Origin: Veillonella criceti
GTDB taxonomy: Bacteria > Bacillota > Negativicutes > Veillonellales > Veillonellaceae
Assembly: GCF_900460315.1 (NCBI RefSeq)
Contig: NZ_UHIO01000001.1
Location: 520,001-584,000, forward strand
Reading direction: 5' to 3'
DNA: 64,000 nt
Shown: positions 1 through 64,000 of the stretch, piece after piece
How the letters are laid out: the number at the start of each line of letters is the position of its first letter
Numbering within the stretch: position 1 is the stretch's first letter
Translations under genes and position numbers: made by a program
The notes under the pieces: generated by a model
Seen by the model: only the letters and a program-made list of their open reading frames with translations
Database searches by the model: none
Told to the model about the DNA's origin: nothing

Positions 1-1005
1 TTTAGAGAAAATAAACGTATATGCCATATCATAGCGAATATCTTTTAATAATTGTAATGTAGCTTGGAAATCTTCTTCCGTTTCACCAGGAAACCCTACA
101 ATTAAATCTGTCGTTAATGTTAATCCTTTAATTTTTTCACGGCAGTAGTCAATTAGTTCTTTATAATGTTCCACTGTATAGCGACGATTCATTTTTTGTA
201 AAATTCGGTTAGAACCAGATTGGATTGGTAAATGTAATTGAGTCACTACATTAGATGACCGCCCTAATGCATCAATCATGTCTTTATTCATATCCTGAGG
301 ATGACTTGTCATATAACGGATTCGTTCAATACCAGGAATACCATCAAGCGCATCAATTAAGTCACCGAAGTGAGTACCATCTTTAAAGTCTAATCCATAC
401 GAATTCACATTTTGACCAAGTAATGTAATTTCTTTATGCCCAGTAGCACCTAATTTTTTTACATCTTCTACAATGGCTTCAATGGGACGACTGATTTCAC
501 GACCACGTACATGTGGCACGATACAATATGTACAGAATTTATTACACCCATTCATAATTGGCACCCAAGCTGAGAATGTTCCAGTTGGTTTAGCTTCCAA
601 TTCATGAAGCACTGTGTTGTCCATTTCGATATTAATTTGATGCTTATGGGTACGCTGTACTTCTGCTACCATCTCATTAATATGACGTAAATTATGCGTA
701 CCTAGTACTATGTCAATGTGAGGTGCCCGTTTAAACATATCCGCTTGATTTTTCTGTGCCATACAACCGGTAATAGCGATAATTAAATCTTTGTTTTTGG
801 CTTTTAAATGTTTTAACTCACCAATACGTCCGTAAATCTTATGTTCTGCTGTTTCACGCACACAGCAAGTGTTTAAAATAATTAAATCAGCCTCTTCAAA
901 ATTATCCGTGCCTTCGTAACCGGCTAACTCTAACTGATGAGCTAAGCGTTCAGAGTCACTTTCATTCATCTGACAGCCATACGTAAATATATAATACTGC
1001 TTCAT
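1..1005 (-). CDS. miaB: tRNA-2-methylthio-N6-dimethylallyladenosine synthase MiaB (3' end beyond window)
   Basis: Radical-SAM methylthiotransferase that converts i6A37 to ms2i6A37 in tRNAs reading UNN codons. The frame runs from an ATG at 1005, 5 nt after an AAGGAG site, and is open to base 1, so about 335 N-terminal residues are present and the end (TRAM domain) is missing. The N-terminal UPF0004 domain shows the three cluster cysteines, Cys11 (YGCQMN), Cys47 (NTCCVRE) and Cys81 (TGCMAQ). The radical-SAM motif CNKFCTYC supplies Cys154, Cys158 and Cys161. The visible part ends in the family segment MAYTFIFSK. The RPIEAIVEDVKKL and LLGQNVNSYG blocks favour MiaB over the related MtaB and RimO. 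It lies downstream of the P-loop gene on the same strand, 46 nt away, and may be cotranscribed with it. Confidence 0.95.
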   Translation of the reverse strand, partial: MKQYYIFTYGCQMNESDSERLAHQLELAGYEGTDNFEEADLIILNTCCVRETAEHKIYGRIGELKHLKAKNKDLIIAITGCMAQKNQADMFKRAPHIDIVLGTHNLRHINEMVAEVQRTHKHQINIEMDNTVLHELEAKPTGTFSAWVPIMNGCNKFCTYCIVPHVRGREISRPIEAIVEDVKKLGATGHKEITLLGQNVNSYGLDFKDGTHFGDLIDALDGIPGIERIRYMTSHPQDMNKDMIDALGRSSNVVTQLHLPIQSGSNRILQKMNRRYTVEHYKELIDYCREKIKGLTLTTDLIVGFPGETEEDFQATLQLLKDIRYDMAYTFIFSK

Positions 1006-1051
1006 ATCGTCTCCTTAGAATCTAAGTATTTCCATCTCTATATCATTTACC

Positions 1052-1894
1052 CTATTTAGGGTTTACTACATTATCTACCACAATAGACAAACGCTCTACT
1101 GACATGCCTGTAATATACTCAATTTCATTAGAAATTGCTTTGTGCATATCATTCATAATTTGCTTTACAGGACGGCCTCTATAAATAGATACCCCCATAT
1201 CCAGCATCAATGCATTTGTTCCTTTGGATGTTTTCTTAATCTTAATGTCGTCACACTCAGCCATATCTGGTACTTTAGATAAGCTATTTTTAATCAAAGC
1301 CTCGATGACCTGATCAGAAAAGGTTAAACGACCATAATAACTAAATACTGGACGAACCACTGATTTTTCAAAATCTTGTGGTGCCGCACCATTTGTTTTG
1401 GTTGAACGTGTGCGTCGTAATATTGATTTAATAGGGTCAATTAAATACCCTTTAAAATGAGGTTTTAACTCCATTGTTGGCACTGGAATAATATGTTTTC
1501 CTTCTTTTAAACGAGCATTTTGTGCCTTTTCAATCTCTCTTGAAGAAGCAATATCTTCAATATGTATATATCGTTCAGGTTTACCTATATCTAATGCACT
1601 CGAAATTTTACCAACCATATTTTCAGAAGTGCCTAGAATTAAAATTTTTTTTGGTTTAATAATATCTAACTGTTCTTTTACTGAACGAACTTGTTCCGGA
1701 TCTTGAAATATCGCCCGCCGTACAGCCTTTAAACGACTTTCTTCCTTCTTTGCTGAAAATCCAGCCACAATACGATTATTGTGGATTAAGATGCCATCAT
1801 CAATAATACATTCCGCGCCATTTTCATGAGCCACTACTAAAGCACGATGGCTTTTACCGGTACCACTAGGGCCAACAAAAGCGATAACTTCCAT
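1052..1894 (-). CDS. P-loop ATP-binding protein with C-terminal Asp23/Gls24-like domain
   Basis: Protein of about 280 residues, function unknown. The N-terminus has a clear Walker A motif (GPSGTGKS) right after the first strand, followed by an acidic pair (IIDDG) that could serve as a metal-binding or Walker B-like site. The last ~100 residues match the Asp23/Gls24 pattern: a GRLTFSDQVIEAL helix start, an extended variable middle, then a conserved end (ITGMSVERLSIVVDNV). Asp23 proteins are usually stand-alone envelope-stress proteins, so fusion to an NTPase is unusual. I place the start at 1894: that ATG follows GGGGAG by 7 nt, whereas the upstream ATG at 1909 has no ribosome-binding site. 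Neighbours are miaB downstream and a PHP phosphoesterase 107 nt upstream, all on one strand. Domain calls come from motif reading; the biological role is not inferred. Confidence 0.7.
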   Translation of the reverse strand: MEVIAFVGPSGTGKSHRALVVAHENGAECIIDDGILIHNNRIVAGFSAKKEESRLKAVRRAIFQDPEQVRSVKEQLDIIKPKKILILGTSENMVGKISSALDIGKPERYIHIEDIASSREIEKAQNARLKEGKHIIPVPTMELKPHFKGYLIDPIKSILRRTRSTKTNGAAPQDFEKSVVRPVFSYYGRLTFSDQVIEALIKNSLSKVPDMAECDDIKIKKTSKGTNALMLDMGVSIYRGRPVKQIMNDMHKAISNEIEYITGMSVERLSIVVDNVVNPK

Positions 1895-2001
1895 AGTTTT
1901 TCTCCCCATCTATCATCAATGAATATCTATTAATTAATAAATCCATATCTAAACCGAAAAGCGTTTCCAAGTAGTTTCTATTAAACTATTGAAGAATCTC
2001 T

Positions 2002-2820
2002 TTAAGAACGCAGTACATGTAAAAATTCAGCTACATCATCACTTTGTATTAAATAATCACCAATTGCTAAAGGTTCTTTTTTAGGAATCCCATGATAATC
2101 AGAGCCACCTGTTATGAATAGTTTATGCTTAATCGCTAGTTTACGGTACTTAGCCGAATCAGCAGCACTCTGTTTTACATGATACACTTCAATTCCATCA
2201 AATGGTAATTCTAAGAGTTCATGTACATCTTCTTCTGCACGAATTAAAACAGGATGCGCCATAACTGCCAATCCATTAGCACGATGAATTAAATCAATCA
2301 CATCACTTGGTTCTGCTTTAAACTTAGGCACATAGCAAGGACTAGTTCTATGTAAAATAGTATTAAAAGCTTCACTAACAGTTTTACAATACCCTTTAGC
2401 GATTAATAATTGCGAAAGATGCGGACGACCTAGAGAATTAGCATGAGGAAACATGGCTTTCAATTCATCCACCGAAATATCATAACCATTTTTTTTACAT
2501 AAATCTGTCATTTTAAAAATACGAGTTTGTCGTGATTCTTTAAAAAAAGCAACATACTCTAATAACTCTTTATTCGTATAATCAAATGCATAACCTAAAA
2601 TATGGACGTCACCATTATGATATGTTGAGCTAAATTCACAACCAGGGATTACTGTAATAGATGGGTCTGGCTGTCGTAATAATTCCAAAGATCCTTCAAT
2701 GGTATCGTGATCCGTTAAGGCCATAAGCTTTATTTGAGCCGCTTTATTCGCTTCACGTAAATCCAAAGGTCTCATAACGCCATCGGAAGCGGTACTATGC
2801 ATATGAAAATCAACTAACAT
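2002..2820 (-). CDS. PHP-domain phosphoesterase (YciV/TrpH type)
   Basis: A 272-residue single-domain PHP metalloesterase. Family members remove phosphates from nucleoside 3',5'-bisphosphates or act as 5'-3' exonucleases on short RNA (E. coli YciV/RNase AM). The metal ligands are easy to follow: HMH near residue 6, TDHD near 38, GCEFS near 61, VHILG, RPHLS, AHPV and the terminal SDYHG. The length fits the family (270-290). The start is the ATG at 2820, preceded by AGGAGG. It is separated from proS by about 240 bases that include a terminator, so it probably has its own promoter; its downstream neighbour is the P-loop/Asp23 gene. Which substrate it uses cannot be read from the sequence. Confidence 0.85.
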   Translation of the reverse strand: MLVDFHMHSTASDGVMRPLDLREANKAAQIKLMALTDHDTIEGSLELLRQPDPSITVIPGCEFSSTYHNGDVHILGYAFDYTNKELLEYVAFFKESRQTRIFKMTDLCKKNGYDISVDELKAMFPHANSLGRPHLSQLLIAKGYCKTVSEAFNTILHRTSPCYVPKFKAEPSDVIDLIHRANGLAVMAHPVLIRAEEDVHELLELPFDGIEVYHVKQSAADSAKYRKLAIKHKLFITGGSDYHGIPKKEPLAIGDYLIQSDDVAEFLHVLRS

Positions 2821-3016
2821 ATAAATTACCTCCTAAGCTTACACTATCTATATAAAGAATCCATTAATTCACAAGGCCTTATTTCATTGATACAAAATCA
2901 ATGACAAACCCTACATGTATTACTACCTATACAATGCATTGAAAACTCTCTATCTTTTTATTATGACCTAAATTCATGATTTACACAAGTAGGATTACAC
3001 CTGTTATCGAAAGGAA

Positions 3017-3055
3017 AAACAGCAAAAGCAGTCGATAGAAACTCCACCGACTGCC
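3017..3055 (-). terminator. intrinsic terminator after proS
   Basis: Read on the minus strand, GCAGTCG pairs with CGACTGC (arms 3048-3054 and 3028-3034) and is followed by TTTTGCTGTTTTT. It lies just past the proS stop at 3061 and would end the long rpsB-to-proS gene run. Confidence 0.7.
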
Positions 3056-3060
3056 ACAAC

Positions 3061-4779
3061 TTATAAAGTATTTAACGTATCTGCCACTACTGTAGTAACT
3101 TCATCAATTGGTACTTCAATGGCTTCGCCATTTTTGCGAATCTTCATTTCCACAGCACCTGATTCTAAGGTATTTTTACTTACCGTAATACGCAATGGAT
3201 ACCCTATTAAATCAGCATCTTTAAACTTAACGCCAGCACGCTCTTTACGATCATCTAACAGTGCATCCACACCAATAGCTTTTAATGCTTCATATACGCG
3301 AGTACTTACGTCCATAAGTGCTTCGTCCTTTGCATTAATCGGCACTACAACGACTTCAAATGGAGCAATAGCACGCGGCCAAATAATTCCATTTTCATCA
3401 TGAAATTGTTCAATAGCAGCTGCCAATGTACGAGATACACCAATCCCATAACAACCCATTACAAATGGATTTGGTCGGCCACCTTGATTGAGGAACGTAG
3501 CATTTAAGGATTCACTATATTTTGTACCTAGTTTAAAAACTTGGCCTACTTCAATCCCTTTCGCAATACTTAACTGACCACCGCAATTTGGACAGGCATC
3601 ATCAGCTGTAATCAAACGAATCGGTGCTACAATAATATCGTCTACATTAAAATCACGTTTTGGATTAATATTAATATAGTGTGCATCTTTTTTGTTCGCA
3701 CCACCACACACATTGTAAGTTTCCATAACAGATTCATCAACAACAATTTTAAAAGTTTCAGTCTGTTTTAACCCTACAGGACTGATAAAACCCGCCGTTA
3801 AACCAGCATTTTGAAGCTCTTCTTCAGTCGCCATTTCTGGCTCAATGGTACTATCAACAGCATGTTGCACCGCAATTTCATTAACTTCATGGTCACCACG
3901 AACAATAGCTAATACAACAACACCATCTGTAGATAACACAACGGCTTTAATTGTCTTAGCTAATGGCAAATGTAACTGTTCCGCTACAGCTTCAATAGTC
4001 TTAGCATCAGGGGTTGGCACTTCTTGCAATTCCGAGGCTTCTTCTTCAACCGCCTTAATAATACCTGGCTTACCAATTTCAATATTCGCTGCATAATCAC
4101 AACTATTACAGTGAATAACATCGGCTTCACCGGATTCAGCAAGAGCCATAAATTCATGGCTATTACTGCCACCAATAGCACCAGAATCAGCTTCTACGGG
4201 TTTAAAATATAAACCGCAACGACTAAATACACGTTCATAAGCATGATACATATTCCAATACGATACATCTAAGCCCTCTTCATCAATATCAAAAGAATAG
4301 GCATCTTTCATAATAAATTCGCGACTACGCATTAAACCATAGCGTGGACGACGTTCATCACGATATTTATTTTGAATTTGATAAAATGTTACTGGCAATT
4401 GACGATAGGAATTAACTTCCCCTTTGACTAGAGTCGTAATCATTTCTTCATGTGTTGGACCTAAACAATATTCACGCTCATGACGATCCTTCAGACGAAT
4501 CATTTCAGCGCCATATACCTTCCAACGACCAGATTCTTGCCAAATTTCAGCAGGTTGAATAATTGGCATCATAATTTCTTGAGCATCAATACTGCCCATT
4601 TCTTCATGCACAATTTGCTCAATCTTACGAATACTCTTCCACGCCAATGGCAAATAGGAGTAAATACCGCCGGCCATCTTACGAATCATTCCGGCCCGTA
4701 ACATATACTGTTGACTAATTACATCTGCATCAGCAGGTGTTTCCCTTAATGTAGGGGCATACAATTTACTAGCTAACAT
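3061..4779 (-). CDS. proS: prolyl-tRNA synthetase (bacterial type with editing insertion)
   Basis: Charges tRNA-Pro with proline in the cytoplasm. The 572-residue length is that of the long bacterial class II ProRS. Class II motifs are visible: GAEMIRLKDR and LGPTHEEM near residues 90-110, motif 2 around QNKYRDERRPRYGLMRSREF (~135-155) and motif 3 around GCYGIGVSRTLAAAIEQ (~440). Between them lies the YbaK-like editing (INS) domain, including VRGDHEVNE, which clears Ala-tRNA-Pro. The anticodon-binding domain closes the protein (VVVPINAKDE onward). It is the last gene of the uppS-cdsA-dxr-rseP-ispG run; its start lies 8 bases after the ispG stop. In Bacillus polC follows proS, but here polC is 19 kb away. 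No T-box was seen upstream. Confidence 0.97.
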   Translation of the reverse strand: MLASKLYAPTLRETPADADVISQQYMLRAGMIRKMAGGIYSYLPLAWKSIRKIEQIVHEEMGSIDAQEIMMPIIQPAEIWQESGRWKVYGAEMIRLKDRHEREYCLGPTHEEMITTLVKGEVNSYRQLPVTFYQIQNKYRDERRPRYGLMRSREFIMKDAYSFDIDEEGLDVSYWNMYHAYERVFSRCGLYFKPVEADSGAIGGSNSHEFMALAESGEADVIHCNSCDYAANIEIGKPGIIKAVEEEASELQEVPTPDAKTIEAVAEQLHLPLAKTIKAVVLSTDGVVVLAIVRGDHEVNEIAVQHAVDSTIEPEMATEEELQNAGLTAGFISPVGLKQTETFKIVVDESVMETYNVCGGANKKDAHYININPKRDFNVDDIIVAPIRLITADDACPNCGGQLSIAKGIEVGQVFKLGTKYSESLNATFLNQGGRPNPFVMGCYGIGVSRTLAAAIEQFHDENGIIWPRAIAPFEVVVVPINAKDEALMDVSTRVYEALKAIGVDALLDDRKERAGVKFKDADLIGYPLRITVSKNTLESGAVEMKIRKNGEAIEVPIDEVTTVVADTLNTL

Positions 4780-4787
4780 TTAATTCA

Positions 4788-5864
4788 TTACTCCTTTGCT
4801 TCTGTCTCTAAATACGTTTCTATTTCATGGAATAAAGCATCCACGAGTTCACTTTCATCAACGGTTTTAATGACCTCACCTTTACGGAACACAATGCCGC
4901 GACCATCACCACCAGCAATGCCAAAATCAGCTTCTCTGGCTTCACCAGGACCATTAACAACACAACCCATAACGGCTACGCGAATAGGTGCCTTAATACT
5001 CTTTAAACGAGCTTCTACCGTTTCAGCCATACTAAATAAATTAACACGGCATCGACCACAAGTTGGACAGGAAATCATAGTCGCCCCATAATTACGAAGC
5101 CCTAAAGAACTTAAAATCGTCTTTCCTACTTCGACTTCATGAATAGGGTCACCAGTCAATGATACACGTAGAGTATCACCAATGCCTTGAGCCAGTAAAG
5201 AACCAATACCAATAGAGGACTTAACCGTTCCCTGCGAAATTGTACCAGCTTCTGTAACCCCTAAATGCAGAGGATACGGCACTTTAGCAGATAACTTTTG
5301 GTAGGCTTCAATCATCAGTGGCACATCGGTCGCTTTAATGGAAAGCTTCATTTCTTTATAGTCTAAAGATTCTAAAATTCTTACATGCTCTAAAGCCGCT
5401 TCTACCATACCATCCGCACAAGGATGACCACCATATTCTTTTAAAATATGAGTTGGCAATGAGCCTGCATTAACTCCAATACGAATAGGGATTTGATTAG
5501 GTTTAGCTTTTTCAATAACAGCCACTACATTATCAATTCCACCAATATTCCCCGGATTAATCCGTAATCCATCAATACCGCTATCAATAGCTGCCAACGC
5601 TAACGTATAGTCAAAATGAATATCAGCAATTAGAGGAATTTGCGCCTTGGCTTTAACTTCCTTAATGGCTTTAGCTGCTGCCAAATCAGGAACTGCTAAG
5701 CGAACTAAATCACAACCAGCCTCAGCCAAACGATTAATTTCTGCAATTGCTTTATCTGTTTCCACTGGATTCGTAGTAATCATCGACTGCACACTAATGG
5801 GTGCAAAATGGCCAATGGGCACATTACCTACTTTAATGCGCGTCGTTTCTTTTCTGTTAATCAT
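4788..5864 (-). CDS. ispG: 4-hydroxy-3-methylbut-2-en-1-yl diphosphate synthase IspG (GcpE)
   Basis: Penultimate step of the MEP isoprenoid pathway: reductive ring opening of methylerythritol cyclodiphosphate to HMBPP. The 358 residues match the short bacterial IspG, a TIM barrel plus an iron-sulfur domain. Cluster cysteines are in SCPTCGRCRVN (about residues 265-275) and GCVVNGPGEA (~300). The substrate-binding start (IKVGNVPIGHFAPISVQSM) is also typical. Start is the ATG at 5864 after AGGAG. It sits between rseP and proS, four genes from dxr of the same pathway, so the two MEP enzymes are probably coexpressed with uppS, which consumes the isoprenoid product. Confidence 0.97.
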   Translation of the reverse strand: MINRKETTRIKVGNVPIGHFAPISVQSMITTNPVETDKAIAEINRLAEAGCDLVRLAVPDLAAAKAIKEVKAKAQIPLIADIHFDYTLALAAIDSGIDGLRINPGNIGGIDNVVAVIEKAKPNQIPIRIGVNAGSLPTHILKEYGGHPCADGMVEAALEHVRILESLDYKEMKLSIKATDVPLMIEAYQKLSAKVPYPLHLGVTEAGTISQGTVKSSIGIGSLLAQGIGDTLRVSLTGDPIHEVEVGKTILSSLGLRNYGATMISCPTCGRCRVNLFSMAETVEARLKSIKAPIRVAVMGCVVNGPGEAREADFGIAGGDGRGIVFRKGEVIKTVDESELVDALFHEIETYLETEAKE

Positions 5865-5878
5865 AGGTAACTCCTATA

Positions 5879-6901
5879 TTACAGACGGCTAATATCATGA
5901 GTCGTAGCATATACAAATAAGAGTAATAAAATAATAACTCCCGTCATCTGAATATACTGCAATGCCTTTACCGGCAAACGTCGTCTCGTAATTCCTTCTA
6001 TTAATAATACAATTAAATGGCCACCATCAAGTGCGGGGATTGGCAACAAATTAATAACACCCAAATTCAAACTTAATAGAGCTGTAAATTGTAATAAATA
6101 CATAAAACCGTTCTCGGCCATTTGTCCAGCCATTTGAGCAACACCAATTGGTCCAGCCAATTCAGCACTTGTCGTACCTGTAATCATAGACCACAATCCA
6201 TCAACCATGCTAACTAATACAACACCTGTTGTCTGTACAGCCCGTATAGCCGATTCACTGATTGAATATTCTTGTACAATAGAGACAGGATTGATGCCTA
6301 TCACAGCACGTCCTTCATTCCCTGTTTGCGTTGGAATCACCGACAGCTCCTGTTGCTGCCCATCACGGCTAATAACAATAGGTACCACTGTATTAGCGGT
6401 TCCCTGCAATTGTTTAGAAATATCTAACCATTCAGTTACAGGTTTGCCATTAATAGACATAATGCGATCATTAACTTGCATATGTGCCATCGCAGCAGGC
6501 GAATTGCTCATCATATTGCCAACAACAGGTTCTTTCGATGGTGTTTGTACACCATAGGAAGCATAGACAATAAAAAATATTACAATAGCAAGCAAAAAGT
6601 TAAAAATAGCACCTGCTGAAATAACGATAAAACGTTTCCACACTGGTTTATTCAAAAAGGAACGATCGTCAAGTGGTTCCTCTGGATCCATGCCAGCGAT
6701 TTTATTATAACCACCTAATGGAATGGCACGAATAGAGTATAAAGTTTCACCCTTCTGTATTTTAACTAACGCAGGGCCAAACCCAATAGCAAACTCGTCT
6801 ACCCGCATACCACTCGCTTTAGCCGTAATAAAATGACCAAATTCATGGATAAAAACAATGATGCCAAATACAAAAATTGTGGCAACGATAGTTAATAGCA
6901 T
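5879..6901 (-). CDS. rseP: site-2 RIP zinc metalloprotease RseP
   Basis: Inner-membrane protease of the site-2 family, which cuts within membranes during regulated proteolysis of anti-sigma factors or signal-peptide remnants. The 340-residue protein starts with a transmembrane helix holding the zinc motif HEFGH (His19-His23). A second helix follows near residue 100, then one PDZ domain (SPAAMAHMQVNDRIMSINGK), and a C-terminal helix pair with the third ligand in NLLPIPALDGGHL. Only one PDZ domain is visible, as in Gram-positive RasP, rather than the two of E. coli RseP. The start at 6901 follows AGGAGAG. Position between dxr and ispG is the usual Firmicute order. No substrate can be assigned from this window. 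Confidence 0.95.
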   Translation of the reverse strand: MLLTIVATIFVFGIIVFIHEFGHFITAKASGMRVDEFAIGFGPALVKIQKGETLYSIRAIPLGGYNKIAGMDPEEPLDDRSFLNKPVWKRFIVISAGAIFNFLLAIVIFFIVYASYGVQTPSKEPVVGNMMSNSPAAMAHMQVNDRIMSINGKPVTEWLDISKQLQGTANTVVPIVISRDGQQQELSVIPTQTGNEGRAVIGINPVSIVQEYSISESAIRAVQTTGVVLVSMVDGLWSMITGTTSAELAGPIGVAQMAGQMAENGFMYLLQFTALLSLNLGVINLLPIPALDGGHLIVLLIEGITRRRLPVKALQYIQMTGVIILLLLFVYATTHDISRL

Positions 6902-6909
6902 AATCTCTC

Positions 6910-8055
6910 CTATTTAATCAAAGCTCTTGCTGTTTCACGAGCCCAAGCATCAATCTCTTGTAAATGAGCCAAAGTAAAAGTTGGTTCTGTTTCCATCTTT
7001 TCTAAAACTGAAACAACAGTCTTATAAATATCTCCAAATTGAATCTTTCCATCTAAAAAGGCATACACAGCCTCTTCATTGGCAGCATTAAACACAGCTG
7101 GTTTAAAACCACCAGCACGCCCTACTTCAAAGGCTAATTTTAAAGCAGGAAAGTCGTCATAACGAGGGGGAAAAAATTCTAATTGTAAAGCATCTTCAAA
7201 AGTTAACGTATCCATTTTCAATGGTTTACGTGCTGGATACGTTAATGCGTATTGAATGGGTTCCCGCATATCAGGATTACCTAGTTGGGCTAAAATAGCA
7301 CCATCTTTCATCATAATCATGGAATGTACAATACTTTGCGGATGAACAGTTACTTTGATATGATCAAAATCAAAGTCAAATAACCAATGTGCTTCAATAA
7401 CTTCTAACCCCTTATTAAATAAAGAAGCTGAATCAATAGTAATCTTATTTCCCATGTTCCATGTAGGATGGCGCAAACAATCCGCAGCTGTGGCTGTAGC
7501 AATTTTCTCCGATGGCCAAGTACGTAAAGGGCCTCCCGAAGCAGTAATCAACAAGGAGTCTACATTATCACGCTGTTGACCTTCTAAACATTGAAAAATC
7601 GCACTATGTTCACTATCAATAGGCAGTAGCTGTACTCCATATTCTTTACATAAAGAAGTAATCAAAGGCCCTCCAGCCACTAACGTTTCTTTATTAGCAA
7701 GACCAATTGTTTTTCTAGCCTTAATAGCTTCCACAGTAGGTTCAATACCTGCGGCCCCTACAACAGCTGTAACAACTAAATGACTACTAGACCAAGTAGC
7801 TGCTGCAATTAAAGCCTCTCGGCCCCCTATTAATTGAGTAGGGCCATTATATCGCTTTTTTAACTCAAAAAAAGCCGTTTCATCAACCAAACCAGCCATT
7901 TCAGGTTGGAATTCTTTTATCTGAGCTTCTAGTATATCCACATTATGGTAAGCTACCAGTGCTTTAACCGAAAATAAATCGGGGTGTTGTCGCACCACAT
8001 CTAAAGTTTGTGTGCCGATAGAACCGGTACTCCCAAGAATACTCAGCGTTTTCAT
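6910..8055 (-). CDS. dxr: 1-deoxy-D-xylulose 5-phosphate reductoisomerase
   Basis: First committed enzyme of the MEP pathway: NADPH-dependent rearrangement of DXP to methylerythritol 4-phosphate. The NADPH-binding GSTGSIG motif is at residues ~7-13, the catalytic metal site lies in DSEHSAIFQCL, and a typical GNPDMREPIQYALTYP block follows near residue 265. The family-length protein (381 residues) begins at the ATG at 8055, five bases after GGGAG; an in-frame ATG 12 bases upstream (8067) lies before that site and is less likely. It follows cdsA by about 45 bases and precedes rseP by 8. Confidence 0.97.
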   Translation of the reverse strand: MKTLSILGSTGSIGTQTLDVVRQHPDLFSVKALVAYHNVDILEAQIKEFQPEMAGLVDETAFFELKKRYNGPTQLIGGREALIAAATWSSSHLVVTAVVGAAGIEPTVEAIKARKTIGLANKETLVAGGPLITSLCKEYGVQLLPIDSEHSAIFQCLEGQQRDNVDSLLITASGGPLRTWPSEKIATATAADCLRHPTWNMGNKITIDSASLFNKGLEVIEAHWLFDFDFDHIKVTVHPQSIVHSMIMMKDGAILAQLGNPDMREPIQYALTYPARKPLKMDTLTFEDALQLEFFPPRYDDFPALKLAFEVGRAGGFKPAVFNAANEEAVYAFLDGKIQFGDIYKTVVSVLEKMETEPTFTLAHLQEIDAWARETARALIK

Positions 8056-8100
8056 AGAAACTCCCATCCAATACAGCCTAAGCTGTACTTAATACTTATA

Positions 8101-8913
8101 TTACAATAAATAAACTAATACCATAGGGGCGGAAAATAATAAGCTATCAAATCGATCGAGAACGCCCCCATGCCCAGGTAATAAAACGCCGGAATCTTTA
8201 ACCCCACAATAGCGTTTTAATTTAGATTCAAATAAATCGCCTAATGGTGCTACTATACCTGTTAAAACACCAGCACCTAGCCCCATCATAAGCGGTAGGC
8301 CAACAATTACTGCATAAATTATACCAGTAAATAAACAACCTATAAAACCACCAACAAAGCCTTCTAACGTTTTATTGGGACTAATATTAGGCACGATTTT
8401 ACGTTTACCCCATTGACGACCTGCAAAATAAGCAAACGTATCACTCGCCCAAGTTGTAAATAATAAAAGCCAAATAACAAGTTCCCCCATGTGAGCACTT
8501 ACTACAGGCACTGAAAATAATTCATACACTGAGGTTTCCCGTAACATTAATAAAGCAGCAAACCCTCCATTAATGTAAAAGAATCCCAATGTGGCACAAC
8601 TCACCACGGATAAGTTTAAACGAGCTGAACCAAAGATATAAAGGAGCCCCATAGTCATAGCCGCAGCCGCAGCCGTCATTATAGCCCATTTGTAAAAACC
8701 AAAGGCTAACATAATCATTAACAAACTGGTATATATATAGCCCCATCGATCAGGCACTATAATGTCAATCTTTCGTAACATTTGAGCATACTCACGCCAT
8801 CCTAATAAAGCAAGGCCCAAAATGATTACATTAAATAAATGACCACCAACTGTTATAGCAAGTACAGCAATAATAAAGCCTATTAAAGCCGTTATGACCC
8901 GAGTCTTTAGCAT
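8101..8913 (-). CDS. cdsA: phosphatidate cytidylyltransferase
   Basis: Makes CDP-diacylglycerol from phosphatidic acid and CTP, the branch point for all membrane phospholipids. The 270-residue protein is almost entirely hydrophobic, with about seven or eight transmembrane segments. It ends in the CDP-diglyceride synthase signature (ESKLKRYCGVKDSGVLLPGH near residues 230-250), followed by GGVLDRFDSLL. Start at 8913 follows CGGAGG. Its ATG lies 1 base past the uppS stop, so the two are probably translationally coupled. Position matches the conserved frr-uppS-cdsA-dxr order. Confidence 0.96.
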   Translation of the reverse strand: MLKTRVITALIGFIIAVLAITVGGHLFNVIILGLALLGWREYAQMLRKIDIIVPDRWGYIYTSLLMIMLAFGFYKWAIMTAAAAAMTMGLLYIFGSARLNLSVVSCATLGFFYINGGFAALLMLRETSVYELFSVPVVSAHMGELVIWLLLFTTWASDTFAYFAGRQWGKRKIVPNISPNKTLEGFVGGFIGCLFTGIIYAVIVGLPLMMGLGAGVLTGIVAPLGDLFESKLKRYCGVKDSGVLLPGHGGVLDRFDSLLFSAPMVLVYLL

Positions 8914-8914
8914 C

Positions 8915-9691
8915 CTATTCCTCCGTCTTTAAACCGCCAAAACGACGTTCCCGCTGCTGGTAGGCATACACAGCATCTAATAGTGTTTGCGCTGTAAAAT
9001 CTGGCCAATGCGTTTTCGTAAACCAAAATTCAGCATACGCTAATTGCCATAATAGAAAATTACTAATTCGATAGTCATTACTTGGTCGAATCAATAGATC
9101 TACATTACTAAATTCTTTAGTGTATAATCGTTCACCAAAGGTCTCCTCAGTAATATCTTCCACAGCGACTTTCCCAGCAGTTACGTCTGTTGCAACAGCC
9201 CGTACAGCTCGTACTATTTCATCGCGTCCACCATAATTAATTGCTAATTGTAAGGTGAGACCCGTATTATTCTTAGTTAAAATTTCAGCGTCACCAATAA
9301 TTTTCTGAAGTTCTTCAGAAAGACCACCTATATAGCCAATAAAACGAATCCGCACATTTTTTTCATGCATATCTCGTACATTGCCTAACAGATATTCCCT
9401 AATCAAACTCATAAGCAAAGATACTTCTTGTTCCGGACGCTTCCAATTTTCCGTAGAAAATCCATATACAGTTAATGCTTTAATACCAATTTCATCAGCA
9501 GCAATAACTATTTTCTTTAATACATCAGCCCCAGCACGATGTCCCATCGTCCGTGGCAAACCACGGCGTTTAGCCCAACGACCATTGCCATCCATAATAA
9601 TAGCTACATGGTGAGGTATATTATGAGGATCAAGAATAGCCTCTGAGACTTTATTCTTATCTTCGTTCTTACGTAGTAATTTCTTTAGCAT
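8915..9691 (-). CDS. uppS: isoprenyl (undecaprenyl) diphosphate synthase
   Basis: cis-Prenyltransferase that elongates farnesyl diphosphate to the C55 lipid carrier needed for peptidoglycan and other surface polymers. Diagnostic blocks are IMDGNGRWAKRRGLPRTMGH (catalytic Asp in the MDGNGRW core), FSTENWKRP, and the C-terminal RPSNDYRISNFLLWQLAYAE. I place the start at the ATG at 9691, 5 bases after GAGGT, giving 258 residues. The start lies inside the 3' end of the preceding small gene (overlap 23 bases), which implies coupling. The short charged N-terminus before the core is usual for Firmicute UppS. Confidence 0.96.
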   Translation of the reverse strand: MLKKLLRKNEDKNKVSEAILDPHNIPHHVAIIMDGNGRWAKRRGLPRTMGHRAGADVLKKIVIAADEIGIKALTVYGFSTENWKRPEQEVSLLMSLIREYLLGNVRDMHEKNVRIRFIGYIGGLSEELQKIIGDAEILTKNNTGLTLQLAINYGGRDEIVRAVRAVATDVTAGKVAVEDITEETFGERLYTKEFSNVDLLIRPSNDYRISNFLLWQLAYAEFWFTKTHWPDFTAQTLLDAVYAYQQRERRFGGLKTEE

Positions 9692-9929
9692 ATTGTACCT
9701 CATTGCAGTTTTCAAAACCACTGGCTACCATCGGGCGATACAACAATATCTGCCATATACCCGTTTCCTCTACGTACTGCACACGGCCTACGTAAAAATC
9801 ATTATCTGCAACAGTGAAAAATCGATTGTAATTTTCACCGTTAGTTACTGCAAAAGGGATATTGGCAGCCTGCAACACCCGTTGTGCAAGCTGCCAAGGT
9901 AATCCAACCATTAAATTTGGCGTATTCAT
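9669..9929 (-). CDS. small protein of unknown function between frr and uppS
   Basis: 86 residues, no family recognised. The chain starts MNTPNLMVGLPWQLAQRVL, then has an alternating strand-like region (RFFTVADNDFYVGRVQYV, then IWQILLYRPM), suggesting a small alpha/beta fold. There is no signal peptide or membrane segment. It is probably real: its ATG overlaps the frr stop as TAATG, a GGAAG site precedes it, and its 3' end overlaps the uppS start by 23 bases. It is thus embedded in a conserved essential operon where Bacillus has no gene. Its hydrophilic composition and codon use look like those of neighbouring genes. It may be specific to Negativicutes. Confidence 0.7.
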   Translation of the reverse strand: MNTPNLMVGLPWQLAQRVLQAANIPFAVTNGENYNRFFTVADNDFYVGRVQYVEETGIWQILLYRPMVASGFENCNEVQYAKEITT

Positions 9930-10488
9930 TATACTTCCAATACGTCCTTTTCCTTCTTATCTTTTAATTCATCAATGGCTTTAATTTTTTTATCCGTTAA
10001 TTTTTGGATTTGGTCTTGGCCCTGTTTAGAATCATCTTCAGTAATAGTCTTTGCTTTTTCTTCTTTTTTAATAGCATCATTAGCATCGCGACGAATATTA
10101 CGTACCGCTACTTTTGCTTCTTCAGCTTTTTTGCTTACTACTTTAACTAGCTCTTTACGACGTTCTTCCGTAAGCTGTGGAATAGCAAGGCGAATAGTAT
10201 CACCATCATTACTTGGATTCAACCCTAAATCAGACTGTAAAACAGCTTTTTCAATAGGACCAATCATAGATTTTTCCCAAGGTTTTACTAAAATCAAACG
10301 TGGTTCTGGTGCTGTCACATTAGCAACTTGGTTAATTGGCGAAGGTGTCCCATAGTAATCAACCATAACTTTGTCTAATAAGGCAGTGCTAGCACGGCCG
10401 GTACGGATGGAAGCAAATTCATGTTTTAAAGCCTCAATAGTTTTATCCATACGGCTTTCTTCACGGGTTAATAACTCTTGAATTTCCA

Positions 10489-10489
<1 letters not shown>
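9929..10489 (-). CDS. frr: ribosome recycling factor
   Basis: Splits post-termination ribosomes together with EF-G. The 186-residue length is exactly that of the family. Recognisable segments are FASIRTGRAS near residue 30, a VDYYGTPSPINQVANV beta-domain and the long C-terminal helix ending in KDKKEKDVLEV. The ATG at 10489 overlaps the pyrH stop by one base (TAATG), and its own stop overlaps the next small gene in the same way, so these three genes form a translationally coupled set. Confidence 0.98.
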
Positions 10490-11232
<743 letters not shown>

Positions 11233-11244
11233 CTATTACAAAAT

Positions 11245-11270
11245 AAGAGAACACATGACGGTGTTCTCTT
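11245..11270 (-). terminator. hairpin between tsf and pyrH (weak terminator or attenuator)
   Basis: Perfect 10-bp inverted repeat, AAGAGAACAC (11245-11254) and GTGTTCTCTT (11261-11270), with a 6-base loop. On the minus strand it is followed by only a short T run (ATTTTG). It may therefore be a leaky terminator that lowers expression of pyrH and downstream genes relative to rpsB-tsf. Confidence 0.6.
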
Positions 11271-11282
11271 ATCTCTTAAATC

Positions 11283-11963
11283 TTATTGACCAGCGGCTGC
11301 ACGAACTTCAGCTTCGAAGTCATCCTGACGCTTTTCAATTCCTTCGCCTAAAGCGTAGCGAACGAAACGACGTACGTTAATGTTTTCACCGATTTTAGCA
11401 ATTTTTTCAGTGATAACATCAGTAATAGTTTTGTCACCATCTTTAATGAAAACCTGTTCCAATAGGCAGTTTTCTTTATAGAATTTTTCAACACGGCCAT
11501 TAACCATTTTTTCAAGAACTGCTTCTGGTTTTGGTTTACGACCAGCTTTTACATCTTCTTCTGCTTCTGCTTTAGCTTGTTCTAAAAGAACTGCTTTTTC
11601 ATGTTCAATAACTTCAGCAGGTACTTCTTCACGATTTAAGTACGTAGGATTTGCTGCTGCGATCTGCATAGCAATATCTTTAACAAGGTCTTGGAAGTCT
11701 TCAGTTTTAGCAACGAAGTCTGTTTCACAGTTAACTTCTACAAGAACACCAATACGACCGCCACCATGAATATAGGAAGCAACCACACCTTCAGCTGCTA
11801 CACGACCAGCTTTTTTAGCGGCCGCAGCTAACCCTTTTTCACGAAGCAAATCGATTGCTTTTTGGATATCGCCATCAGCTTCTGTTAACACTTTTTTGCA
11901 ATCCATCATGCCTGCGCCTGTAATTTCGCGCAATTCTTTTACTAATGCAGCAGTAATCGCCAT
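11283..11963 (-). CDS. tsf: translation elongation factor Ts
   Basis: Guanine-nucleotide exchange factor for EF-Tu. The N-terminal UBA-like domain with [12 protein letters not shown] is clear, followed by the EF-Tu interaction core around [19 protein letters not shown] (residues ~75-95). At 226 residues it is shorter than E. coli EF-Ts (~280), having a reduced core like those of several other bacteria. Start at 11963 follows AGGAGG. It sits 138 bases downstream of rpsB with a strong hairpin in between. Confidence 0.98.
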
Positions 11964-11987
11964 ATAATATATACCTCCTACACATTA

Positions 11988-12020
11988 ATTAAGGTAAGGT
12001 CTATTTAGCCTTACCTTAAT
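11988..12020 (-). other. perfect 12-bp hairpin in the rpsB-tsf spacer
   Basis: ATTAAGGTAAGG (11988-11999) and CCTTACCTTAAT (12009-12020) are perfect complements around a 9-base loop. In the direction of transcription no T tract follows, so it looks more like an mRNA processing or stability element, or a partial attenuator, than a full terminator. The AGGAGG of tsf begins only about 10 bases after it. Confidence 0.5.
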
Positions 12021-12101
12021 TTTATATCGTTCTACATATTTTATCAAATAATATTTAACATATTATTTAATAAATTTTAAGTTTTAAGGTAATGTCAGTT
12101 A

Positions 12102-12884
12102 TTAGCCCTGACCGTCTTGTACCATTTCAGTAGAATCAGCTTCCATTTGTTTCATAGCTTGATCAGCTGCTTCTTGATGTTCGCCTTGATCATCTAAAGA
12201 TTCACCTTGACGGCCTTCTAATACAGCATCAGCCATTTTACCAGTTAACAATTTAACGGCACGAATAGCGTCATCATTAGCTGGGATTGGGAAGTCGATT
12301 TCATCAGGATCACAGTTAGTGTCTACAGTAGCTACTACTGGAATACCTAATTTTTTAGCTTCTGCAATGGCAATACGTTCTTTCTTAGGGTCAATTACGA
12401 ATAAAGCACCTGGCATTTTAGGCATGTCTTTGATACCGCCAAGATATTTTTCCAATTTTTCCATTTCATGACGTAAGCCAATAACTTCTTTTTTAGGAAG
12501 AAGTTCGAATGTACCATCTTCAGCCATTTTTTCAAGCTGTTTTAAACGTTTAACACGTAATTCGATAGTTTTGAAGTTAGTTAACATACCACCTAACCAA
12601 CGTTCATTTACATAGAACATGTTAGCGCGGATAGCTTCTTCTTTAACGGATTCTTGAGCTTGTTTTTTAGTGCCCACGAAAAGAATTACTTCGCCGTTTT
12701 GAGCTACTTCACGAAGGAAGTCATAAGCTTCTTCTACTTTTTTAACTGTTTTCTGAAGGTCGATGATATAAATACCATTACGTTCAGTGAAGATGAACTT
12801 AGCCATCTTAGGATTCCATCTTCTAGTCTGGTGACCGAAATGTACGCCGGCCTCCAATAATTGTTTCATTGATACTACTGCCAT
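12102..12884 (-). CDS. rpsB: 30S ribosomal protein S2
   Basis: Small-subunit protein S2, 260 residues. The opening [22 protein letters not shown] is the S2 signature, and the second signature ([22 protein letters not shown]) is near residue 190. The C-terminus has an acidic, glutamine-rich tail not needed by the fold and variable across the family. ATG at 12884 follows AGGAGG with 7 bases between. It heads the long gene run down to proS; a promoter and a structured leader precede it. Confidence 0.98.
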
Positions 12885-12910
12885 GTTGGCACCTCCTGTT
12901 AATAAACCTC

Positions 12911-12972
12911 CGCAGCATCATATTCAATATAAATCAGGACCATTCCTGACACAGACATTGAATCAGACTGCG
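12911..12972 (-). ncRNA. structured 5' leader of rpsB (candidate S2 autoregulatory element)
   Basis: Three nested perfect helices are seen: CGCAG/CTGCG (12911-12915 with 12968-12972), ATTCAAT/ATTGAAT (12922-12928 with 12957-12963) and TCAGGA/TCCTGA (12934-12939 with 12944-12949, 4-base loop), separated by internal loops. The element lies between the predicted transcription start (~12989) and the rpsB ATG at 12884. The RNA hairpin ends directly before a GGAGG-like sequence. Ribosomal-protein leaders of this build often bind the encoded protein; that role is an inference. Confidence 0.5.
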
Positions 12973-12995
12973 TGCGTAATTTTTCATACTTTAAG

Positions 12996-13025
12996 AGTAT
13001 ATCACATGGAATATAGCTATGACAA
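12996..13025 (-). promoter_or_regulatory. sigma-70-type promoter of rpsB
   Basis: On the minus strand, TTGTCA (13020-13025) and TATACT (12996-13001) are 18 bases apart. This places the start of transcription near 12989, about 105 bases before the rpsB start codon. The -35 box is only 24 bases past the stop of the upstream adhesin gene. Confidence 0.7.
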
Positions 13026-13048
13026 GGGGTTTTAGTTAAAAATTCTTG

Positions 13049-15730
13049 CTACATTTTCGTATAACCGCCATACACATCACGGCTTTCTCTATCTTCGCTA
13101 TTCACACGAACACGTTCTACTTTATAACGATCACTTGGTTTACCATGAACTAAATCCACACGGAAGCGATCTGCTTTTTCAACGGCCACCATTTCTTGAG
13201 CGAATTCTTCCGTAGCACGAGCCATATTACCATCAATAAAAGCACCATTTTGTAAGGCTCGATAAATAACAGCAGCAAACTCATAGCGAGTCATAGATTG
13301 ATCACCTTTAAACTCACCATCTGGATAGCCTACTAATAAGCCTTTATCAGCCAATGTTTTCACATAGGCATACGCCCAATGATTCTCTGGCACATCTGGG
13401 AAATTTACATCTAAGGCAGTGCTAGTTTGCCCTACATTATTCACAGCCCCAGAACGTTGTTGTGCTTCCAATTGATCAATACGAGCCTTGAGAGTTTCAA
13501 TTTCCTTAGCCATGGCTACACGGGAACGAGATACACCACTGCTTTGACCAATGTTGAAATTAAGGCCTGCGGAAATCATATTTTCTCCATTACCCATGGA
13601 AGATGCCACATTAACCATCACATCTTCATTTGGGCGATAGAACGCACCCACTGCCATAGCATTCGCATTGCCATAATTACCATAGCCTACAGAGAAACTC
13701 CATTTATCATCAGGATTAAAGTCTAATGGATGTAAACCAGCAAGTGCAGCTGCACCAGCACCGACTTTATCCATACGATTATCAAGACTATTAATACGTC
13801 CATCTACACCATTAACACGATTACTCAAATCATTAATCTGTTCAGTATGAGTGTTAATAGTTTGTGTATTATTAGTTACTTGTGATTTTAAATCCTTAAT
13901 ATCGCCAGTATTAATCGTCACTTGGTTCCCGAACACAGTCACTTGATCGCCTATAGTACTTACTTGATCACCAAGCTTTGTAATATTATTTGTATTATTG
14001 GTAATGGAATTTCTTATATCTTCAGCTAGTGAAACTGTAAAGGTATGCTTTGTAGCATTGCCTTTTTCATCTGTACCGGCTGGCGTTTCTGTTACAATAA
14101 TGCCATTGCCTTGTTTTACATCTACTGCATTAGCATTTACATATTCTCTTACAGAAGTTTCTACAGATTTTAATTGCGCCACATTGACAGCATCGCTATC
14201 TTCTGAACCTGCTGCGACATGAGTAATTTGACGAGTCGCTGAATCACTGCCTACTGAAACGGCACCTAGATTGCCTTTTACAGTGGCTGCAATAGCTGCC
14301 TTAGCTGTTTCAGTGCTATTAGCTGCTCCATAGACTTGATTATTTGCGGCAGAGGCTGTATTAGTTACACTCACATTTTGTAACGCCTCACGACTCGCTA
14401 CGGATTCACTGCCTAGAGCGACGCCACTCTCTACGGAACTTTTTGCATTATATCCTAGGGCCACACCATTAGCTTTTGAACTCTCTGCACTACGCCCAAT
14501 CGCCACGCTATTAGTATCGGTACTTTTCGCTTCATGCCCAATGGCTACAGTATCAGTAGCCGTGGATGTAGCATTACGCCCTACAGCCACAGAATCACTT
14601 GCACTTGCTAATGCATCAGTACCAACAGCAACGGAGTAGTCACCAGATGCATTCCATTGAGCCAATTCAGTCGCATATGTACTGGTTTCACCGCCTTTAG
14701 TATACCAGCTTTTTACACTTTTGGTAGAAGTTCCAAGGGCAATAGCATTTTTACCACTCGCTCCAGCCCCCCAACCAGCGGCCAAAGCATAATTACCTGT
14801 AGCCGCAGCACCAGCCCCTAAGGCAGCAGACCGATTTCCTAAGGCTTCAGCACCATTTCCCAAGGCAGTAGCTTGCCCACCAGACGCATAACTATGGGTC
14901 CCAACAGCACTGTCTGCCTGATTCATTGCTTTTGCGTCATCACCTAAGGCAGTAGTTTGGCTGTGTAAAGCATAGGCTTTATATCCAAGTGCCGAAGCCC
15001 CCCAGCCAGATGCTTTTGTATCACCACCAATGGCTACAGCATTACCACCATGGTTTTCTAAATCGTCTAGACCAGCTGCATACTGTTGATTATCAATTCG
15101 CAGATTATCAATTTTAGCTTTTAGCTCCTTCGCATCAATTTCAATGCTAGCATTGTACACCTTCGCATTTTGTCCATATGCAGTACTTTTTACGCCATGC
15201 CCCCAAGCACCATCGCCAATGACAGTTGAACTATCTTCAGTGGCACTTACTCCATTGCCGATGGCCAGTGAATTGTACCCCAATGCATTAGCATTAGTCC
15301 CTACAGCTATAGCTTGACTTCCTGACGTATGGGCGTTAGTTCCAATGGCAATGGCATTTTGACCACTAGTCTTAGCTTTACCAGCATTTGAAAGATTATC
15401 ACTATAATCTGAATCTCTAACCACATTAGCCCCAAAACCAAGAGCAATAGCATTAGCTGCAACTTCATCTATCTCTGCAGATGTACCTGTAGCAATGCTA
15501 CGAACTGCTTTCGCCTTAGCGCCATTCCCTAATGCCAAGGAATTTTCTTTGTCAGCTTTAGTATTTGCTCCTACTGCCACACTATTATTACCAGTCGCTA
15601 CAGGTTTATTCTCAGTAGAATTTACCACTACATAGTCAGCACTTTCCCCATATACTGCATAGTTCCCCCACAAAGAACTCACGGCACTCAATACTAACAC
15701 TGCAAGTATTTGTTTATTTTTTTGTTTCAT
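13049..15730 (-). CDS. YadA-type trimeric autotransporter adhesin with C-terminal SLH domain
   Basis: Surface adhesin of 893 residues. Reading in order: a signal peptide to about residue 28; a long YadA head made of ~14-residue repeats with the NSVAVG / NAIALG core (about 45-445), broken by a charged helical insert (192-226); a neck motif (SDAVNVAQL, ~512-520); a coiled-coil stalk (~575-655); and the trimeric beta-barrel anchor (GAGAAALAGLHPLDF to MISAGLNFNIG, ~656-728). In most YadA relatives the protein ends there. Here it continues with a short coiled coil (~735-758) and an SLH domain (FPDVPENHWAYAYVKTLADKG through MTRYEFAAVIYRAL, ~776-826), plus a charged tail. SLH domains bind peptidoglycan-linked polymers, so the tail should anchor the barrel from the periplasmic side. 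Similar Veillonella adhesins drive coaggregation and biofilm. No terminator is visible before the rpsB promoter. Confidence 0.93.
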   Translation of the reverse strand: MKQKNKQILAVLVLSAVSSLWGNYAVYGESADYVVVNSTENKPVATGNNSVAVGANTKADKENSLALGNGAKAKAVRSIATGTSAEIDEVAANAIALGFGANVVRDSDYSDNLSNAGKAKTSGQNAIAIGTNAHTSGSQAIAVGTNANALGYNSLAIGNGVSATEDSSTVIGDGAWGHGVKSTAYGQNAKVYNASIEIDAKELKAKIDNLRIDNQQYAAGLDDLENHGGNAVAIGGDTKASGWGASALGYKAYALHSQTTALGDDAKAMNQADSAVGTHSYASGGQATALGNGAEALGNRSAALGAGAAATGNYALAAGWGAGASGKNAIALGTSTKSVKSWYTKGGETSTYATELAQWNASGDYSVAVGTDALASASDSVAVGRNATSTATDTVAIGHEAKSTDTNSVAIGRSAESSKANGVALGYNAKSSVESGVALGSESVASREALQNVSVTNTASAANNQVYGAANSTETAKAAIAATVKGNLGAVSVGSDSATRQITHVAAGSEDSDAVNVAQLKSVETSVREYVNANAVDVKQGNGIIVTETPAGTDEKGNATKHTFTVSLAEDIRNSITNNTNNITKLGDQVSTIGDQVTVFGNQVTINTGDIKDLKSQVTNNTQTINTHTEQINDLSNRVNGVDGRINSLDNRMDKVGAGAAALAGLHPLDFNPDDKWSFSVGYGNYGNANAMAVGAFYRPNEDVMVNVASSMGNGENMISAGLNFNIGQSSGVSRSRVAMAKEIETLKARIDQLEAQQRSGAVNNVGQTSTALDVNFPDVPENHWAYAYVKTLADKGLLVGYPDGEFKGDQSMTRYEFAAVIYRALQNGAFIDGNMARATEEFAQEMVAVEKADRFRVDLVHGKPSDRYKVERVRVNSEDRESRDVYGGYTKM

Positions 15731-16243
15731 TCAATCACCTATCATACTTTAAAACATACTAATGCTCATTACATTATTTTCATATTATAAAATATAATAA
15801 ATGTTTAATCAATATATTATCTAATAATATGATGTAATATACATTTCTTATATCATATAATTAGAATTCATTTCTTACATAACAAATCAAATAAAACACG
15901 ATATTTAGTCATTTTATAAAATAACATATTTTTATTTGATAGTTCAAAATAGAGATTATCCATATTTTAATAATCAATACCAAATTTATATATATTCAAA
16001 AAAATTTCTATTTAATAACTAATCATATAAAATAATAAATCGTCAAATAACCAGTATAATCATTGCATAAAATTAAAATTATTATTCATGTCTAAATCGA
16101 GGTTAGTGTATCATAATTATTCATTCTCAAACAAAAAAGACATATCGAATAAACTTTTTACCATAATAGGAATCAAACCATTTATGGGCTGTTTATTCAA
16201 TATGTCTTTCTTACTATTATAAATGTTACATTTACCTTAAAAA
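15731..16243. other. AT-rich intergenic region with adhesin promoter area and IS relic
   Basis: About 510 bases without a gene I can support. The end near 15731 must hold the adhesin promoter and ribosome site (AGGTGATTGA precedes its ATG). The far end holds the solo hairpin described separately (16137-16212). The middle is nearly pure A and T with no coding signal. Confidence 0.6.
16137..16212 (+). repeat. solo relic of the ISL3-element leader hairpin
   Basis: GACATATCGAATAAAC (16139-16154) and GTTTATTCAATATGTC (16191-16206) form a 16-base inverted repeat with one mismatch. The arms and the spacer resemble the leader and start of the ISL3 transposase at 19190-19260, including a shared AAACCATT...ATG segment and the ATGTCT start. 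Here the frame stops after six codons (MSFLLL), so it is a degenerate remnant. Neither the IS end repeats nor the rest of the transposase is seen nearby. Confidence 0.6.
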
Positions 16244-16624
16244 TTAAAAATTAATAGAATTTAACACATGCAGCATCGTATGGTAATAAGTATCTAAATC
16301 ACTGGTAAAATACCCGCCATGATGCAAAGCGGCTAAATAGTTATGTAAAGTGCTGGCATTACTCATACCATCTTCGGAATAATATGTTAAATATTTGCCA
16401 AAATAATTTGCAAAGTCAACAAAGTTATCAAATTTCATCCACCCACCTTCGGATGACATAATGCCCCCCAAATTATAGTGCGAAGCTTGAACATCAGAAG
16501 TAAAGCCACTCGTTTCAATATACCACTGTGTATATATCCATTGCGGATCAACAGTAATCCCATGTTCTGAGGCCTTATTAGCTGCAATTTTAGCCAAGTC
16601 AAAAAAATATTGATTAACTTCCAT
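16244..16624 (-). CDS. small glucosaminidase-like (FlgJ/Acm fold) protein without signal peptide
   Basis: 126 residues resembling the compact glucosaminidase/lysozyme-like domain that cleaves the peptidoglycan glycan chain. The pattern WIYTQWYIETSGFTS (possible catalytic Glu at ~36) followed by HYNLGGIM (~52) matches the AQWALETGWG...NNLFGIK signature of that family. The second half (FVDFANYFGKYL, then NYLAALHHGGYFT) also fits. There is no signal peptide or membrane anchor, so export would need a holin, lysis or another route; similar stand-alone domains occur in phage modules. An AAAGGAGG site supports the ATG at 16624. It lies alone between the adhesin and the acyltransferase. Family assignment is by motif only. 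Confidence 0.6.
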   Translation of the reverse strand: MEVNQYFFDLAKIAANKASEHGITVDPQWIYTQWYIETSGFTSDVQASHYNLGGIMSSEGGWMKFDNFVDFANYFGKYLTYYSEDGMSNASTLHNYLAALHHGGYFTSDLDTYYHTMLHVLNSINF

Positions 16625-16740
16625 ATAAAAATTCCTCCTTTAAGTAACTATAAAGCTATTTTGATGAATACCTTCTTTCTTACACATGTTAAAATCATTT
16701 TAAATTACTTATTTTCTATTATTTATTTTACATTATTACG

Positions 16741-16770
16741 CTTAATTTGTCTTAATTTGTCTTAATTTGT
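16741..16770. repeat. three perfect tandem copies of a 10-base unit
   Basis: CTTAATTTGT is repeated three times without change in the 230-base spacer between the acyltransferase stop and the glucosaminidase-like gene, about 120 bases upstream of the latter's ATG. A degenerate fourth CTTAAT is nearby. Copy-number change here could alter promoter spacing. Confidence 0.8.
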
Positions 16771-16854
16771 ATCTACCCAATTCGCATCAACTTAATTAGC
16801 CTCTACTTAATTACTTCTTTTTTCTTCAAAACTGAACTAGCCTCTTCTATATCA

Positions 16855-18699
16855 TCATCTGCTGTCTGCTTTAACTAATGTAGCCGCCATCTTTTCACGC
16901 ACTAGTTTAGCAAAATTTTCAACCCCTAAATCATTAGGATGTACACCATCGTCACTAAGCCATTCAGGATGTTTTGAAGCTGCTGAATACCAATCAATCA
17001 CGGTAATATTTTTATGGTCTTTAGCTAACTTATCAAGGTAGTCATTATTGGGCTTTTCCCATTCCAAATCTGGCGCATACGTATTAATCCAGAAGATTTC
17101 GCGATCTGGTCCTAAATAATTAATTAATGCTTTTGTTTCATCTTCATAATATCCCGTAATTGGGCCATTTGTGCCTAAACTAATTAACACTACTTTTCCT
17201 AGACGATTTTCAGCGTCCATTGCTTTAGCTATATCTAGTCCAGCCCCTACATAGCGTGAAACTTTAGCATCAATATATACACCGGGTAACGCAGTTCGTA
17301 AGGCTGGTGACGCACCTAACATAACTGAATCACCAATAGCCGCTACACCAGTCAACGCTTGATCAATTTCCGTTGGATCTACAACAGTTAAATTACGAGC
17401 TTTTTCATTCTCTTCCTGTTGAATCGCCTCATTTGCTTGTAAGCGATTTTGCAAATCGCTTAAATCAGCTATTTTCTCATCAGAAGCTGTAAATAATGCA
17501 AATAAACCTACTACCATAATAACACAACCTATGATAGATAGTATACGAATATATATCCGTTTTAACCACGCAACTAATACAGAGATAGGTACGCCTTTTG
17601 CAATCTTTGCCGATACAGCATCAGACCAAATTGTCAGCAATAGAATAATTGCAATTATAGCCAAGTTATAAATAACTTCGTTACCAAAAAATTCAATTAA
17701 TTTTAATTGCTGAAATAGATATATAACAGGATATTGCCAAAGGAAAATACCATAGCTTCGTTTACCAAACCAGCCTAATGTATGCGTATTTAATACTTTA
17801 GCTACTGGTAACCGATTATACTCAGCTAAGAGAATTAAGGCGCAAAAACCAAATGTAACAAGTAGCATCATATATTGATATACAACGGGATATTGTCCAT
17901 TTAATAAAGCATATGCAACAACTAAGCCTATCATGAGAGCAATAAATACTAATGTATTAATAGCTCCAATTACTGGTGACAAAGGTTGTACATGTTTACG
18001 ATGAGCTCGTAAAATACCTAGAAAAGCCCCAAATAACAATGCATAAATTCGTGTATCTGTACCGTAATACAAACGTGTTACGTCTTCATTTGGCGTGTAA
18101 AGTAAAGGCATCACGGTAGCTGTCCCTAAAGCCAATAACGCAAAAGCAATAAGTCCCCCTCGATAACCAATCGTTTGACAAATTTTTCTAAATAGAAAAA
18201 ATAAAATGGGCCAAATTATAAAATATTGTATTTCAATCCCCAAGAACCACAAATGTGTAAAGGGCGATGTGTTTGTTAAACGAGTAAAATAATCTGCATT
18301 CTGAAAAATCTGCCAAATATTATTATACCCTAATAAAATAGATACTATTTCTGGTCGTATACCATTAATACTTTTAGGTACCAACAAAGAATTTACACCT
18401 AAGGTGACTAAAATTACAATAAGTAAACCTGGATAAATTCGTTTAATACGTTTCCAAAAATATTCTTTAAGGCTATATCGTCTTTGAAAATATTCATTAA
18501 TATTAGTATAAGCAAGTAAATAGCCTGTTAGTAATAAAAATAGAGAAACTCCTAAGTAACCGCCTGGCACGACCTCAGGCATCATATGAAACAGTGTTAC
18601 CCCAATGATAGCAATGCCCTTTAATCCATCTATGCCTGATAATTTGCCTCCCTTTCGTTTGTGTAAGGGAGGTTGATTTTTAACTGAATTGCTTTCCAT
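16855..18699 (-). CDS. oatA: OatA-like membrane acyltransferase with SGNH esterase domain
   Basis: A 614-residue two-part envelope enzyme. The N-terminal ~400 residues are an acyltransferase-3 domain with about 11 membrane spans, beginning SGIDGLKGIAIIGVTLFHM (conserved His at ~38). It is thought to carry acetyl groups across the membrane. The C-terminal outer domain has SGNH blocks: GDSVMLG (Ser458), SLGTNGP (Asn511) and DDGVHPND (Asp584, His587). This layout is that of OatA, which O-acetylates peptidoglycan MurNAc and gives lysozyme resistance; other glycan targets (LPS O-antigen) are possible in a diderm. The ribosome site is weak (GAAAG). It is flanked by the small glucosaminidase-like gene and the insertion sequence, so the locus looks accessory. 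The function is inferred from architecture. Confidence 0.85.
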   Translation of the reverse strand: MESNSVKNQPPLHKRKGGKLSGIDGLKGIAIIGVTLFHMMPEVVPGGYLGVSLFLLLTGYLLAYTNINEYFQRRYSLKEYFWKRIKRIYPGLLIVILVTLGVNSLLVPKSINGIRPEIVSILLGYNNIWQIFQNADYFTRLTNTSPFTHLWFLGIEIQYFIIWPILFFLFRKICQTIGYRGGLIAFALLALGTATVMPLLYTPNEDVTRLYYGTDTRIYALLFGAFLGILRAHRKHVQPLSPVIGAINTLVFIALMIGLVVAYALLNGQYPVVYQYMMLLVTFGFCALILLAEYNRLPVAKVLNTHTLGWFGKRSYGIFLWQYPVIYLFQQLKLIEFFGNEVIYNLAIIAIILLLTIWSDAVSAKIAKGVPISVLVAWLKRIYIRILSIIGCVIMVVGLFALFTASDEKIADLSDLQNRLQANEAIQQEENEKARNLTVVDPTEIDQALTGVAAIGDSVMLGASPALRTALPGVYIDAKVSRYVGAGLDIAKAMDAENRLGKVVLISLGTNGPITGYYEDETKALINYLGPDREIFWINTYAPDLEWEKPNNDYLDKLAKDHKNITVIDWYSAASKHPEWLSDDGVHPNDLGVENFAKLVREKMAATLVKADSR

Positions 18700-19121
18700 A
18701 AATACGATCTTTCATAATTCCTAACACATAATACACGAATCCTAATCTTTGAATTACTAATGAATATAAAATTCATTTAATTCACTTTTTCTTCACCTAT
18801 TTTTTACAAAAAAAATAGTAATCTAATGTGACACTAGATAACTTAAACTACCTATTACTTTCTATTTACTATTTTGCCAATTACATACTCCTTTCTTCTC
18901 TTCAATCTTGTAACCTATTAGTTACTAACCCTCGATTATACAAACGTATGTCTCTATATTATCGTAACAAATTCAATAAGTCAATTTACTTTTTATTTAC
19001 ATATAATATAGAACAAATCTATGTTAATAAGAAAATAATATAAACAATACAAAAAGGCTAAATCCTCAAATGAAGTTCTTTATAAGAACCTCACAATAAA
19101 AGAATTTAGGTTCTATAATTT
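18700..19121. other. AT-rich gap between acyltransferase gene and insertion sequence
   Basis: About 420 bases with no supported gene. The only open frame (18828-19043, plus) has no ribosome site and a composition like random AT-rich DNA. Near the IS it contains AAAAAGGCTAAAT at 19051-19063, complementary to 20519-20531 beyond the other IS end, and two mutually exclusive hairpins: GTTCTT/AAGAAC and AGAACCT/AGGTTCT. Confidence 0.5.
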
Positions 19122-19128
19122 ATTTTGG

Positions 19129-19180
19129 GGCGCTAAAGAGAAACGCAAACTGCGTGTCCTCTTGGCGCCTACTTTTTTAT
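19129..19180 (+). terminator. terminator hairpin built into the left IS end
   Basis: GGCGC/GCGCC, AAGAG/CTCTT and ACGCA/TGCGT stack into a long stem with a 3-base loop (19129-19169), followed by TACTTTTTTAT. It overlaps the terminal inverted repeat and points toward the transposase, so it should stop transcription entering from outside. Confidence 0.75.
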
Positions 19181-19189
19181 ATAAAAAAA

Positions 19190-19260
19190 GACATATTGAA
19201 TAAAATCCGTTACAATAAAAGCGACGAAACCATTATGAAAGGATGTTTACTCAATATGTC
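19190..19260 (+). promoter_or_regulatory. inverted repeat covering the transposase start codon
   Basis: GACATATTGAATAAA (19190-19204) pairs with TTTACTCAATATGTC (19246-19260) at 14 of 15 positions. The right arm contains the ATG at 19256. On a transcript that begins upstream of 19190 the start codon would be hidden. A transcript starting inside the loop would escape. Similar protection is known for IS10 and IS50. Confidence 0.6.
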
Positions 19261-20482
19261 TACACTTAATTATATAGGAAATTTACTCGGAATCAAAGCA
19301 GAATATATAAAAAATATGCGTGAAACTAGCTCAGAATACTTACTTTACGTAGAAAGTCCTGTACGTCCTCATAGATGCCCTAATTGCCATTCACAAACTA
19401 CACGAATAAAAGGCTATACTAACCGAAAAATTCAGCATACTACAACCAATGAAAAAACCATTCTTCTCTTATATCGTCAACGTCGTTATATATGCACGTG
19501 CGGACGCACTTTCAATGAAAAAACAGAGTTTTCTTCTCGCTATCTTAGAACAACCCCAAGACTTCGTGAAGTAATATGTCAACAACTCTCTGAAGTAACA
19601 TCTTACAAAGCTGTGGCTAAGCATTGCCATGTAAGCGTAAACCAAGTACTAAGAGTCTTTAACGAAATTAACTATAGTCGCCCCTCAACACTACCACCTG
19701 TACTATCTATTGATGAATTCAAAGGCAATGCAGCTGGTCAAAAATACCAAGTCATTCTTACTGATCCAGAAACGCATAAAATACTAGATATTCTGCCTAA
19801 ACGAGATACTACGGAACTAGCGAAATACTTTGCTCAATTCCCTAGATATATACGAAATAATGTAAAATACATCACAATGGATATGTCACTTCAATTTCGT
19901 TCGGTTATGAAAACTTGGTTCCCTCAAGCTGAAATTGTAGTTGATAGATTTCACTTAATACGGCTAGTTACCTTTGCCTTAGAACGGGTACGCAAAGTAG
20001 AGCAAAATCTATTATGCAATGTAAGTCGTACCTTTAAAGCCAATAAACGAGTATTAACTAAACGCTTTGAATCATTAACAGACAAAGAGTTCACTAAGCT
20101 TATGGATATGTTTCATTATTCGCCCCGATTACATCGTGCCTATACACTAAAACAATCCTTTTCTCATGTTTTAAAATTCAAAGATAAAGAAAATATTCAA
20201 TGGGCCATTGATCAATGGCTATCCTTAGTTGAGGCTTCTGAATTACCTGAGTTTCAATCACTCTTAAAAACATTTACATTTTGGAGAACCGAAATTATTA
20301 ATGCCTTAACATTACCCTATTCCAATGGCTTTACAGAAGGTTGTAACAACAAAATAAAAGTACTAAAGCGGTGTTCGTTTGGTTTACAAAACTTTGAACG
20401 ATTTCGTAACCGGATTTTATTCATTAATGCTAAAAAAGGACACGCAACAACTGTGTCGCATGTCCTTTCCAAGAGTGCATAA
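19256..20482 (+). CDS. ISL3-family DDE transposase
   Basis: Full-length transposase, 408 residues. Order of parts: a zinc-ribbon region (CPNCHSQ, then YICTCGRTF) near residues 35-90; a helix-turn-helix (SYKAVAKHCHVSVNQVLRVF); and the DDE core with the first Asp in LSIDEFKGNAAG, the second in ITMDMSLQFRS and the Glu in NGFTEGCNNKIKVLKR. I use the ATG at 19256 because the upstream in-frame ATG at 19154 lies within the terminator hairpin of the IS end and would give an unlikely leader. AAAGGA lies 13 bases upstream of 19256, slightly far. The frame is intact and all three acidic residues are present, so the element may still be active. Confidence 0.93.
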   Translation: MSTLNYIGNLLGIKAEYIKNMRETSSEYLLYVESPVRPHRCPNCHSQTTRIKGYTNRKIQHTTTNEKTILLLYRQRRYICTCGRTFNEKTEFSSRYLRTTPRLREVICQQLSEVTSYKAVAKHCHVSVNQVLRVFNEINYSRPSTLPPVLSIDEFKGNAAGQKYQVILTDPETHKILDILPKRDTTELAKYFAQFPRYIRNNVKYITMDMSLQFRSVMKTWFPQAEIVVDRFHLIRLVTFALERVRKVEQNLLCNVSRTFKANKRVLTKRFESLTDKEFTKLMDMFHYSPRLHRAYTLKQSFSHVLKFKDKENIQWAIDQWLSLVEASELPEFQSLLKTFTFWRTEIINALTLPYSNGFTEGCNNKIKVLKRCSFGLQNFERFRNRILFINAKKGHATTVSHVLSKSA

Positions 20483-20534
20483 TCTCTTTAGCGCCCCAAA
20501 ATTTGACAAAGAGCCAGAATTTAGCCTTTTTATT

Positions 20535-20570
20535 ATTAGATATGTATAGAAACTTATATACATATCTAAT
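20535..20570. repeat. 14-bp hairpin beside the IS, downstream of the gluconate permease
   Basis: ATTAGATATGTATA (20535-20548) and TATACATATCTAAT (20557-20570) are perfect complements with an 8-base loop. No T run follows in either direction, so I do not call it a terminator with confidence, although it lies between converging gntP and transposase genes. Confidence 0.6.
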
Positions 20571-20580
20571 CGTTATTAAA

Positions 20581-21900
20581 TTAAATAAACAAATTCAAAA
20601 CTTCTACGCCGATTAAACCACACACGGCAATCGCCGTTTCTACAGCACACCAAGTACGTACAGTCTGTTTTACGGTAAGACCAAAAAATTCTTTAAACAA
20701 CCAGAAACCAGGGTCATTTGGAGGGCTAAAAATAACACTACCAGCCCCAACAGCTAATACCATAAGCTCTGGACTCACACCAGTCATAGGAATTAATGGT
20801 GCTACTATACCACCTGCTGTTAAAGCCGCTACCGTAGCCGAACCTACGGCAATACGAATAACAGCAGCAATAATCCAAGCCAACAATAATGGTGATAAAT
20901 TAGCCCCCATAACGAGAGAACCAATATAATTACCCACGCCACTATCAATTAATACTTGTTTCAAAGCGCCACCAGCACCAACGATAAATAGAATCATGGC
21001 CACTGTCAGAATTGCTTTTTCAGAAGTTTCCATAATTTCTTTCGTAGTTTTACCACGGGCATAGCCAAATGTATAGAATGCTACAATAATAGAAATCGTC
21101 AATGCTACACTTGGGTCACCAATAAAATTAAAGATATGCATAACTGGCGCATCTTTGGGAATCCCCATCATTTTACCAACAGCACTAATAGCCATCAAAA
21201 TAACAGGTGTCAAAGCTGTTAATATACTGCTCAAGAAGGATGGCATTTCTTCATCAGTAAAGTTTTTATCATTGTGCAAACCTTCTGGAATTTCAGTTTT
21301 AATATCCTTTACCGTATTGTATAATAACGGCCCTGAAATAATCACTGTTGGGATACCAATAATTAATCCATAGATCAAAGTTTTACCAATATCAGCATTA
21401 AAAATGACCGAAATCGCGGTAGGCCCTGGATGTGGTGGCAAAAAGCCATGTGTTACTGACAATGCGGCCGCCATAGGAATCCCTACTTCAAGTAGTGGAA
21501 TATCTGCCGCTACTGCGATTGTAAATACTAATGGAATTAAAAGGACAAAACCAATTTCATAAAATAGAGCAATCCCTACAATAAATCCAGTTAAACAAAC
21601 CGCCCATTTTACATTTTGACGCCCAAACATATTAATAAGAGTAGTGGCAATACGCTGTGCCCCGCCACTATCAGCCATCAATTTGCCAAGAATAGCACCA
21701 AAACCAACAACAATGGTTAAACCTCCCAATGTAGAGCCTAAGCCCTTTTGAATGGTTGGGAAAATCTTGTCAATTGGCAAGCCTTCGCCAAAAGCTAACA
21801 AAATACACACTAAAATAAGAGATAAAAAGCTATTCAACTTCACTTTTACAATAAGGAAGAACAATAGCACGATGCCTAATGCCAAGATAACCAGTGGCAT
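20581..21900 (-). CDS. gntP: gluconate permease, GntP family
   Basis: Inner-membrane H+ symporter for gluconate or a related sugar acid. The 439-residue protein is hydrophobic throughout with about 12-14 spans. Family features include PLLEVGIPMAAALSVTHGFLPPHPGPTA (about residues 130-155, the HGFLPPHPGP motif being diagnostic) and a C-terminal VIFSPPNDPGFWLFKEFF. I start it at the ATG at 21900, seven bases after AGGAGG; longer in-frame versions add a non-homologous leader. The gene follows the gluconokinase by 133 bases on the same strand, so uptake and phosphorylation are paired. No GntR regulator or 6-phosphogluconate dehydrogenase is next to it. Confidence 0.92.
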   Translation of the reverse strand: MPLVILALGIVLLFFLIVKVKLNSFLSLILVCILLAFGEGLPIDKIFPTIQKGLGSTLGGLTIVVGFGAILGKLMADSGGAQRIATTLINMFGRQNVKWAVCLTGFIVGIALFYEIGFVLLIPLVFTIAVAADIPLLEVGIPMAAALSVTHGFLPPHPGPTAISVIFNADIGKTLIYGLIIGIPTVIISGPLLYNTVKDIKTEIPEGLHNDKNFTDEEMPSFLSSILTALTPVILMAISAVGKMMGIPKDAPVMHIFNFIGDPSVALTISIIVAFYTFGYARGKTTKEIMETSEKAILTVAMILFIVGAGGALKQVLIDSGVGNYIGSLVMGANLSPLLLAWIIAAVIRIAVGSATVAALTAGGIVAPLIPMTGVSPELMVLAVGAGSVIFSPPNDPGFWLFKEFFGLTVKQTVRTWCAVETAIAVCGLIGVEVLNLFI

Positions 21901-22033
21901 AAAAGCGCCTCCTTTCACACTAAAGAAAACACATCTATTATAAAATAATGAGAAATCACAAGCCAAAATCTCTATACGTCCTATATAAAAATTCATGATA
22001 CCTAGAGACGTTTGACTGCCCTTCCTACACTAC

Positions 22034-23590
22034 TTATAAACGATTAAAAGGATGTTCTTGTTGGAAAGTAACAAGCCGTGCCAAATCATCCTTCATGTTG
22101 GCATACAAAGATTCATAAATTTTGAATAATTCATTATATATTTCACGATTAGCTACTTTTGGTGTATATACTTCCTGCGCCGTAACTAAAGTTGCCGTAT
22201 CTTTAATATCTTTTAACGTACCATCAGAGATAAACCCTAATACAGCAGCTCCAAAAGAAGCCCCTTCACTATTGGTCGGTAGCGTAATGGATTCGTTGAA
22301 CACATCGGCCATAATCTGAAGCCACAATTCTGATTTCGTAAAACTACCGCTTACCCGAATATCTTTAACGTCTTCAAAATCACGCAAGGCCTGCAATACG
22401 CAAAGTAAACTATAACAAATCCCCTCCATCGTAGCCCGAATCATATACGAACGACTATGATTTAAGGATAATCCAATGAAAGCACCACGCAAGTCTGAAT
22501 TCCAGTAAGGCGCTCGTTCGCCCGTAAAGAATGGCATTAATAATAAGCCCCCAGAACCAGCTGGCACATGACGAGCTTTCATAGTCATCAAATCATACGG
22601 ATCCACATCTAGTTGTTCCATTTGTGAGCCATGTAAGTGAAGAATACGGTCACGCATCCAGCGCATAATGATACCACCATTATTGATAGCACCACCAGCT
22701 ACCCACATGTTATCTGTTAGATTATAACACCAAGTCCGTTGATTCTTATCCATACGTGCTTTTTCTGTAAGCATACGAATAGCACCGCTCGTTCCGATTG
22801 TACAACTTAATTGTCCAGCAGAAACCGCCCCAATTCCTACGTTAACAAGAACCCCATCAGTAGCCCCAATAACAACTGGCAACCCCGTAGGTAGCCCCAA
22901 TCGCTGCGCCACATCGGCTAAAAGGGTATTACTATATGTAGTAGATACTACTTCTGGCAAGCGCTCTTTAGAAATACCAATAAAATCAAGAATCTCTTCA
23001 TCCCAGCATTCTTTATGAGCATTATAAAGGCCGCTACTACTGGCTACCGATTTATCCGTTACCCATTCGCCCGTTAAATTACGGAAAATAAAATCTTTAA
23101 TTGAACCAATGCGAGCCATCCGATCAAAAATAGATGGCTGATGTTCTTTAACCCATAAGATTTTAGCTAACGGATAGCAAGCATGAAGTGGACAACCTGT
23201 ATTAAAATAGAACTCTTTACATTTTGGGTCTAATTCTAAACGACGCACAATCGCTGCACTTCGACTATCAGCCCAAGTCATCATGTTACCTAACAGTTGG
23301 AAATTTTCATCTTGAGGAATAAAGCTGTGCATAACAGAACTTAAGGCTAATCCTGAAATGGTCACTAATTTATACTGTAATTCTGCTACCGTTCCTTTTA
23401 CCACTTCTTCTACAGCATCATAAATTTGCTGTGGATTCTGTTCGGCCCAATCATATTGAGGTGTTTCTAAACTATAAAATGCTTCGGTTGTAGCCACTGC
23501 CTTACCTGTAGCAGTATAAGCGGTTGCACGAACACCCGTCGTTCCTACATCAACACCTATCCATACAGGTTCTTTTACTTTTAAGGTCAT
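22034..23590 (-). CDS. gntK: gluconokinase, FGGY family
   Basis: ATP-dependent sugar kinase of 518 residues, the length of Bacillus-type GntK rather than the ~175-residue E. coli enzyme. The phosphate-binding start (WIGVDVGTTGVRA) and the second signature (GICYSLLCVLQALRDFEDVKDIRVSGSF) are present, as is the ATP-site ATDGVLVNVG block. The adjacent GntP transporter argues for gluconate over xylulose or glycerol, which FGGY kinases also use; the sequence alone cannot settle it. AAGGAG precedes the ATG at 23590. It follows polC by 67 bases, perhaps with its own promoter. Confidence 0.88.
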   Translation of the reverse strand: MTLKVKEPVWIGVDVGTTGVRATAYTATGKAVATTEAFYSLETPQYDWAEQNPQQIYDAVEEVVKGTVAELQYKLVTISGLALSSVMHSFIPQDENFQLLGNMMTWADSRSAAIVRRLELDPKCKEFYFNTGCPLHACYPLAKILWVKEHQPSIFDRMARIGSIKDFIFRNLTGEWVTDKSVASSSGLYNAHKECWDEEILDFIGISKERLPEVVSTTYSNTLLADVAQRLGLPTGLPVVIGATDGVLVNVGIGAVSAGQLSCTIGTSGAIRMLTEKARMDKNQRTWCYNLTDNMWVAGGAINNGGIIMRWMRDRILHLHGSQMEQLDVDPYDLMTMKARHVPAGSGGLLLMPFFTGERAPYWNSDLRGAFIGLSLNHSRSYMIRATMEGICYSLLCVLQALRDFEDVKDIRVSGSFTKSELWLQIMADVFNESITLPTNSEGASFGAAVLGFISDGTLKDIKDTATLVTAQEVYTPKVANREIYNELFKIYESLYANMKDDLARLVTFQQEHPFNRL

Positions 23591-23657
23591 AGTAATCTCC
23601 TTTATTCGTAACCTAATTAGCTTGTAACCAAGCCTTTCTTACCTCTACTATATCATA

Positions 23658-26600
23658 TTAACCAAATAAACTCATTTGTTCATCTTCTGGCAAATCACCA
23701 AAACACCCCAAATCACGCATAGTAGCTAAAATACTTTCAGAAATCTTACACCGCCGTTGCACATCCTTTACAGATGTAAAAGGACTCTTTGCCCGTTCTT
23801 CCACAATAGCATCCGCTACCTTTTCACCTAAGCTATCAACGGCTACAAACGGTGGCAATAAGGCCCCTTCATGAATTTTAAAACGCCGTGCATCAGAATG
23901 ATTTAAGTCAGCTACTAAGAAATTAAAACCTCGCTGTTTCATTTCCATAGAAACTTCTAAGGCACTCATCATATCTTTATCTTTATTAGATGCTTTTCTA
24001 TCCAATGCTTTCAAACGTTCAAACTCAGCTCTTTGACTTTCTAAGGAACTGGCCATAATTTTCATATCATACGCTTTTGCACGAATCGAGAAGTAAGCCG
24101 CATAAAAAGCTAATGGGTAATTAATCTTAAACCAAGCAATGCGGAAAGCCATCATAACATACGCCACGGCATGAGCACGAGGGAATAAATAGGAAATCTT
24201 TTTACAGGAATCAATAAACCAATCAGGAATCCCCCCTGCACGCATTTGCTCTTCATAATCTGTTTCTTTTTGTCCTACTTTATTCAGTTTATCAATGCCT
24301 TTCCCCTTACGTACATTTTCCATAACCTTAAAGCACGTAAGTGGTTCAATATCACGATGCATTAAAAAGTTCATAATATCATCGCGAGTAGAAATAGCTT
24401 CATTTAATTTACAAGTACCATTTTTAATTAACGTTTGCGCATTATCGAGCCATACATTTGTACCGTGCGAAAAACCAGAAATACGCACTATATCTGAAAA
24501 ATGTTGTGGCTTAGAATCTTCTAACATGCGCCGTACAAAACCAGTACCACATTCTGGCACCGCAAGGGACGCCACTTTATCCCCCATCAACTGCTCTGGC
24601 GTTAAACCAATTGCTTTAGTAGAGGAAAATAAACTCAATGTTTCAGGATCATCAAAAGGAATCGTTTGAACATCAACGCCCGTAATATCTTCTAACATAC
24701 GAATAATCGTAGGATCATCATGGCCCAGAATATCAAGTTTTGTCATACAACCTTCAAAAGAGTGATAATCAAAATGAGTCGTAATGATACCACTATCTTT
24801 TTTATTGGCTGGATATTGTACTGGTGTAAATTCGTGAACATCCATATCGCGTGGGCAAACCATAATCCCACCCGGATGTTGACCAGTTGTATTTTTAACA
24901 CCAGTTACCCCTTTAGCAAGGGCTTCTAAGAACCCCTGCCGCGCTTGAATATCTTGTGCTTCTGCATATTTTTTTACATAACCAATGGCTGTTTTTTCAG
25001 CAATAGTACCAATAGTACCTGCACGGAATACATTATCACGGCCAAATAATTCTTCGGTGTATTTATGAGCTCGTGGCTGATAATCACCAGAGAAGTTAAG
25101 ATCAATATCAGGTACTTTATCACCATTGAACCCCATAAAAATCGCAAATGGAATATCATGACCATTTGTATTCAATGGTGTACCACATTCAGGACAATTC
25201 TTTCGAGGTAAATCAAACCCCCCCGCGTATTCACCTTTTTCAAAGAATTCACTATGTTTACATTTAGGGCAAATATAGTGCGGTGGTAATGGGTTTACTT
25301 CCGTAATATCCGCCATCGTAGCAACAAAAGACGAACCAACCGAACCACGAGACCCTACTAGATAACCATCATCTAAAGATTTTCGTACCAATTTATGAGC
25401 AATATAGTACAGCACACCATAGCCATTGCCAATAATACGAGTTAATTCATAATCTAATCGATCAGCTACAACTTTTGGTAATGGATCCCCATAAATCTCT
25501 TTGGCTTTTTTATAGCACATCTCCGTTAAATCATTATCAGCGCCTTCAATTTTTGGCGAATACGTCTTGCCTTGTGGCACTGGTTGTAACGACTCAATAC
25601 TATCATTAATCATACGCGAATTGGTAACAACCACTTCATAAGCTTTTTCTTCACCCAAATATTTGAACTCTTCTAACATTTCGTCAGTTGTACGTAAATA
25701 TAAAGAAGGCGTTCTTTCAATATCTTTAAAACCAGACACAGTTAACATAATTTGGCGATAAATCTTTTCATCATCATTTAAATGATGAACGTCGCAAGTT
25801 GCCACAACTGGTTTATTTAGAATTTCACCAAGTTCAACGACTTTTTTATTAATATCTACTAAGAAAGATTCTTCCCGAATCTGCTCTCCAGTTCGTCTAT
25901 CATATAATAAAAAGCGGTTATTCTCTAGGGGCTGAATTTCAAGATAATCATAAAACGAGGCAATCTCTAACAAGCGTTCCTGAGACTCACCTTTTACAAT
26001 AGCTCGAATTAATTCCCCTGCCTCACAGGCAGACCCAATAATAATGCCTTCTCGATGATCTTCAATAACAGCCCGTGGCAATCGAGGACGTCGTTTATAA
26101 TATTGCAAATGAGAAATACTTATCATCTTGTACAGATTGCGTAACCCCACTGTATTTTTAGCTAATAAAATGATGTGAGACCGTGTATCATTCTCTTCAT
26201 CTTCAATCAGATAGCCTTCTACACCATAAATCACTTTGACACCAAGTTTCCCCGCAATATCTTGTGCTTCAGGAAAAGCTTGAATCACGCCATGGTCAGT
26301 AATAGCAACCGCAGGATGTCCCCAATCTTTAATGGTTTGTAATAATTCTTTCACATTAACAAGTGCATCACGGTCACTCATCTTTGTATGTAAATGAAGT
26401 TCTACACGAGAATCTTCACGATTTTCACTTCGTTTCGTTTCTTTTTTCAATTCCTGAATGCTACGCAAAGACAGGATGTAATCTTTCTCAAATTTATCAT
26501 CATAATGTACATCCCCTTGGATGCGAACACCCTTAACTGTTTGCATCATCTTAGTAAGTTCACGTGCCTCTTCTACATCATCTATAAATTTAACGAAGCG

Positions 26601-27305
26601 CATACTGTTCGTACCATCTACAATGCTACCTTTAATAAGGCCTTTACCTGTTTTTGTTTCAATCATTTCAATATTCACAAAAATGCCTTCAAAAATAACA
26701 TTGTTCATTTCTTCATTAACAAAAGAAATAGATAATGAATCACCAGTAATAGTAGGCCCTAATAGCATGCCCGGATCCGTTACATCACGCTTAAAGCTTC
26801 GACGCCGTTTCCCCTTATAGGCAAATCCACCTTCACCACCACTGATAGGCGCTGTTGATTTAGCAGGTTCATAATCACAGACTATCGGCTCTTCATACAT
26901 ATCAATAGGATCGTCATCTACCCTAGAAAACGGAAAAAACTCTTCAGCAAACTCATCAAAACCGTCCGTAGCAGCTTCATCTGAATGAGAACTTTGGTGT
27001 TGCGCTGATAGTTCTTTAATTAAATCAGCTACATCATAACCACCGGCAAAAGCAAATTCTTCTGCCGTATGATCATGAATCGGTTCGGAGTCCCAACGAT
27101 ACCCAAATGCCGTAGACTCTTTTACGGTAACGGCATGTGCCTGAATGTGTTTAGACTTATACCAGTTATCGAGCTTATTATGTAATAATTTAAATGCTTC
27201 CTCTGAGGACAGCACATTTTTTACTTCTATAGCCTTATCATTGGTTTCAATAAGCATTGCTGTTTCTTGCTTAGCTTTTGGAACTATATGATATCGTACT
27301 TTCAT
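23658..27305 (-). CDS. polC: replicative DNA polymerase III alpha subunit PolC, lacking the inserted exonuclease domain
   Basis: Gram-positive-type replicative polymerase of 1215 residues, ~220 fewer than B. subtilis PolC. Order: a variable N-terminal domain with an acidic linker (~105-150); an OB fold (~190-290); the PHP domain (~300-510); a zinc finger (Cys679, Cys682, Cys704, Cys707); and the palm with DIDLNFSG (Asp733, Asp735) and LDILGHDDPT. Normally a DnaQ-like 3'-5' exonuclease interrupts the PHP domain after the YGVE/YGLE motif. Here VIYGVEGYLIEDEE runs within about ten residues into the RSHIILLAKN strand, and no DxE exonuclease motif exists anywhere. All nine PHP metal-ligand positions are occupied: His304, His306, Asp313, His338, Glu363, His377, Cys427, Asp505, His507. 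It is the last gene of the comEA-comEC-holA-VanW run. Proofreading may rest on the PHP site or a separate DnaQ; that is inference. Confidence 0.95.
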   Translation of the reverse strand: MKVRYHIVPKAKQETAMLIETNDKAIEVKNVLSSEEAFKLLHNKLDNWYKSKHIQAHAVTVKESTAFGYRWDSEPIHDHTAEEFAFAGGYDVADLIKELSAQHQSSHSDEAATDGFDEFAEEFFPFSRVDDDPIDMYEEPIVCDYEPAKSTAPISGGEGGFAYKGKRRRSFKRDVTDPGMLLGPTITGDSLSISFVNEEMNNVIFEGIFVNIEMIETKTGKGLIKGSIVDGTNSMRFVKFIDDVEEARELTKMMQTVKGVRIQGDVHYDDKFEKDYILSLRSIQELKKETKRSENREDSRVELHLHTKMSDRDALVNVKELLQTIKDWGHPAVAITDHGVIQAFPEAQDIAGKLGVKVIYGVEGYLIEDEENDTRSHIILLAKNTVGLRNLYKMISISHLQYYKRRPRLPRAVIEDHREGIIIGSACEAGELIRAIVKGESQERLLEIASFYDYLEIQPLENNRFLLYDRRTGEQIREESFLVDINKKVVELGEILNKPVVATCDVHHLNDDEKIYRQIMLTVSGFKDIERTPSLYLRTTDEMLEEFKYLGEEKAYEVVVTNSRMINDSIESLQPVPQGKTYSPKIEGADNDLTEMCYKKAKEIYGDPLPKVVADRLDYELTRIIGNGYGVLYYIAHKLVRKSLDDGYLVGSRGSVGSSFVATMADITEVNPLPPHYICPKCKHSEFFEKGEYAGGFDLPRKNCPECGTPLNTNGHDIPFAIFMGFNGDKVPDIDLNFSGDYQPRAHKYTEELFGRDNVFRAGTIGTIAEKTAIGYVKKYAEAQDIQARQGFLEALAKGVTGVKNTTGQHPGGIMVCPRDMDVHEFTPVQYPANKKDSGIITTHFDYHSFEGCMTKLDILGHDDPTIIRMLEDITGVDVQTIPFDDPETLSLFSSTKAIGLTPEQLMGDKVASLAVPECGTGFVRRMLEDSKPQHFSDIVRISGFSHGTNVWLDNAQTLIKNGTCKLNEAISTRDDIMNFLMHRDIEPLTCFKVMENVRKGKGIDKLNKVGQKETDYEEQMRAGGIPDWFIDSCKKISYLFPRAHAVAYVMMAFRIAWFKINYPLAFYAAYFSIRAKAYDMKIMASSLESQRAEFERLKALDRKASNKDKDMMSALEVSMEMKQRGFNFLVADLNHSDARRFKIHEGALLPPFVAVDSLGEKVADAIVEERAKSPFTSVKDVQRRCKISESILATMRDLGCFGDLPEDEQMSLFG

Positions 27306-27373
27306 GTCTATCCTTCTCTCATATAAATATCCGTACTATCTATTTTGTCTATATATCAATGAATAGCCTCATA

Positions 27374-28771
27374 TCATTCAGACTTTTTATTTGAATTCGT
27401 TGTGTTAGAAACATCCTTAGCTTTCGTATCACTCGTCTTGTCTTCAGGTTTAGCTACTTCCTTACTCGGACGCGCAATAACGGTCGTTTCAGGATCATAC
27501 GTAGAGCTAAAACTATCCGTCTTCGTACGTCCATCTTTATAAGTAAGCGATACCGTTGTATTCACACTAAGACCATCATGCCCTGCATTACGAACTTCTT
27601 CTTTTTTTAGTGTTGAATCAATGATAACTTGAGTTTCATGCGGAATTGCCGTTTCGCCACCTACGGAAACAGAGGCTTGCGTTGGTTCATCAGCAGCAAA
27701 CCCTAAAATACTAATTGTCAAAGTATCACCTACTGTATGGGCTAACACATAAATAGGATGTTCGTAAGGGTTACTAAATACAAAATCAATATAGCCATAA
27801 GCTACGGTAGCATCACGACCAGCAGGAATATAACCAACAGGCGCATAATGTGGCACTCGTTCTTCAATTGTCATACCCGATAATAAAGCAGAATTAAATA
27901 GGGTAGAGCTAACTTGACAGATACCGCCCCCAATACCAGGTACAAGCTTGCCGTCCATAAAAACAGGCGCATCATCATATCCCGCTTCAGCAGTTCGTTC
28001 ACCAACAATCACATTGAATGAAAAATTCTGATGAGGCTGAATGATTACATTATTAATCTTATCAGTTGCCAACTGAATATTATGAGTACGACTTGTATCA
28101 CCAGCATTAAACGTCGTACTATAAGTTCCTAATACAGCATTAATACCTTTTAAATCTTCAGCCGTTACCTTAGGTTTAGCCTGTTCATCAATAACAAGTG
28201 ACATACTAGTCACGTCCCCTTTTACCAGTTGTTCTTGAAGCTTAGCAATGGTTTTAGCAATATCTAGCCGTTTTCCCGTAATTTCTTTATGTAATACGAC
28301 TTTACCTGCTTCTACTGTTAAATAGGCATCATGACCACTTTTAGCAATTTCCTTATTGTATGTTTGTAACAACGCTTCTAGTGCTGGTACATTAACATCA
28401 TACACAATAGATTTAGAAACAGGATTAACTAACGCTTGCCAACGAGTTGCTACATACTCTTCAACAGTCGGCTCATAGCCATAAGCCATAATACTTTCAA
28501 TGGTTTTATTTACATTTGGTTTTACACCAATATCTGCTAATGCCACCTTAGTTTCTTTTCCATCTTGCCATTTAATTGTCATATGAGTTGGTGCTTTGGC
28601 TGCTTCCGCTTCAATAATAGCCACCAACTCGTCTTTATCGGCCCGCGAAACATCGGTTTCACCTAAATACATGCCTTGAATAACATTACCTGTCGGATAC
28701 AAAAAAGCACCAGCACTTAGGGAAACTAAACCAAGTACAGCACCTGCTATAACACCAATAGAACGTTTCAT
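27374..28771 (-). CDS. VanW-family exported protein with peptidoglycan-binding and G5-like domains
   Basis: 465 residues. An N-terminal membrane anchor or signal (~1-25) is followed by one or two putative PG-binding-4 segments (~40-215). The VanW domain follows (~225-345), with the signature NFSFNVIVGERTAEAGY and GIGGGICQVSSTLFN. Next comes a G5-like stretch (HETQVIIDSTLKKEEVRNAGHDG) and a low-complexity Lys/Thr/Ser tail. The layout is that of B. subtilis YoaR. The catalytic role of VanW domains is not established, but a cell-wall function outside the cytoplasmic membrane is expected. The gene sits tightly between holA (18 bases) and polC (68 bases), an odd place for an envelope protein. Confidence 0.88.
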   Translation of the reverse strand: MKRSIGVIAGAVLGLVSLSAGAFLYPTGNVIQGMYLGETDVSRADKDELVAIIEAEAAKAPTHMTIKWQDGKETKVALADIGVKPNVNKTIESIMAYGYEPTVEEYVATRWQALVNPVSKSIVYDVNVPALEALLQTYNKEIAKSGHDAYLTVEAGKVVLHKEITGKRLDIAKTIAKLQEQLVKGDVTSMSLVIDEQAKPKVTAEDLKGINAVLGTYSTTFNAGDTSRTHNIQLATDKINNVIIQPHQNFSFNVIVGERTAEAGYDDAPVFMDGKLVPGIGGGICQVSSTLFNSALLSGMTIEERVPHYAPVGYIPAGRDATVAYGYIDFVFSNPYEHPIYVLAHTVGDTLTISILGFAADEPTQASVSVGGETAIPHETQVIIDSTLKKEEVRNAGHDGLSVNTTVSLTYKDGRTKTDSFSSTYDPETTVIARPSKEVAKPEDKTSDTKAKDVSNTTNSNKKSE

Positions 28772-28789
28772 ACAACCCCCACAGCCTAT

Positions 28790-29761
28790 TTATTCAGCAC
28801 AATAGGCTAAACACAAATCTTTAAAATATGACACACTACCTTCACCACGCCGACTATCTCGCATCACTTCATAAAGTCCACGCAATAACTTAGCCAAAGC
28901 GCGAATAGAAATCTGCTGACTTTGCCGATAGGCAAGCGTTATGGGATACGCTTTTACGGTTGACCCAGCTTCTTTAAATAAATCCTGTACAGCGCGCTCA
29001 CTAAGTCCACTAAATCTACATTCACTAACCATTAATTGTAAGCGCAACTGTCCTTCAATATATGACATAGCCCGCTCCACTTCCTTACTTTGCAACATAT
29101 AAGGAAATAAGGTGAGCAATGTATTGACATCTTTTTTAAATAAGGCTTCTTTAAACAAAAATATATTTTTTGCCCCATAATCACTACCATTAGCTACCAA
29201 AAAGGCTTGTGTAATTTCTCCCTTTGGAGGTAACAATAAAAAGTAGCGATCAAATTCAGTACGCAAAAAACTAACTGGCACATCCTGCCAAAGTTCTAAC
29301 AAGTGATGGATATATTCAATGCCATCAGCACTCATCGTATAGCCATGAGAATGACAATATGTTTGTAACCATTTAACAATCTCAGGTCCCTTTAACCGAT
29401 CACAAGCCTCATTAGGTACACTCTTTAAAAACTCCTTATTAGGTTTGAGCCGTTTATCGATTGTCTCATGATATAAAACGAGGACGGGGTGACTACCATC
29501 ATACGTTAAGAGTAAATCATAAACTTGTTGCCACTCCTCCGTAACTCGTTTATTAGTCTTCGCAAATATAGGCGGATTCACCAAACAATACAGCGTAGGC
29601 TCACCAAACAAAGAATCTTCACTCAGCTTTTCACAAATCCGCCGAGCCCCTACTTCATCATTCAACATTTGCACGGATAAGTCTGGATAGGCTTTAAAAA
29701 AAGCTTGCTTTTTCTCCTCTATGAGCTGTGACTCATCACCATATAGTAATTGTATCGCCAT
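28790..29761 (-). CDS. holA: DNA polymerase III delta subunit
   Basis: Clamp-loader subunit that opens the beta clamp. The 323-residue protein has the three-domain delta layout: an N-terminal AAA-like domain (IQLLYGDESQLIEEKKQAF, then LFGEPTLYCLVNPP), a KFLKSVPNEACDRLKGPEIVKWL lid region and a C-terminal collar (LRGLYEVMRDSRRGEG). Delta lacks a working ATP site, as here. AGGAG precedes the ATG at 29761. Its position right after comEC is common in Firmicutes. Being upstream of polC places two replisome genes in one run. Confidence 0.9.
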   Translation of the reverse strand: MAIQLLYGDESQLIEEKKQAFFKAYPDLSVQMLNDEVGARRICEKLSEDSLFGEPTLYCLVNPPIFAKTNKRVTEEWQQVYDLLLTYDGSHPVLVLYHETIDKRLKPNKEFLKSVPNEACDRLKGPEIVKWLQTYCHSHGYTMSADGIEYIHHLLELWQDVPVSFLRTEFDRYFLLLPPKGEITQAFLVANGSDYGAKNIFLFKEALFKKDVNTLLTLFPYMLQSKEVERAMSYIEGQLRLQLMVSECRFSGLSERAVQDLFKEAGSTVKAYPITLAYRQSQQISIRALAKLLRGLYEVMRDSRRGEGSVSYFKDLCLAYCAE

Positions 29762-29769
29762 AGCTTCTC

Positions 29770-32076
29770 CTACAATAAAAAATCCGGGATCACTTTCGTG
29801 CCCGTAATATATCGATTTTCATCAGCTGGATCTACGTCTGCTTGACTCCGGGTATTACCATTTGGCCAATACACAAGAGCTTTAGGTGCCCCCACCGTAT
29901 ATTCGCTATGAGTAGCCGCCACAGCACCATTCGTAGTTCCACTAATGTATGATGTCATCTCTTTTAATTTTAGATGGTTTTTACTATTTTGTCCATTACT
30001 GAATATGAATGCTCCCTGTGGTCCTCTTGCAATAAACGTATTTTGTTGCTCTTCAAATATAGCTTCAAAATCCCTTGTCCGGCTACCTATAAAAGTCCCC
30101 TCATTGATGTTACTTTTATATAAATTTTGCCAAGTCCAATGTAACGACATTACTAAGTCCGAAAGGCTTTGTCTATTCTCTGTAGTTACTGACTCTAAAG
30201 TAATTAACTGTGGTTTAGTAACACCATAATAATGAACAGCATTGATGATAGCACTTTGTGAAATAACCGATAGTGGTTTTCCTTCAGTAGCTACATGAAG
30301 CCACATCGTCCTGGCCGTAAAAGGGGCCTCCTTCAACACTAAAAAAGCAGCGCCTTGTGATAAAGGAATAATATGTATATATACTGCTGTATGTAATAAA
30401 CTAGAAAAGGGAATCAATAATAAACATAATAAACCTAAACCAATGATATTTTCGTACCACAATTGGCGAACATCAGCTTTCAGCATACAATGGTATAAAT
30501 AACGACAGCCTAATATATACAAGGCACCAGCTCCAACAGATAATGCTCCCCAATAGCCAACAGATCCAGGTATATTAGCAATTGTAAAATTTAAAAACAA
30601 AGCCCCTTTTAAAATGGACGCCAATATATACCATAATAAAGGTATATCCACAATGAGGTGTAATAATAATAAAATAGCCGTCCCTAAAATAGCAAAATCT
30701 AAAATAGGGCCCACAAGAATAGCCGCAATTAAAGAACCTACGCCCATAAGGTGAAAATAATACAACTGTAGTGGAAATATAAGAATTTGAGCACTTACAC
30801 ATAAACTTAACGGTCCCATGATATATGGCCAGCCCTTTGGTAAACGCTGATATATAGGGCGACTAAAGAATAAAATTCCATATGTCGCCCCAAAGGACAA
30901 TTGAAAGCTAACATCCAAAAGGAGTAAAGGCTCAAACCACAATAAGATCGCCGCGCTAAGATGCAAAGCTTGTCGACTTTGATATAAGCGACCTTTGATA
31001 ATTCCTAGCCCCATAATAATCCCCATCAAAGCGGATCGAATAACAGGTGGATTACAACCTACTAGCAAACAATATACTATAACAAATAAAATAGCTCCAT
31101 AAGTAGCTCGTTTCTTATTCATGCCTAACCAAGAAGCCAATACGAATATAAACCCAAAAAGTAAAGCTACATGAGAACCTGATACTGATAATATATGAAT
31201 CAATCCTGTTTTAGCAAATGCCTCCATAATCGATGAATCTAAGGCATTATAACCACCACCAAGCAGTAAACTCTGACTCATGTCACCTAATTCACCTGGT
31301 AATTGTTGTTTTAGAATGTGACTACTCATATAACGCCAATAACCTAATGATTTCATCACCTGATTCACTATGTGAGTATACCATTCAGTCTCAGGTTCAG
31401 TCACTAGACCTTGTAACTCACCTTCATATAAGGTACCCATTCTATGATTTGTAAGATAGCGAGCACGTAAATCAATCCTACCCTCTTCTGGTGCAAAGTT
31501 AACTTTAGTTATAGTCCCTTTAATTGCTACATAGCTTCCTGGTAAGATATCTGTTTGTGCTACCACTGTTGAAGGTATCACATAGACCACTACTTCTCCC
31601 TCAGCACTCAAATGCTTCGAATTAACCCCCTCTTTATCTGGCACTATCTCTACTATATCCCCTACTATCCGCCAATAAGTATGACGATTAACCATAGCCA
31701 TCTCTGGCAAACTAGTTACCCGTATCGTATAAATCCCCTTAGCCCCTACATAATAAGGATTTACTGTTTCATACGCATCAATAGTTACTGCCGTTCGATA
31801 CATACCAAAAACAATCAAACTTAAAATAATAAGTACGACCGCCAACATATTTCGCCTACTAGTGCTACCCTTACGCACTAAATTGACATTGATATATTCA
31901 CTTTTTCTATTTTTTACATAACGCTCTATAATAAGCCAAAGAAAATACCAAGAACTACCTAATAACACGAGCATAGGATTTGTAAATCCATATCGCATGC
32001 CATAGGCCAATACAATGCCCCAAGCCGGTGCGAGCCACAATAAAGCACCCCATTCTGTATAAGTAAAGAAATACAT
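29770..32076 (-). CDS. comEC: DNA-uptake channel protein ComEC/Rec2 with degenerate metallo-beta-lactamase domain
   Basis: Polytopic channel that carries single-stranded DNA into the cytoplasm in natural transformation. Order in 768 residues: two or three N-terminal spans; a soluble OB/DUF4131 region (~85-225); the Competence domain (~255-530), with LLLGGGYNALD, FAKTGLIHILSVSGSHVALL and NPPVIRSALMGIIM as typical segments; then a C-terminal domain after a last span. That tail starts IHIIPLSQGAAFLVL where intact proteins have a DVGQGD motif, and it has no HxHxDH, so the usual nuclease-like metal site is gone. The ATG at 32076 fits AGGAGG (7 bases); a TTG two codons upstream does not. The comEA stop is about 16 bases upstream. 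Confidence 0.93.
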   Translation of the reverse strand: MYFFTYTEWGALLWLAPAWGIVLAYGMRYGFTNPMLVLLGSSWYFLWLIIERYVKNRKSEYINVNLVRKGSTSRRNMLAVVLIILSLIVFGMYRTAVTIDAYETVNPYYVGAKGIYTIRVTSLPEMAMVNRHTYWRIVGDIVEIVPDKEGVNSKHLSAEGEVVVYVIPSTVVAQTDILPGSYVAIKGTITKVNFAPEEGRIDLRARYLTNHRMGTLYEGELQGLVTEPETEWYTHIVNQVMKSLGYWRYMSSHILKQQLPGELGDMSQSLLLGGGYNALDSSIMEAFAKTGLIHILSVSGSHVALLFGFIFVLASWLGMNKKRATYGAILFVIVYCLLVGCNPPVIRSALMGIIMGLGIIKGRLYQSRQALHLSAAILLWFEPLLLLDVSFQLSFGATYGILFFSRPIYQRLPKGWPYIMGPLSLCVSAQILIFPLQLYYFHLMGVGSLIAAILVGPILDFAILGTAILLLLHLIVDIPLLWYILASILKGALFLNFTIANIPGSVGYWGALSVGAGALYILGCRYLYHCMLKADVRQLWYENIIGLGLLCLLLIPFSSLLHTAVYIHIIPLSQGAAFLVLKEAPFTARTMWLHVATEGKPLSVISQSAIINAVHYYGVTKPQLITLESVTTENRQSLSDLVMSLHWTWQNLYKSNINEGTFIGSRTRDFEAIFEEQQNTFIARGPQGAFIFSNGQNSKNHLKLKEMTSYISGTTNGAVAATHSEYTVGAPKALVYWPNGNTRSQADVDPADENRYITGTKVIPDFLL

Positions 32077-32092
32077 ATACAAACCTCCTAGT

Positions 32093-32707
32093 TTATACCG
32101 TAATATGAGGGGCTAATTTTTTAAACGTGGCTTCACCAATCCCTTTTACCTTCTTAATATCTTCAATCGTCTTAAACAATCCCGATTGTTCACGATAAGC
32201 AATAATTTTCTTTGCCGTGCCTGGACCAACACCAGATAACTTAGTTAACTCTTGCTCATTAGCTGTATTAATATTAATTTTTTGTTTACGCAATAATTCC
32301 TCAGGATTCCCCATAAAATTAAAAGCCACATGAATATGACTACCACTGGCTGCTACTTCAGCCAAATTAATCGTATCTACTGATGCATAAGGTAATAAAC
32401 CGCCACAAGCCTGAATCACATCCCCCACCGTTTGTCCGCCTTGCAGTTTATATAGACCAGGTGTTTCTACCGCCCCTGTGACATATACATATTCATTATC
32501 CCCATTCATATTTTTTTTATCCTCTGTATTTTCCTCCGTTTGTATATTAGGGCCCTTAGTTTGGCTCTCTTCTGTCACCATAACACCATGAGTGCTATTC
32601 ATTTGCGCTTCTGAATCTGTTATAATAGGCCGTAGTACCAAAAGGTACACCATACAGGCTATACCTAAACATAGCCATAATTTTTTATATTTTTTTAGTT
32701 GCTCCAC
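32093..32707 (-). CDS. comEA: competence DNA-binding protein ComEA
   Basis: Membrane-anchored DNA receptor. 204 residues: an N-terminal membrane helix (~11-28), an acidic linker, an SLBB domain (YVTGAVETPGLYKLQGGQ, ~75-130) and two helix-hairpin-helix motifs (INTANEQELTKLSGVGPG and KKVKGIGEATFKKL) that bind double-stranded DNA. The gene begins with GTG at 32707, eight bases after AGGAGG. It leads the comEC-holA run and is transcribed away from pepS. In this diderm the protein should act in the periplasm, delivering DNA to ComEC. Confidence 0.95.
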   Translation of the reverse strand: MEQLKKYKKLWLCLGIACMVYLLVLRPIITDSEAQMNSTHGVMVTEESQTKGPNIQTEENTEDKKNMNGDNEYVYVTGAVETPGLYKLQGGQTVGDVIQACGGLLPYASVDTINLAEVAASGSHIHVAFNFMGNPEELLRKQKININTANEQELTKLSGVGPGTAKKIIAYREQSGLFKTIEDIKKVKGIGEATFKKLAPHITV

Positions 32708-32864
32708 GTAACACGCCTCCTAGTCAAAGTATGATTTAATACAATGATGTTTAATCATATTTTATTCTTACTCATAGTTTCCCTTTTATTTGTGAAACTC
32801 CTGCTAATTCATACCACGAGTATCAATTAGCACAGAGCGTGTTACTATACGAAAGGATACATTT

Positions 32865-34094
32865 ATGGAAACAAGTCGTTTACAAAAATATGCAAATGCG
32901 CTATTAACTACAGGCGTTAATTTGCAAAAGAATCAAACATTAGTCATTAATGTTGATGTAGAAAATCAGAATTTTGCTCTTGTTGTAACTCAAGAAGCAT
33001 ATAAATTAGGTGCCAAAGAAGTGGTTGTTAATTGGCGCTCAACCACAATTGGTAAAGAGCGTCTACTCCATGCGGCCGATGAAGTTTTATCAAATCCAGC
33101 CCCTTGGATTCCAGAATATTATAAAACTTATGTAGAAGCAGGTGCTGCTTTCTTATCTTTAATTAGTGCAAATCCTAAAGCTCTAGCCGGTGTCCCTTCC
33201 GAACGTATTGCCAGTCAATCGCGCCATCTTAATAAAGCTCTCCACTTTTATCACGAAGCAATTATGGACTCTACCCTTACTTGGTGCGTAGCCTCTGTTG
33301 CTACCTTACGCTGGGCTGAACTGCTAGGTTTCACAGGAACAGACGAAGAAAAAATAGATGCCTTATGGGCCGAAATCTTCACTTTATGTCGCATTGAAAA
33401 TGTAAGTCCCACGGAAAAATTAGCCCCTCATTTACAACGATTAGAATCTCGCACCAAAGCTATGAATCAACATCATTTCCAAACACTTCATTACACATGC
33501 TCAAATGGTACAGATTTAACAATTGACCTGCCTAAAAATCATGTATGGCAAGGTGGTGCTGAGGCCTCTAAAAGTGGCATTATCTTCGATGCCAACATTC
33601 CAACGGAGGAAGTTTTTACAGCACCGCAATATGATGGTGTTAACGGAATTGTATATAGCACCAAACCTTTAATCTATCAAGGCAATGAAATTAATGATTT
33701 TTATTTCACTTTTGAAAATGGTAAAATCATTAACTTTGATGCTAAGGTTGGCAAAGAACATTTGAAGCACCTTATTGAAACTGATGAAGGTTCAGCCTAT
33801 CTTGGTGAAATAGCATTAGTAGATCACTATTCACCTATTAGCCAGTCCAATCGCATTTACTTTGAAACACTGTTTGATGAAAATGCCTCCTGCCATTTAG
33901 CCGTTGGGGCTGCCTATCCAACGTGCTTAGCTAATAGTGACGGCTTAAGCAAAGAGGAGCTGAAACAAGAAGGCCTTAATCATTCCTTAACCCATGTAGA
34001 CTTTATGATTGGTCATGAGGATATGAATATCGAAGGAGTTACCACTGCTGGTGAAACTGTAACAATTATGAGTAAAGGCAAATTATTAATCTAA
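32865..34094 (+). CDS. pepS: M29-family aminopeptidase
   Basis: Metallo-aminopeptidase of 409 residues, the length of aminopeptidase T, AmpS and PepS, which take N-terminal residues from short peptides in the cytoplasm. Family blocks include VDVENQNFALVVTQEAY, FDANIPTEEVFTAPQYDGVNG (metal-ligand glutamates) and LTHVDFMIGHEDMNIEG (His and Asp ligands). Start at 32865 follows GAAAGGA. It is one of the few plus-strand genes and lies between the competence run and comEB, splitting what in Bacillus is one comE operon. It is monocistronic, with a strong hairpin terminator about 110 bases after its stop. Confidence 0.92.
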   Translation: METSRLQKYANALLTTGVNLQKNQTLVINVDVENQNFALVVTQEAYKLGAKEVVVNWRSTTIGKERLLHAADEVLSNPAPWIPEYYKTYVEAGAAFLSLISANPKALAGVPSERIASQSRHLNKALHFYHEAIMDSTLTWCVASVATLRWAELLGFTGTDEEKIDALWAEIFTLCRIENVSPTEKLAPHLQRLESRTKAMNQHHFQTLHYTCSNGTDLTIDLPKNHVWQGGAEASKSGIIFDANIPTEEVFTAPQYDGVNGIVYSTKPLIYQGNEINDFYFTFENGKIINFDAKVGKEHLKHLIETDEGSAYLGEIALVDHYSPISQSNRIYFETLFDENASCHLAVGAAYPTCLANSDGLSKEELKQEGLNHSLTHVDFMIGHEDMNIEGVTTAGETVTIMSKGKLLI

Positions 34095-34204
34095 ATACTG
34101 CACGTAAAAGAAGGAATAGCCCAGCTTCTCCCCACGCATCACCATCTTTAACACTATACTTGCCTTGCTAGTAATAGGGAGTATTCTTATAAATTAACTA
34201 TATG

Positions 34205-34282
34205 CAAAAAACTCGTCATACAAATTACGAAACGACTTTGTTCGCAAGAACTCGGAGTAAGTAATTGTATGACGAGTTTTTA
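34205..34282. terminator. long bidirectional terminator between pepS and comEB
   Basis: AAAAACTCGTCATACAA on the left pairs with TTGTATGACGAGTTTTT on the right, extended by ATTAC/GTAAT, giving about 20 bp around a ~33-base loop. The loop holds its own GTTC/GAAC hairpin. T runs on both sides let it serve both converging genes. Confidence 0.85.
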
Positions 34283-34321
34283 TTATCTAAATCAAGTATA
34301 ATCCCTATCACTAGCCACAAG

Positions 34322-34801
34322 CTATAGGTTAATATTCAAGGTGCGCCCTGTAGGCATATATTCACTAATTTGCACACCAGCAGTTCTAAGCATGCGTTTT
34401 GATGCTATCACCTCAGGCGTGTCTTTATATTTATCCTGCCAATAAATCACTTCACGAATACCACTTTGAATAATTGCTTTAGCACATTCATTACAAGGAA
34501 ATAATGTAACATAGATTTTACTACCTTCTAATGAACCGCCACGATAATTTAAAATGGCATTCAATTCACTATGTACAATATAAAAATATTTATTATCCTT
34601 ACTAGCATCTCGTTCCCAGGCAAATTCATCATCACTACAGCCACAAGGCATACCATTATAGCCAATGGATAAAATTTTATTATCCTCACTTACAATACAT
34701 GCCCCTACCTGTGTATTTGGATCTTTAGACCGTTGAGCTGCTAAAATAGCAACCCCCATAAAATATTCATCCCACGTTATATAATCACTACGTTTAGGCA
34801 T
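34322..34801 (-). CDS. comEB: dCMP deaminase family protein ComEB
   Basis: Zinc cytidine-deaminase-fold enzyme that converts dCMP to dUMP for thymidylate synthesis. Zinc ligands are in HSELNAIL (about residue 78, with catalytic Glu) and PCNECAKAI (~102-105). The 159-residue length is typical. The name follows its place in the Bacillus comE operon; a direct role in DNA uptake is doubtful. AGGAGG precedes the ATG at 34801. It follows the leuS terminator by about 50 bases... on the minus strand it is downstream of leuS and probably has its own promoter. Confidence 0.93.
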   Translation of the reverse strand: MPKRSDYITWDEYFMGVAILAAQRSKDPNTQVGACIVSEDNKILSIGYNGMPCGCSDDEFAWERDASKDNKYFYIVHSELNAILNYRGGSLEGSKIYVTLFPCNECAKAIIQSGIREVIYWQDKYKDTPEVIASKRMLRTAGVQISEYMPTGRTLNINL

Positions 34802-34850
34802 CTTTACCTCCTAAATATATAAATTAATACTGTACTTCATTATTGTATAA

Positions 34851-34889
34851 AAAAACTCACAAAGTCAATATATTACTTTGTGAGTTTTT
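34851..34889 (-). terminator. intrinsic terminator of leuS
   Basis: AAAAACTCACAAAGT (34851-34865) and ACTTTGTGAGTTTTT (34875-34889) are perfect 15-base complements with a 9-base loop; a run of T follows on the minus strand, 10 bases past the leuS stop. Confidence 0.9.
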
Positions 34890-34898
34890 CATATGCAA

Positions 34899-37367
34899 CT
34901 ATTTTACAACAATATTCACAATTTTATTTGGAATAATGATAACTTTAGCCACTGTTTTATCAGTCGTAAATTCCTTAACACGATCTAAATCTAATGCTAA
35001 CGCTTCTAAATCAGCTTTAGGCATATCTACAGGAATGGTGATTTTATCACGAACTTTACCATTTACTTGAACGGCAATTTCAATTTCATCAATCACAAGC
35101 GCTGCTTCTTCATAAACTGGCCATTCTTGCTGATGAATACTACCTTCAAACCCTACTTCATGCCACAATTCTTCCGTAATATGTGGTGTAAAAGGCGCTA
35201 ATAATAAAAGTAATTTTTCTACTAATTCATTAGCCAATGTAGCTTGTACTGTTTCATGAGAATCTTTGAACTGATACATAGCATTAACTAATTCCATAAT
35301 ACTAGAAATCGCTGTATTGAAGTTAAATTTACCATCTAAATCAGCTGTTACTTTTTTAATTACACGATGTAATTCACGACGAAGAGCAAACTCTTCTTTA
35401 GATAATTTATCACTATGACCAGTCTTAGCCCATTGCTGATAAGCATCAACAATACGCCATACACGACTTAAGAAACGATACGAGCCTTCTACCCCTTCAT
35501 CGCTCCAATCAAGGTCACGTTCTACAGGGGCTGCAAATAAAATGAACAGACGAGCTGTATCAGCACCATATTTGGCAACAATTTCCTCTGGAGATACAAC
35601 ATTGCCTTTTGATTTAGACATTTTACTGCCTTCTTTAAGCACCATGCCTTGCGTCAACAATCCTTTGAATGGTTCATCATAGCTAACAAGACCTAAATCA
35701 TGAACAACTTTTACAAAGAAACGGGAATATAACAAGTGCAAAATAGCATGTTCAATCCCACCAATATACTGATCGACATTCATCCAATAATCAGCTAATT
35801 GTTTGCTAAAAGCTTCTTTGTCATTACGTGCATCTGTATAACGAAGGAAATACCAAGAAGAATCAATAAAGGTATCCATGGTATCAATTTCGCGACGAGC
35901 TTCACCGCCACAGCATGGGCAAGTCGCTTTAACAAAATTTTCAGAAGTAGCTAATGGCGAAATAGCACCACCATCGAAGACTACATCTTCTGGTAAACGA
36001 ACTGGTAATTCTTCTTCTGGCACCAATTGCTCACCACATTTATCACAATATACAACAGGAATTGGCACGCCCCAATACCGTTGACGAGAAATCAACCAGT
36101 CACGTAAACGATAGTTGACCATTTTACGACCGATTCCACGATCTTCAAAATTCTTAATAATCGCTTCACGGGCCTCAGCCGATGTCATGCCATCATATTC
36201 ACCAGAATTAATAAGTACACCATCTTCATGCGCCTCAGTGTGCCATTCGTCAAATGTTAAAGTCTGTGCTTCATTTTGAACAACAGGAAGGATTGGTAAA
36301 TTGTATTTACGAGCGAACTTATTATCGCGTTCGTCATGCGCTGGTGAACCCATAACGGCGCCAGTCCCATAATCCACTAATACATAGTTAGCAATCCAAA
36401 TAGGAATCTCTTTCCCCGTCATAGGATGTTTAGCATAAGCCCCTGTGAAAAGGCCTTCTTTTTCTACATCAGTGGATGTACGATCAATTTCATTAAGATT
36501 GCGTACCTTATGAATAAAAGCATCTAATTCAGCTTTATTAGCTTTATTAGCAATCAATTCTTCCACATATGGATGTTCTGGTGCTAACACGATATACGAT
36601 ACGCCATAAATCGTATCGACACGAGTTGTATATACTTCAATATTTTTATTGATTTCAGGAATTTCAAAAGCAAACTGAGCCCCTTCACTACGGCCAATCC
36701 AGTTCTTCTGCATAGTTTTAACACGTTCAGGCCAATGATCAAGCGTATCTAAATCAGCCAATAAACGATCTGCATATTCTGTAATTTTTAAGAACCATTG
36801 TTTAAGGTCTTTCTTTTCTACCTTATTATCACAACGCCAACAAAGACCATCAATAACCTGTTCGTTAGCTAATACAGTATGACAGTGATCACACCAGTTA
36901 ACTTTAGCTTCTTTTTTATAGGCTAACCCTTTTTTATAGAATTGTTGGAATAACCATTGAGTCCAACGATAATAATCTTCTTTGCAAGTTGCTACTTCAC
37001 GATCCCAATCATAGGATAAACCTAACTCTTGTTGCTGACGTTTCATATTAGCAATATTTTCAAGTGTCCATTTGCTTGGGGCAATCCCATGTTTGATAGC
37101 TGCATTTTCAGCAGGCATACCAAAAGCATCCCAGCCCATTGGATGGAGAACATTAAAGCCTTTCATTTTTTTGAAACGCGCTACAACGTCACCAATCGAA
37201 TAGTTACGAACATGTCCCATGTGAAGATTACCCGATGGGTATGGGAACATTTCTAATACATAATATTTCTCTTTATTTTCATCGTATTCCGTTTTAAATG
37301 TTTTATGTTCAAGCCAATACGCTTGCCATTTCTTTTCAATATCCTGGGCTACATATTTTTCGTTCAT
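34899..37367 (-). CDS. leuS: leucyl-tRNA synthetase
   Basis: Class I synthetase, 822 residues, charging tRNA-Leu. The HIGH motif appears as [17 protein letters not shown] near residue 43, the KMSKS loop as [10 protein letters not shown] near 580, and the CP1 editing domain lies between them ([34 protein letters not shown] with the conserved editing Asp). Zinc-type cysteines are seen in [10 protein letters not shown] and CWRCD, and again in CDKCGEQL and CPCCGG. The ATG at 37367 follows GAGGAGG. The leader of about 64 bases after the predicted promoter has no T-box sequence. Confidence 0.98.
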
Positions 37368-37437
37368 GCCACAGCCTCCTCAGTTCAAATTCCTCTAAAA
37401 CCTACTCTACTCTCTTAAACTACAAGTCTTAAACTTA

Positions 37438-37467
37438 ATTATATTACTAATTGTCAACTACCGTCAA
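37438..37467 (-). promoter_or_regulatory. predicted promoter of leuS
   Basis: TTGACG (37462-37467) and TATAAT (37438-37443) on the minus strand with an 18-base spacer. Transcription would start near 37431. The promoter begins 14 bases past the stop of the GH18 gene. Confidence 0.65.
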
Positions 37468-37480
37468 TACAGGAATATAC

Positions 37481-39148
37481 TCATGATTCTTTAGTAATCA
37501 TTACGCTAGATGACTTAGTATTTTCTTGCTTTGTTTTGTCTTCTTGCTTTGTTTTGTCTTCTTGCTTTGTTTTGTCTAATTTTTTCACTTTTGTAGCATC
37601 ATACTCTTGGATTATAAATTGACGAAACTCTGGAGTTTCAAACCCTTTACGCCAAGCCGCAAACCCTGCCAGCTTTAATTCAGGAATCAAATTTAATTTG
37701 TAGGGCATAGACAGAGTATCTTCAAACCACACTTCGGTAATAGTCGCTGTTTTATTCCGCAATCCCCCAGCTATCCGTGGCTCACGCCCCGTTTCAGCAT
37801 AAGCAATCAATTGTTCCCCTAAATCAGTATTACCAAAACGCAGATAATTGACTTTTAACTCTTCATTCCAGCTTACACGTTCACCATACTTAGCTTTTAA
37901 TTCATCTGCTTCAGCCATCGGTAATGTCCGAGCTTTAGCCGGCCCATAATGAACCGTCCCCTTATCATCTACCGATATCGTTTTTTCCCAAATACGCATA
38001 TAGTATGGAATTCCTAATACTAATTTTTCAGGAGAAATTTCACGCATAATGGCCATACTATTCTCCTTTACCCAAGGATAGGACGCCACTGGCCCAGCCG
38101 TTTTGCTCCCTGCTGGTGTTTCATCATATGCCATAAGTACAACATAATCTAATAACTCACCTAAATGCTTGCGATCATACACCTTTGACCAATTTTCACT
38201 ATCAGAATACCCCGTCACATCCATAGATACAAATAAATTAGCCTCGTGGAGTCGTTTCATTAAATACGCTACAAAGCTAGTCAATTTCGCCTTATCTTTA
38301 TAGTAGATATTTTCAAAATCTAAATTATAACCATCATATCCATAGGTTAACGCATAAAGCACCAAATCATCACCAATCAAAGGCCAAGATTTTTCATTAT
38401 TTAAGATTTTGCTGGTAAAATCTGGCTCAAAGGTATTTGTCACTAAGGGCCATACCCGATAGTCTTGGTCTTTATATGTATTCACATAATCTAATCGAAC
38501 ATTAGGTTTTACTGTCAAGCCCTGCTCACTAATATCAAACCAAGTTGGCGATACAATGGACGTACTTTTTTTAGCGATAGGCCCTTCATAAGTTTTCGTC
38601 ACAAAAGGATCAAAAACCCAAGCAATAGGCTCTTGTATTTCCTTACGGTCTGCTAGCTTGATAGCTCCTAATGGGGCGTATAGTTCAATCCCTTGTTTAG
38701 TTTTAGTCGCTGTAACTCCCAAAGCTGGGGAAATGCTACTCATATCTACATACTGCTGACCATTGCGAACAGTCGTGGCCAACTGAATTTTCCGCTGACC
38801 TTGCCTTGTATCCCCAGTATATAGCATATCGCCGGCTCGTCTTGGCGCTGGAAGTTGTATATAGGATTGGCCCTTTTCAGAGGTAATAGGGTTCAAATTT
38901 ACTTGCTTATAGATAGCTAATGGTATATACAGATGTTCACCTTCTGTAATCGCTAATTCATCTGTTGATGAAATTTGTCCATATAAAGTTCGTAAAAAAA
39001 TAGTAGGCTCATTAACCGTATTTTTGCTTACCTCATTTGTATTAATGGTCGTTGCATCTTTAGTTACCAGTATTTCAGCTGCTTCTACATTCGCCAATCC
39101 CAAAGTTAACGAAGCAAGTACTAAAGCACCTAACATTCTATGTTTCAT
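37481..39148 (-). CDS. exported GH18-family glycosidase-like protein
   Basis: 555 residues. A signal peptide (~1-23, cut after VEA) leads to a copper-amine-oxidase-like N-terminal part (~50-175: LYIPLAIYKQV, YVDMSSISPALGV). The GH18 barrel follows (~195-510); its active-site motif reads GYDGYNLDFENIYY, preserving the DxxDxE acids. The closest layouts are YaaH/YdhD-like proteins that cleave N-acetylglucosamine linkages in peptidoglycan; LysM domains are absent. The protein ends with three copies of DKTKQE and a Ser-rich tail. Start at 39148 follows AAAGGA. It lies 50 bases downstream of pheA. A periplasmic cell-wall role is inferred. Confidence 0.85.
   Translation of the reverse strand: MKHRMLGALVLASLTLGLANVEAAEILVTKDATTINTNEVSKNTVNEPTIFLRTLYGQISSTDELAITEGEHLYIPLAIYKQVNLNPITSEKGQSYIQLPAPRRAGDMLYTGDTRQGQRKIQLATTVRNGQQYVDMSSISPALGVTATKTKQGIELYAPLGAIKLADRKEIQEPIAWVFDPFVTKTYEGPIAKKSTSIVSPTWFDISEQGLTVKPNVRLDYVNTYKDQDYRVWPLVTNTFEPDFTSKILNNEKSWPLIGDDLVLYALTYGYDGYNLDFENIYYKDKAKLTSFVAYLMKRLHEANLFVSMDVTGYSDSENWSKVYDRKHLGELLDYVVLMAYDETPAGSKTAGPVASYPWVKENSMAIMREISPEKLVLGIPYYMRIWEKTISVDDKGTVHYGPAKARTLPMAEADELKAKYGERVSWNEELKVNYLRFGNTDLGEQLIAYAETGREPRIAGGLRNKTATITEVWFEDTLSMPYKLNLIPELKLAGFAAWRKGFETPEFRQFIIQEYDATKVKKLDKTKQEDKTKQEDKTKQENTKSSSVMITKES
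37523..37576 (-). repeat. three tandem 18-base repeats encoding DKTKQE
   Basis: TTCTTGCTTTGTTTTGTC occurs three times in direct succession on the plus strand, within the 3' end of the GH18 gene. Each unit is six codons, so copy changes keep the frame and only alter a charged tail. Confidence 0.95.
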
Positions 39149-39198
39149 ATTCTATCCTTTCTATTCTCTAGGCTATCGCTTTTTATATAATCAACAAT

Positions 39199-40053
39199 TT
39201 ATTCTACATGATATGTTTCATAAGTGCCTAATAATTGCATTGAAGTGGCTAACTCTTTTAATTCAGCTAACGCCTCTTCGATTTGAGCCCCATTATGATC
39301 AATTTGTAAATCTAAAAAGAATTTATAGTCACCTAATCGACCTTTAGTAGGTCGTGATTCAATTTTTACCAAATTAATTTGTCGTTTAGCAAAAATACCC
39401 AAGCATTCCCATAAAGATCCCGGTCGTAACCCATCAAGTTCACATTGCAAAGATACTTTGCCAGATACTTTCGAGGCATCAAACTGAATCATTTCATTTG
39501 GCTTAACTAAAATGAATCGAGTTAGATTAAAGGCATTATCCTGCACTTGATCTGTCAATTTAATTAATTTATATTGAGCGCCCATCGCTTCTCCACCAAT
39601 AGCGCCCCATTTTTTATTACCTGCGGTAGCGACTATATATGCCCCTTCGGCAGTAGACGTAGTAACTTCCTGTTTAACAGCGCTTAACGTATCTTTTAGA
39701 AACCGTTTACACTGCCTTAATGCTTGCGGATGAGAATAAACTGCTTCAAGGTCAATTAAACTAGCTTGAGGTATGCCCCACACATAATGACGAATGGGCA
39801 TGCTAATTTCTGCTACAATTTCAACGTTCTGATGTTCCGCTAAATAATCCATAGTTGTTAACACGGTACCACCTAACGAGTTCTCTACAGGCACAAAGGC
39901 ATAGTTAGCTTTTTCAGTCATAGCCTCTTCAATGGCTTCTTCAATAGTATGAGTCGCTTCTTTGGTCACTGTCAATCCTTGCCATTGACAAAGACGATTT
40001 AACGCTTCTTCTGTAAATGTTCCTCGCGGGCCTAAAAATGCTATAATTTTCAC
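39199..40053 (-). CDS. pheA: prephenate dehydratase
   Basis: Converts prephenate to phenylpyruvate for phenylalanine synthesis. The stand-alone 284-residue enzyme has the catalytic domain (IIAFLGPRGTFTEEAL at the start; the TST motif in VTTSTAEGAYIV near 180) and a C-terminal ACT domain with the Phe-binding RPGSLWECLG and KIESRP segments, predicting feedback inhibition by phenylalanine. I start it at GTG 40053: AGGAGG lies 8 bases upstream, whereas the ATG two codons earlier (40059) is only 2 bases from that site, and longer frames lack a ribosome site. No other aromatic pathway gene is nearby. The divergent gene is lgt. Confidence 0.94.
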   Translation of the reverse strand: MKIIAFLGPRGTFTEEALNRLCQWQGLTVTKEATHTIEEAIEEAMTEKANYAFVPVENSLGGTVLTTMDYLAEHQNVEIVAEISMPIRHYVWGIPQASLIDLEAVYSHPQALRQCKRFLKDTLSAVKQEVTTSTAEGAYIVATAGNKKWGAIGGEAMGAQYKLIKLTDQVQDNAFNLTRFILVKPNEMIQFDASKVSGKVSLQCELDGLRPGSLWECLGIFAKRQINLVKIESRPTKGRLGDYKFFLDLQIDHNGAQIEEALAELKELATSMQLLGTYETYHVE

Positions 40054-40192
40054 GCGCATCGCCTCCTGACAATCTAAGTAACTACTATTATGCCTGCCTA
40101 ACAATAATTTTTATTATAACATATGGTCTTTTTATTGTCATAAGAAAGGCTCTCCGCTATAATGAAACTATACTAATTATTAGGAGGTTTCT

Positions 40193-41092
40193 ATGCATCA
40201 ATATTTATTTTATATCGGTGATTTTCCTGTTCGTGCCTATGGGCTACTTTTATCTCTAGGCATTTTCTGTGCCGCCGCAGTTGGCTACTTCTTATTGAAA
40301 AAAGATGGTCGTGGCTGGCATGTTCATATGGTCGATTTTGCCATTTATACTGGCATTGCTGGTATAATCGGGGCTCGTCTATGGGATGTGTTCTTTTTTG
40401 ACTGGACCTATTACCAACATCACCTACTAGAAATTCCTTTCGTATGGCAAGGCGGCATGGCCATTCAAGGTGGGGTTATTTTGGGGACCTTAGTCGGTAT
40501 TTGGTATGTAAAACGCCAGGGCATAGACCCTTGGGCGTTTGCTGATATTTTTGCCCCAGCTTTAATTCTCGGTCAATCGGTGGGCCGTATGGCTAACCTT
40601 ATGAATGGCGATGCATTTGGTAACCCTACTGGTGGAAACTTTGGTATACTCTATCCTGAAACAACTTTAGCCTTTAAAACCTATGGAGCGCAACCCCTTT
40701 GGCCTGCTGAAATCTGGGAAGGACAAATCGACATATTAATTTTTGTCATTCTCTTACTCTTTAACACAACAAAACATAAAAAAGGACAAACCTTTGTATT
40801 ATATGCAATCCTTTACTCTACAGCCCGCTTTTTCTTAGAGTTTCTACGCGGTGACTATGTAAACCTTACGATGGGATTAAAATCAGCTCAAATGACTAGC
40901 TTAACCGTGATCATTATTGGAATTGTTATCTTTATTGCTTTACAAATCAAAGGCAAATATGATGAACACGTTCTATTAGCCCATGAAGCAGCTGAAGAAG
41001 CCGCTATATCTGGAAAAAGACCTCCACAAAATTCTACAGTCAATAAAAACGGTGTAATCTCAGATAAGAAAAAAAATAATAAACGCAAATAA
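40193..41092 (+). CDS. lgt: prolipoprotein diacylglyceryl transferase
   Basis: First step of lipoprotein maturation: moves diacylglyceryl from phosphatidylglycerol to the lipobox cysteine. Seven membrane spans in 299 residues. Signature segments are FVWQGGMAIQGGVILG (~83-100) and GRMANLMNGDAFGNPTGG (~140-157, Arg and Asn of the family motif). The C-terminus adds a Lys/Asn-rich cytoplasmic tail of about 40 residues. AGGAGG precedes the ATG at 40193. It is a single plus-strand gene ending before a large bidirectional hairpin. Confidence 0.97.
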   Translation: MHQYLFYIGDFPVRAYGLLLSLGIFCAAAVGYFLLKKDGRGWHVHMVDFAIYTGIAGIIGARLWDVFFFDWTYYQHHLLEIPFVWQGGMAIQGGVILGTLVGIWYVKRQGIDPWAFADIFAPALILGQSVGRMANLMNGDAFGNPTGGNFGILYPETTLAFKTYGAQPLWPAEIWEGQIDILIFVILLLFNTTKHKKGQTFVLYAILYSTARFFLEFLRGDYVNLTMGLKSAQMTSLTVIIIGIVIFIALQIKGKYDEHVLLAHEAAEEAAISGKRPPQNSTVNKNGVISDKKKNNKRK

Positions 41093-41122
41093 TTTAAATC
41101 ATTTTGCTATAAGATAAACCAC

Positions 41123-41207
41123 AAAAGAGGCCTTTCACATGCTATGTGCCTAACTACTAAACTAATTTAGTTTACAGTTAAAACACATACATAGAAAGGC
41201 CTCTTTT
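41123..41207. terminator. large bidirectional terminator between lgt and the ferric-reductase-like gene
   Basis: AAAAGAGGCCTTTC (41123-41136) pairs perfectly with GAAAGGCCTCTTTT (41194-41207). The 57-base interior has further complementary pieces (CTATGTG with CACATACATAG) and a central palindrome AAACTAATTTAGTTT, so it folds as one long branched hairpin. T runs flank both sides. Confidence 0.85.
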
Positions 41208-41235
41208 TTAGGCATTACACCATCATTAGCTTCTC

Positions 41236-41361
41236 CTAAAGCATACATACAATCCTAACCATTTTTAACTGACCAGTAATAGCCCCATAAAATATAAGGC
41301 TAGCTAGCACCATGACATCGGCTTTATACAACGTATGACCTTTTCGTTCAGCACCTTCAAT
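41236..41361 (-). pseudogene. in-frame 3' continuation of the ferric-reductase-like gene after a TAA
   Basis: Directly after the stop at 41362-41364 the same frame stays open for about 41 codons and encodes IEGAERKGHTLYKADVMVL then ASLIFYGAITGQLK, a charged loop plus a hydrophobic helix, ending in TAG at 41236-41238, just before the terminator hairpin. It has no start or ribosome site of its own. This fits a nonsense change (one-base CAA to TAA would do) that cut the last helix from a longer protein. Seen in sequence; the ancestral length is inferred. Confidence 0.5.
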
Positions 41362-41967
41362 TTATCCTTTTAATTTATGCCATCCGTATATTGCCAGAAC
41401 CAATAATGTATAGCCATCAAAGAGCATCATAAAATACATACTATTAGCAATTCGTATAATCAAATGAACATGAAGCCATCCTAATAAAATGGCGCTTATA
41501 TACAAACGATGAAGCCATAAACCACTTTTTCGTGACCACCGTTCACGAATGATTGTTTTCAAGTGGCGAAACCCTATCAATGAGCGACTTCCTAAAGGGC
41601 TCAATATGAGTACAGCTATCAAAAATGCTATTACAGATAATATGAGAGCTACTAATCCTGTGTATTTTATTTCACTATGCATAGTAAATGAGAACCAATA
41701 ATGGCCAATAGCTGTTACTAAGGTCAAAGAACCCAATACGCGATGCCAAAACATAAGACGTCCCATACCAAACCAACGTACTAACCAATTAGGTCGGGTA
41801 CTAATATATAAAGCTATTAACCAACCTACATAAGCTAATATGCCTACATCATAACTATATAAATTTCGCTGACTTTCAATAACTCCGACATATAAGAAAA
41901 CTATTAAAGGCAAGCTAACAAGTAACCACCCTATGACTAACTGAATAAAACTATACACCGATCCCAT
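41362..41967 (-). CDS. ferric-reductase-like (heme-binding) membrane protein, possibly truncated
   Basis: About 201 residues with five or six membrane spans. Two helices carry paired histidines 13-14 residues apart (WHRVLGSLTLVTAIGHYW and LHRLYISAILLGWLHVH), the bis-heme spacing of the ferric reductase/NOX transmembrane domain. No FAD or NAD(P)H domain follows, as in the MsrQ-like and YedZ-like branch. Two ATGs (41970 and 41967) sit after GAGGAG; the second has better spacing. The gene likely continued past its present stop (41236-41361). It is divergent from a LysR gene 210 bases away, its probable regulator. Electron partner and substrate are unknown. Confidence 0.75.
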   Translation of the reverse strand: MGSVYSFIQLVIGWLLVSLPLIVFLYVGVIESQRNLYSYDVGILAYVGWLIALYISTRPNWLVRWFGMGRLMFWHRVLGSLTLVTAIGHYWFSFTMHSEIKYTGLVALILSVIAFLIAVLILSPLGSRSLIGFRHLKTIIRERWSRKSGLWLHRLYISAILLGWLHVHLIIRIANSMYFMMLFDGYTLLVLAIYGWHKLKG

Positions 41968-42181
41968 CATATGCTCCTCTCAATTGAAGTAAACTTTATA
42001 TTTATAATTACCATACAACCTAAAGTTAACTTCAAGTCAAGCTCTCTATTCATTGTAATTTCTATAGATAGACTATCAATTTTGCTAAAAATAGTACAAT
42101 ACCAACTATCTAATGTAGTATAATATAAACGCATAGTGAAACTAATCATATTGGATTTATATAAATACTAGCGAGGTACCT

Positions 42182-43009
42182 ATGATTGATTTACGCTTAT
42201 TGGAACAACTTATCGCCTTTAATGATTGCGGTACTTTATCTAAAGCAGCCGAGCAACTTTTAATATCCCAACCAGCTTTAACCCGTAGTATGCAACGCTT
42301 AGAGAATGAACTAGGGGTTCAGTTATTTACCCGCACGAAAAACCGTATGACATTAACCGACACAGGTTACTATACTGTAGCACAAGCGCGTCAACTCTTA
42401 CGCCACTCTCAAGAATTTTTAAATAAAGTACACCACCACGCTTTACAACAATTGGTTCTTTTTATTGGTTCTTGTGCACCTGGGCCTATTTTTGAAATCA
42501 CCTACCGAATCAATTCACGTATGCCTAATCAAAAAATAACAACAAAGCAAGAAGAAGAAAATACATTAAAAGAAGCTTTACTCAATGAAACTTACCAAAT
42601 TGTAATTACAACTGCCCCTTTAGATGATTCACGAATTGCAACAAAACCATTTTTTACAGAAAAATTATTTTTATCTGTATTAGACGATCATCCATTGGCC
42701 AAACAAGAATCTATTACATTAGATGACTTAGCGGGTTTAACTATGCTATTACGAACACATCTAGGGATTTGGAACCATCTTGTTAGTCGCTTAACAAAAA
42801 CAACGTTTATTAAACAAAATGACAATGATACCTTTATTGCCTTAGTGAACGCCTCCAATCTACCTAGTTTTACAACAAATCTAAGTCAATTTCATGGGAT
42901 ACTTCCTAAAAATAGAGTTAATATTCCTATTAGTGATTCCGAAGCAGCTATCCCCTTTTTTATAAATACACTCAAGAAAAATCATCATATTGTAGACGAA
43001 TTACTCTAA
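42182..43009 (+). CDS. LysR-family transcriptional regulator
   Basis: 275-residue DNA-binding regulator. The winged helix-turn-helix at residues ~3-60 is typical (FNDCGTLSKAAEQLLISQPALTRSMQRLENELGVQLFTR), followed by the linker helix and a periplasmic-binding-like effector domain. The effector domain is slightly short (family ~295-300). GAGGTACCT precedes the ATG at 42182, and a TATAAT-like -10 box lies at about 42118-42123. LysR regulators often control the divergent gene, here the ferric-reductase-like membrane protein. Its effector cannot be predicted. Confidence 0.9.
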   Translation: MIDLRLLEQLIAFNDCGTLSKAAEQLLISQPALTRSMQRLENELGVQLFTRTKNRMTLTDTGYYTVAQARQLLRHSQEFLNKVHHHALQQLVLFIGSCAPGPIFEITYRINSRMPNQKITTKQEEENTLKEALLNETYQIVITTAPLDDSRIATKPFFTEKLFLSVLDDHPLAKQESITLDDLAGLTMLLRTHLGIWNHLVSRLTKTTFIKQNDNDTFIALVNASNLPSFTTNLSQFHGILPKNRVNIPISDSEAAIPFFINTLKKNHHIVDELL

Positions 43010-43060
43010 TATAAAATCACTAAAATAAGAAATTTTAAATCATATATTAAAAGTTAAACA

Positions 43061-43121
43061 AAAAAGCAATCTGTATAAGTAGACGCTCTTAAACGAATGC
43101 TACCTATACAGATTGCTTTTT
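43061..43121. terminator. bidirectional terminator between lysR and hslU
   Basis: AAAAAGCAATCTGTATA at 43061 pairs with TATACAGATTGCTTTTT ending 43121, extended inward by GTAG/CTAC. Both ends carry T runs, serving the two converging genes. Confidence 0.88.
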
Positions 43122-43154
43122 ATAATAAATATTACAAACTAATCGACCCAATCA

Positions 43155-44558
43155 TTACAAGATATAATTAGACAAATCCACATCTTGTACAATAGTACCT
43201 AATCGTTCCTCTACCATTTCGGCTGTAATGGTTACATCCACTTCTTCGGCTGGTGGTGCATTAAAGGAAATATCTTGTAACAATTTTTCTAAAATCGTAT
43301 GTAAACGACGGGCGCCAATATCTTCGGTTTCATTATTAACACGATAGGCCAATTCGGCAATTTTATCAATAGCCTCTTCTTTAAAATGAATGGTCACTTT
43401 ATCAGCCTTCAATAACATATGATATTGTTTTAGCAACGCCTGTTGTGGTGTCGTTAAAATTTCTTTAAAGTCTGCTTGTGTAAGACTATTTAGCTCTACA
43501 CGAATTGGGAAACGACCTTGTAATTCAGGAATCAAATCAGATGGTTTTGATACATGAAAGGCACCAGCAGCTATAAATAGAATATGTTCCGTTTTAATGG
43601 GCCCATATTTAGTATTTACCGTTGCCCCTTCTACGATAGGCAAAATATCTCGTTGAACCCCTTCTCGAGATACATCAGGGCCAGATGCGCCACTACGTGC
43701 AGCGATTTTATCAAACTCATCTATAAATACAATACCTTCTTGTTCTGTTAATTGAACCGCTTTATCATTCACCGCATCCATATCCAACAATTTTTGAGCC
43801 TCTTCTTGGATAAAGATTTTGCGGGCCTGACCTACTGTCGTATGACGTTTTTTCTTTTTCTTTGGTAATAAATTACCAAACATCTCAGAAATATCCGTTC
43901 CCATGCTATCAGGTGCGCCATTTAAAGGCATTGCAAATGCTTTAGCCTGTTCTTCCACTTCAATTTCAATCTCACGGCTATCCATAAGACCATTTTTTAA
44001 TTGTTCATAGAACTGGCTACGCTTTTCAGACATTTCTGGTGTTTCTGGCTCTTTCTTTTCTTCTTCTTTAGCGTCCTCTGGATTAGCAAAAAGCATTTCT
44101 AAAGGATTTGTCATCTTTTTAGATGTTTCATTCTCCTTTTTAGGCCAAAGAATCTGTAATAATCGCTTATTCGCTAATTCTTCTGCTTTTTCCTGTTGCC
44201 CTTCCATCATTTCTTCTTTGACCATGCGTACTGCATTTTCTACTAAATCACGAATCATTTGATCCACATCACGACCAACATAGCCTACTTCAGTAAATTT
44301 AGTTGCTTCCACCTTTACAAAAGGTGCTTTTACTAATTTAGCCATACGACGAGCCAATTCTGTTTTACCAACCCCAGTAGGGCCAATTAACAAAATATTT
44401 TTTGGCGTATATTCTTCACGCACATCTTCTGGTAATTGTTTCGCGCGCCAACGATTACGCAGCGCAATGGCTACCATCTTCTTAGCTTCTTTTTGTCCAA
44501 TAACATATTTATCTAACTCGGCTACAATCTGACGAGGTGTAAAATTGTTACTATCCAT
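43155..44558 (-). CDS. hslU: HslU (ClpY) ATPase subunit of the HslUV protease
   Basis: AAA+ unfoldase that feeds substrates to HslV. 467 residues: Walker A GPTGVGKTE (~55-63), the GYVGRDV pore motif (~90), the inserted I domain (~110-245, rich in Lys/Glu), Walker B IVFIDEFDKIA (~265) and the C-terminal GARRLHTILEKLL sensor region, ending in the SNYIL tail that docks into HslV. The start lies 19 bases after the hslV stop. Bacillus has codY downstream; here a terminator and a LysR gene follow. Confidence 0.97.
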   Translation of the reverse strand: MDSNNFTPRQIVAELDKYVIGQKEAKKMVAIALRNRWRAKQLPEDVREEYTPKNILLIGPTGVGKTELARRMAKLVKAPFVKVEATKFTEVGYVGRDVDQMIRDLVENAVRMVKEEMMEGQQEKAEELANKRLLQILWPKKENETSKKMTNPLEMLFANPEDAKEEEKKEPETPEMSEKRSQFYEQLKNGLMDSREIEIEVEEQAKAFAMPLNGAPDSMGTDISEMFGNLLPKKKKKRHTTVGQARKIFIQEEAQKLLDMDAVNDKAVQLTEQEGIVFIDEFDKIAARSGASGPDVSREGVQRDILPIVEGATVNTKYGPIKTEHILFIAAGAFHVSKPSDLIPELQGRFPIRVELNSLTQADFKEILTTPQQALLKQYHMLLKADKVTIHFKEEAIDKIAELAYRVNNETEDIGARRLHTILEKLLQDISFNAPPAEEVDVTITAEMVEERLGTIVQDVDLSNYIL

Positions 44559-44577
44559 TCAAATCCTCCAATATATC

Positions 44578-45120
44578 TTATTTAAGTTCTTCCACAATTA
44601 CATTGTGATTCGTATATACACAAATATCAGCTGCAATATGCAATGCTTTTTCTGCAATTTCACGCGCACTAAGTTCCGTATTGCTAGCTAACGCACGAGC
44701 CGCGGCTAGTGCATAGTTACCACCAGAACCAATCGCGCAAATTCCATCATCTGGTTCAATCACTTCACCATTACCCGAAACCAGTAAAATAGTTTTACCG
44801 TCAGACACTAATAGTAAGGCTTCTAAATTTCGAAGCATTTTATCACTGCGCCATTCTTTAGCCAACTCTACAGCACTGCGCACTAATTGCCCATTATATT
44901 GATTCAATTTAGCTTCAAATTTATCGAATAAAGTAAAGGCATCGGCTACAGAACCTGCAAACCCAGAAATAACTTTACCATTATATAAACGGCGAACCTT
45001 TTGGGCCGTATTTTTCATAACTACGCTTTGCCCCATTGTAACTTGGCCATCACCAGCAATGGCAATCGCATCATTACGTTTTACAGCACATATAGTAGTA
45101 GCATGAAATTCTACACTCAT
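44578..45120 (-). CDS. hslV: HslV (ClpQ) protease subunit
   Basis: Ntn-hydrolase of the proteasome beta type, forming the proteolytic chamber with HslU. 180 residues. The chain starts [16 protein letters not shown]: the TTI motif, normally directly after Met in E. coli, is preceded by a short propeptide here, so processing should expose Thr8. GDGQVTMGQ and [14 protein letters not shown] are conserved. Its ATG overlaps the trmFO stop (ATGA), so translation is coupled. The xerC/codV gene found between trmFO and hslV in Bacillus is absent. Confidence 0.97.
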
Positions 45121-46433
45121 CCTAAATATTCCTCCTTAAGTGTTGCTAACGTCTCTAATGCACGTTGTGCAATAAGACCATTCTTTTCTTTCTTCTTACG
45201 AACCTTAGTAGGCCATGGTTCCATTATACCAAAATTAATATTCATTGGTTGGAAATCAGAGCCTTCATATTCACTAATATAATGACTTAGCCCACCTAAA
45301 GCGGTCGTCCTTGGGAAGCTAATAAAATCTTTTTCCGCTAATAATTGACTGACTTGAATTCCTGCCATAAGGCCAGAAGCAGCTGATTCCAAATAGCCTT
45401 CTACGCCTGTCATTTGCCCAGCAAAGAATAAACGACTATCTGCTTTTAACTGGAAAAATTCATTTAACAAAGTTGGCGAATTAATGTATGTGTTACGATG
45501 CATAACACCATAGCGAACAAATTCCGCATTTTCTAGACCAGGAATCATAGAAAATACTCGTTTTTGTTCACCCCATTTTAGATGAGTTTGAAATCCTACC
45601 AAGTTAAACATAGTCGCTTCTTTATTTTCTTTGCGAAGCTGCACAACGGCATAGGACTCTGTGCCCGTACGCTTATCAACTAAGCCAACTGGTTTTAAAG
45701 GACCATAGCGCAAGGTATCAATGCCACGAGAAGCCATAATTTCTACAGGCATACAACCTTCAAAATATTGTTCTTTTTCAAATTCTTTTAGCTCTGCCAC
45801 TTCAGCCGTTGTTAAAGCATCCCAAAATGCTTTATATTCGTCTTCTGTCATAGGACAATTTAAATAATCCGCATCACCTTTATCATAGCGGGATGCTGCA
45901 AATACTTTATCATAGTTTAATGACTCTGCCGTGACGATAGGAGCTGCCGCATCATAGAAGTAAAAATCACCTGTGCCAGTCTTAGCTTTTACTTGTTCTG
46001 CCAAGGCCTCTGACATCAATGGTCCTGCTGCCACAATAACAATACCTTCGGTAGGTAATTCCGTTACTTCCTCGCGCACGACTGTAATCAGTGGATGCGC
46101 TGTTAAACGTTCAGTCACCATTTGACTAAATAAATGGCGGTCTACGGCTAAAGCACCACCAGCTGGTACTGCCGTTGCATCAGCACAAGCCATAATAATA
46201 GAATCAAGCTGGCGCATTTCTTCTTTTAAAAGGCCCACTGCATTTTCAATATTACCAGCCCGTAACGAATTACTACAAACGAGTTCTGCAAATTGCTCTG
46301 TATGATGTGCTGGCGAAGTCCGTTGTGGCCGCATTTCATATAAGGTTACAGGAATGTTGCGTTTAGCTAATTGCCAAGCTGCTTCGGAGCCCGCTAAACC
46401 TGCACCAATAATCGTAACTTTCGATGTAGTCAC
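45117..46433 (-). CDS. trmFO: methylenetetrahydrofolate-tRNA-(uracil-5-)-methyltransferase TrmFO
   Basis: Folate- and FAD-dependent enzyme that makes m5U54 in the tRNA T-loop. 438 residues. The FAD-binding [14 protein letters not shown] is at ~7-20, and the family blocks [20 protein letters not shown] and NFGIMEP are seen. I start it at GTG 46433, five bases after AGGAGG. An earlier in-frame region (to 46556) overlaps topA and encodes a basic, non-homologous leader. It follows the topA stop by 16 bases and overlaps hslV by 4. Confidence 0.95.
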
Positions 46434-46449
46434 AATATCCTCCTTTATA

Positions 46450-48747
46450 CTATGCTTCTTTATTATCTTCATTATCTTCAACTTTTTTCTTGCGAGTCCG
46501 TTTTTTAGGTTGAGTTGGACAGTTTTCATTGGAACAGAATTTTTTAGTCGTTCCATTTTTATACGTTTTTTCTGTCATAATACTACCACAAGTTTCACAA
46601 GTTTCATTAATTGGTTTATTCCAAAGGGTAAAATCACAAGCGGGATAACGATCACAGCCGTAAAATACACGGCCTCGTTTAGATTTACGTTCTACAATAG
46701 TCCCTTCCTGACATTTAGGACAAGTGACCCCCGTACTTACAGTAATCGGTTTTGTATTTTTACATTCGGGAAAATTAGAACAAGCTAAGAAACGTCCAAA
46801 ACGACCAAATTTATAAACCATAGGGCTGCCACAAAGATCGCACACTTCATCGCTCTCTTCATCAGCAATCTTTACACGCTCTACTTCATTCGCTTCCTCT
46901 AATTCTTTAGCAAATACTGAATAAAATTCATTCAATACATCTTGATACGTTTCTTCACCGCTCGCAATTTCATCTAAATCTTTTTCTAAATGAACGGTAA
47001 AATCTACATTGATAAATTTTTCAAAATGAGCGATTAAAAAATCAACTACGACAAAGCCAAGTTCTGTCGGTATAAATTGTTTATCTTGCTTCTCTACATA
47101 ATTGCGCGTCATAATGGTATCAATGATAGGGGCATAAGTACTTGGACGCCCAATACCTTGTTCTTCTAAGGTTTTAATCAAACTAGCTTCTGAATAACGA
47201 GCTGGCGGTTGTGTAAAATGCTGTTGTGGATCAATGGCCGTATTGGTCACCACTTGCCCTGCTTCCATACTTGGAATTAACTTAGGTTCTTCCCCTTCTT
47301 TTTTCGTGTCTTCATAGACTTCAGTAAATCCTTTAAAGATTACCTTGCTCCCAGAAGCACGCAATGTATATTCACCACAAGCTAATTGAGCCGTCACAAT
47401 CTCTGACTGTTGAGGTGTCATTTGACTTGCCATAAAGCGATTCCAAATTAAAGTATATAACTTTAACTCATCTCGACTCAAAAATGGTTCAACCATTTTA
47501 GGAGGAAGTTCTAAACTAGTCGGACGAATAGCCTCATGCGCATCTTGACTGCTTTCTTTAGTACCAAACACATTAGGTTTAGCTGGATAATACTCCTTGC
47601 CAAAATGATTAATAATATACTCCTTAGCTGCACTTTGCATTTCTTGAGCAATACGCGTCGAATCTGTACGCATATACGTAATCAAACCTACATGACCATA
47701 ACCACCAATTTCAAGACCTTCATATAAATGTTGAGCAATCATCATAGTCCGTTTAGCCCCAAAATTAAGTTTACGAACCCCTTCTTGTTGTAACGTAGAC
47801 GTAGTAAATGGAGCTGGTGCTTTTCGTGACCGTTTGCGACGATCAACACTCATAACCTCAGCAGTTTGCTTGGCTAGATCAGCCTGAATCGCCATAGCCA
47901 TAGCTTCATTAGGTATACTGATCTTTTCTTGCCCTTTATGTGTCAATTCCGCTGTAAAAATTTCCTTGTTCGCCGTTTCATACTGACCTTCAACAGACCA
48001 ATATTCTTCAGGAACAAAGGCCTGAATTTCTCGCTCTCTTTCACAAATAAGACGCACTGCTACTGATTGCACACGTCCAGCACTAAGTCCCTTACAGATT
48101 TTTTTCCAAAGTAAAGGACTTAATTTATACCCAACAATGCGGTCGAGCATGCGCCGAGCTTGTTGTGCATCAACCATATTTTTATCAATCGTACGCGGTG
48201 CCGAAATCGCCTCTGCTACAGCATGCTTTGTTATTTCATTAAACGTAATCCGGCATTTAGACGCTTCATCTACATTTAAAATATATGCTAAATGCCAAGA
48301 AATGGCTTCCCCTTCTCTATCCGGGTCAGTCGCCAGTAAAATAGCTTTTGATTCATCGGCTTCAGCTTGTAATTCTTCTATTAATTTTTTACGAGTCATT
48401 AAATTAGCATATCGTGGTACAAATCCATTTTCTATATCAATGCCTAGCTGACTCTTCGGTAAATCTCGTAAATGCCCCATACTTGCTTTTACTACATAAT
48501 CAGGGCCTAAAAATTTCTCAATTGTTTTTGATTTTGCTGGTGATTCCACAATCACTAAAGTTTTACCATCAGGATTAAACGTGCGTGGCGGTAATGTTTT
48601 CGCTAAGTCCCCAACAGCCTGCATAACAGGTTTAGTTTTTCCTTTAGCGGACACAGCCACTTTACCTTCTAAGCGACGTTCTTCCTTCTTAGTTGCTCCT
48701 TTAGTATCATCTTTTTCACCTATTACAATGGAACGTTTAATGGACAA
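46450..48747 (-). CDS. topA: DNA topoisomerase I
   Basis: Type IA enzyme relaxing negative supercoils. 765 residues. An N-terminal basic extension of ~60 residues precedes the Toprim domain ([33 protein letters not shown]). The catalytic tyrosine lies in [14 protein letters not shown]. Three C-terminal zinc ribbons follow (CDLCGSP...CSNFPEC; CPKCQEG...CDRYPAC; CETCGS...CSNENC) and a lysine-rich tail. The start is TTG at 48747, seven bases after GGGAGG. It overlaps the 3' end of dprA by 11 bases. The extension is not needed by the fold and its role is unknown. Confidence 0.96.
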
Positions 48748-49885
48748 ACTGATTCCTCCCGTATTCCAAGATTATATATCCCTTTGAAGCGGTGCGTTCA
48801 ATACACTGCTTAAGCTCTAAGGACAATAAGCTTAAGTGGAGCGCTCCCTCTGAAAGATTCGTTGTCATCGCTAATGTTTCAAGCGACGTTTCCTTAGCAT
48901 TTGATAATGATTCTAAAATCTTTCGTTCCTCCAAAGTAAAGCTTAACACACCCATGCCGTTATGGCTACCCATTTTTTGCGATATATCTAAATCTATCGT
49001 ATCCCAATTATATATTTTGGGCAATTGTTCGACATTCGTTAATAAACTGGCCCCTTGTTCTAACAGCCAATGATTTCCCACAAAATCATCTGTTAACACA
49101 TTACCAGGCACCGTATATACATCGCGCCCCTCACTATTAGCCATATCCGCGGTGATTAAAGAGCCACTACTAGCTTTTGCTTCAACAACTATGACAGCTT
49201 TAGCAATGCCACTAATAATGCGATTACGCATAGGAAAGTTACCGGCCCTAGGCTCTACACCAGGTCCAAATTCAGATAGCAATAGTCCCCCTTCTTCTAC
49301 AATCGTGCGAAATAATTTAGCATTGCGACGAGGATAGCAATAGTCAAGACCACATCCCATAACCGCAATGGTAGTTCCTTTACCTTTTAATGCTCCTTCA
49401 TGTGCATACGAATCTATACCACGAGCTCCGCCACTTACAATAGTAATACCATACTTAACTAATTGAGAGGCAAACCAAGTCGCCACATTTCGACCATACG
49501 GAGTACAGTTGCGAGCACCTACCATAGCAACTTGACGTGAATTTTGTAGTAACTGCCTGTTTCCACGGAAAAAAAGAACTTGTGGTGGATTAAAAATTTC
49601 TCTCAACTGCGCAGGGTATACTTCATCATCAATCCCCAATACGTCCATATGGTAACGTTCCATTTGCTGAGCCAACGTGTCTAACTCTATATTTAAAATA
49701 CCTTTTACCAAAGCATTTTTATAACGCGTGGCAATTTTTATCTCTGGATCAATAGCTTTATCTTGATGAATTACATCCCAAACAGTTTTTGCTGTTTTAT
49801 AATATGTTAACACTTCTTTAATTGTCACACTGCCTACATTAGGCAAGGAACCTAATGCTGCCAGTATTAATCTATTTTCTTCCAC
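48737..49885 (-). CDS. dprA: DNA processing protein DprA (Smf)
   Basis: Loads RecA on incoming single-stranded DNA during transformation. 382 residues: an N-terminal helix-hairpin-like region (GSLPNVGSVTIKEVL), the Rossmann core (VAMVGARNCTPYGR; SGGARGIDSYAHEGAL; PMRNRIISGIA) and a C-terminal winged-helix domain. Start is GTG at 49885 after GAGGGG. It lies between comM and topA, which it overlaps. With comEA, comEC and comM it completes a core set of uptake and recombination genes in this window. Confidence 0.96.
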   Translation of the reverse strand: MEENRLILAALGSLPNVGSVTIKEVLTYYKTAKTVWDVIHQDKAIDPEIKIATRYKNALVKGILNIELDTLAQQMERYHMDVLGIDDEVYPAQLREIFNPPQVLFFRGNRQLLQNSRQVAMVGARNCTPYGRNVATWFASQLVKYGITIVSGGARGIDSYAHEGALKGKGTTIAVMGCGLDYCYPRRNAKLFRTIVEEGGLLLSEFGPGVEPRAGNFPMRNRIISGIAKAVIVVEAKASSGSLITADMANSEGRDVYTVPGNVLTDDFVGNHWLLEQGASLLTNVEQLPKIYNWDTIDLDISQKMGSHNGMGVLSFTLEERKILESLSNAKETSLETLAMTTNLSEGALHLSLLSLELKQCIERTASKGYIILEYGRNQFVH

Positions 49886-49950
49886 GGTAATATCCCCTCT
49901 ATAGCTTAACGTCTAATTAATTCGTATCTAACACCATAATATACCCTGAT

Positions 49951-51486
49951 TTAATTCATACGATAACTCAGTGCCTCTGCTACGTAATCAGCTTCCACGG
50001 TAAGCGACTGTTTTAAATCAGCAATTGTACGTGCTACGCGTAAAATCTTATCATAACTGCGAATACTTACTTGTAACCGTTGAAACACTTGAGCTAACAT
50101 GGACTCTGCCATACCTGTTAATTCACAGGTAGCTAATAATTGACTATGTGTAAGTTCACTATTTAAAAGCGTTTCACAGAGCCCTTTTTGTTTCATACGC
50201 CAAGCTTGAAACTCCCTAGCCTGTATAACCCTTTCTCGAATAACAGCGGATGTTTCATTCACGGCTTGCCCACAAAATTCTTCATAGCTAGGTCTTGCTA
50301 CTTCAATTACCATATCAATACGATCCAATAAAGGGCCTGATAAACGTCGTATATAATTTTCTCGTTGCCATGGTGTACACGTACAAACATGGCCATCTTT
50401 GCTGTTATACCACCCACAAGGACAAGGATTCATAGCCATTAATAAAATAAATCGGCAAGGAAATGCATAATTACCGCGTGCCCTTGCAATATGAATAACG
50501 CCTTCTTCTAAGGGTTGTCGCAATACCTCTAACACAGTTCGCGAAAACTCAGGTGCTTCATCTAAAAAAAGAACGCCTCCATGACTTAATGTTAATTCAC
50601 CTGGCTTTGGCACAGAACCTCCACCTGCCATGCCAGCTAGTGTAATTGTATGATGAGGACTTCTAAACGGCCTAACCTGCATAAGTCCTTCATGAGGCAA
50701 TAAACCGGCGACACTATAAATCTGACTAATTATCAATTGTTCTTCTTCTGTTAAAGGTGGCAATATAGAAGGCAGGGAACGCGCTAACATTGTTTTACCT
50801 GCGCCTGGTGAACCAGATAATAAAACATGATGGCCTCCAGCCGCTGCAATTTCTAATGCTTTTTTGGCAATCACTTGCCCTTGCACCTCTTTAAAATCAG
50901 GTAACAAATCTATCTTCTCAGCGACAGCAGTTGCTTTTTCGGCTAAACGAATAGCCATCTGACCTGTTATCATATTGACCAATTCATGTAATGTATCAGC
51001 AATAACAACAGACTCACCAAAACCACTTTTTATTTCGCTACCAATACTCGGTGTTGTATAAATCGTTGAAATTCCTTTTTTACGAGCCCCCATGGCCATA
51101 GCTAATCCGCCTGTAACACCTTTAATATATCCTTCGAGTGATAATTCACCAATAAATACTGAGCTATTAGCTAGCATATCTTGTTGTGTTTTTTTCAGTT
51201 TTAAAACATGCGAAGCTAATAATATCCCCATCGCCATAGCTAAATCTAATCCCGAGCCATCCTTACGTATATCAGCTGGTGCCAAATTAATAACAATACG
51301 CCGCATAGGAAATTCAAAGCCCGCATTACGAATCGCTGCTCGCACACGTTCTTTAGCTTCTCTTACAGCGGCTGTTGGTAAGCCTACTATTTCAAAACAA
51401 GGTAAACCTGCCGCTATATCCACTTCTACAGTAACAATTTCACTTTGTAAACCTAATAGAACTAGGCCCTTTGTTTTTGCATACAC
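49951..51486 (-). CDS. comM: ComM/YifB magnesium-chelatase-like AAA+ ATPase
   Basis: Hexameric helicase that promotes branch migration during recombination of taken-up DNA. 511 residues: an N-terminal Lon-like (ChlI) domain (LVLLGLQSEIVTVEVDIAAGLP), the AAA+ domain with Walker A GSPGAGKTMLAR (~225) and Walker B GGVLFLDEAPEF, a zinc-like cysteine group (NPCPCGWYN, CTCTPW) and a C-terminal domain (RLQVSIRSYDKILRVARTIADL). Start is GTG at 51486. It sits between yraN and dprA, the usual Firmicute cluster. Confidence 0.93.
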   Translation of the reverse strand: MYAKTKGLVLLGLQSEIVTVEVDIAAGLPCFEIVGLPTAAVREAKERVRAAIRNAGFEFPMRRIVINLAPADIRKDGSGLDLAMAMGILLASHVLKLKKTQQDMLANSSVFIGELSLEGYIKGVTGGLAMAMGARKKGISTIYTTPSIGSEIKSGFGESVVIADTLHELVNMITGQMAIRLAEKATAVAEKIDLLPDFKEVQGQVIAKKALEIAAAGGHHVLLSGSPGAGKTMLARSLPSILPPLTEEEQLIISQIYSVAGLLPHEGLMQVRPFRSPHHTITLAGMAGGGSVPKPGELTLSHGGVLFLDEAPEFSRTVLEVLRQPLEEGVIHIARARGNYAFPCRFILLMAMNPCPCGWYNSKDGHVCTCTPWQRENYIRRLSGPLLDRIDMVIEVARPSYEEFCGQAVNETSAVIRERVIQAREFQAWRMKQKGLCETLLNSELTHSQLLATCELTGMAESMLAQVFQRLQVSIRSYDKILRVARTIADLKQSLTVEADYVAEALSYRMN

Positions 51487-51519
51487 CGTTTACACCCCTT
51501 TATTTAACTAACGCCCCCA

Positions 51520-51873
51520 TTAAAAACAACCTCTTAAATGTTGTATATGAGTGACTACGTCTCCTAGAACATATACTTCGACTACGTCAAATCGCACCTC
51601 CATTTGATGATTTCCATATTGAGCTAAATACAAGGCCATACTTTGTCGTATATGCCGCTGTTTTCTCCTATTTACAGCCTCACAAGGAAGACCATATTGA
51701 CGACTCCGCCTAGTTTTAACTTCAATAGCCACTAATACACCCTTATCCTTCATAATAATATCTAGTTCACCACATCGAGTCCGAATATTACGACCTATTA
51801 AAACATAGCCTTGCTTTCGTAAATATTCAGTAGCCATTTTTTCACCAAAATAACCTAATTCTAAATTCGTCAT
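51520..51873 (-). CDS. yraN: YraN/UPF0102 family nuclease-like protein
   Basis: 117-residue protein of the Holliday-junction-resolvase-like fold. It has the nuclease signature: GELDIIM acids followed by the VAIEVKTR core (E-x-K). The family is thought to act in DNA metabolism, but its substrate is not settled. ATG at 51873 is followed by the family opening NLELGYFGEKMATEYLRKQGY. First gene after a long AT-rich spacer, so probably the head of the yraN-comM-dprA-topA-trmFO-hslVU run. Confidence 0.9.
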   Translation of the reverse strand: MTNLELGYFGEKMATEYLRKQGYVLIGRNIRTRCGELDIIMKDKGVLVAIEVKTRRSRQYGLPCEAVNRRKQRHIRQSMALYLAQYGNHQMEVRFDVVEVYVLGDVVTHIQHLRGCF

Positions 51874-52042
51874 CTTCCGATGCTCCTATTTAAGATTCAT
51901 ATATGATTAAATATACTTTCCAAGTATTTACCATAACAGGTTATTTTGTATCTGTAAAGTTAACTAACCATTGATACTCTCTATATTTATAAATCTTTCT
52001 TTTTACTTGTATTGACAAAATCAATTTATTTGTTCTAAGTTG

Positions 52043-52062
52043 AAATGAATAATTATTCATTT
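52043..52062. promoter_or_regulatory. perfect 20-base palindrome, possible operator
   Basis: AAATGAATAATTATTCATTT reads the same on both strands. Its core GAATAATTATTC resembles Fur/PerR-family sites, without matching their consensus. It is about 170 bases upstream of yraN and near the rnhB terminator. No regulator can be named. Confidence 0.4.
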
Positions 52063-52109
52063 TATATATTCTTTCTTTCAGCTATACCTCAGCCAACTGT
52101 ATAAATACA

Positions 52110-52135
52110 AAAACCAGTCCTTTGGGACTGGTTTT
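52110..52135 (-). terminator. intrinsic terminator of rnhB
   Basis: AAAACCAGTCC, a TTTG loop and GGACTGGTTTT: 11 perfect pairs, with GGTTTTTGTATT following on the minus strand, about 60 bases past the rnhB stop. Confidence 0.9.
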
Positions 52136-52197
52136 CCATGATACTTTATAGTATTAAATTATATAGATTCTTATGTAACGTTATATGTCTTAATATA

Positions 52198-53013
52198 TCA
52201 GACTTTTTGTGTCTGATTCGAATACGTAAATCCTACCATACTCTTAATAGGCTCAAAACTTTTGCGATGAAGGGGCGTTATTCCTTGTTGTTCCAAAGCG
52301 TCTCGATGAAGCGGTGTATAATACCCTTTATGGATAGCAAAACCATAGCCTGGATACTCAGCCTCTAATGATTCCATATAGCGATCTCGCGTCACTTTAG
52401 CCACAATGGAAGCCGCTGCAATAGAAGCACTCTTCATATCCCCTTTTACTAATGACTCTACTGGAATTTGTAACTCTGGCAAAGGCATAGCATCCACTAA
52501 TACAGCTCTAGCAGGTACCTTCAACGTACGAATGGCTTCATACATAGCCTCACGTGTCGCTCGATAAATATTTAACTCATCAATTTTTTCAGGACTATAG
52601 GAAATACAACTAACCGCTACTGCCTGTGTCATAATTTGATTATAAATCAGCTCTCGTTTATGGGGAGCAATTTTTTTAGAATCATTAAGTCCTTCGATAT
52701 GAGTATGGGGTGGCAAAATAACAGCTGCTACCGTTACTGGACCAGCAATAGGGCCTCGTCCTACTTCATCAACACCAGCCACTTCATAAATGCCTTCTTC
52801 ATAAAAACTCGCTTCATATGTATAGAGAGCCTCTAATCGTTGTGATTCTAGTAATTTTTTCTTTTGACGCATAACATAGGCCGCTGCTAATTTGCGCACC
52901 GATGAACGACTATCTTCTTGTGCCCACAAGAGCGCATCAAACTCAAATTGATTAGATTCTAACAAAGCTTTTATATCTTTAACTTTTAATTGATCAAACT
53001 CATTTTTCGTCAT
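52198..53013 (-). CDS. rnhB: ribonuclease HII
   Basis: Cuts RNA in RNA-DNA hybrids and at single ribonucleotides. 271 residues, with the ~70-residue N-terminal extension common in Firmicute RNase HII. The catalytic domain begins VAGVDEVGRGPIAGPV (Asp and Glu of the active site); SLVKGDMKSASIAAASIVAKVTRD and VDAMPL supply the other acids. The ATG at 53013 overlaps the end of rbgA by 14 bases, so translation is coupled. Confidence 0.96.
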   Translation of the reverse strand: MTKNEFDQLKVKDIKALLESNQFEFDALLWAQEDSRSSVRKLAAAYVMRQKKKLLESQRLEALYTYEASFYEEGIYEVAGVDEVGRGPIAGPVTVAAVILPPHTHIEGLNDSKKIAPHKRELIYNQIMTQAVAVSCISYSPEKIDELNIYRATREAMYEAIRTLKVPARAVLVDAMPLPELQIPVESLVKGDMKSASIAAASIVAKVTRDRYMESLEAEYPGYGFAIHKGYYTPLHRDALEQQGITPLHRKSFEPIKSMVGFTYSNQTQKV

Positions 53014-53920
53014 ACTCTATCGTATCCTCAATTATAACAGGTTCTTCGTCTACACCATCTAACGTCAAATTTCCTAATTTTTGATTCCGATAATCTGCTA
53101 ATACAATACGACGGGCCTTGTCTAAATCTACAACTCCACCACTTACTAAACAGCCTCGCCGACGACCAATGGACTCTAATAACTGTTCCATATCATCAAG
53201 TTCTTCCGGTTTTAATTTATATCGTTCGACCAATAAATTAGGATTATTTTCTTTCACTTGACGCAACAATTGTTTCATTACAGATTCCAGGTCATACACA
53301 TCATCAGAAATAGCACCCGTCATCGCTAAACGAGCGGCTGCTCGTTGATCTTCTAGCTTAGGCCATAATACACCTGGAGTATCTAATAATTCAAGATTTT
53401 TACCAATCTTAACCCATTGCTGTCCCCGTGTATGACCTGGCTTATCTGCTGTACGAGTTGCAGCTGCACCAGCTAATTTATTAATTAAGGTTGATTTACC
53501 TACATTAGGAATCCCCAAAATGATGGTGCGCACGGAGCGACTACGTATCCCTTTCTTTAACCATTTATCAATAATAGGTTGTGACAAGCGTTCTACTGCT
53601 TTGACTAATTGTTTATTTCCTTTACCAGACTTAGAGTCAATAGCTAAGACTGTCATGCCTTGAGTGGTAAAATATTCCGTCCAAGCCTTAGTTTCTTTCG
53701 GATCCGCTAAGTCTGCCTTATTTAATACAATAATATGAGGTTTTTCACCAACAACTTCACTAATTACAGGATTGGCACTACTTCTTGGAATACGTGCATC
53801 CAATAATTCAATAACCACGTCAACCTTCTTCACATATTCCTTAATCATACGAGTAGCTTTTGCCATATGACCGGGAAACCAATGTACTACTGGAAACACA
53901 TCTTGTTTCATATCTGCCAT
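53000..53920 (-). CDS. rbgA: ribosome biogenesis GTPase RbgA (YlqF)
   Basis: Circularly permuted GTPase for late 50S assembly. The motif order shows this: G4 (NKAD, ~57) comes first, then G1 (GIPNVGKST, ~128) and G3 (DTPG, ~177). 306 residues, with a C-terminal ANTAR-like domain. The opening HWFPGHMAKATRMI is diagnostic. The ATG at 53920 lies 8 bases after AGGAGG. It overlaps rnhB. In most Firmicutes rplS is directly upstream; here a terminator and a ~290-base gap separate them. Confidence 0.95.
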   Translation of the reverse strand: MADMKQDVFPVVHWFPGHMAKATRMIKEYVKKVDVVIELLDARIPRSSANPVISEVVGEKPHIIVLNKADLADPKETKAWTEYFTTQGMTVLAIDSKSGKGNKQLVKAVERLSQPIIDKWLKKGIRSRSVRTIILGIPNVGKSTLINKLAGAAATRTADKPGHTRGQQWVKIGKNLELLDTPGVLWPKLEDQRAAARLAMTGAISDDVYDLESVMKQLLRQVKENNPNLLVERYKLKPEELDDMEQLLESIGRRRGCLVSGGVVDLDKARRIVLADYRNQKLGNLTLDGVDEEPVIIEDTIEYDEK

Positions 53921-53936
53921 TGCTATCGCCTCCTAT

Positions 53937-53983
53937 CATTTATCTTTTCATTTATCTTTTCATTTATCTTTTCATTTATCTTT
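53937..53983. repeat. four tandem 12-base units upstream of rbgA
   Basis: CATTTATCTTTT is repeated three full times plus 11 bases of a fourth, starting 17 bases upstream of the rbgA ATG, directly in its 5' untranslated region. The AGGAGG site lies between repeat and start. Confidence 0.95.
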
Positions 53984-54167
53984 GCCTAGTCAATATACAT
54001 TCAAAACTAGGTTATTCAAAAATTACAAACTAATTTTAAAGTATCTAAAGGCAATATGAATCTCTTATTACTCACAAAACCACTTTAAAATACATCCGAC
54101 TGATATAAAAAAACATTTTTATGCGATTCGTGTATTTCTAAAATTTAACCCTATATGTATTATAGCA

Positions 54168-54196
54168 AAAAATAAAGGGCTGCCATAGGCAACCCT
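54168..54196 (-). terminator. intrinsic terminator of rplS
   Basis: AGGGTTGCC pairs with GGCAGCCCT (one G-T pair) around a 3-base loop and is followed on the minus strand by TTATTTTTTG, 12 bases past the rplS stop. Confidence 0.88.
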
Positions 54197-54208
54197 CTAT
54201 CTTTGTAA

Positions 54209-54550
54209 TTAGCGTTTTTCGCGAATACGCGCAGCTTTACCAGTGAGATTACGTAAGTAGTACAATTTAGCACGACGAACAACACCACGACGCATAACTT
54301 CGATCTTAGCCAAACGTGGGCTGTGAAGCGGGAATGTACGTTCTACACCCACACCAGAAGCAATACGACGAACGGTGAAAGTTTCACGAACGCTACCACC
54401 TTGACGGTTGATAACCAAGCCTTCAAAAACCTGGATACGTTCACGGCTACCTTCGACAACCTTTACGTGTACACGAACGGTGTCACCAGCGCGGAATGCA
54501 GGAATGTCTGCACGAAGTTGTTCTTGCTCAAGTACGTTAATAATGTTCAC
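54209..54550 (-). CDS. rplS: 50S ribosomal protein L19
   Basis: Large-subunit protein at the 30S interface. The core [15 protein letters not shown] and the end segment [22 protein letters not shown] are typical. I start it at GTG 54550, eight bases after AAGGAGG, giving 113 residues that begin [17 protein letters not shown] as in other L19 proteins. An in-frame ATG 36 bases upstream (54586) precedes the ribosome site and is unlikely. Transcribed alone between a promoter and a terminator. Confidence 0.97.
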
Positions 54551-54624
54551 TTTTATTTCCTCCTTATTGTAGACATTCTTACCCATACCTCATAGGCAGC
54601 GGACTATCTCAAATTAACGTTACT

Positions 54625-54654
54625 ATTTTAGCACATACTATGCTCTAATAGCAA
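54625..54654 (-). promoter_or_regulatory. predicted promoter of rplS
   Basis: TTGCTA (54649-54654) and TAAAAT (54625-54630), 18 bases apart on the minus strand. The start would be near 54618, leaving a leader of ~68 bases with a small CCT/AGG hairpin. A Firmicute L19 leader element is possible but I cannot confirm its fold. Confidence 0.5.
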
Positions 54655-54671
54655 GCTTTATTTTCATTTTT

Positions 54672-56723
54672 TTATTTTAAAGCACTTACATTACCAATAA
54701 CAGCCATCACTTCATAGGCCAAACGAAGAAGTTGTAAACGATTAGCCTTAACAGATTCATTATCAGCCATTACCATAACAGCTTCAAAGAAATTATTAAT
54801 AGGTGGTACTAGTGTTTCTGGTAACGCCACTACTTTATCATAATCCTTAGCTTCTAATGCCGTTTGAGACGCTTCATACGCATTAATGGCCGCTTGGAAT
54901 AACTCATTTTCTGCTTTATCTTCAAATAGAGTTTCATCAACGGCTGTATATGTTACCTCTTTTACCAAATTATACATACGAGTAAACGCTTGTACGAGTT
55001 CCACATTTTCATCAATACGATGATTCATAATCGCTGTTGCTAGCCCATCCGCTTTAGCTACCGTTACATCCTCATTCGATAAAACTAATTCAATTACATC
55101 ATGTGGAATCTGGCGGTCTAAGTAAATATTTTTCAAACGAAGCAAGAAGAAATGAGCCAACTGGGCAACAATTTCATCATGTTTTGCGTCTGCTACGCCA
55201 AGTAATGTTAAATCTCGACGCCATACTGGCTCTAAAGATACATCAAGAGCACTTTCGCTAAGTGTGTTTAAAACACCAATCGTTTGACGACGGAGCGCAA
55301 ATGGATCTTGTGAACCAGTTGGAATTAAACCGCGGCTAAAAGTAGCTACAATATTATCTACTTTATCAATAATACTCAAGACTTTACCAGCTGGCGTTTT
55401 AGGTAAAATATCCCCAGCAAAACGTGGCAAATATTGTTCAAAAATAGCGTCTGCTACTTCTGCCGATTCCCCATCAAGCAACGCATATTCTTTACCAATC
55501 ACACCTTGTAATTCAGTAAATTCTGTTACCATGCCTGTTGTTAAGTCAGTCTTAGCTAACACCGTGGCTCTTTCCAATTCTACCATAGCATCTTCACCAA
55601 GGCCGCAAGCTTCACCAAACGCTTCACCAAGAGCTAACAAACGCTCTGTCTTATCCGCTAAATTACCAAGACCTTCTTGGAATACGATTTTCGTTAATCC
55701 TTCAGAGCGATCTGCCAAGGATTTTTTGCGATCTTCATTAAAGAAGAATTTAGCATCATCGAGACGAGCACGTAATACGCGTTCATTACCAGCAGCAACA
55801 ACCTCAAGGCTCTTAGCATCCCCATTGCGAACAGTTAAAAACATAGGTAATAATTTACCGTCTTTAGATACTAATGGGAAATACCGTTGATGATCCTTCA
55901 TTGGCGTAATGACAGCTGCATCCGGTAAATTCAAATAACTTTCATCAAAAGTACCACAAAGGGCTGTTGGATATTCGACTAAATATAAAACTTCTTCTAG
56001 TAAATCTTCATCCCATACAATGGTAGCTTCTTTACTAGCAGCAAGTTCCTTTAATTGTTTAGTGATCATATCGCGGCGCACATCTTGATCTACAATAACA
56101 AAGTTATCTTCTAAGTTTTTAATATAATCAACAGGATGCTGTACTAATACGCCTCGTTCACCTAAGAATCGATGACCACGACTAAAATTAGAAGAACGAA
56201 CGCCTGCAAATTCTACAGGAATAACGGCTGTATCTAATAAAGCTAATATCCAACGGACCGGACGAATAAATTTATCATCTAAATTAGCCCAATGCATGGA
56301 TTTAGGGAAACTTAAATCATGAATTAACTGTGGCAAAATTTCAGTAAAAATATCCATAGCTGCAACACCAGCAGTTTTATTTTCTGCATAGATATAGCCA
56401 TCTTCTACAACTAAATCAGCTACATCAAGCCCTTTACCACGAGCAAAACCAATCGCTGCTTTAGTTGGATTTCCCTCACCATCAAAAGCAATCTTTGCTG
56501 ATGGCCCTTTATGACGTTCACTAAGTTCAGCTGACATATCCGCTACACCATCAATCATCAAAGTCATACGACGAGGTGTCCCTAATGTTCGAAGGTTTTC
56601 ATAGCTTAAATGATGTTCCGCTAATTTATTCTCTGCTAAAGTTTTAAGCTGGGCTAAAATACCTGGCATAGCGCCGGCAGGGATCTCTTCAGCGCCAATT
56701 TCAAATAATACATCTTTTGCCAT
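54672..56723 (-). CDS. glyS: glycyl-tRNA synthetase beta subunit
   Basis: Beta subunit of the tetrameric alpha2-beta2 GlyRS, needed for tRNA binding and charging. 683 residues, normal length. Conserved: VLFEIGAEEIPAGAMPGIL at the start, the LRTLGTPRRM segment (~45) and the FSRGLIPTGSQDPFALRRQTIGVL block (~500), followed by the anticodon-binding (DALR-like) end. The ATG at 56723 lies 1 base upstream-adjacent to the glyQ stop, with GGAG just before. Translation is probably coupled to glyQ. Confidence 0.97.
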   Translation of the reverse strand: MAKDVLFEIGAEEIPAGAMPGILAQLKTLAENKLAEHHLSYENLRTLGTPRRMTLMIDGVADMSAELSERHKGPSAKIAFDGEGNPTKAAIGFARGKGLDVADLVVEDGYIYAENKTAGVAAMDIFTEILPQLIHDLSFPKSMHWANLDDKFIRPVRWILALLDTAVIPVEFAGVRSSNFSRGHRFLGERGVLVQHPVDYIKNLEDNFVIVDQDVRRDMITKQLKELAASKEATIVWDEDLLEEVLYLVEYPTALCGTFDESYLNLPDAAVITPMKDHQRYFPLVSKDGKLLPMFLTVRNGDAKSLEVVAAGNERVLRARLDDAKFFFNEDRKKSLADRSEGLTKIVFQEGLGNLADKTERLLALGEAFGEACGLGEDAMVELERATVLAKTDLTTGMVTEFTELQGVIGKEYALLDGESAEVADAIFEQYLPRFAGDILPKTPAGKVLSIIDKVDNIVATFSRGLIPTGSQDPFALRRQTIGVLNTLSESALDVSLEPVWRRDLTLLGVADAKHDEIVAQLAHFFLLRLKNIYLDRQIPHDVIELVLSNEDVTVAKADGLATAIMNHRIDENVELVQAFTRMYNLVKEVTYTAVDETLFEDKAENELFQAAINAYEASQTALEAKDYDKVVALPETLVPPINNFFEAVMVMADNESVKANRLQLLRLAYEVMAVIGNVSALK

Positions 56724-56724
56724 A

Positions 56725-57600
56725 TTACTTATCTCCTTTCAACAGAGGGAATCCTAATTCTTCACGTTTTGCTAAATATGCTTGCGCACAAATACGGGCT
56801 AAGTTACGTACACGACCAATAAAAGCAGTACGTTCACTAATACTAATTGCCCCACGAGAATCTAATAAATTAAACGTATGTGAACATTTTAAGACATAAT
56901 CGTAAGCGGGTAAAATATAACCTTCACCACAAATACGTTTTGCTTCTTTTTCATACATGTCAAATAAAGTAAATAACATATCCGTATCAGCTAATTCAAA
57001 ATTGTAAGCAGACTGTTCTACTTCATTCAAATGCCAAATATCACCATAAGTAATGGTATCATTCCACTTTAAATCATACACATTTTCAACGCCTTGAATA
57101 TACATGGCTAAACGCTCTAAACCATACGTAATTTCAACTGATACAGGTTTTACATCAATACTCCCTACCTGTTGGAAATAAGTAAACTGTGTCACTTCCA
57201 TACCGTCAAGCCATACTTCCCAACCAAGACCCCAAGCACCTAAGGTTGGCGACTCCCAGTTATCTTCAACAAAGCGAATGTCATGATCTTCTGGATGGAT
57301 ACCTAAAGTTTCTAAACTTTTTAAATATAATTCCTGAATATTATCAGGCGATGGCTTAATGATTACCTGAAACTGGTGATGCTGAAATAAACGGTTTGGA
57401 TTGTCCCCATAACGGCCATCAGCAGGACGACGAGACGGTTCTACATAACAAACAGCCCAAGGTTCTGGCCCAATTGCATGTAAGAAGGTCGCTGGATTCA
57501 TCGTACCAGCCCCTTTTTCAATATCATATGGTTGCTGTAAAATACAGCCTTGCTCTGCCCAAAATTTTTGGAGATTCAAAATTATCTCTTGAAATGTCAT
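56725..57600 (-). CDS. glyQ: glycyl-tRNA synthetase alpha subunit
   Basis: Catalytic class II subunit of GlyRS. The family core is clear: [20 protein letters not shown], then [13 protein letters not shown], then [17 protein letters not shown] choose the ATG at 57600 (7 bases after AGGAGG) over the one two codons earlier at 57606, which sits only one base from that site; the protein has 291 residues. The promoter 40 bases upstream leaves no space for a T-box, unlike in many Firmicutes. Confidence 0.97.
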
Positions 57601-57647
57601 GTCCATTCCTCCTAAACTATTATCCGTTGCGGACTATAACTTCTGTT

Positions 57648-57676
57648 ACAATACCAAGTCCCGTTTATATTGTCAA
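57648..57676 (-). promoter_or_regulatory. predicted promoter of glyQS
   Basis: TTGACA (57671-57676) and TATTGT (57648-57653) with a 17-base spacer on the minus strand, just downstream of the recO stop. Transcription would start near 57641. Confidence 0.7.
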
Positions 57677-57718
57677 CTAAAAAACAGTAAGAATCAATAA
57701 TTAAGCTATTCCATTATC

Positions 57719-58435
57719 TTAAAATGCTTTTGCCTTCATGTCATGTAAAAAGCGTAAAGATGTCAATTCTTGCCCTAATTGTATAGTTGCATAAGCAAAC
57801 AACCCACGCTCTAATTCTTGCCACAAGGACCGTGGAAGTTGTACGACTAATTCTGGCTGCCAATTATAATTTAAAATCTCACCTAATGCAGCCTGTGCTT
57901 GATGGGATAAATTAAATCCTGTACTGCCTTTAAATTCTGATACAAAACGAGCTACCCCATCTGTTTGTTGATATGCTTTAGCTGAGGGTATAAAGCCAGC
58001 AATACTCAATAATTGCCACCCTAATAAAATAACAGCCAATGGCACTGGCTTAGTTTGAATCAATTGAGAAAAGCGAACTACCAACTCATATAAAGTCAAA
58101 TCAACTTCCTCTTGTGCAAACGCCGTGCTAATTAATTCTCCACCAAAAGCCGCATAACAAATGCTATCTAAATCACTTTCAATAGACCGAATTAAATAGA
58201 CCCCATCAATCTGCTGTAATTCATAATATTCACCATTAGGGCTCAAGGTAATATACACCTTACTAAACGGCTGTAAATAACCCACATTTTTTAAACTTTG
58301 CCAGCGGCGTTGTGGTATAGAACAGTGAATAATACCTCGTTGTTTTGTCAAAAATGTAACGATTGAATAGATCTTACGTTTTCGCCGATACAGTACAATG
58401 GCCTCACAATTAATCGTTAACTTCGCAGTGCTCAT
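57719..58435 (-). CDS. recO: DNA repair protein RecO
   Basis: Helps RecF and RecR load RecA on gapped DNA. 238 residues: an N-terminal OB fold (CEAIVLYRRKRKIYSIVTFLTKQRGI) and a helical domain (LYELVVRFSQLI...LLGWQLLSIAGFIP). The four-cysteine zinc finger found in Bacillus and Deinococcus RecO after the GFIP segment is absent, as in E. coli. The ATG at 58435 overlaps the stop of the upstream CNNM/CBS gene (ATGA). Position next to era and glyQ is the usual Firmicute one. Confidence 0.9.
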   Translation of the reverse strand: MSTAKLTINCEAIVLYRRKRKIYSIVTFLTKQRGIIHCSIPQRRWQSLKNVGYLQPFSKVYITLSPNGEYYELQQIDGVYLIRSIESDLDSICYAAFGGELISTAFAQEEVDLTLYELVVRFSQLIQTKPVPLAVILLGWQLLSIAGFIPSAKAYQQTDGVARFVSEFKGSTGFNLSHQAQAALGEILNYNWQPELVVQLPRSLWQELERGLFAYATIQLGQELTSLRFLHDMKAKAF

Positions 58436-59781
58436 GTTGGCTCTTCCTCAGCTGATGTATCCTCTTCCTTCGGCGGTGCCGGTGTTGCTTTTAAGCGCGC
58501 AATCCGGTAGCCTTGCATTTCAGTAACGGTAAATATGTATCCTTCGGCTTCAACGGTATCCCCCACTACAGGAGTTCGCTCTAAAATACCAAAAATATAA
58601 CCACCAATTGTATCTTCTTCTGGATCATTAAAATCAACACGCATAGCATATTCTACTTCATCTACCAATACCTTACCATCGAAATCAAATGTACCATCTT
58701 CATTGATCATAACAGCTGGTAAATCAGTTTCATGCTCATCTTTAATATCACCAACAAGTTCTTCAATAATATCTTCCAGACATACCAGTCCTACCATACC
58801 ACCGTATTCATCAACAACCACGGCCTGATAAATTCGACGGGTCCGCATATACTGAAGTAAAACAGACAATTTCATAACTTCTGGAATGGTTAAAATATCA
58901 CGACGAACAAGACGTAAATCCTTACGCGCCTTTTCTTTTTGTTCCATCAAATCTTTAATGTGAACCAATCCAATAACATGGTCTTTATCTTCCATACATA
59001 GCGGATATCTTGTATGACTCGTTGCTGAAATACTTTTTAACGTATCCTCAAAATCATCTTCTACAAAGATACAGTCTACATCCTGACGTGGAATCATTAC
59101 TTCGCGCGCCATCCGCTCTACGAAGTCAAACACATTGTCAATGAGTTCCCCTTCTACTTGGTCTAATTGCCCCTCCAAATGACTTCGATTAACCATCATA
59201 CGAATTTCTTCTTCCGTATGAACTAAATCGAGTTCATTTTTATAAAGCGTGCCAAAACTTTTCAGTAAAATAGCACTTACATATTGAGCAATTAACACAA
59301 AAGGCGTAGCAATGGCCCCAAAGGCAACAACAAATTTAGATGTCCAACGTACATAACGAATTGGAAATGATAAACCAAGCGCTTTAGGAATAATTTCACC
59401 AAAGGTCAAAATAATCAAAGCAAATAAGGCTAATACGATAATATCAAATAAACTCGTAAGCCATTCATTATCAAGGCCTAATTGTTGTTCCCATACATCA
59501 ATATAAGGAGCAATCAACGTGCTGCCTACACTAGCTAGGAGAACAATAAAAAAAAGAATTAAAAACTGAGTTGTATTAATAAAGCGTTCCGGTCGTTGAT
59601 ATAATTTACGCAAAAAAGTTTTCGCCTCTTCGCTTAAATCCTCCATATCATCCAGATGTTCTTCACTAAGACGAGCAAAAGAAAATTTTGCTAACACTAA
59701 AATATTAATCATCAATAAGCAGAATGCGGCTAGCCCAATTATTAATAAGCCAGCCTCAAGGGGGGTATCGATACGAATCAT
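58432..59781 (-). CDS. CNNM/CorC-type membrane protein with CBS domains
   Basis: 449 residues: four membrane spans in a CNNM (DUF21) domain (~1-200), a CBS pair (~220-345; VMIPRQDVDCIFV, then TRRIYQAVVVDEYGGMVGLV) and a C-terminal CorC/HlyC domain (~365-440; TIGGYIFGILERTPVVGDTV). Family members move or regulate transport of Mg2+ or other divalent cations; the old name hemolysin C is misleading. The ATG at 59781 sits very close to an AAAGGA site, so the start is slightly uncertain. Lies between era and recO, overlapping recO by 4 bases; Bacillus has other genes here. Confidence 0.88.
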   Translation of the reverse strand: MIRIDTPLEAGLLIIGLAAFCLLMINILVLAKFSFARLSEEHLDDMEDLSEEAKTFLRKLYQRPERFINTTQFLILFFIVLLASVGSTLIAPYIDVWEQQLGLDNEWLTSLFDIIVLALFALIILTFGEIIPKALGLSFPIRYVRWTSKFVVAFGAIATPFVLIAQYVSAILLKSFGTLYKNELDLVHTEEEIRMMVNRSHLEGQLDQVEGELIDNVFDFVERMAREVMIPRQDVDCIFVEDDFEDTLKSISATSHTRYPLCMEDKDHVIGLVHIKDLMEQKEKARKDLRLVRRDILTIPEVMKLSVLLQYMRTRRIYQAVVVDEYGGMVGLVCLEDIIEELVGDIKDEHETDLPAVMINEDGTFDFDGKVLVDEVEYAMRVDFNDPEEDTIGGYIFGILERTPVVGDTVEAEGYIFTVTEMQGYRIARLKATPAPPKEEDTSAEEEPT

Positions 59782-59790
59782 TCCTTTCTA

Positions 59791-60687
59791 TTATTCATAA
59801 CCAAATTCAGAAAGCATACCAGACTTATTACGCCAATCTTTCTTCACTTTTACCCATAAATCAAGATACACCTTAGTTGCTAATAAGCGTTCCACATCCG
59901 TTCGTGCTTCTGCACCTAATTCGCGAAGCATACTTCCTTTTTTACCGATTATTATACCCTTTTGAGAGTCTCGTTCGCAATAGATAGTTGCTCGGATATA
60001 AGTTGTGCCATCAGTACGTTGCTTCATTTCATCCACATCTACAGCTATAGCATGAGGAATCTCTTCTCTCGTTTTGAGAAGAATTTTTTCACGCACAATA
60101 TCGGCTATAATCAGCCGTTCTGGTTGATCAGTAATCATATCTTCTGGGAAGTACTGAGGACCTTCTGGCAATACCTGCTCCAATACTTGAAGAACTTCCT
60201 GAATATTATCTTTTTCCAAAGCAGAAATAGGAATAATCCCTTCAAAGGGATATAAATTTTGGTATTCTACAATCACTGCTAAAATGTCTTCTTTGGATAA
60301 TGTGTCAATCTTATTAATAACTAAAAATACAGGAACATTCACATTTTTAAGCTGTTCAATAATAAAATTGTCGCCTGGTCCACGTTTTTCATTACCAGCT
60401 ACTAAGAATAAAACAGCTTCTACTTCTTTTAAAGAATCCACTGCTGCTTTTACCATAAATTCCCCTAATTTATGTTTTGGTTTATGAATACCTGGAGTAT
60501 CCATGAATACGATTTGTTTTTTTTCATCCATATATACACAAACAATACGATTACGCGTTGTCTGTGCTTTATCTGAAACAATAACAATCTTATCACCAAT
60601 AAGCGCATTAATTAATGTCGATTTTCCCACATTTGGACGACCAACAACGGCTACAAATCCAGATTTAAAGTGTTTATCTTTATTCAT
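59791..60687 (-). CDS. era: GTPase Era
   Basis: Essential GTPase for 16S rRNA maturation and 30S assembly. 298 residues: G1 GRPNVGKST, G3 DTPGIHKPKHKLGEFM, G4 NKID, then a KH domain (IIIGKKGSMLRELGAEARTDVERLL) that binds the 16S 3' end. I start it at the ATG 60687, whose first bases overlap the ybeY stop; GGGAGG lies 12 bases upstream. Two earlier ATGs (60711, 60699) are possible but add nothing conserved. Confidence 0.96.
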   Translation of the reverse strand: MNKDKHFKSGFVAVVGRPNVGKSTLINALIGDKIVIVSDKAQTTRNRIVCVYMDEKKQIVFMDTPGIHKPKHKLGEFMVKAAVDSLKEVEAVLFLVAGNEKRGPGDNFIIEQLKNVNVPVFLVINKIDTLSKEDILAVIVEYQNLYPFEGIIPISALEKDNIQEVLQVLEQVLPEGPQYFPEDMITDQPERLIIADIVREKILLKTREEIPHAIAVDVDEMKQRTDGTTYIRATIYCERDSQKGIIIGKKGSMLRELGAEARTDVERLLATKVYLDLWVKVKKDWRNKSGMLSEFGYE

Positions 60688-61156
60688 TATATGGTGCATC
60701 CTCCCGCACATAGCCTAAATTACCTAATACAAATTCTTCTTCTTGGCGCATTTCTTTTTTATCAGCATCAGTCATATGGTCATATCCTAAAATATGCAAA
60801 CAACCATGGACTGTTAAATACGCCAGTTCTCGTTCAAACGGATGTCCATATTCTTCCGCTTGTTCAGCTGTCCGTTCTAATGAAATAATTAAATCCCCCA
60901 ATAAATGGGATTCTTCTTCACTATCCTCTTCCTCCCCTTCATTAAGGGCAAAAGAAAGCACATCTGTAGGCCGATCAATTCCTCGATAGGTTTTATTTAG
61001 TGTATGAATGTATTCATTATCACACAATAGAACGCTTAATTCTTCTTCTTCACCAAGACCATAGACTCTACTTACTTCAGCACATACTTTAAGAATAATT
61101 TCTTCGTAAGCCGCCTCAGTCGTCATGCCTTCTGCATAACTAATTGTTACTTCCAC
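60680..61156 (-). CDS. ybeY: endoribonuclease YbeY
   Basis: Zinc endoribonuclease acting in 16S rRNA maturation and ribosome quality control. 158 residues; the metal motif is HGCLHILGYDH (three His, ~118-128). RGIDRPTDVLSFAL is also conserved. The start is GTG at 61156, seven bases after AAGGAG. Its end overlaps era by 8 bases. The dgkA and cdd genes often found between ybeY and era are absent. Confidence 0.96.
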   Translation of the reverse strand: MEVTISYAEGMTTEAAYEEIILKVCAEVSRVYGLGEEEELSVLLCDNEYIHTLNKTYRGIDRPTDVLSFALNEGEEEDSEEESHLLGDLIISLERTAEQAEEYGHPFERELAYLTVHGCLHILGYDHMTDADKKEMRQEEEFVLGNLGYVREDAPYNE

Positions 61157-61191
61157 CGTACTACTCCTTTATACCTGACTTTTTGAAATTG

Positions 61192-62184
61192 TTATACTTT
61201 TGCCGCTTCTTTGGCAATATCGCGACTCGATTTTATCCCTTCATACCGTTCATAAGCACGAATAATCTTACTTACTAAATCATGACGCACAACATCTTCA
61301 TCAGTAAAATGCACCATCGAAATACCGGCTAAGCCCTTTAATACCTTTTCCGCTTCAATAAGGCCAGAAATCATACGCCCTGGTAAGTCTACCTGTGTAC
61401 GGTCACCATTTATAACCATTTTAGAATTATTGCCTAAGCGAGTAAGGAACATTTTCATCTGCTCTGGGGTAGTATTCTGTGCTTCATCAAGAATAATAAA
61501 GGCATTTTCTAGTGTACGACCACGCATATAAGCTAGTGGCGCCACTTCGATGATTCCTTTCATCATAAAGCGATCCACTTGCTCTAACCCAAACATATCA
61601 TTGAGCGCATCGTATAAAGGTCTTAAATAAGGATCTACTTTTTCTTTTAAGTCACCTGGTAAATAACCTAACTTTTCACCAGCTTCTACAGCAGGACGTG
61701 TTAAAATAATACGCTCTACATCACGATTTTTTAGATAAAAGGCTGCTAATGCAACAGCCAAGAATGTTTTACCCGTACCCGCTGGCCCTATGCCAAAAGT
61801 AATCGTATTACGACGGATACTATCAACATATATTTTCTGACCTTCTGTTTTAGGTGTAATCATACGCCCCTTAATAGTTACATTGATGGTATCTTCAAAC
61901 ATAGTATGCAACAAATCAGCTTTGCCACTTTTTACCATTTTTACGGCCATACGAATTTGTTGTTCCGTAATCGCACTACTTTCATTATATAAAAAAACTA
62001 ATTCTTCAAGAACACGCCAAAATTGATTAACAATTTCGTCATCCCCTTTAAGCTGCAACGTATCACCGCGACTCACTACTTGGCACGGCAATTCTTCAAC
62101 CATAATTTTTAAATGACGCTCTTGCAAGCCTAAAATAGGGCCTGCCATTTCATACCGTGGAAACGTAAATGTTCGTTCCGTCAT
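61192..62184 (-). CDS. phoH: PhoH-like ATPase
   Basis: 330-residue PhoH protein with Walker A GPAGTGKT (~133-140) and Walker B FIILDEAQNTTPEQMKMFLTRLG (~225). An N-terminal KH-like part precedes the ATPase. The family is linked to RNA metabolism and, through its constant pairing with ybeY and era, to ribosome maturation. ATG at 62184 after AAGGAG. It is the first of the phoH-ybeY-era-CNNM-recO run. Confidence 0.93.
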   Translation of the reverse strand: MTERTFTFPRYEMAGPILGLQERHLKIMVEELPCQVVSRGDTLQLKGDDEIVNQFWRVLEELVFLYNESSAITEQQIRMAVKMVKSGKADLLHTMFEDTINVTIKGRMITPKTEGQKIYVDSIRRNTITFGIGPAGTGKTFLAVALAAFYLKNRDVERIILTRPAVEAGEKLGYLPGDLKEKVDPYLRPLYDALNDMFGLEQVDRFMMKGIIEVAPLAYMRGRTLENAFIILDEAQNTTPEQMKMFLTRLGNNSKMVINGDRTQVDLPGRMISGLIEAEKVLKGLAGISMVHFTDEDVVRHDLVSKIIRAYERYEGIKSSRDIAKEAAKV

Positions 62185-62195
62185 ACACTACTCCT

Positions 62196-63161
62196 TTACT
62201 TTAAAAATTTGCGCACTGCTGAGCCATTTAAGTAATTACATAAATCACCTTGACGCACATCTCGTTCTTCCATGCGTCGTTCTATTTCTTCTTGAATCCG
62301 CCACCAGCCCATAGACCAATTAGTAAACAAGGTATTTTCTTCTGGTGCTCGTCCCACTAAACGCTGGAGTACAATATCCTTATCTAAATGGCGCAAAAAA
62401 GCGATAACTCGTTCAATGTACTCGTCAGCACTAATGAGTGAAAATTCTCCAGCTTCATACCAGTTAGCCATAAGGGTATTTTTAACAATATAAAGGGCAT
62501 GTAATTTAACTTGGTCAACGCCTAAAGCAGTCAACATACGAGCCCCTTCAACCGTATCTGTCATCGTATCCCAAGGAAGATTGACAATCATATGGGCACA
62601 TACACTAAAACCATACCGTTTAGTCCGTAAAACCGCATCGATAAATTCAGCCATGCCATGGCCACGATTTATTTTCTCCAGCGTATGATAATTGACTGAC
62701 TGCAAGCCATATTCTAAATAAATATCTACACCATATCGTTCTTTAATATCTTGCAATATGTCTAGATACGTATCATTAATACAATCTGGTCGTGTAGCAA
62801 TAGCCAGCCCTACTGTACTATCAATACAACCAGCTTCCATATAAGCTTTAAAACGTTCCGGCTCTAAATAGGTATTACTAAAATTTTGATAATAGGGAAT
62901 GTATTTATAGGCCTTATACTTAGGGGCAATATGGGCAATGTTTTTATGTAACTGCTCTTGTACAGTCATGGACGCTGGTAAATTTTCATAACCAGCCCCA
63001 ATTTCACCACAAAACACACAACCGCCCACACCCGCTGAGCCATCCCGATTTGGACAAGTCAACGGTAACGCAACTGGCAATTTATATACTTTTTCACCAT
63101 ATTTTTCTCTTAAAAATGTCGAGATTGGTCGATACCGTTTTGGTTTCGTTGTATCACTCAT
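62196..63161 (-). CDS. radical-SAM protein, YhcC/TIGR01212 family
   Basis: 321 residues. The iron-sulfur motif appears in the form typical of this family, LTCPNRDGSAGVGGCVFC (Cys-x10-Cys-x2-Cys, ~35-51), followed by a TIM-barrel core (YLEYGLQSVNYHTLEKINRGH). Substrate and role are not known. Its ATG overlaps the stop of the upstream radical-SAM gene by one base (TAATG). It lies 11 bases ahead of phoH and may share its transcript. Confidence 0.88.
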   Translation of the reverse strand: MSDTTKPKRYRPISTFLREKYGEKVYKLPVALPLTCPNRDGSAGVGGCVFCGEIGAGYENLPASMTVQEQLHKNIAHIAPKYKAYKYIPYYQNFSNTYLEPERFKAYMEAGCIDSTVGLAIATRPDCINDTYLDILQDIKERYGVDIYLEYGLQSVNYHTLEKINRGHGMAEFIDAVLRTKRYGFSVCAHMIVNLPWDTMTDTVEGARMLTALGVDQVKLHALYIVKNTLMANWYEAGEFSLISADEYIERVIAFLRHLDKDIVLQRLVGRAPEENTLFTNWSMGWWRIQEEIERRMEERDVRQGDLCNYLNGSAVRKFLK

Positions 63162-64000
63162 TAATTAGCCACTACCTCCGGTCTTACAAACGGCCGCTGC
63201 CGTTGTTTCACATCTATAATCAAAGTTACTTTTGAAAGACCTTCTTTTTGATACGTCTCTAAGGTCTGATTATCAAGAGCCCCCAAAATATGAGCTGTTT
63301 CTAAACTAACCGTATGTTCACAATAATCTTGACGAATACGTCGCCATTCCACAAAGCGATACGTTGGTATATATTGGCGCACTAACGTTTCTTCACGCCA
63401 AAATGCTTCCCCTGCTTGTAATAATTCCTTAGTCTGTTTAGGCAAGCCCAATTCATCGCCTCGCACCTTGCCACCAAAACTAACCAAACAATCATATTCT
63501 AATAGTTCTTGACTAACCACATCACCTTGTTTTTCAAAATAAACATGTAAAAAGGCCATTTGATCACGATCATTTAACTTGCGTTGATGTAAATCTTGCT
63601 GAAGCCAGGCCTTAGTCAACGCTTCAAAATAATGAAAAGCACTCGACTTTTCACGGATTAGGCGCTGTCCTAAATAACCAAATACAGTACGAAGTCGTTC
63701 ACTATTATAAAAACGCTCAAATACATCTTCAAAATGTTTTAAAAAGCGAATATCCTCATAGGGCATCACATGAGTAGACAACACTTCATACGGTGCTTTC
63801 GGGTCATACACATAACTAAATTCATTACTTCGTTCTAAGCCAGATCCTTGTAATAACTTCAAAAAGCCTATCTGCAAAGCATGCGGTGTTAAACTAAATA
63901 CATCATTAAAAGACTGTGCAAAACGCTCATAAGGTTCATGTGGTAAACCAACTATTAAGTCCATATGTACATGAGTTCGCCCTGCTTTAATAACAGGCGC
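63161..64000 (-). CDS. B12-binding-domain/radical-SAM protein with DUF4080 (5' end beyond window)
   Basis: The frame is open to base 64000, so at least 280 residues of the C-terminal part are present. The first visible residues (AGRTHVHMDLIVGLPHE) are the late barrel of a radical-SAM domain. The rest (ALQIGFLKLLQGSGLE onward) matches DUF4080, usually found with N-terminal B12-binding and radical-SAM domains. Those domains and the CxxxCxxC motif lie outside the window. The substrate is not known. The stop overlaps the start of the next radical-SAM gene. Confidence 0.75.
   Translation of the reverse strand, partial: APVIKAGRTHVHMDLIVGLPHEPYERFAQSFNDVFSLTPHALQIGFLKLLQGSGLERSNEFSYVYDPKAPYEVLSTHVMPYEDIRFLKHFEDVFERFYNSERLRTVFGYLGQRLIREKSSAFHYFEALTKAWLQQDLHQRKLNDRDQMAFLHVYFEKQGDVVSQELLEYDCLVSFGGKVRGDELGLPKQTKELLQAGEAFWREETLVRQYIPTYRFVEWRRIRQDYCEHTVSLETAHILGALDNQTLETYQKEGLSKVTLIIDVKQRQRPFVRPEVVAN

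Follow-up and report, generated by a model that had tools for sequence, protein, structure and literature searches.

The PolC-type DNA polymerase III alpha subunit of Veillonella criceti lacks the DEDDh proofreader that is built into PolC, the textbook replicase, and yet retains every metal ligand of an active-looking PHP domain, an exo-less architecture shared without exception by the Negativicutes examined. From the conservation of the PHP site, its modelled fold and the comparative data, the best explanation is probably that the PHP domain proofreads within PolC itself; both the nuclease activity of this domain and its proofreading in the cell are what we infer from these data. To our knowledge, mycobacterial DnaE1 is the only enzyme for which proofreading by PHP has been demonstrated in cells, and we found no literature on PolC or mutation rates in Veillonella. 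The gene lies in a stretch of 64,000 nucleotides of the V. criceti genome, referred to here as the window, with the following features:

23658..27305, minus strand: polC, DNA polymerase III alpha subunit of the PolC type, 1215 aa, exo-less (ORF, Pfam, NCBIfam, alignment)
26436..26720, minus strand: OB-fold region, about residues 196-290, limits approximate (alignment to Geobacillus PolC)
26217..26408, minus strand: first part of the PHP domain, residues 300-363, with His304, His306, Asp313, His338 and Glu363 (Pfam, alignment)
26178..26216, minus strand: 13-residue junction loop, residues 364-376, site of the exonuclease insert of about 200 residues in other PolCs (alignment)
25776..26177, minus strand: second part of the PHP domain, residues 377-510, with His377, Cys427, Asp505 and His507 (alignment; AlphaFold model of residues 296-560)
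24270..25529, minus strand: polymerase core (palm, thumb, fingers), residues 593-1012 (PF07733, PF17657)
23685..23924, minus strand: tandem helix-hairpin-helix, residues 1128-1207 (PF14579)
23664..23678, minus strand: C-terminal clamp-binding motif QMSLF, residues 1210-1214 (read from the sequence)
28790..29761, minus strand: holA, delta subunit of DNA polymerase III, lying two genes upstream of polC (TIGR01128, above cut-off)

A VanW/PG_binding_4/G5 protein is encoded between holA and polC (27374-28771, minus strand), and a comEC-like gene, named from a reading of its translation, is found near polC.

The V. criceti protein scores well over the cut-offs of both PolC equivalog models (NF001688, 1438.7 bits vs 873; TIGR01405, 1340.6 bits vs 1043.45), and both matches are split in two stretches that skip the exonuclease columns, because these columns have no counterpart in the chain. 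Pfam identifies PHP (residues 302-458), Pol3, finger and HhH domains, and the order PHP, Pol3, HhH followed by a C-terminal clamp motif is that of a PolC-type enzyme, a tail of the same kind as QMSLF being present in most other PolCs of the alignment. The first-pass annotation, made on positions 25785-26408 (exactly codons 507 to 300 of polC), had described a PolC without its proofreading exonuclease and with only some 13 residues between Glu363 and His377. Both readings were borne out: Pfam detects no exonuclease domain anywhere in the 1215-aa chain at E<=1, and the spacing in the alignment is exactly 13 residues, the same junction covering 210-219 residues in exo-carrying PolCs vs 5-39 in exo-less ones. 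A phmmer alignment to Geobacillus PolC, for which the crystallised construct, itself without the exonuclease, was used, continues across the junction, where the two chains differ little in length. Given the absence of an exonuclease match and the 13-residue loop, we class the protein as an exo-less variant and not as a canonical PolC, in which a DnaQ-type exonuclease is integral. An assembly deletion in polC is ruled out, as the same architecture is present in congeners and in 200 genomes. The shortest junction, in which 5 residues separate the PHP Glu from the His, belongs to a PolC (L283) from a small genome with no DnaQ-family match (G051).

This architecture is known in kind: in 2013, Timinskas et al. 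described exo-less PolC from Clostridia and Negativicutes alone, plus one extra copy in Thermotogae, and put it at 6% of PolCs and 16% of systems with PolC and DnaE1 (PMC3919608). Our survey agrees with that study and widens it. The deletion, which the first-pass annotation had thought worth tracing through the Negativicutes, extends across the class: the PolC family model finds a match in 200/200 genomes (30 families, 77 genera) and, among the matches listed, all full PolCs match only outside the exonuclease columns and the frames are mostly 1150-1350 aa long. A draw from the wider phylum, made evenly across families, gave 43 genomes with PolC outside the Negativicutes; 27 of these are exo-less, and one of the 43 is exo-carrying on split contigs. 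In the Bacilli-type class, the match spans the exonuclease columns in 60 of 61 genomes, the remaining match being a contig-end fragment. Two full-length exo-less PolCs were found in one genome of family f12 (G066:C5 and G066:C16), and extra PolC matches occur in several of its relatives.

The nine metal-binding positions of the PHP domain are all filled in V. criceti PolC, every residue named in the first-pass annotation being correct in the alignment, and the resulting string conforms to HHDHEH[C/H]DH, the published criterion for an active PHP site (PMC12926913). Among 199 aligned PolCs with a readable PHP site, HHDHEHCDH is found in 113/113 exo-less proteins, and the 86 exo-carrying ones comprise 47 with HHDHEHCDH and 39 with HHDHEHCNH. 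The change from Asp505 to Asn is seen only in exo-carrying PolCs (39/86), is confined to Bacilli and corresponds to one change on the tree. Asn occupies this position in 27/31 PolCs of the Bacilli-type class and aligns to Asp505 in Geobacillus PolC, consistent with the Asn given for B. subtilis PolC in the first-pass annotation, a contrast that was right in substance. Outside the Asn clade the complete ligand set is present in 47/47 exo-carrying clostridial PolCs, so that an intact set is not special to exo-less PolC, a point on which the first-pass annotation needs correcting. Asp505 as a distinctive feature of exo-less PolC is ruled out in the same way, as exo-carrying clostridial PolCs have Asp too; this Asp is common to them and probably ancestral. 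Clostridia have also been described as mostly having an active-looking PHP site in PolC alongside the exonuclease (PMC12926913). The link between the change to Asn and the presence of the exonuclease rests on one event only, and since Asn arose once, the two characters are not comparable by independent pairs.

An unrooted PolC tree was built from PHP and polymerase columns, with the exonuclease columns excluded. The exonuclease state changes about 11 times on this tree, well-supported branches forcing at least 8 changes with FastTree (144 rows) and at least 5 with IQ-TREE (75 rows), and the grouping of all exo-carrying PolCs in one clade is rejected (AU p about 4e-55, at a cost of 407 log-likelihood units). 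For the integral exonuclease domains a single origin is not rejected (AU p 0.54), so that a single insertion with repeated losses afterwards would explain the pattern most simply; alternatively, the domain may have spread by recombination. Such repeated change recommends PolC for studying what follows from losing one of two proofreaders. Two small free exonucleases, L096 (G241) and L412 (G224), group with the integral domains and are possibly PolC proofreading domains released as separate proteins; L412 has the tail QTQLDLFG, and its genome has no PolC match over the cut-off.

An AlphaFold model of residues 296-560, built from 36 exo-less sequences, has high confidence (mean pLDDT 92.8, pTM 0.90) and resembles PolC structures most closely (Z 33-37), followed by Taq PolIII alpha (4iqj, Z 29.2) and M. 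tuberculosis DnaE1 (5lew, Z 28.3, 2.1 A over 242 residues), vs Z 16 and below for PHP proteins outside the C-family polymerases. The modelled PHP domain is thus folded like that of an active DnaE1, and a common fold is by itself no proof of activity. In M. tuberculosis DnaE1, D226N (the equivalent of Asp505) or D23N abolishes the PHP exonuclease, and a loop of 29 residues beside the active site lines the DNA groove; this loop has 18 residues in Taq and 9 in E. coli, and the Thermus PHP is reported to be active (PMC5636811). The loop counts only 13 residues in V. criceti PolC, although its limits may be counted slightly differently; its shortness is a point against PHP proofreading, the E. coli PHP with its 9 residues being inactive. 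Finally, the ratio of ligand-flank to polymerase-core identity, a mean pairwise measure over groups of unequal depth for which no significance is claimed, is 1.09 in exo-less PolCs of Negativicutes, 1.17 in other exo-less PolCs, 1.02 in exo-carrying PolCs with Asp and 0.81 in those with Asn, a trend in these sequences that fits a PHP site mattering most as sole proofreader and least where inactivated.

These data also bear on the option, raised in the first-pass annotation, that PolC does not proofread. Its PHP metal site would then be structural or act as some other phosphodiesterase, with mismatch repair or DnaE1 covering fidelity. The PHP domain has a structural role in alpha subunits, which favours this option, as does the equal retention of the ligands in exo-carrying clostridial PolCs, on account of which retention may reflect a structural zinc or a role other than replacing the exonuclease. 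However, structure needs fewer than nine ligands: five are altered in E. coli DnaE, whose PHP is inactive, and one in Geobacillus PolC, which has no PHP exonuclease activity (PMC5636811). The retention of the full set in all 113 readable exo-less PolCs, across at least five and about eleven exonuclease changes, argues for catalysis and makes a PolC without proofreading very unlikely.

A second option, also put forward at first pass, is a separate DnaQ protein. The V. criceti genome encodes three DEDDh proteins, a 327-aa KapD-like exonuclease and the following two:

G000:C1:1183820-1184437, minus strand: 206-aa DnaQ-like protein ending in GEQMSFF (PF00929)
G000:C1:1455053-1455526 (L001 880-3450), minus strand: UvrD/PcrA-type helicase of 856 aa that carries a DEDDh domain at residues 493-650

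Relocation of the PolC exonuclease to another gene is ruled out in V. criceti, as all three DEDDh domains fall outside the PolC-exonuclease clade, the 327-aa protein on a very long branch. In the helicase the DEDDh domain sits inside UvrD_C, an insertion like that of PolC, and comparably sized frames giving this DEDDh match are found in Negativicutes families f1, f2 and f12.

The 206-aa protein has a DEDDh RNase_T domain (PF00929, E 1e-22, 82 bits vs a cut-off of 24), and its best NCBIfam match is 'DNA polymerase III subunit epsilon', below cut-off. Because it does not reach the curated DnaQ cut-offs (TIGR00573, 68.3 vs 71.5 bits; TIGR01406, 45.9 vs 222.7), we call it DnaQ-like only. Its tail EQMSFF resembles PolC's own EQMSLF and is identical in 11/12 family members despite differing linkers and genera. 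Clamp-like tails at the extreme C-terminus are found in 19/79 free DEDDh proteins of Negativicutes, the 19 belonging to four families and not being independent of each other, vs 0/23 in exo-carrying genomes and about 1% of other ORFs. Clamp-like tails of the forms QLSLW, EEQSLF and TQGALF are present in L159, L160, L161, L167, L174 (f16 g41), L190 (f12 g40) and L368 (f3), the QLSLW proteins lying apart from the EQMSFF protein on the exonuclease tree.

The domain, the PolC-like tail and the excess of such tails in Negativicutes favour a clamp-held exonuclease of this type that proofreads in trans, the way epsilon serves DnaE1 in E. coli. However, a homologue of the 206-aa protein at E 1e-10 is absent in 23/100 Negativicutes, which rules it out as a universal partner, the clamp-like tail is missing in most families that have a homologue, and on the exonuclease tree its domain is not a displaced PolC exonuclease. 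Moreover, eight Negativicutes genomes (G001, G019, G013, G051, G095, G043, G088 and G096) have neither a PF00929 or TIGR00573 match at E<=10 nor a homologue of the 206-aa protein. Their completeness is 96-100%, G043 is a single contig, two of the eight exceed 5% contamination, and an exonuclease that has diverged very far could go undetected in such searches; as a first PF00929 pass had been blind to a true match in G018, found by other searches, absence is claimed only after three different queries. The PolCs of these eight genomes are all exo-less and keep the nine ligands in 7/8, that of G095 being fragmentary. No known type of replicative proofreader other than PHP remains in these species. 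Since they have no detectable DnaQ-family exonuclease, a separate DnaQ is no general answer, and we consider proofreading in trans unlikely as the main route; what stands of the first-pass suggestion is a possible accessory role, for which the 206-aa protein is a fair lead, as a candidate clamp-tethered proofreader in the family of V. criceti.

A third possibility is that DnaE1 is the main high-fidelity replicase and that PolC has a limited or special task for which proofreading is dispensable. V. criceti encodes an intact DnaE1 with all nine PHP ligands, which are kept in the DnaE1 of 8/8 DnaQ-free genomes as well; PolC is missing from some relatives in the phylum, 16/61 genomes giving no match over its cut-off, and the idea was brought up for clostridial genomes by Timinskas et al. 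(PMC3919608). Because of the intact DnaE1, the description of PolC as the main replicase in the first-pass annotation is not established. On the other hand, PolC is present in 200/200 Negativicutes, its core, clamp motif and PHP site are kept where they could be read, and the PHP decay seen in DnaE2 and DnaE3, which would be expected if PolC fidelity were irrelevant, is not observed. We regard this division of tasks as doubtful; a fork led by DnaE1 could nevertheless coexist with PHP proofreading by PolC, and the rivals are not fully exclusive. Unusually long DnaE frames, of 1701 and 1356 aa vs the usual 1150, were noted in two genomes (G207:C1:379184-380065 and G249:C1:428302-429183).

Under PHP proofreading within PolC, the reading that we favour, polymerisation would be carried out by a normal PolC core, and the excision of mismatched 3' ends would fall to the PHP site of that polypeptide, with its trinuclear metal centre (probably zinc), in the manner of M. 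tuberculosis DnaE1. The ancestor of the Negativicutes probably lost the integral DEDDh exonuclease, a loss that would have been tolerable with a PHP site already complete beforehand, as indicated by the nine ligands of exo-carrying clostridial relatives. In the family of V. criceti, a free DnaQ-like exonuclease, possibly clamp-binding, may provide a second, accessory route. It is quite possible, if short of probable, that the whole class replicates with PolC and DnaE1, both proofread by their PHP domains, some species being DnaQ-free and a few families having added clamp-tethered DnaQ-like enzymes. In the DnaQ-free Negativicutes, nature provides systems with no known proofreader besides PHP, and these would allow a clean test of PolC PHP proofreading, for instance through one Asp to Asn substitution.

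The closest known system is the exo-less PolC of Timinskas et al. 2013 (PMC3919608), which has the same architecture, taxonomic range, pairing with DnaE1 and conserved PHP site; in contrast with the 6% and 16% given there, the trait is present here in every Negativicutes genome examined and in 27/43 others of the phylum. V. criceti PolC shares with M. tuberculosis DnaE1 (PMC5636811) the nine ligands, the fold and the lack of any other exonuclease in the chain, and differs from it in being a PolC and not a DnaE1, in its much shorter loop and in an activity that is so far putative. With Bacillus and Geobacillus PolC (PDB 3f2b) it has in common the OB-PHP-Pol3-HhH order, the clamp motif and about 45-49% identity in the PHP domain, whereas the Bacilli enzymes have an integral DEDDh exonuclease and mostly Asn at the position of Asp505. 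Finally, the 206-aa protein and E. coli DnaQ (epsilon) have a DEDDh fold and a clamp-binding-like motif in common, but in the former the motif lies at the extreme C-terminus and is lineage-specific.
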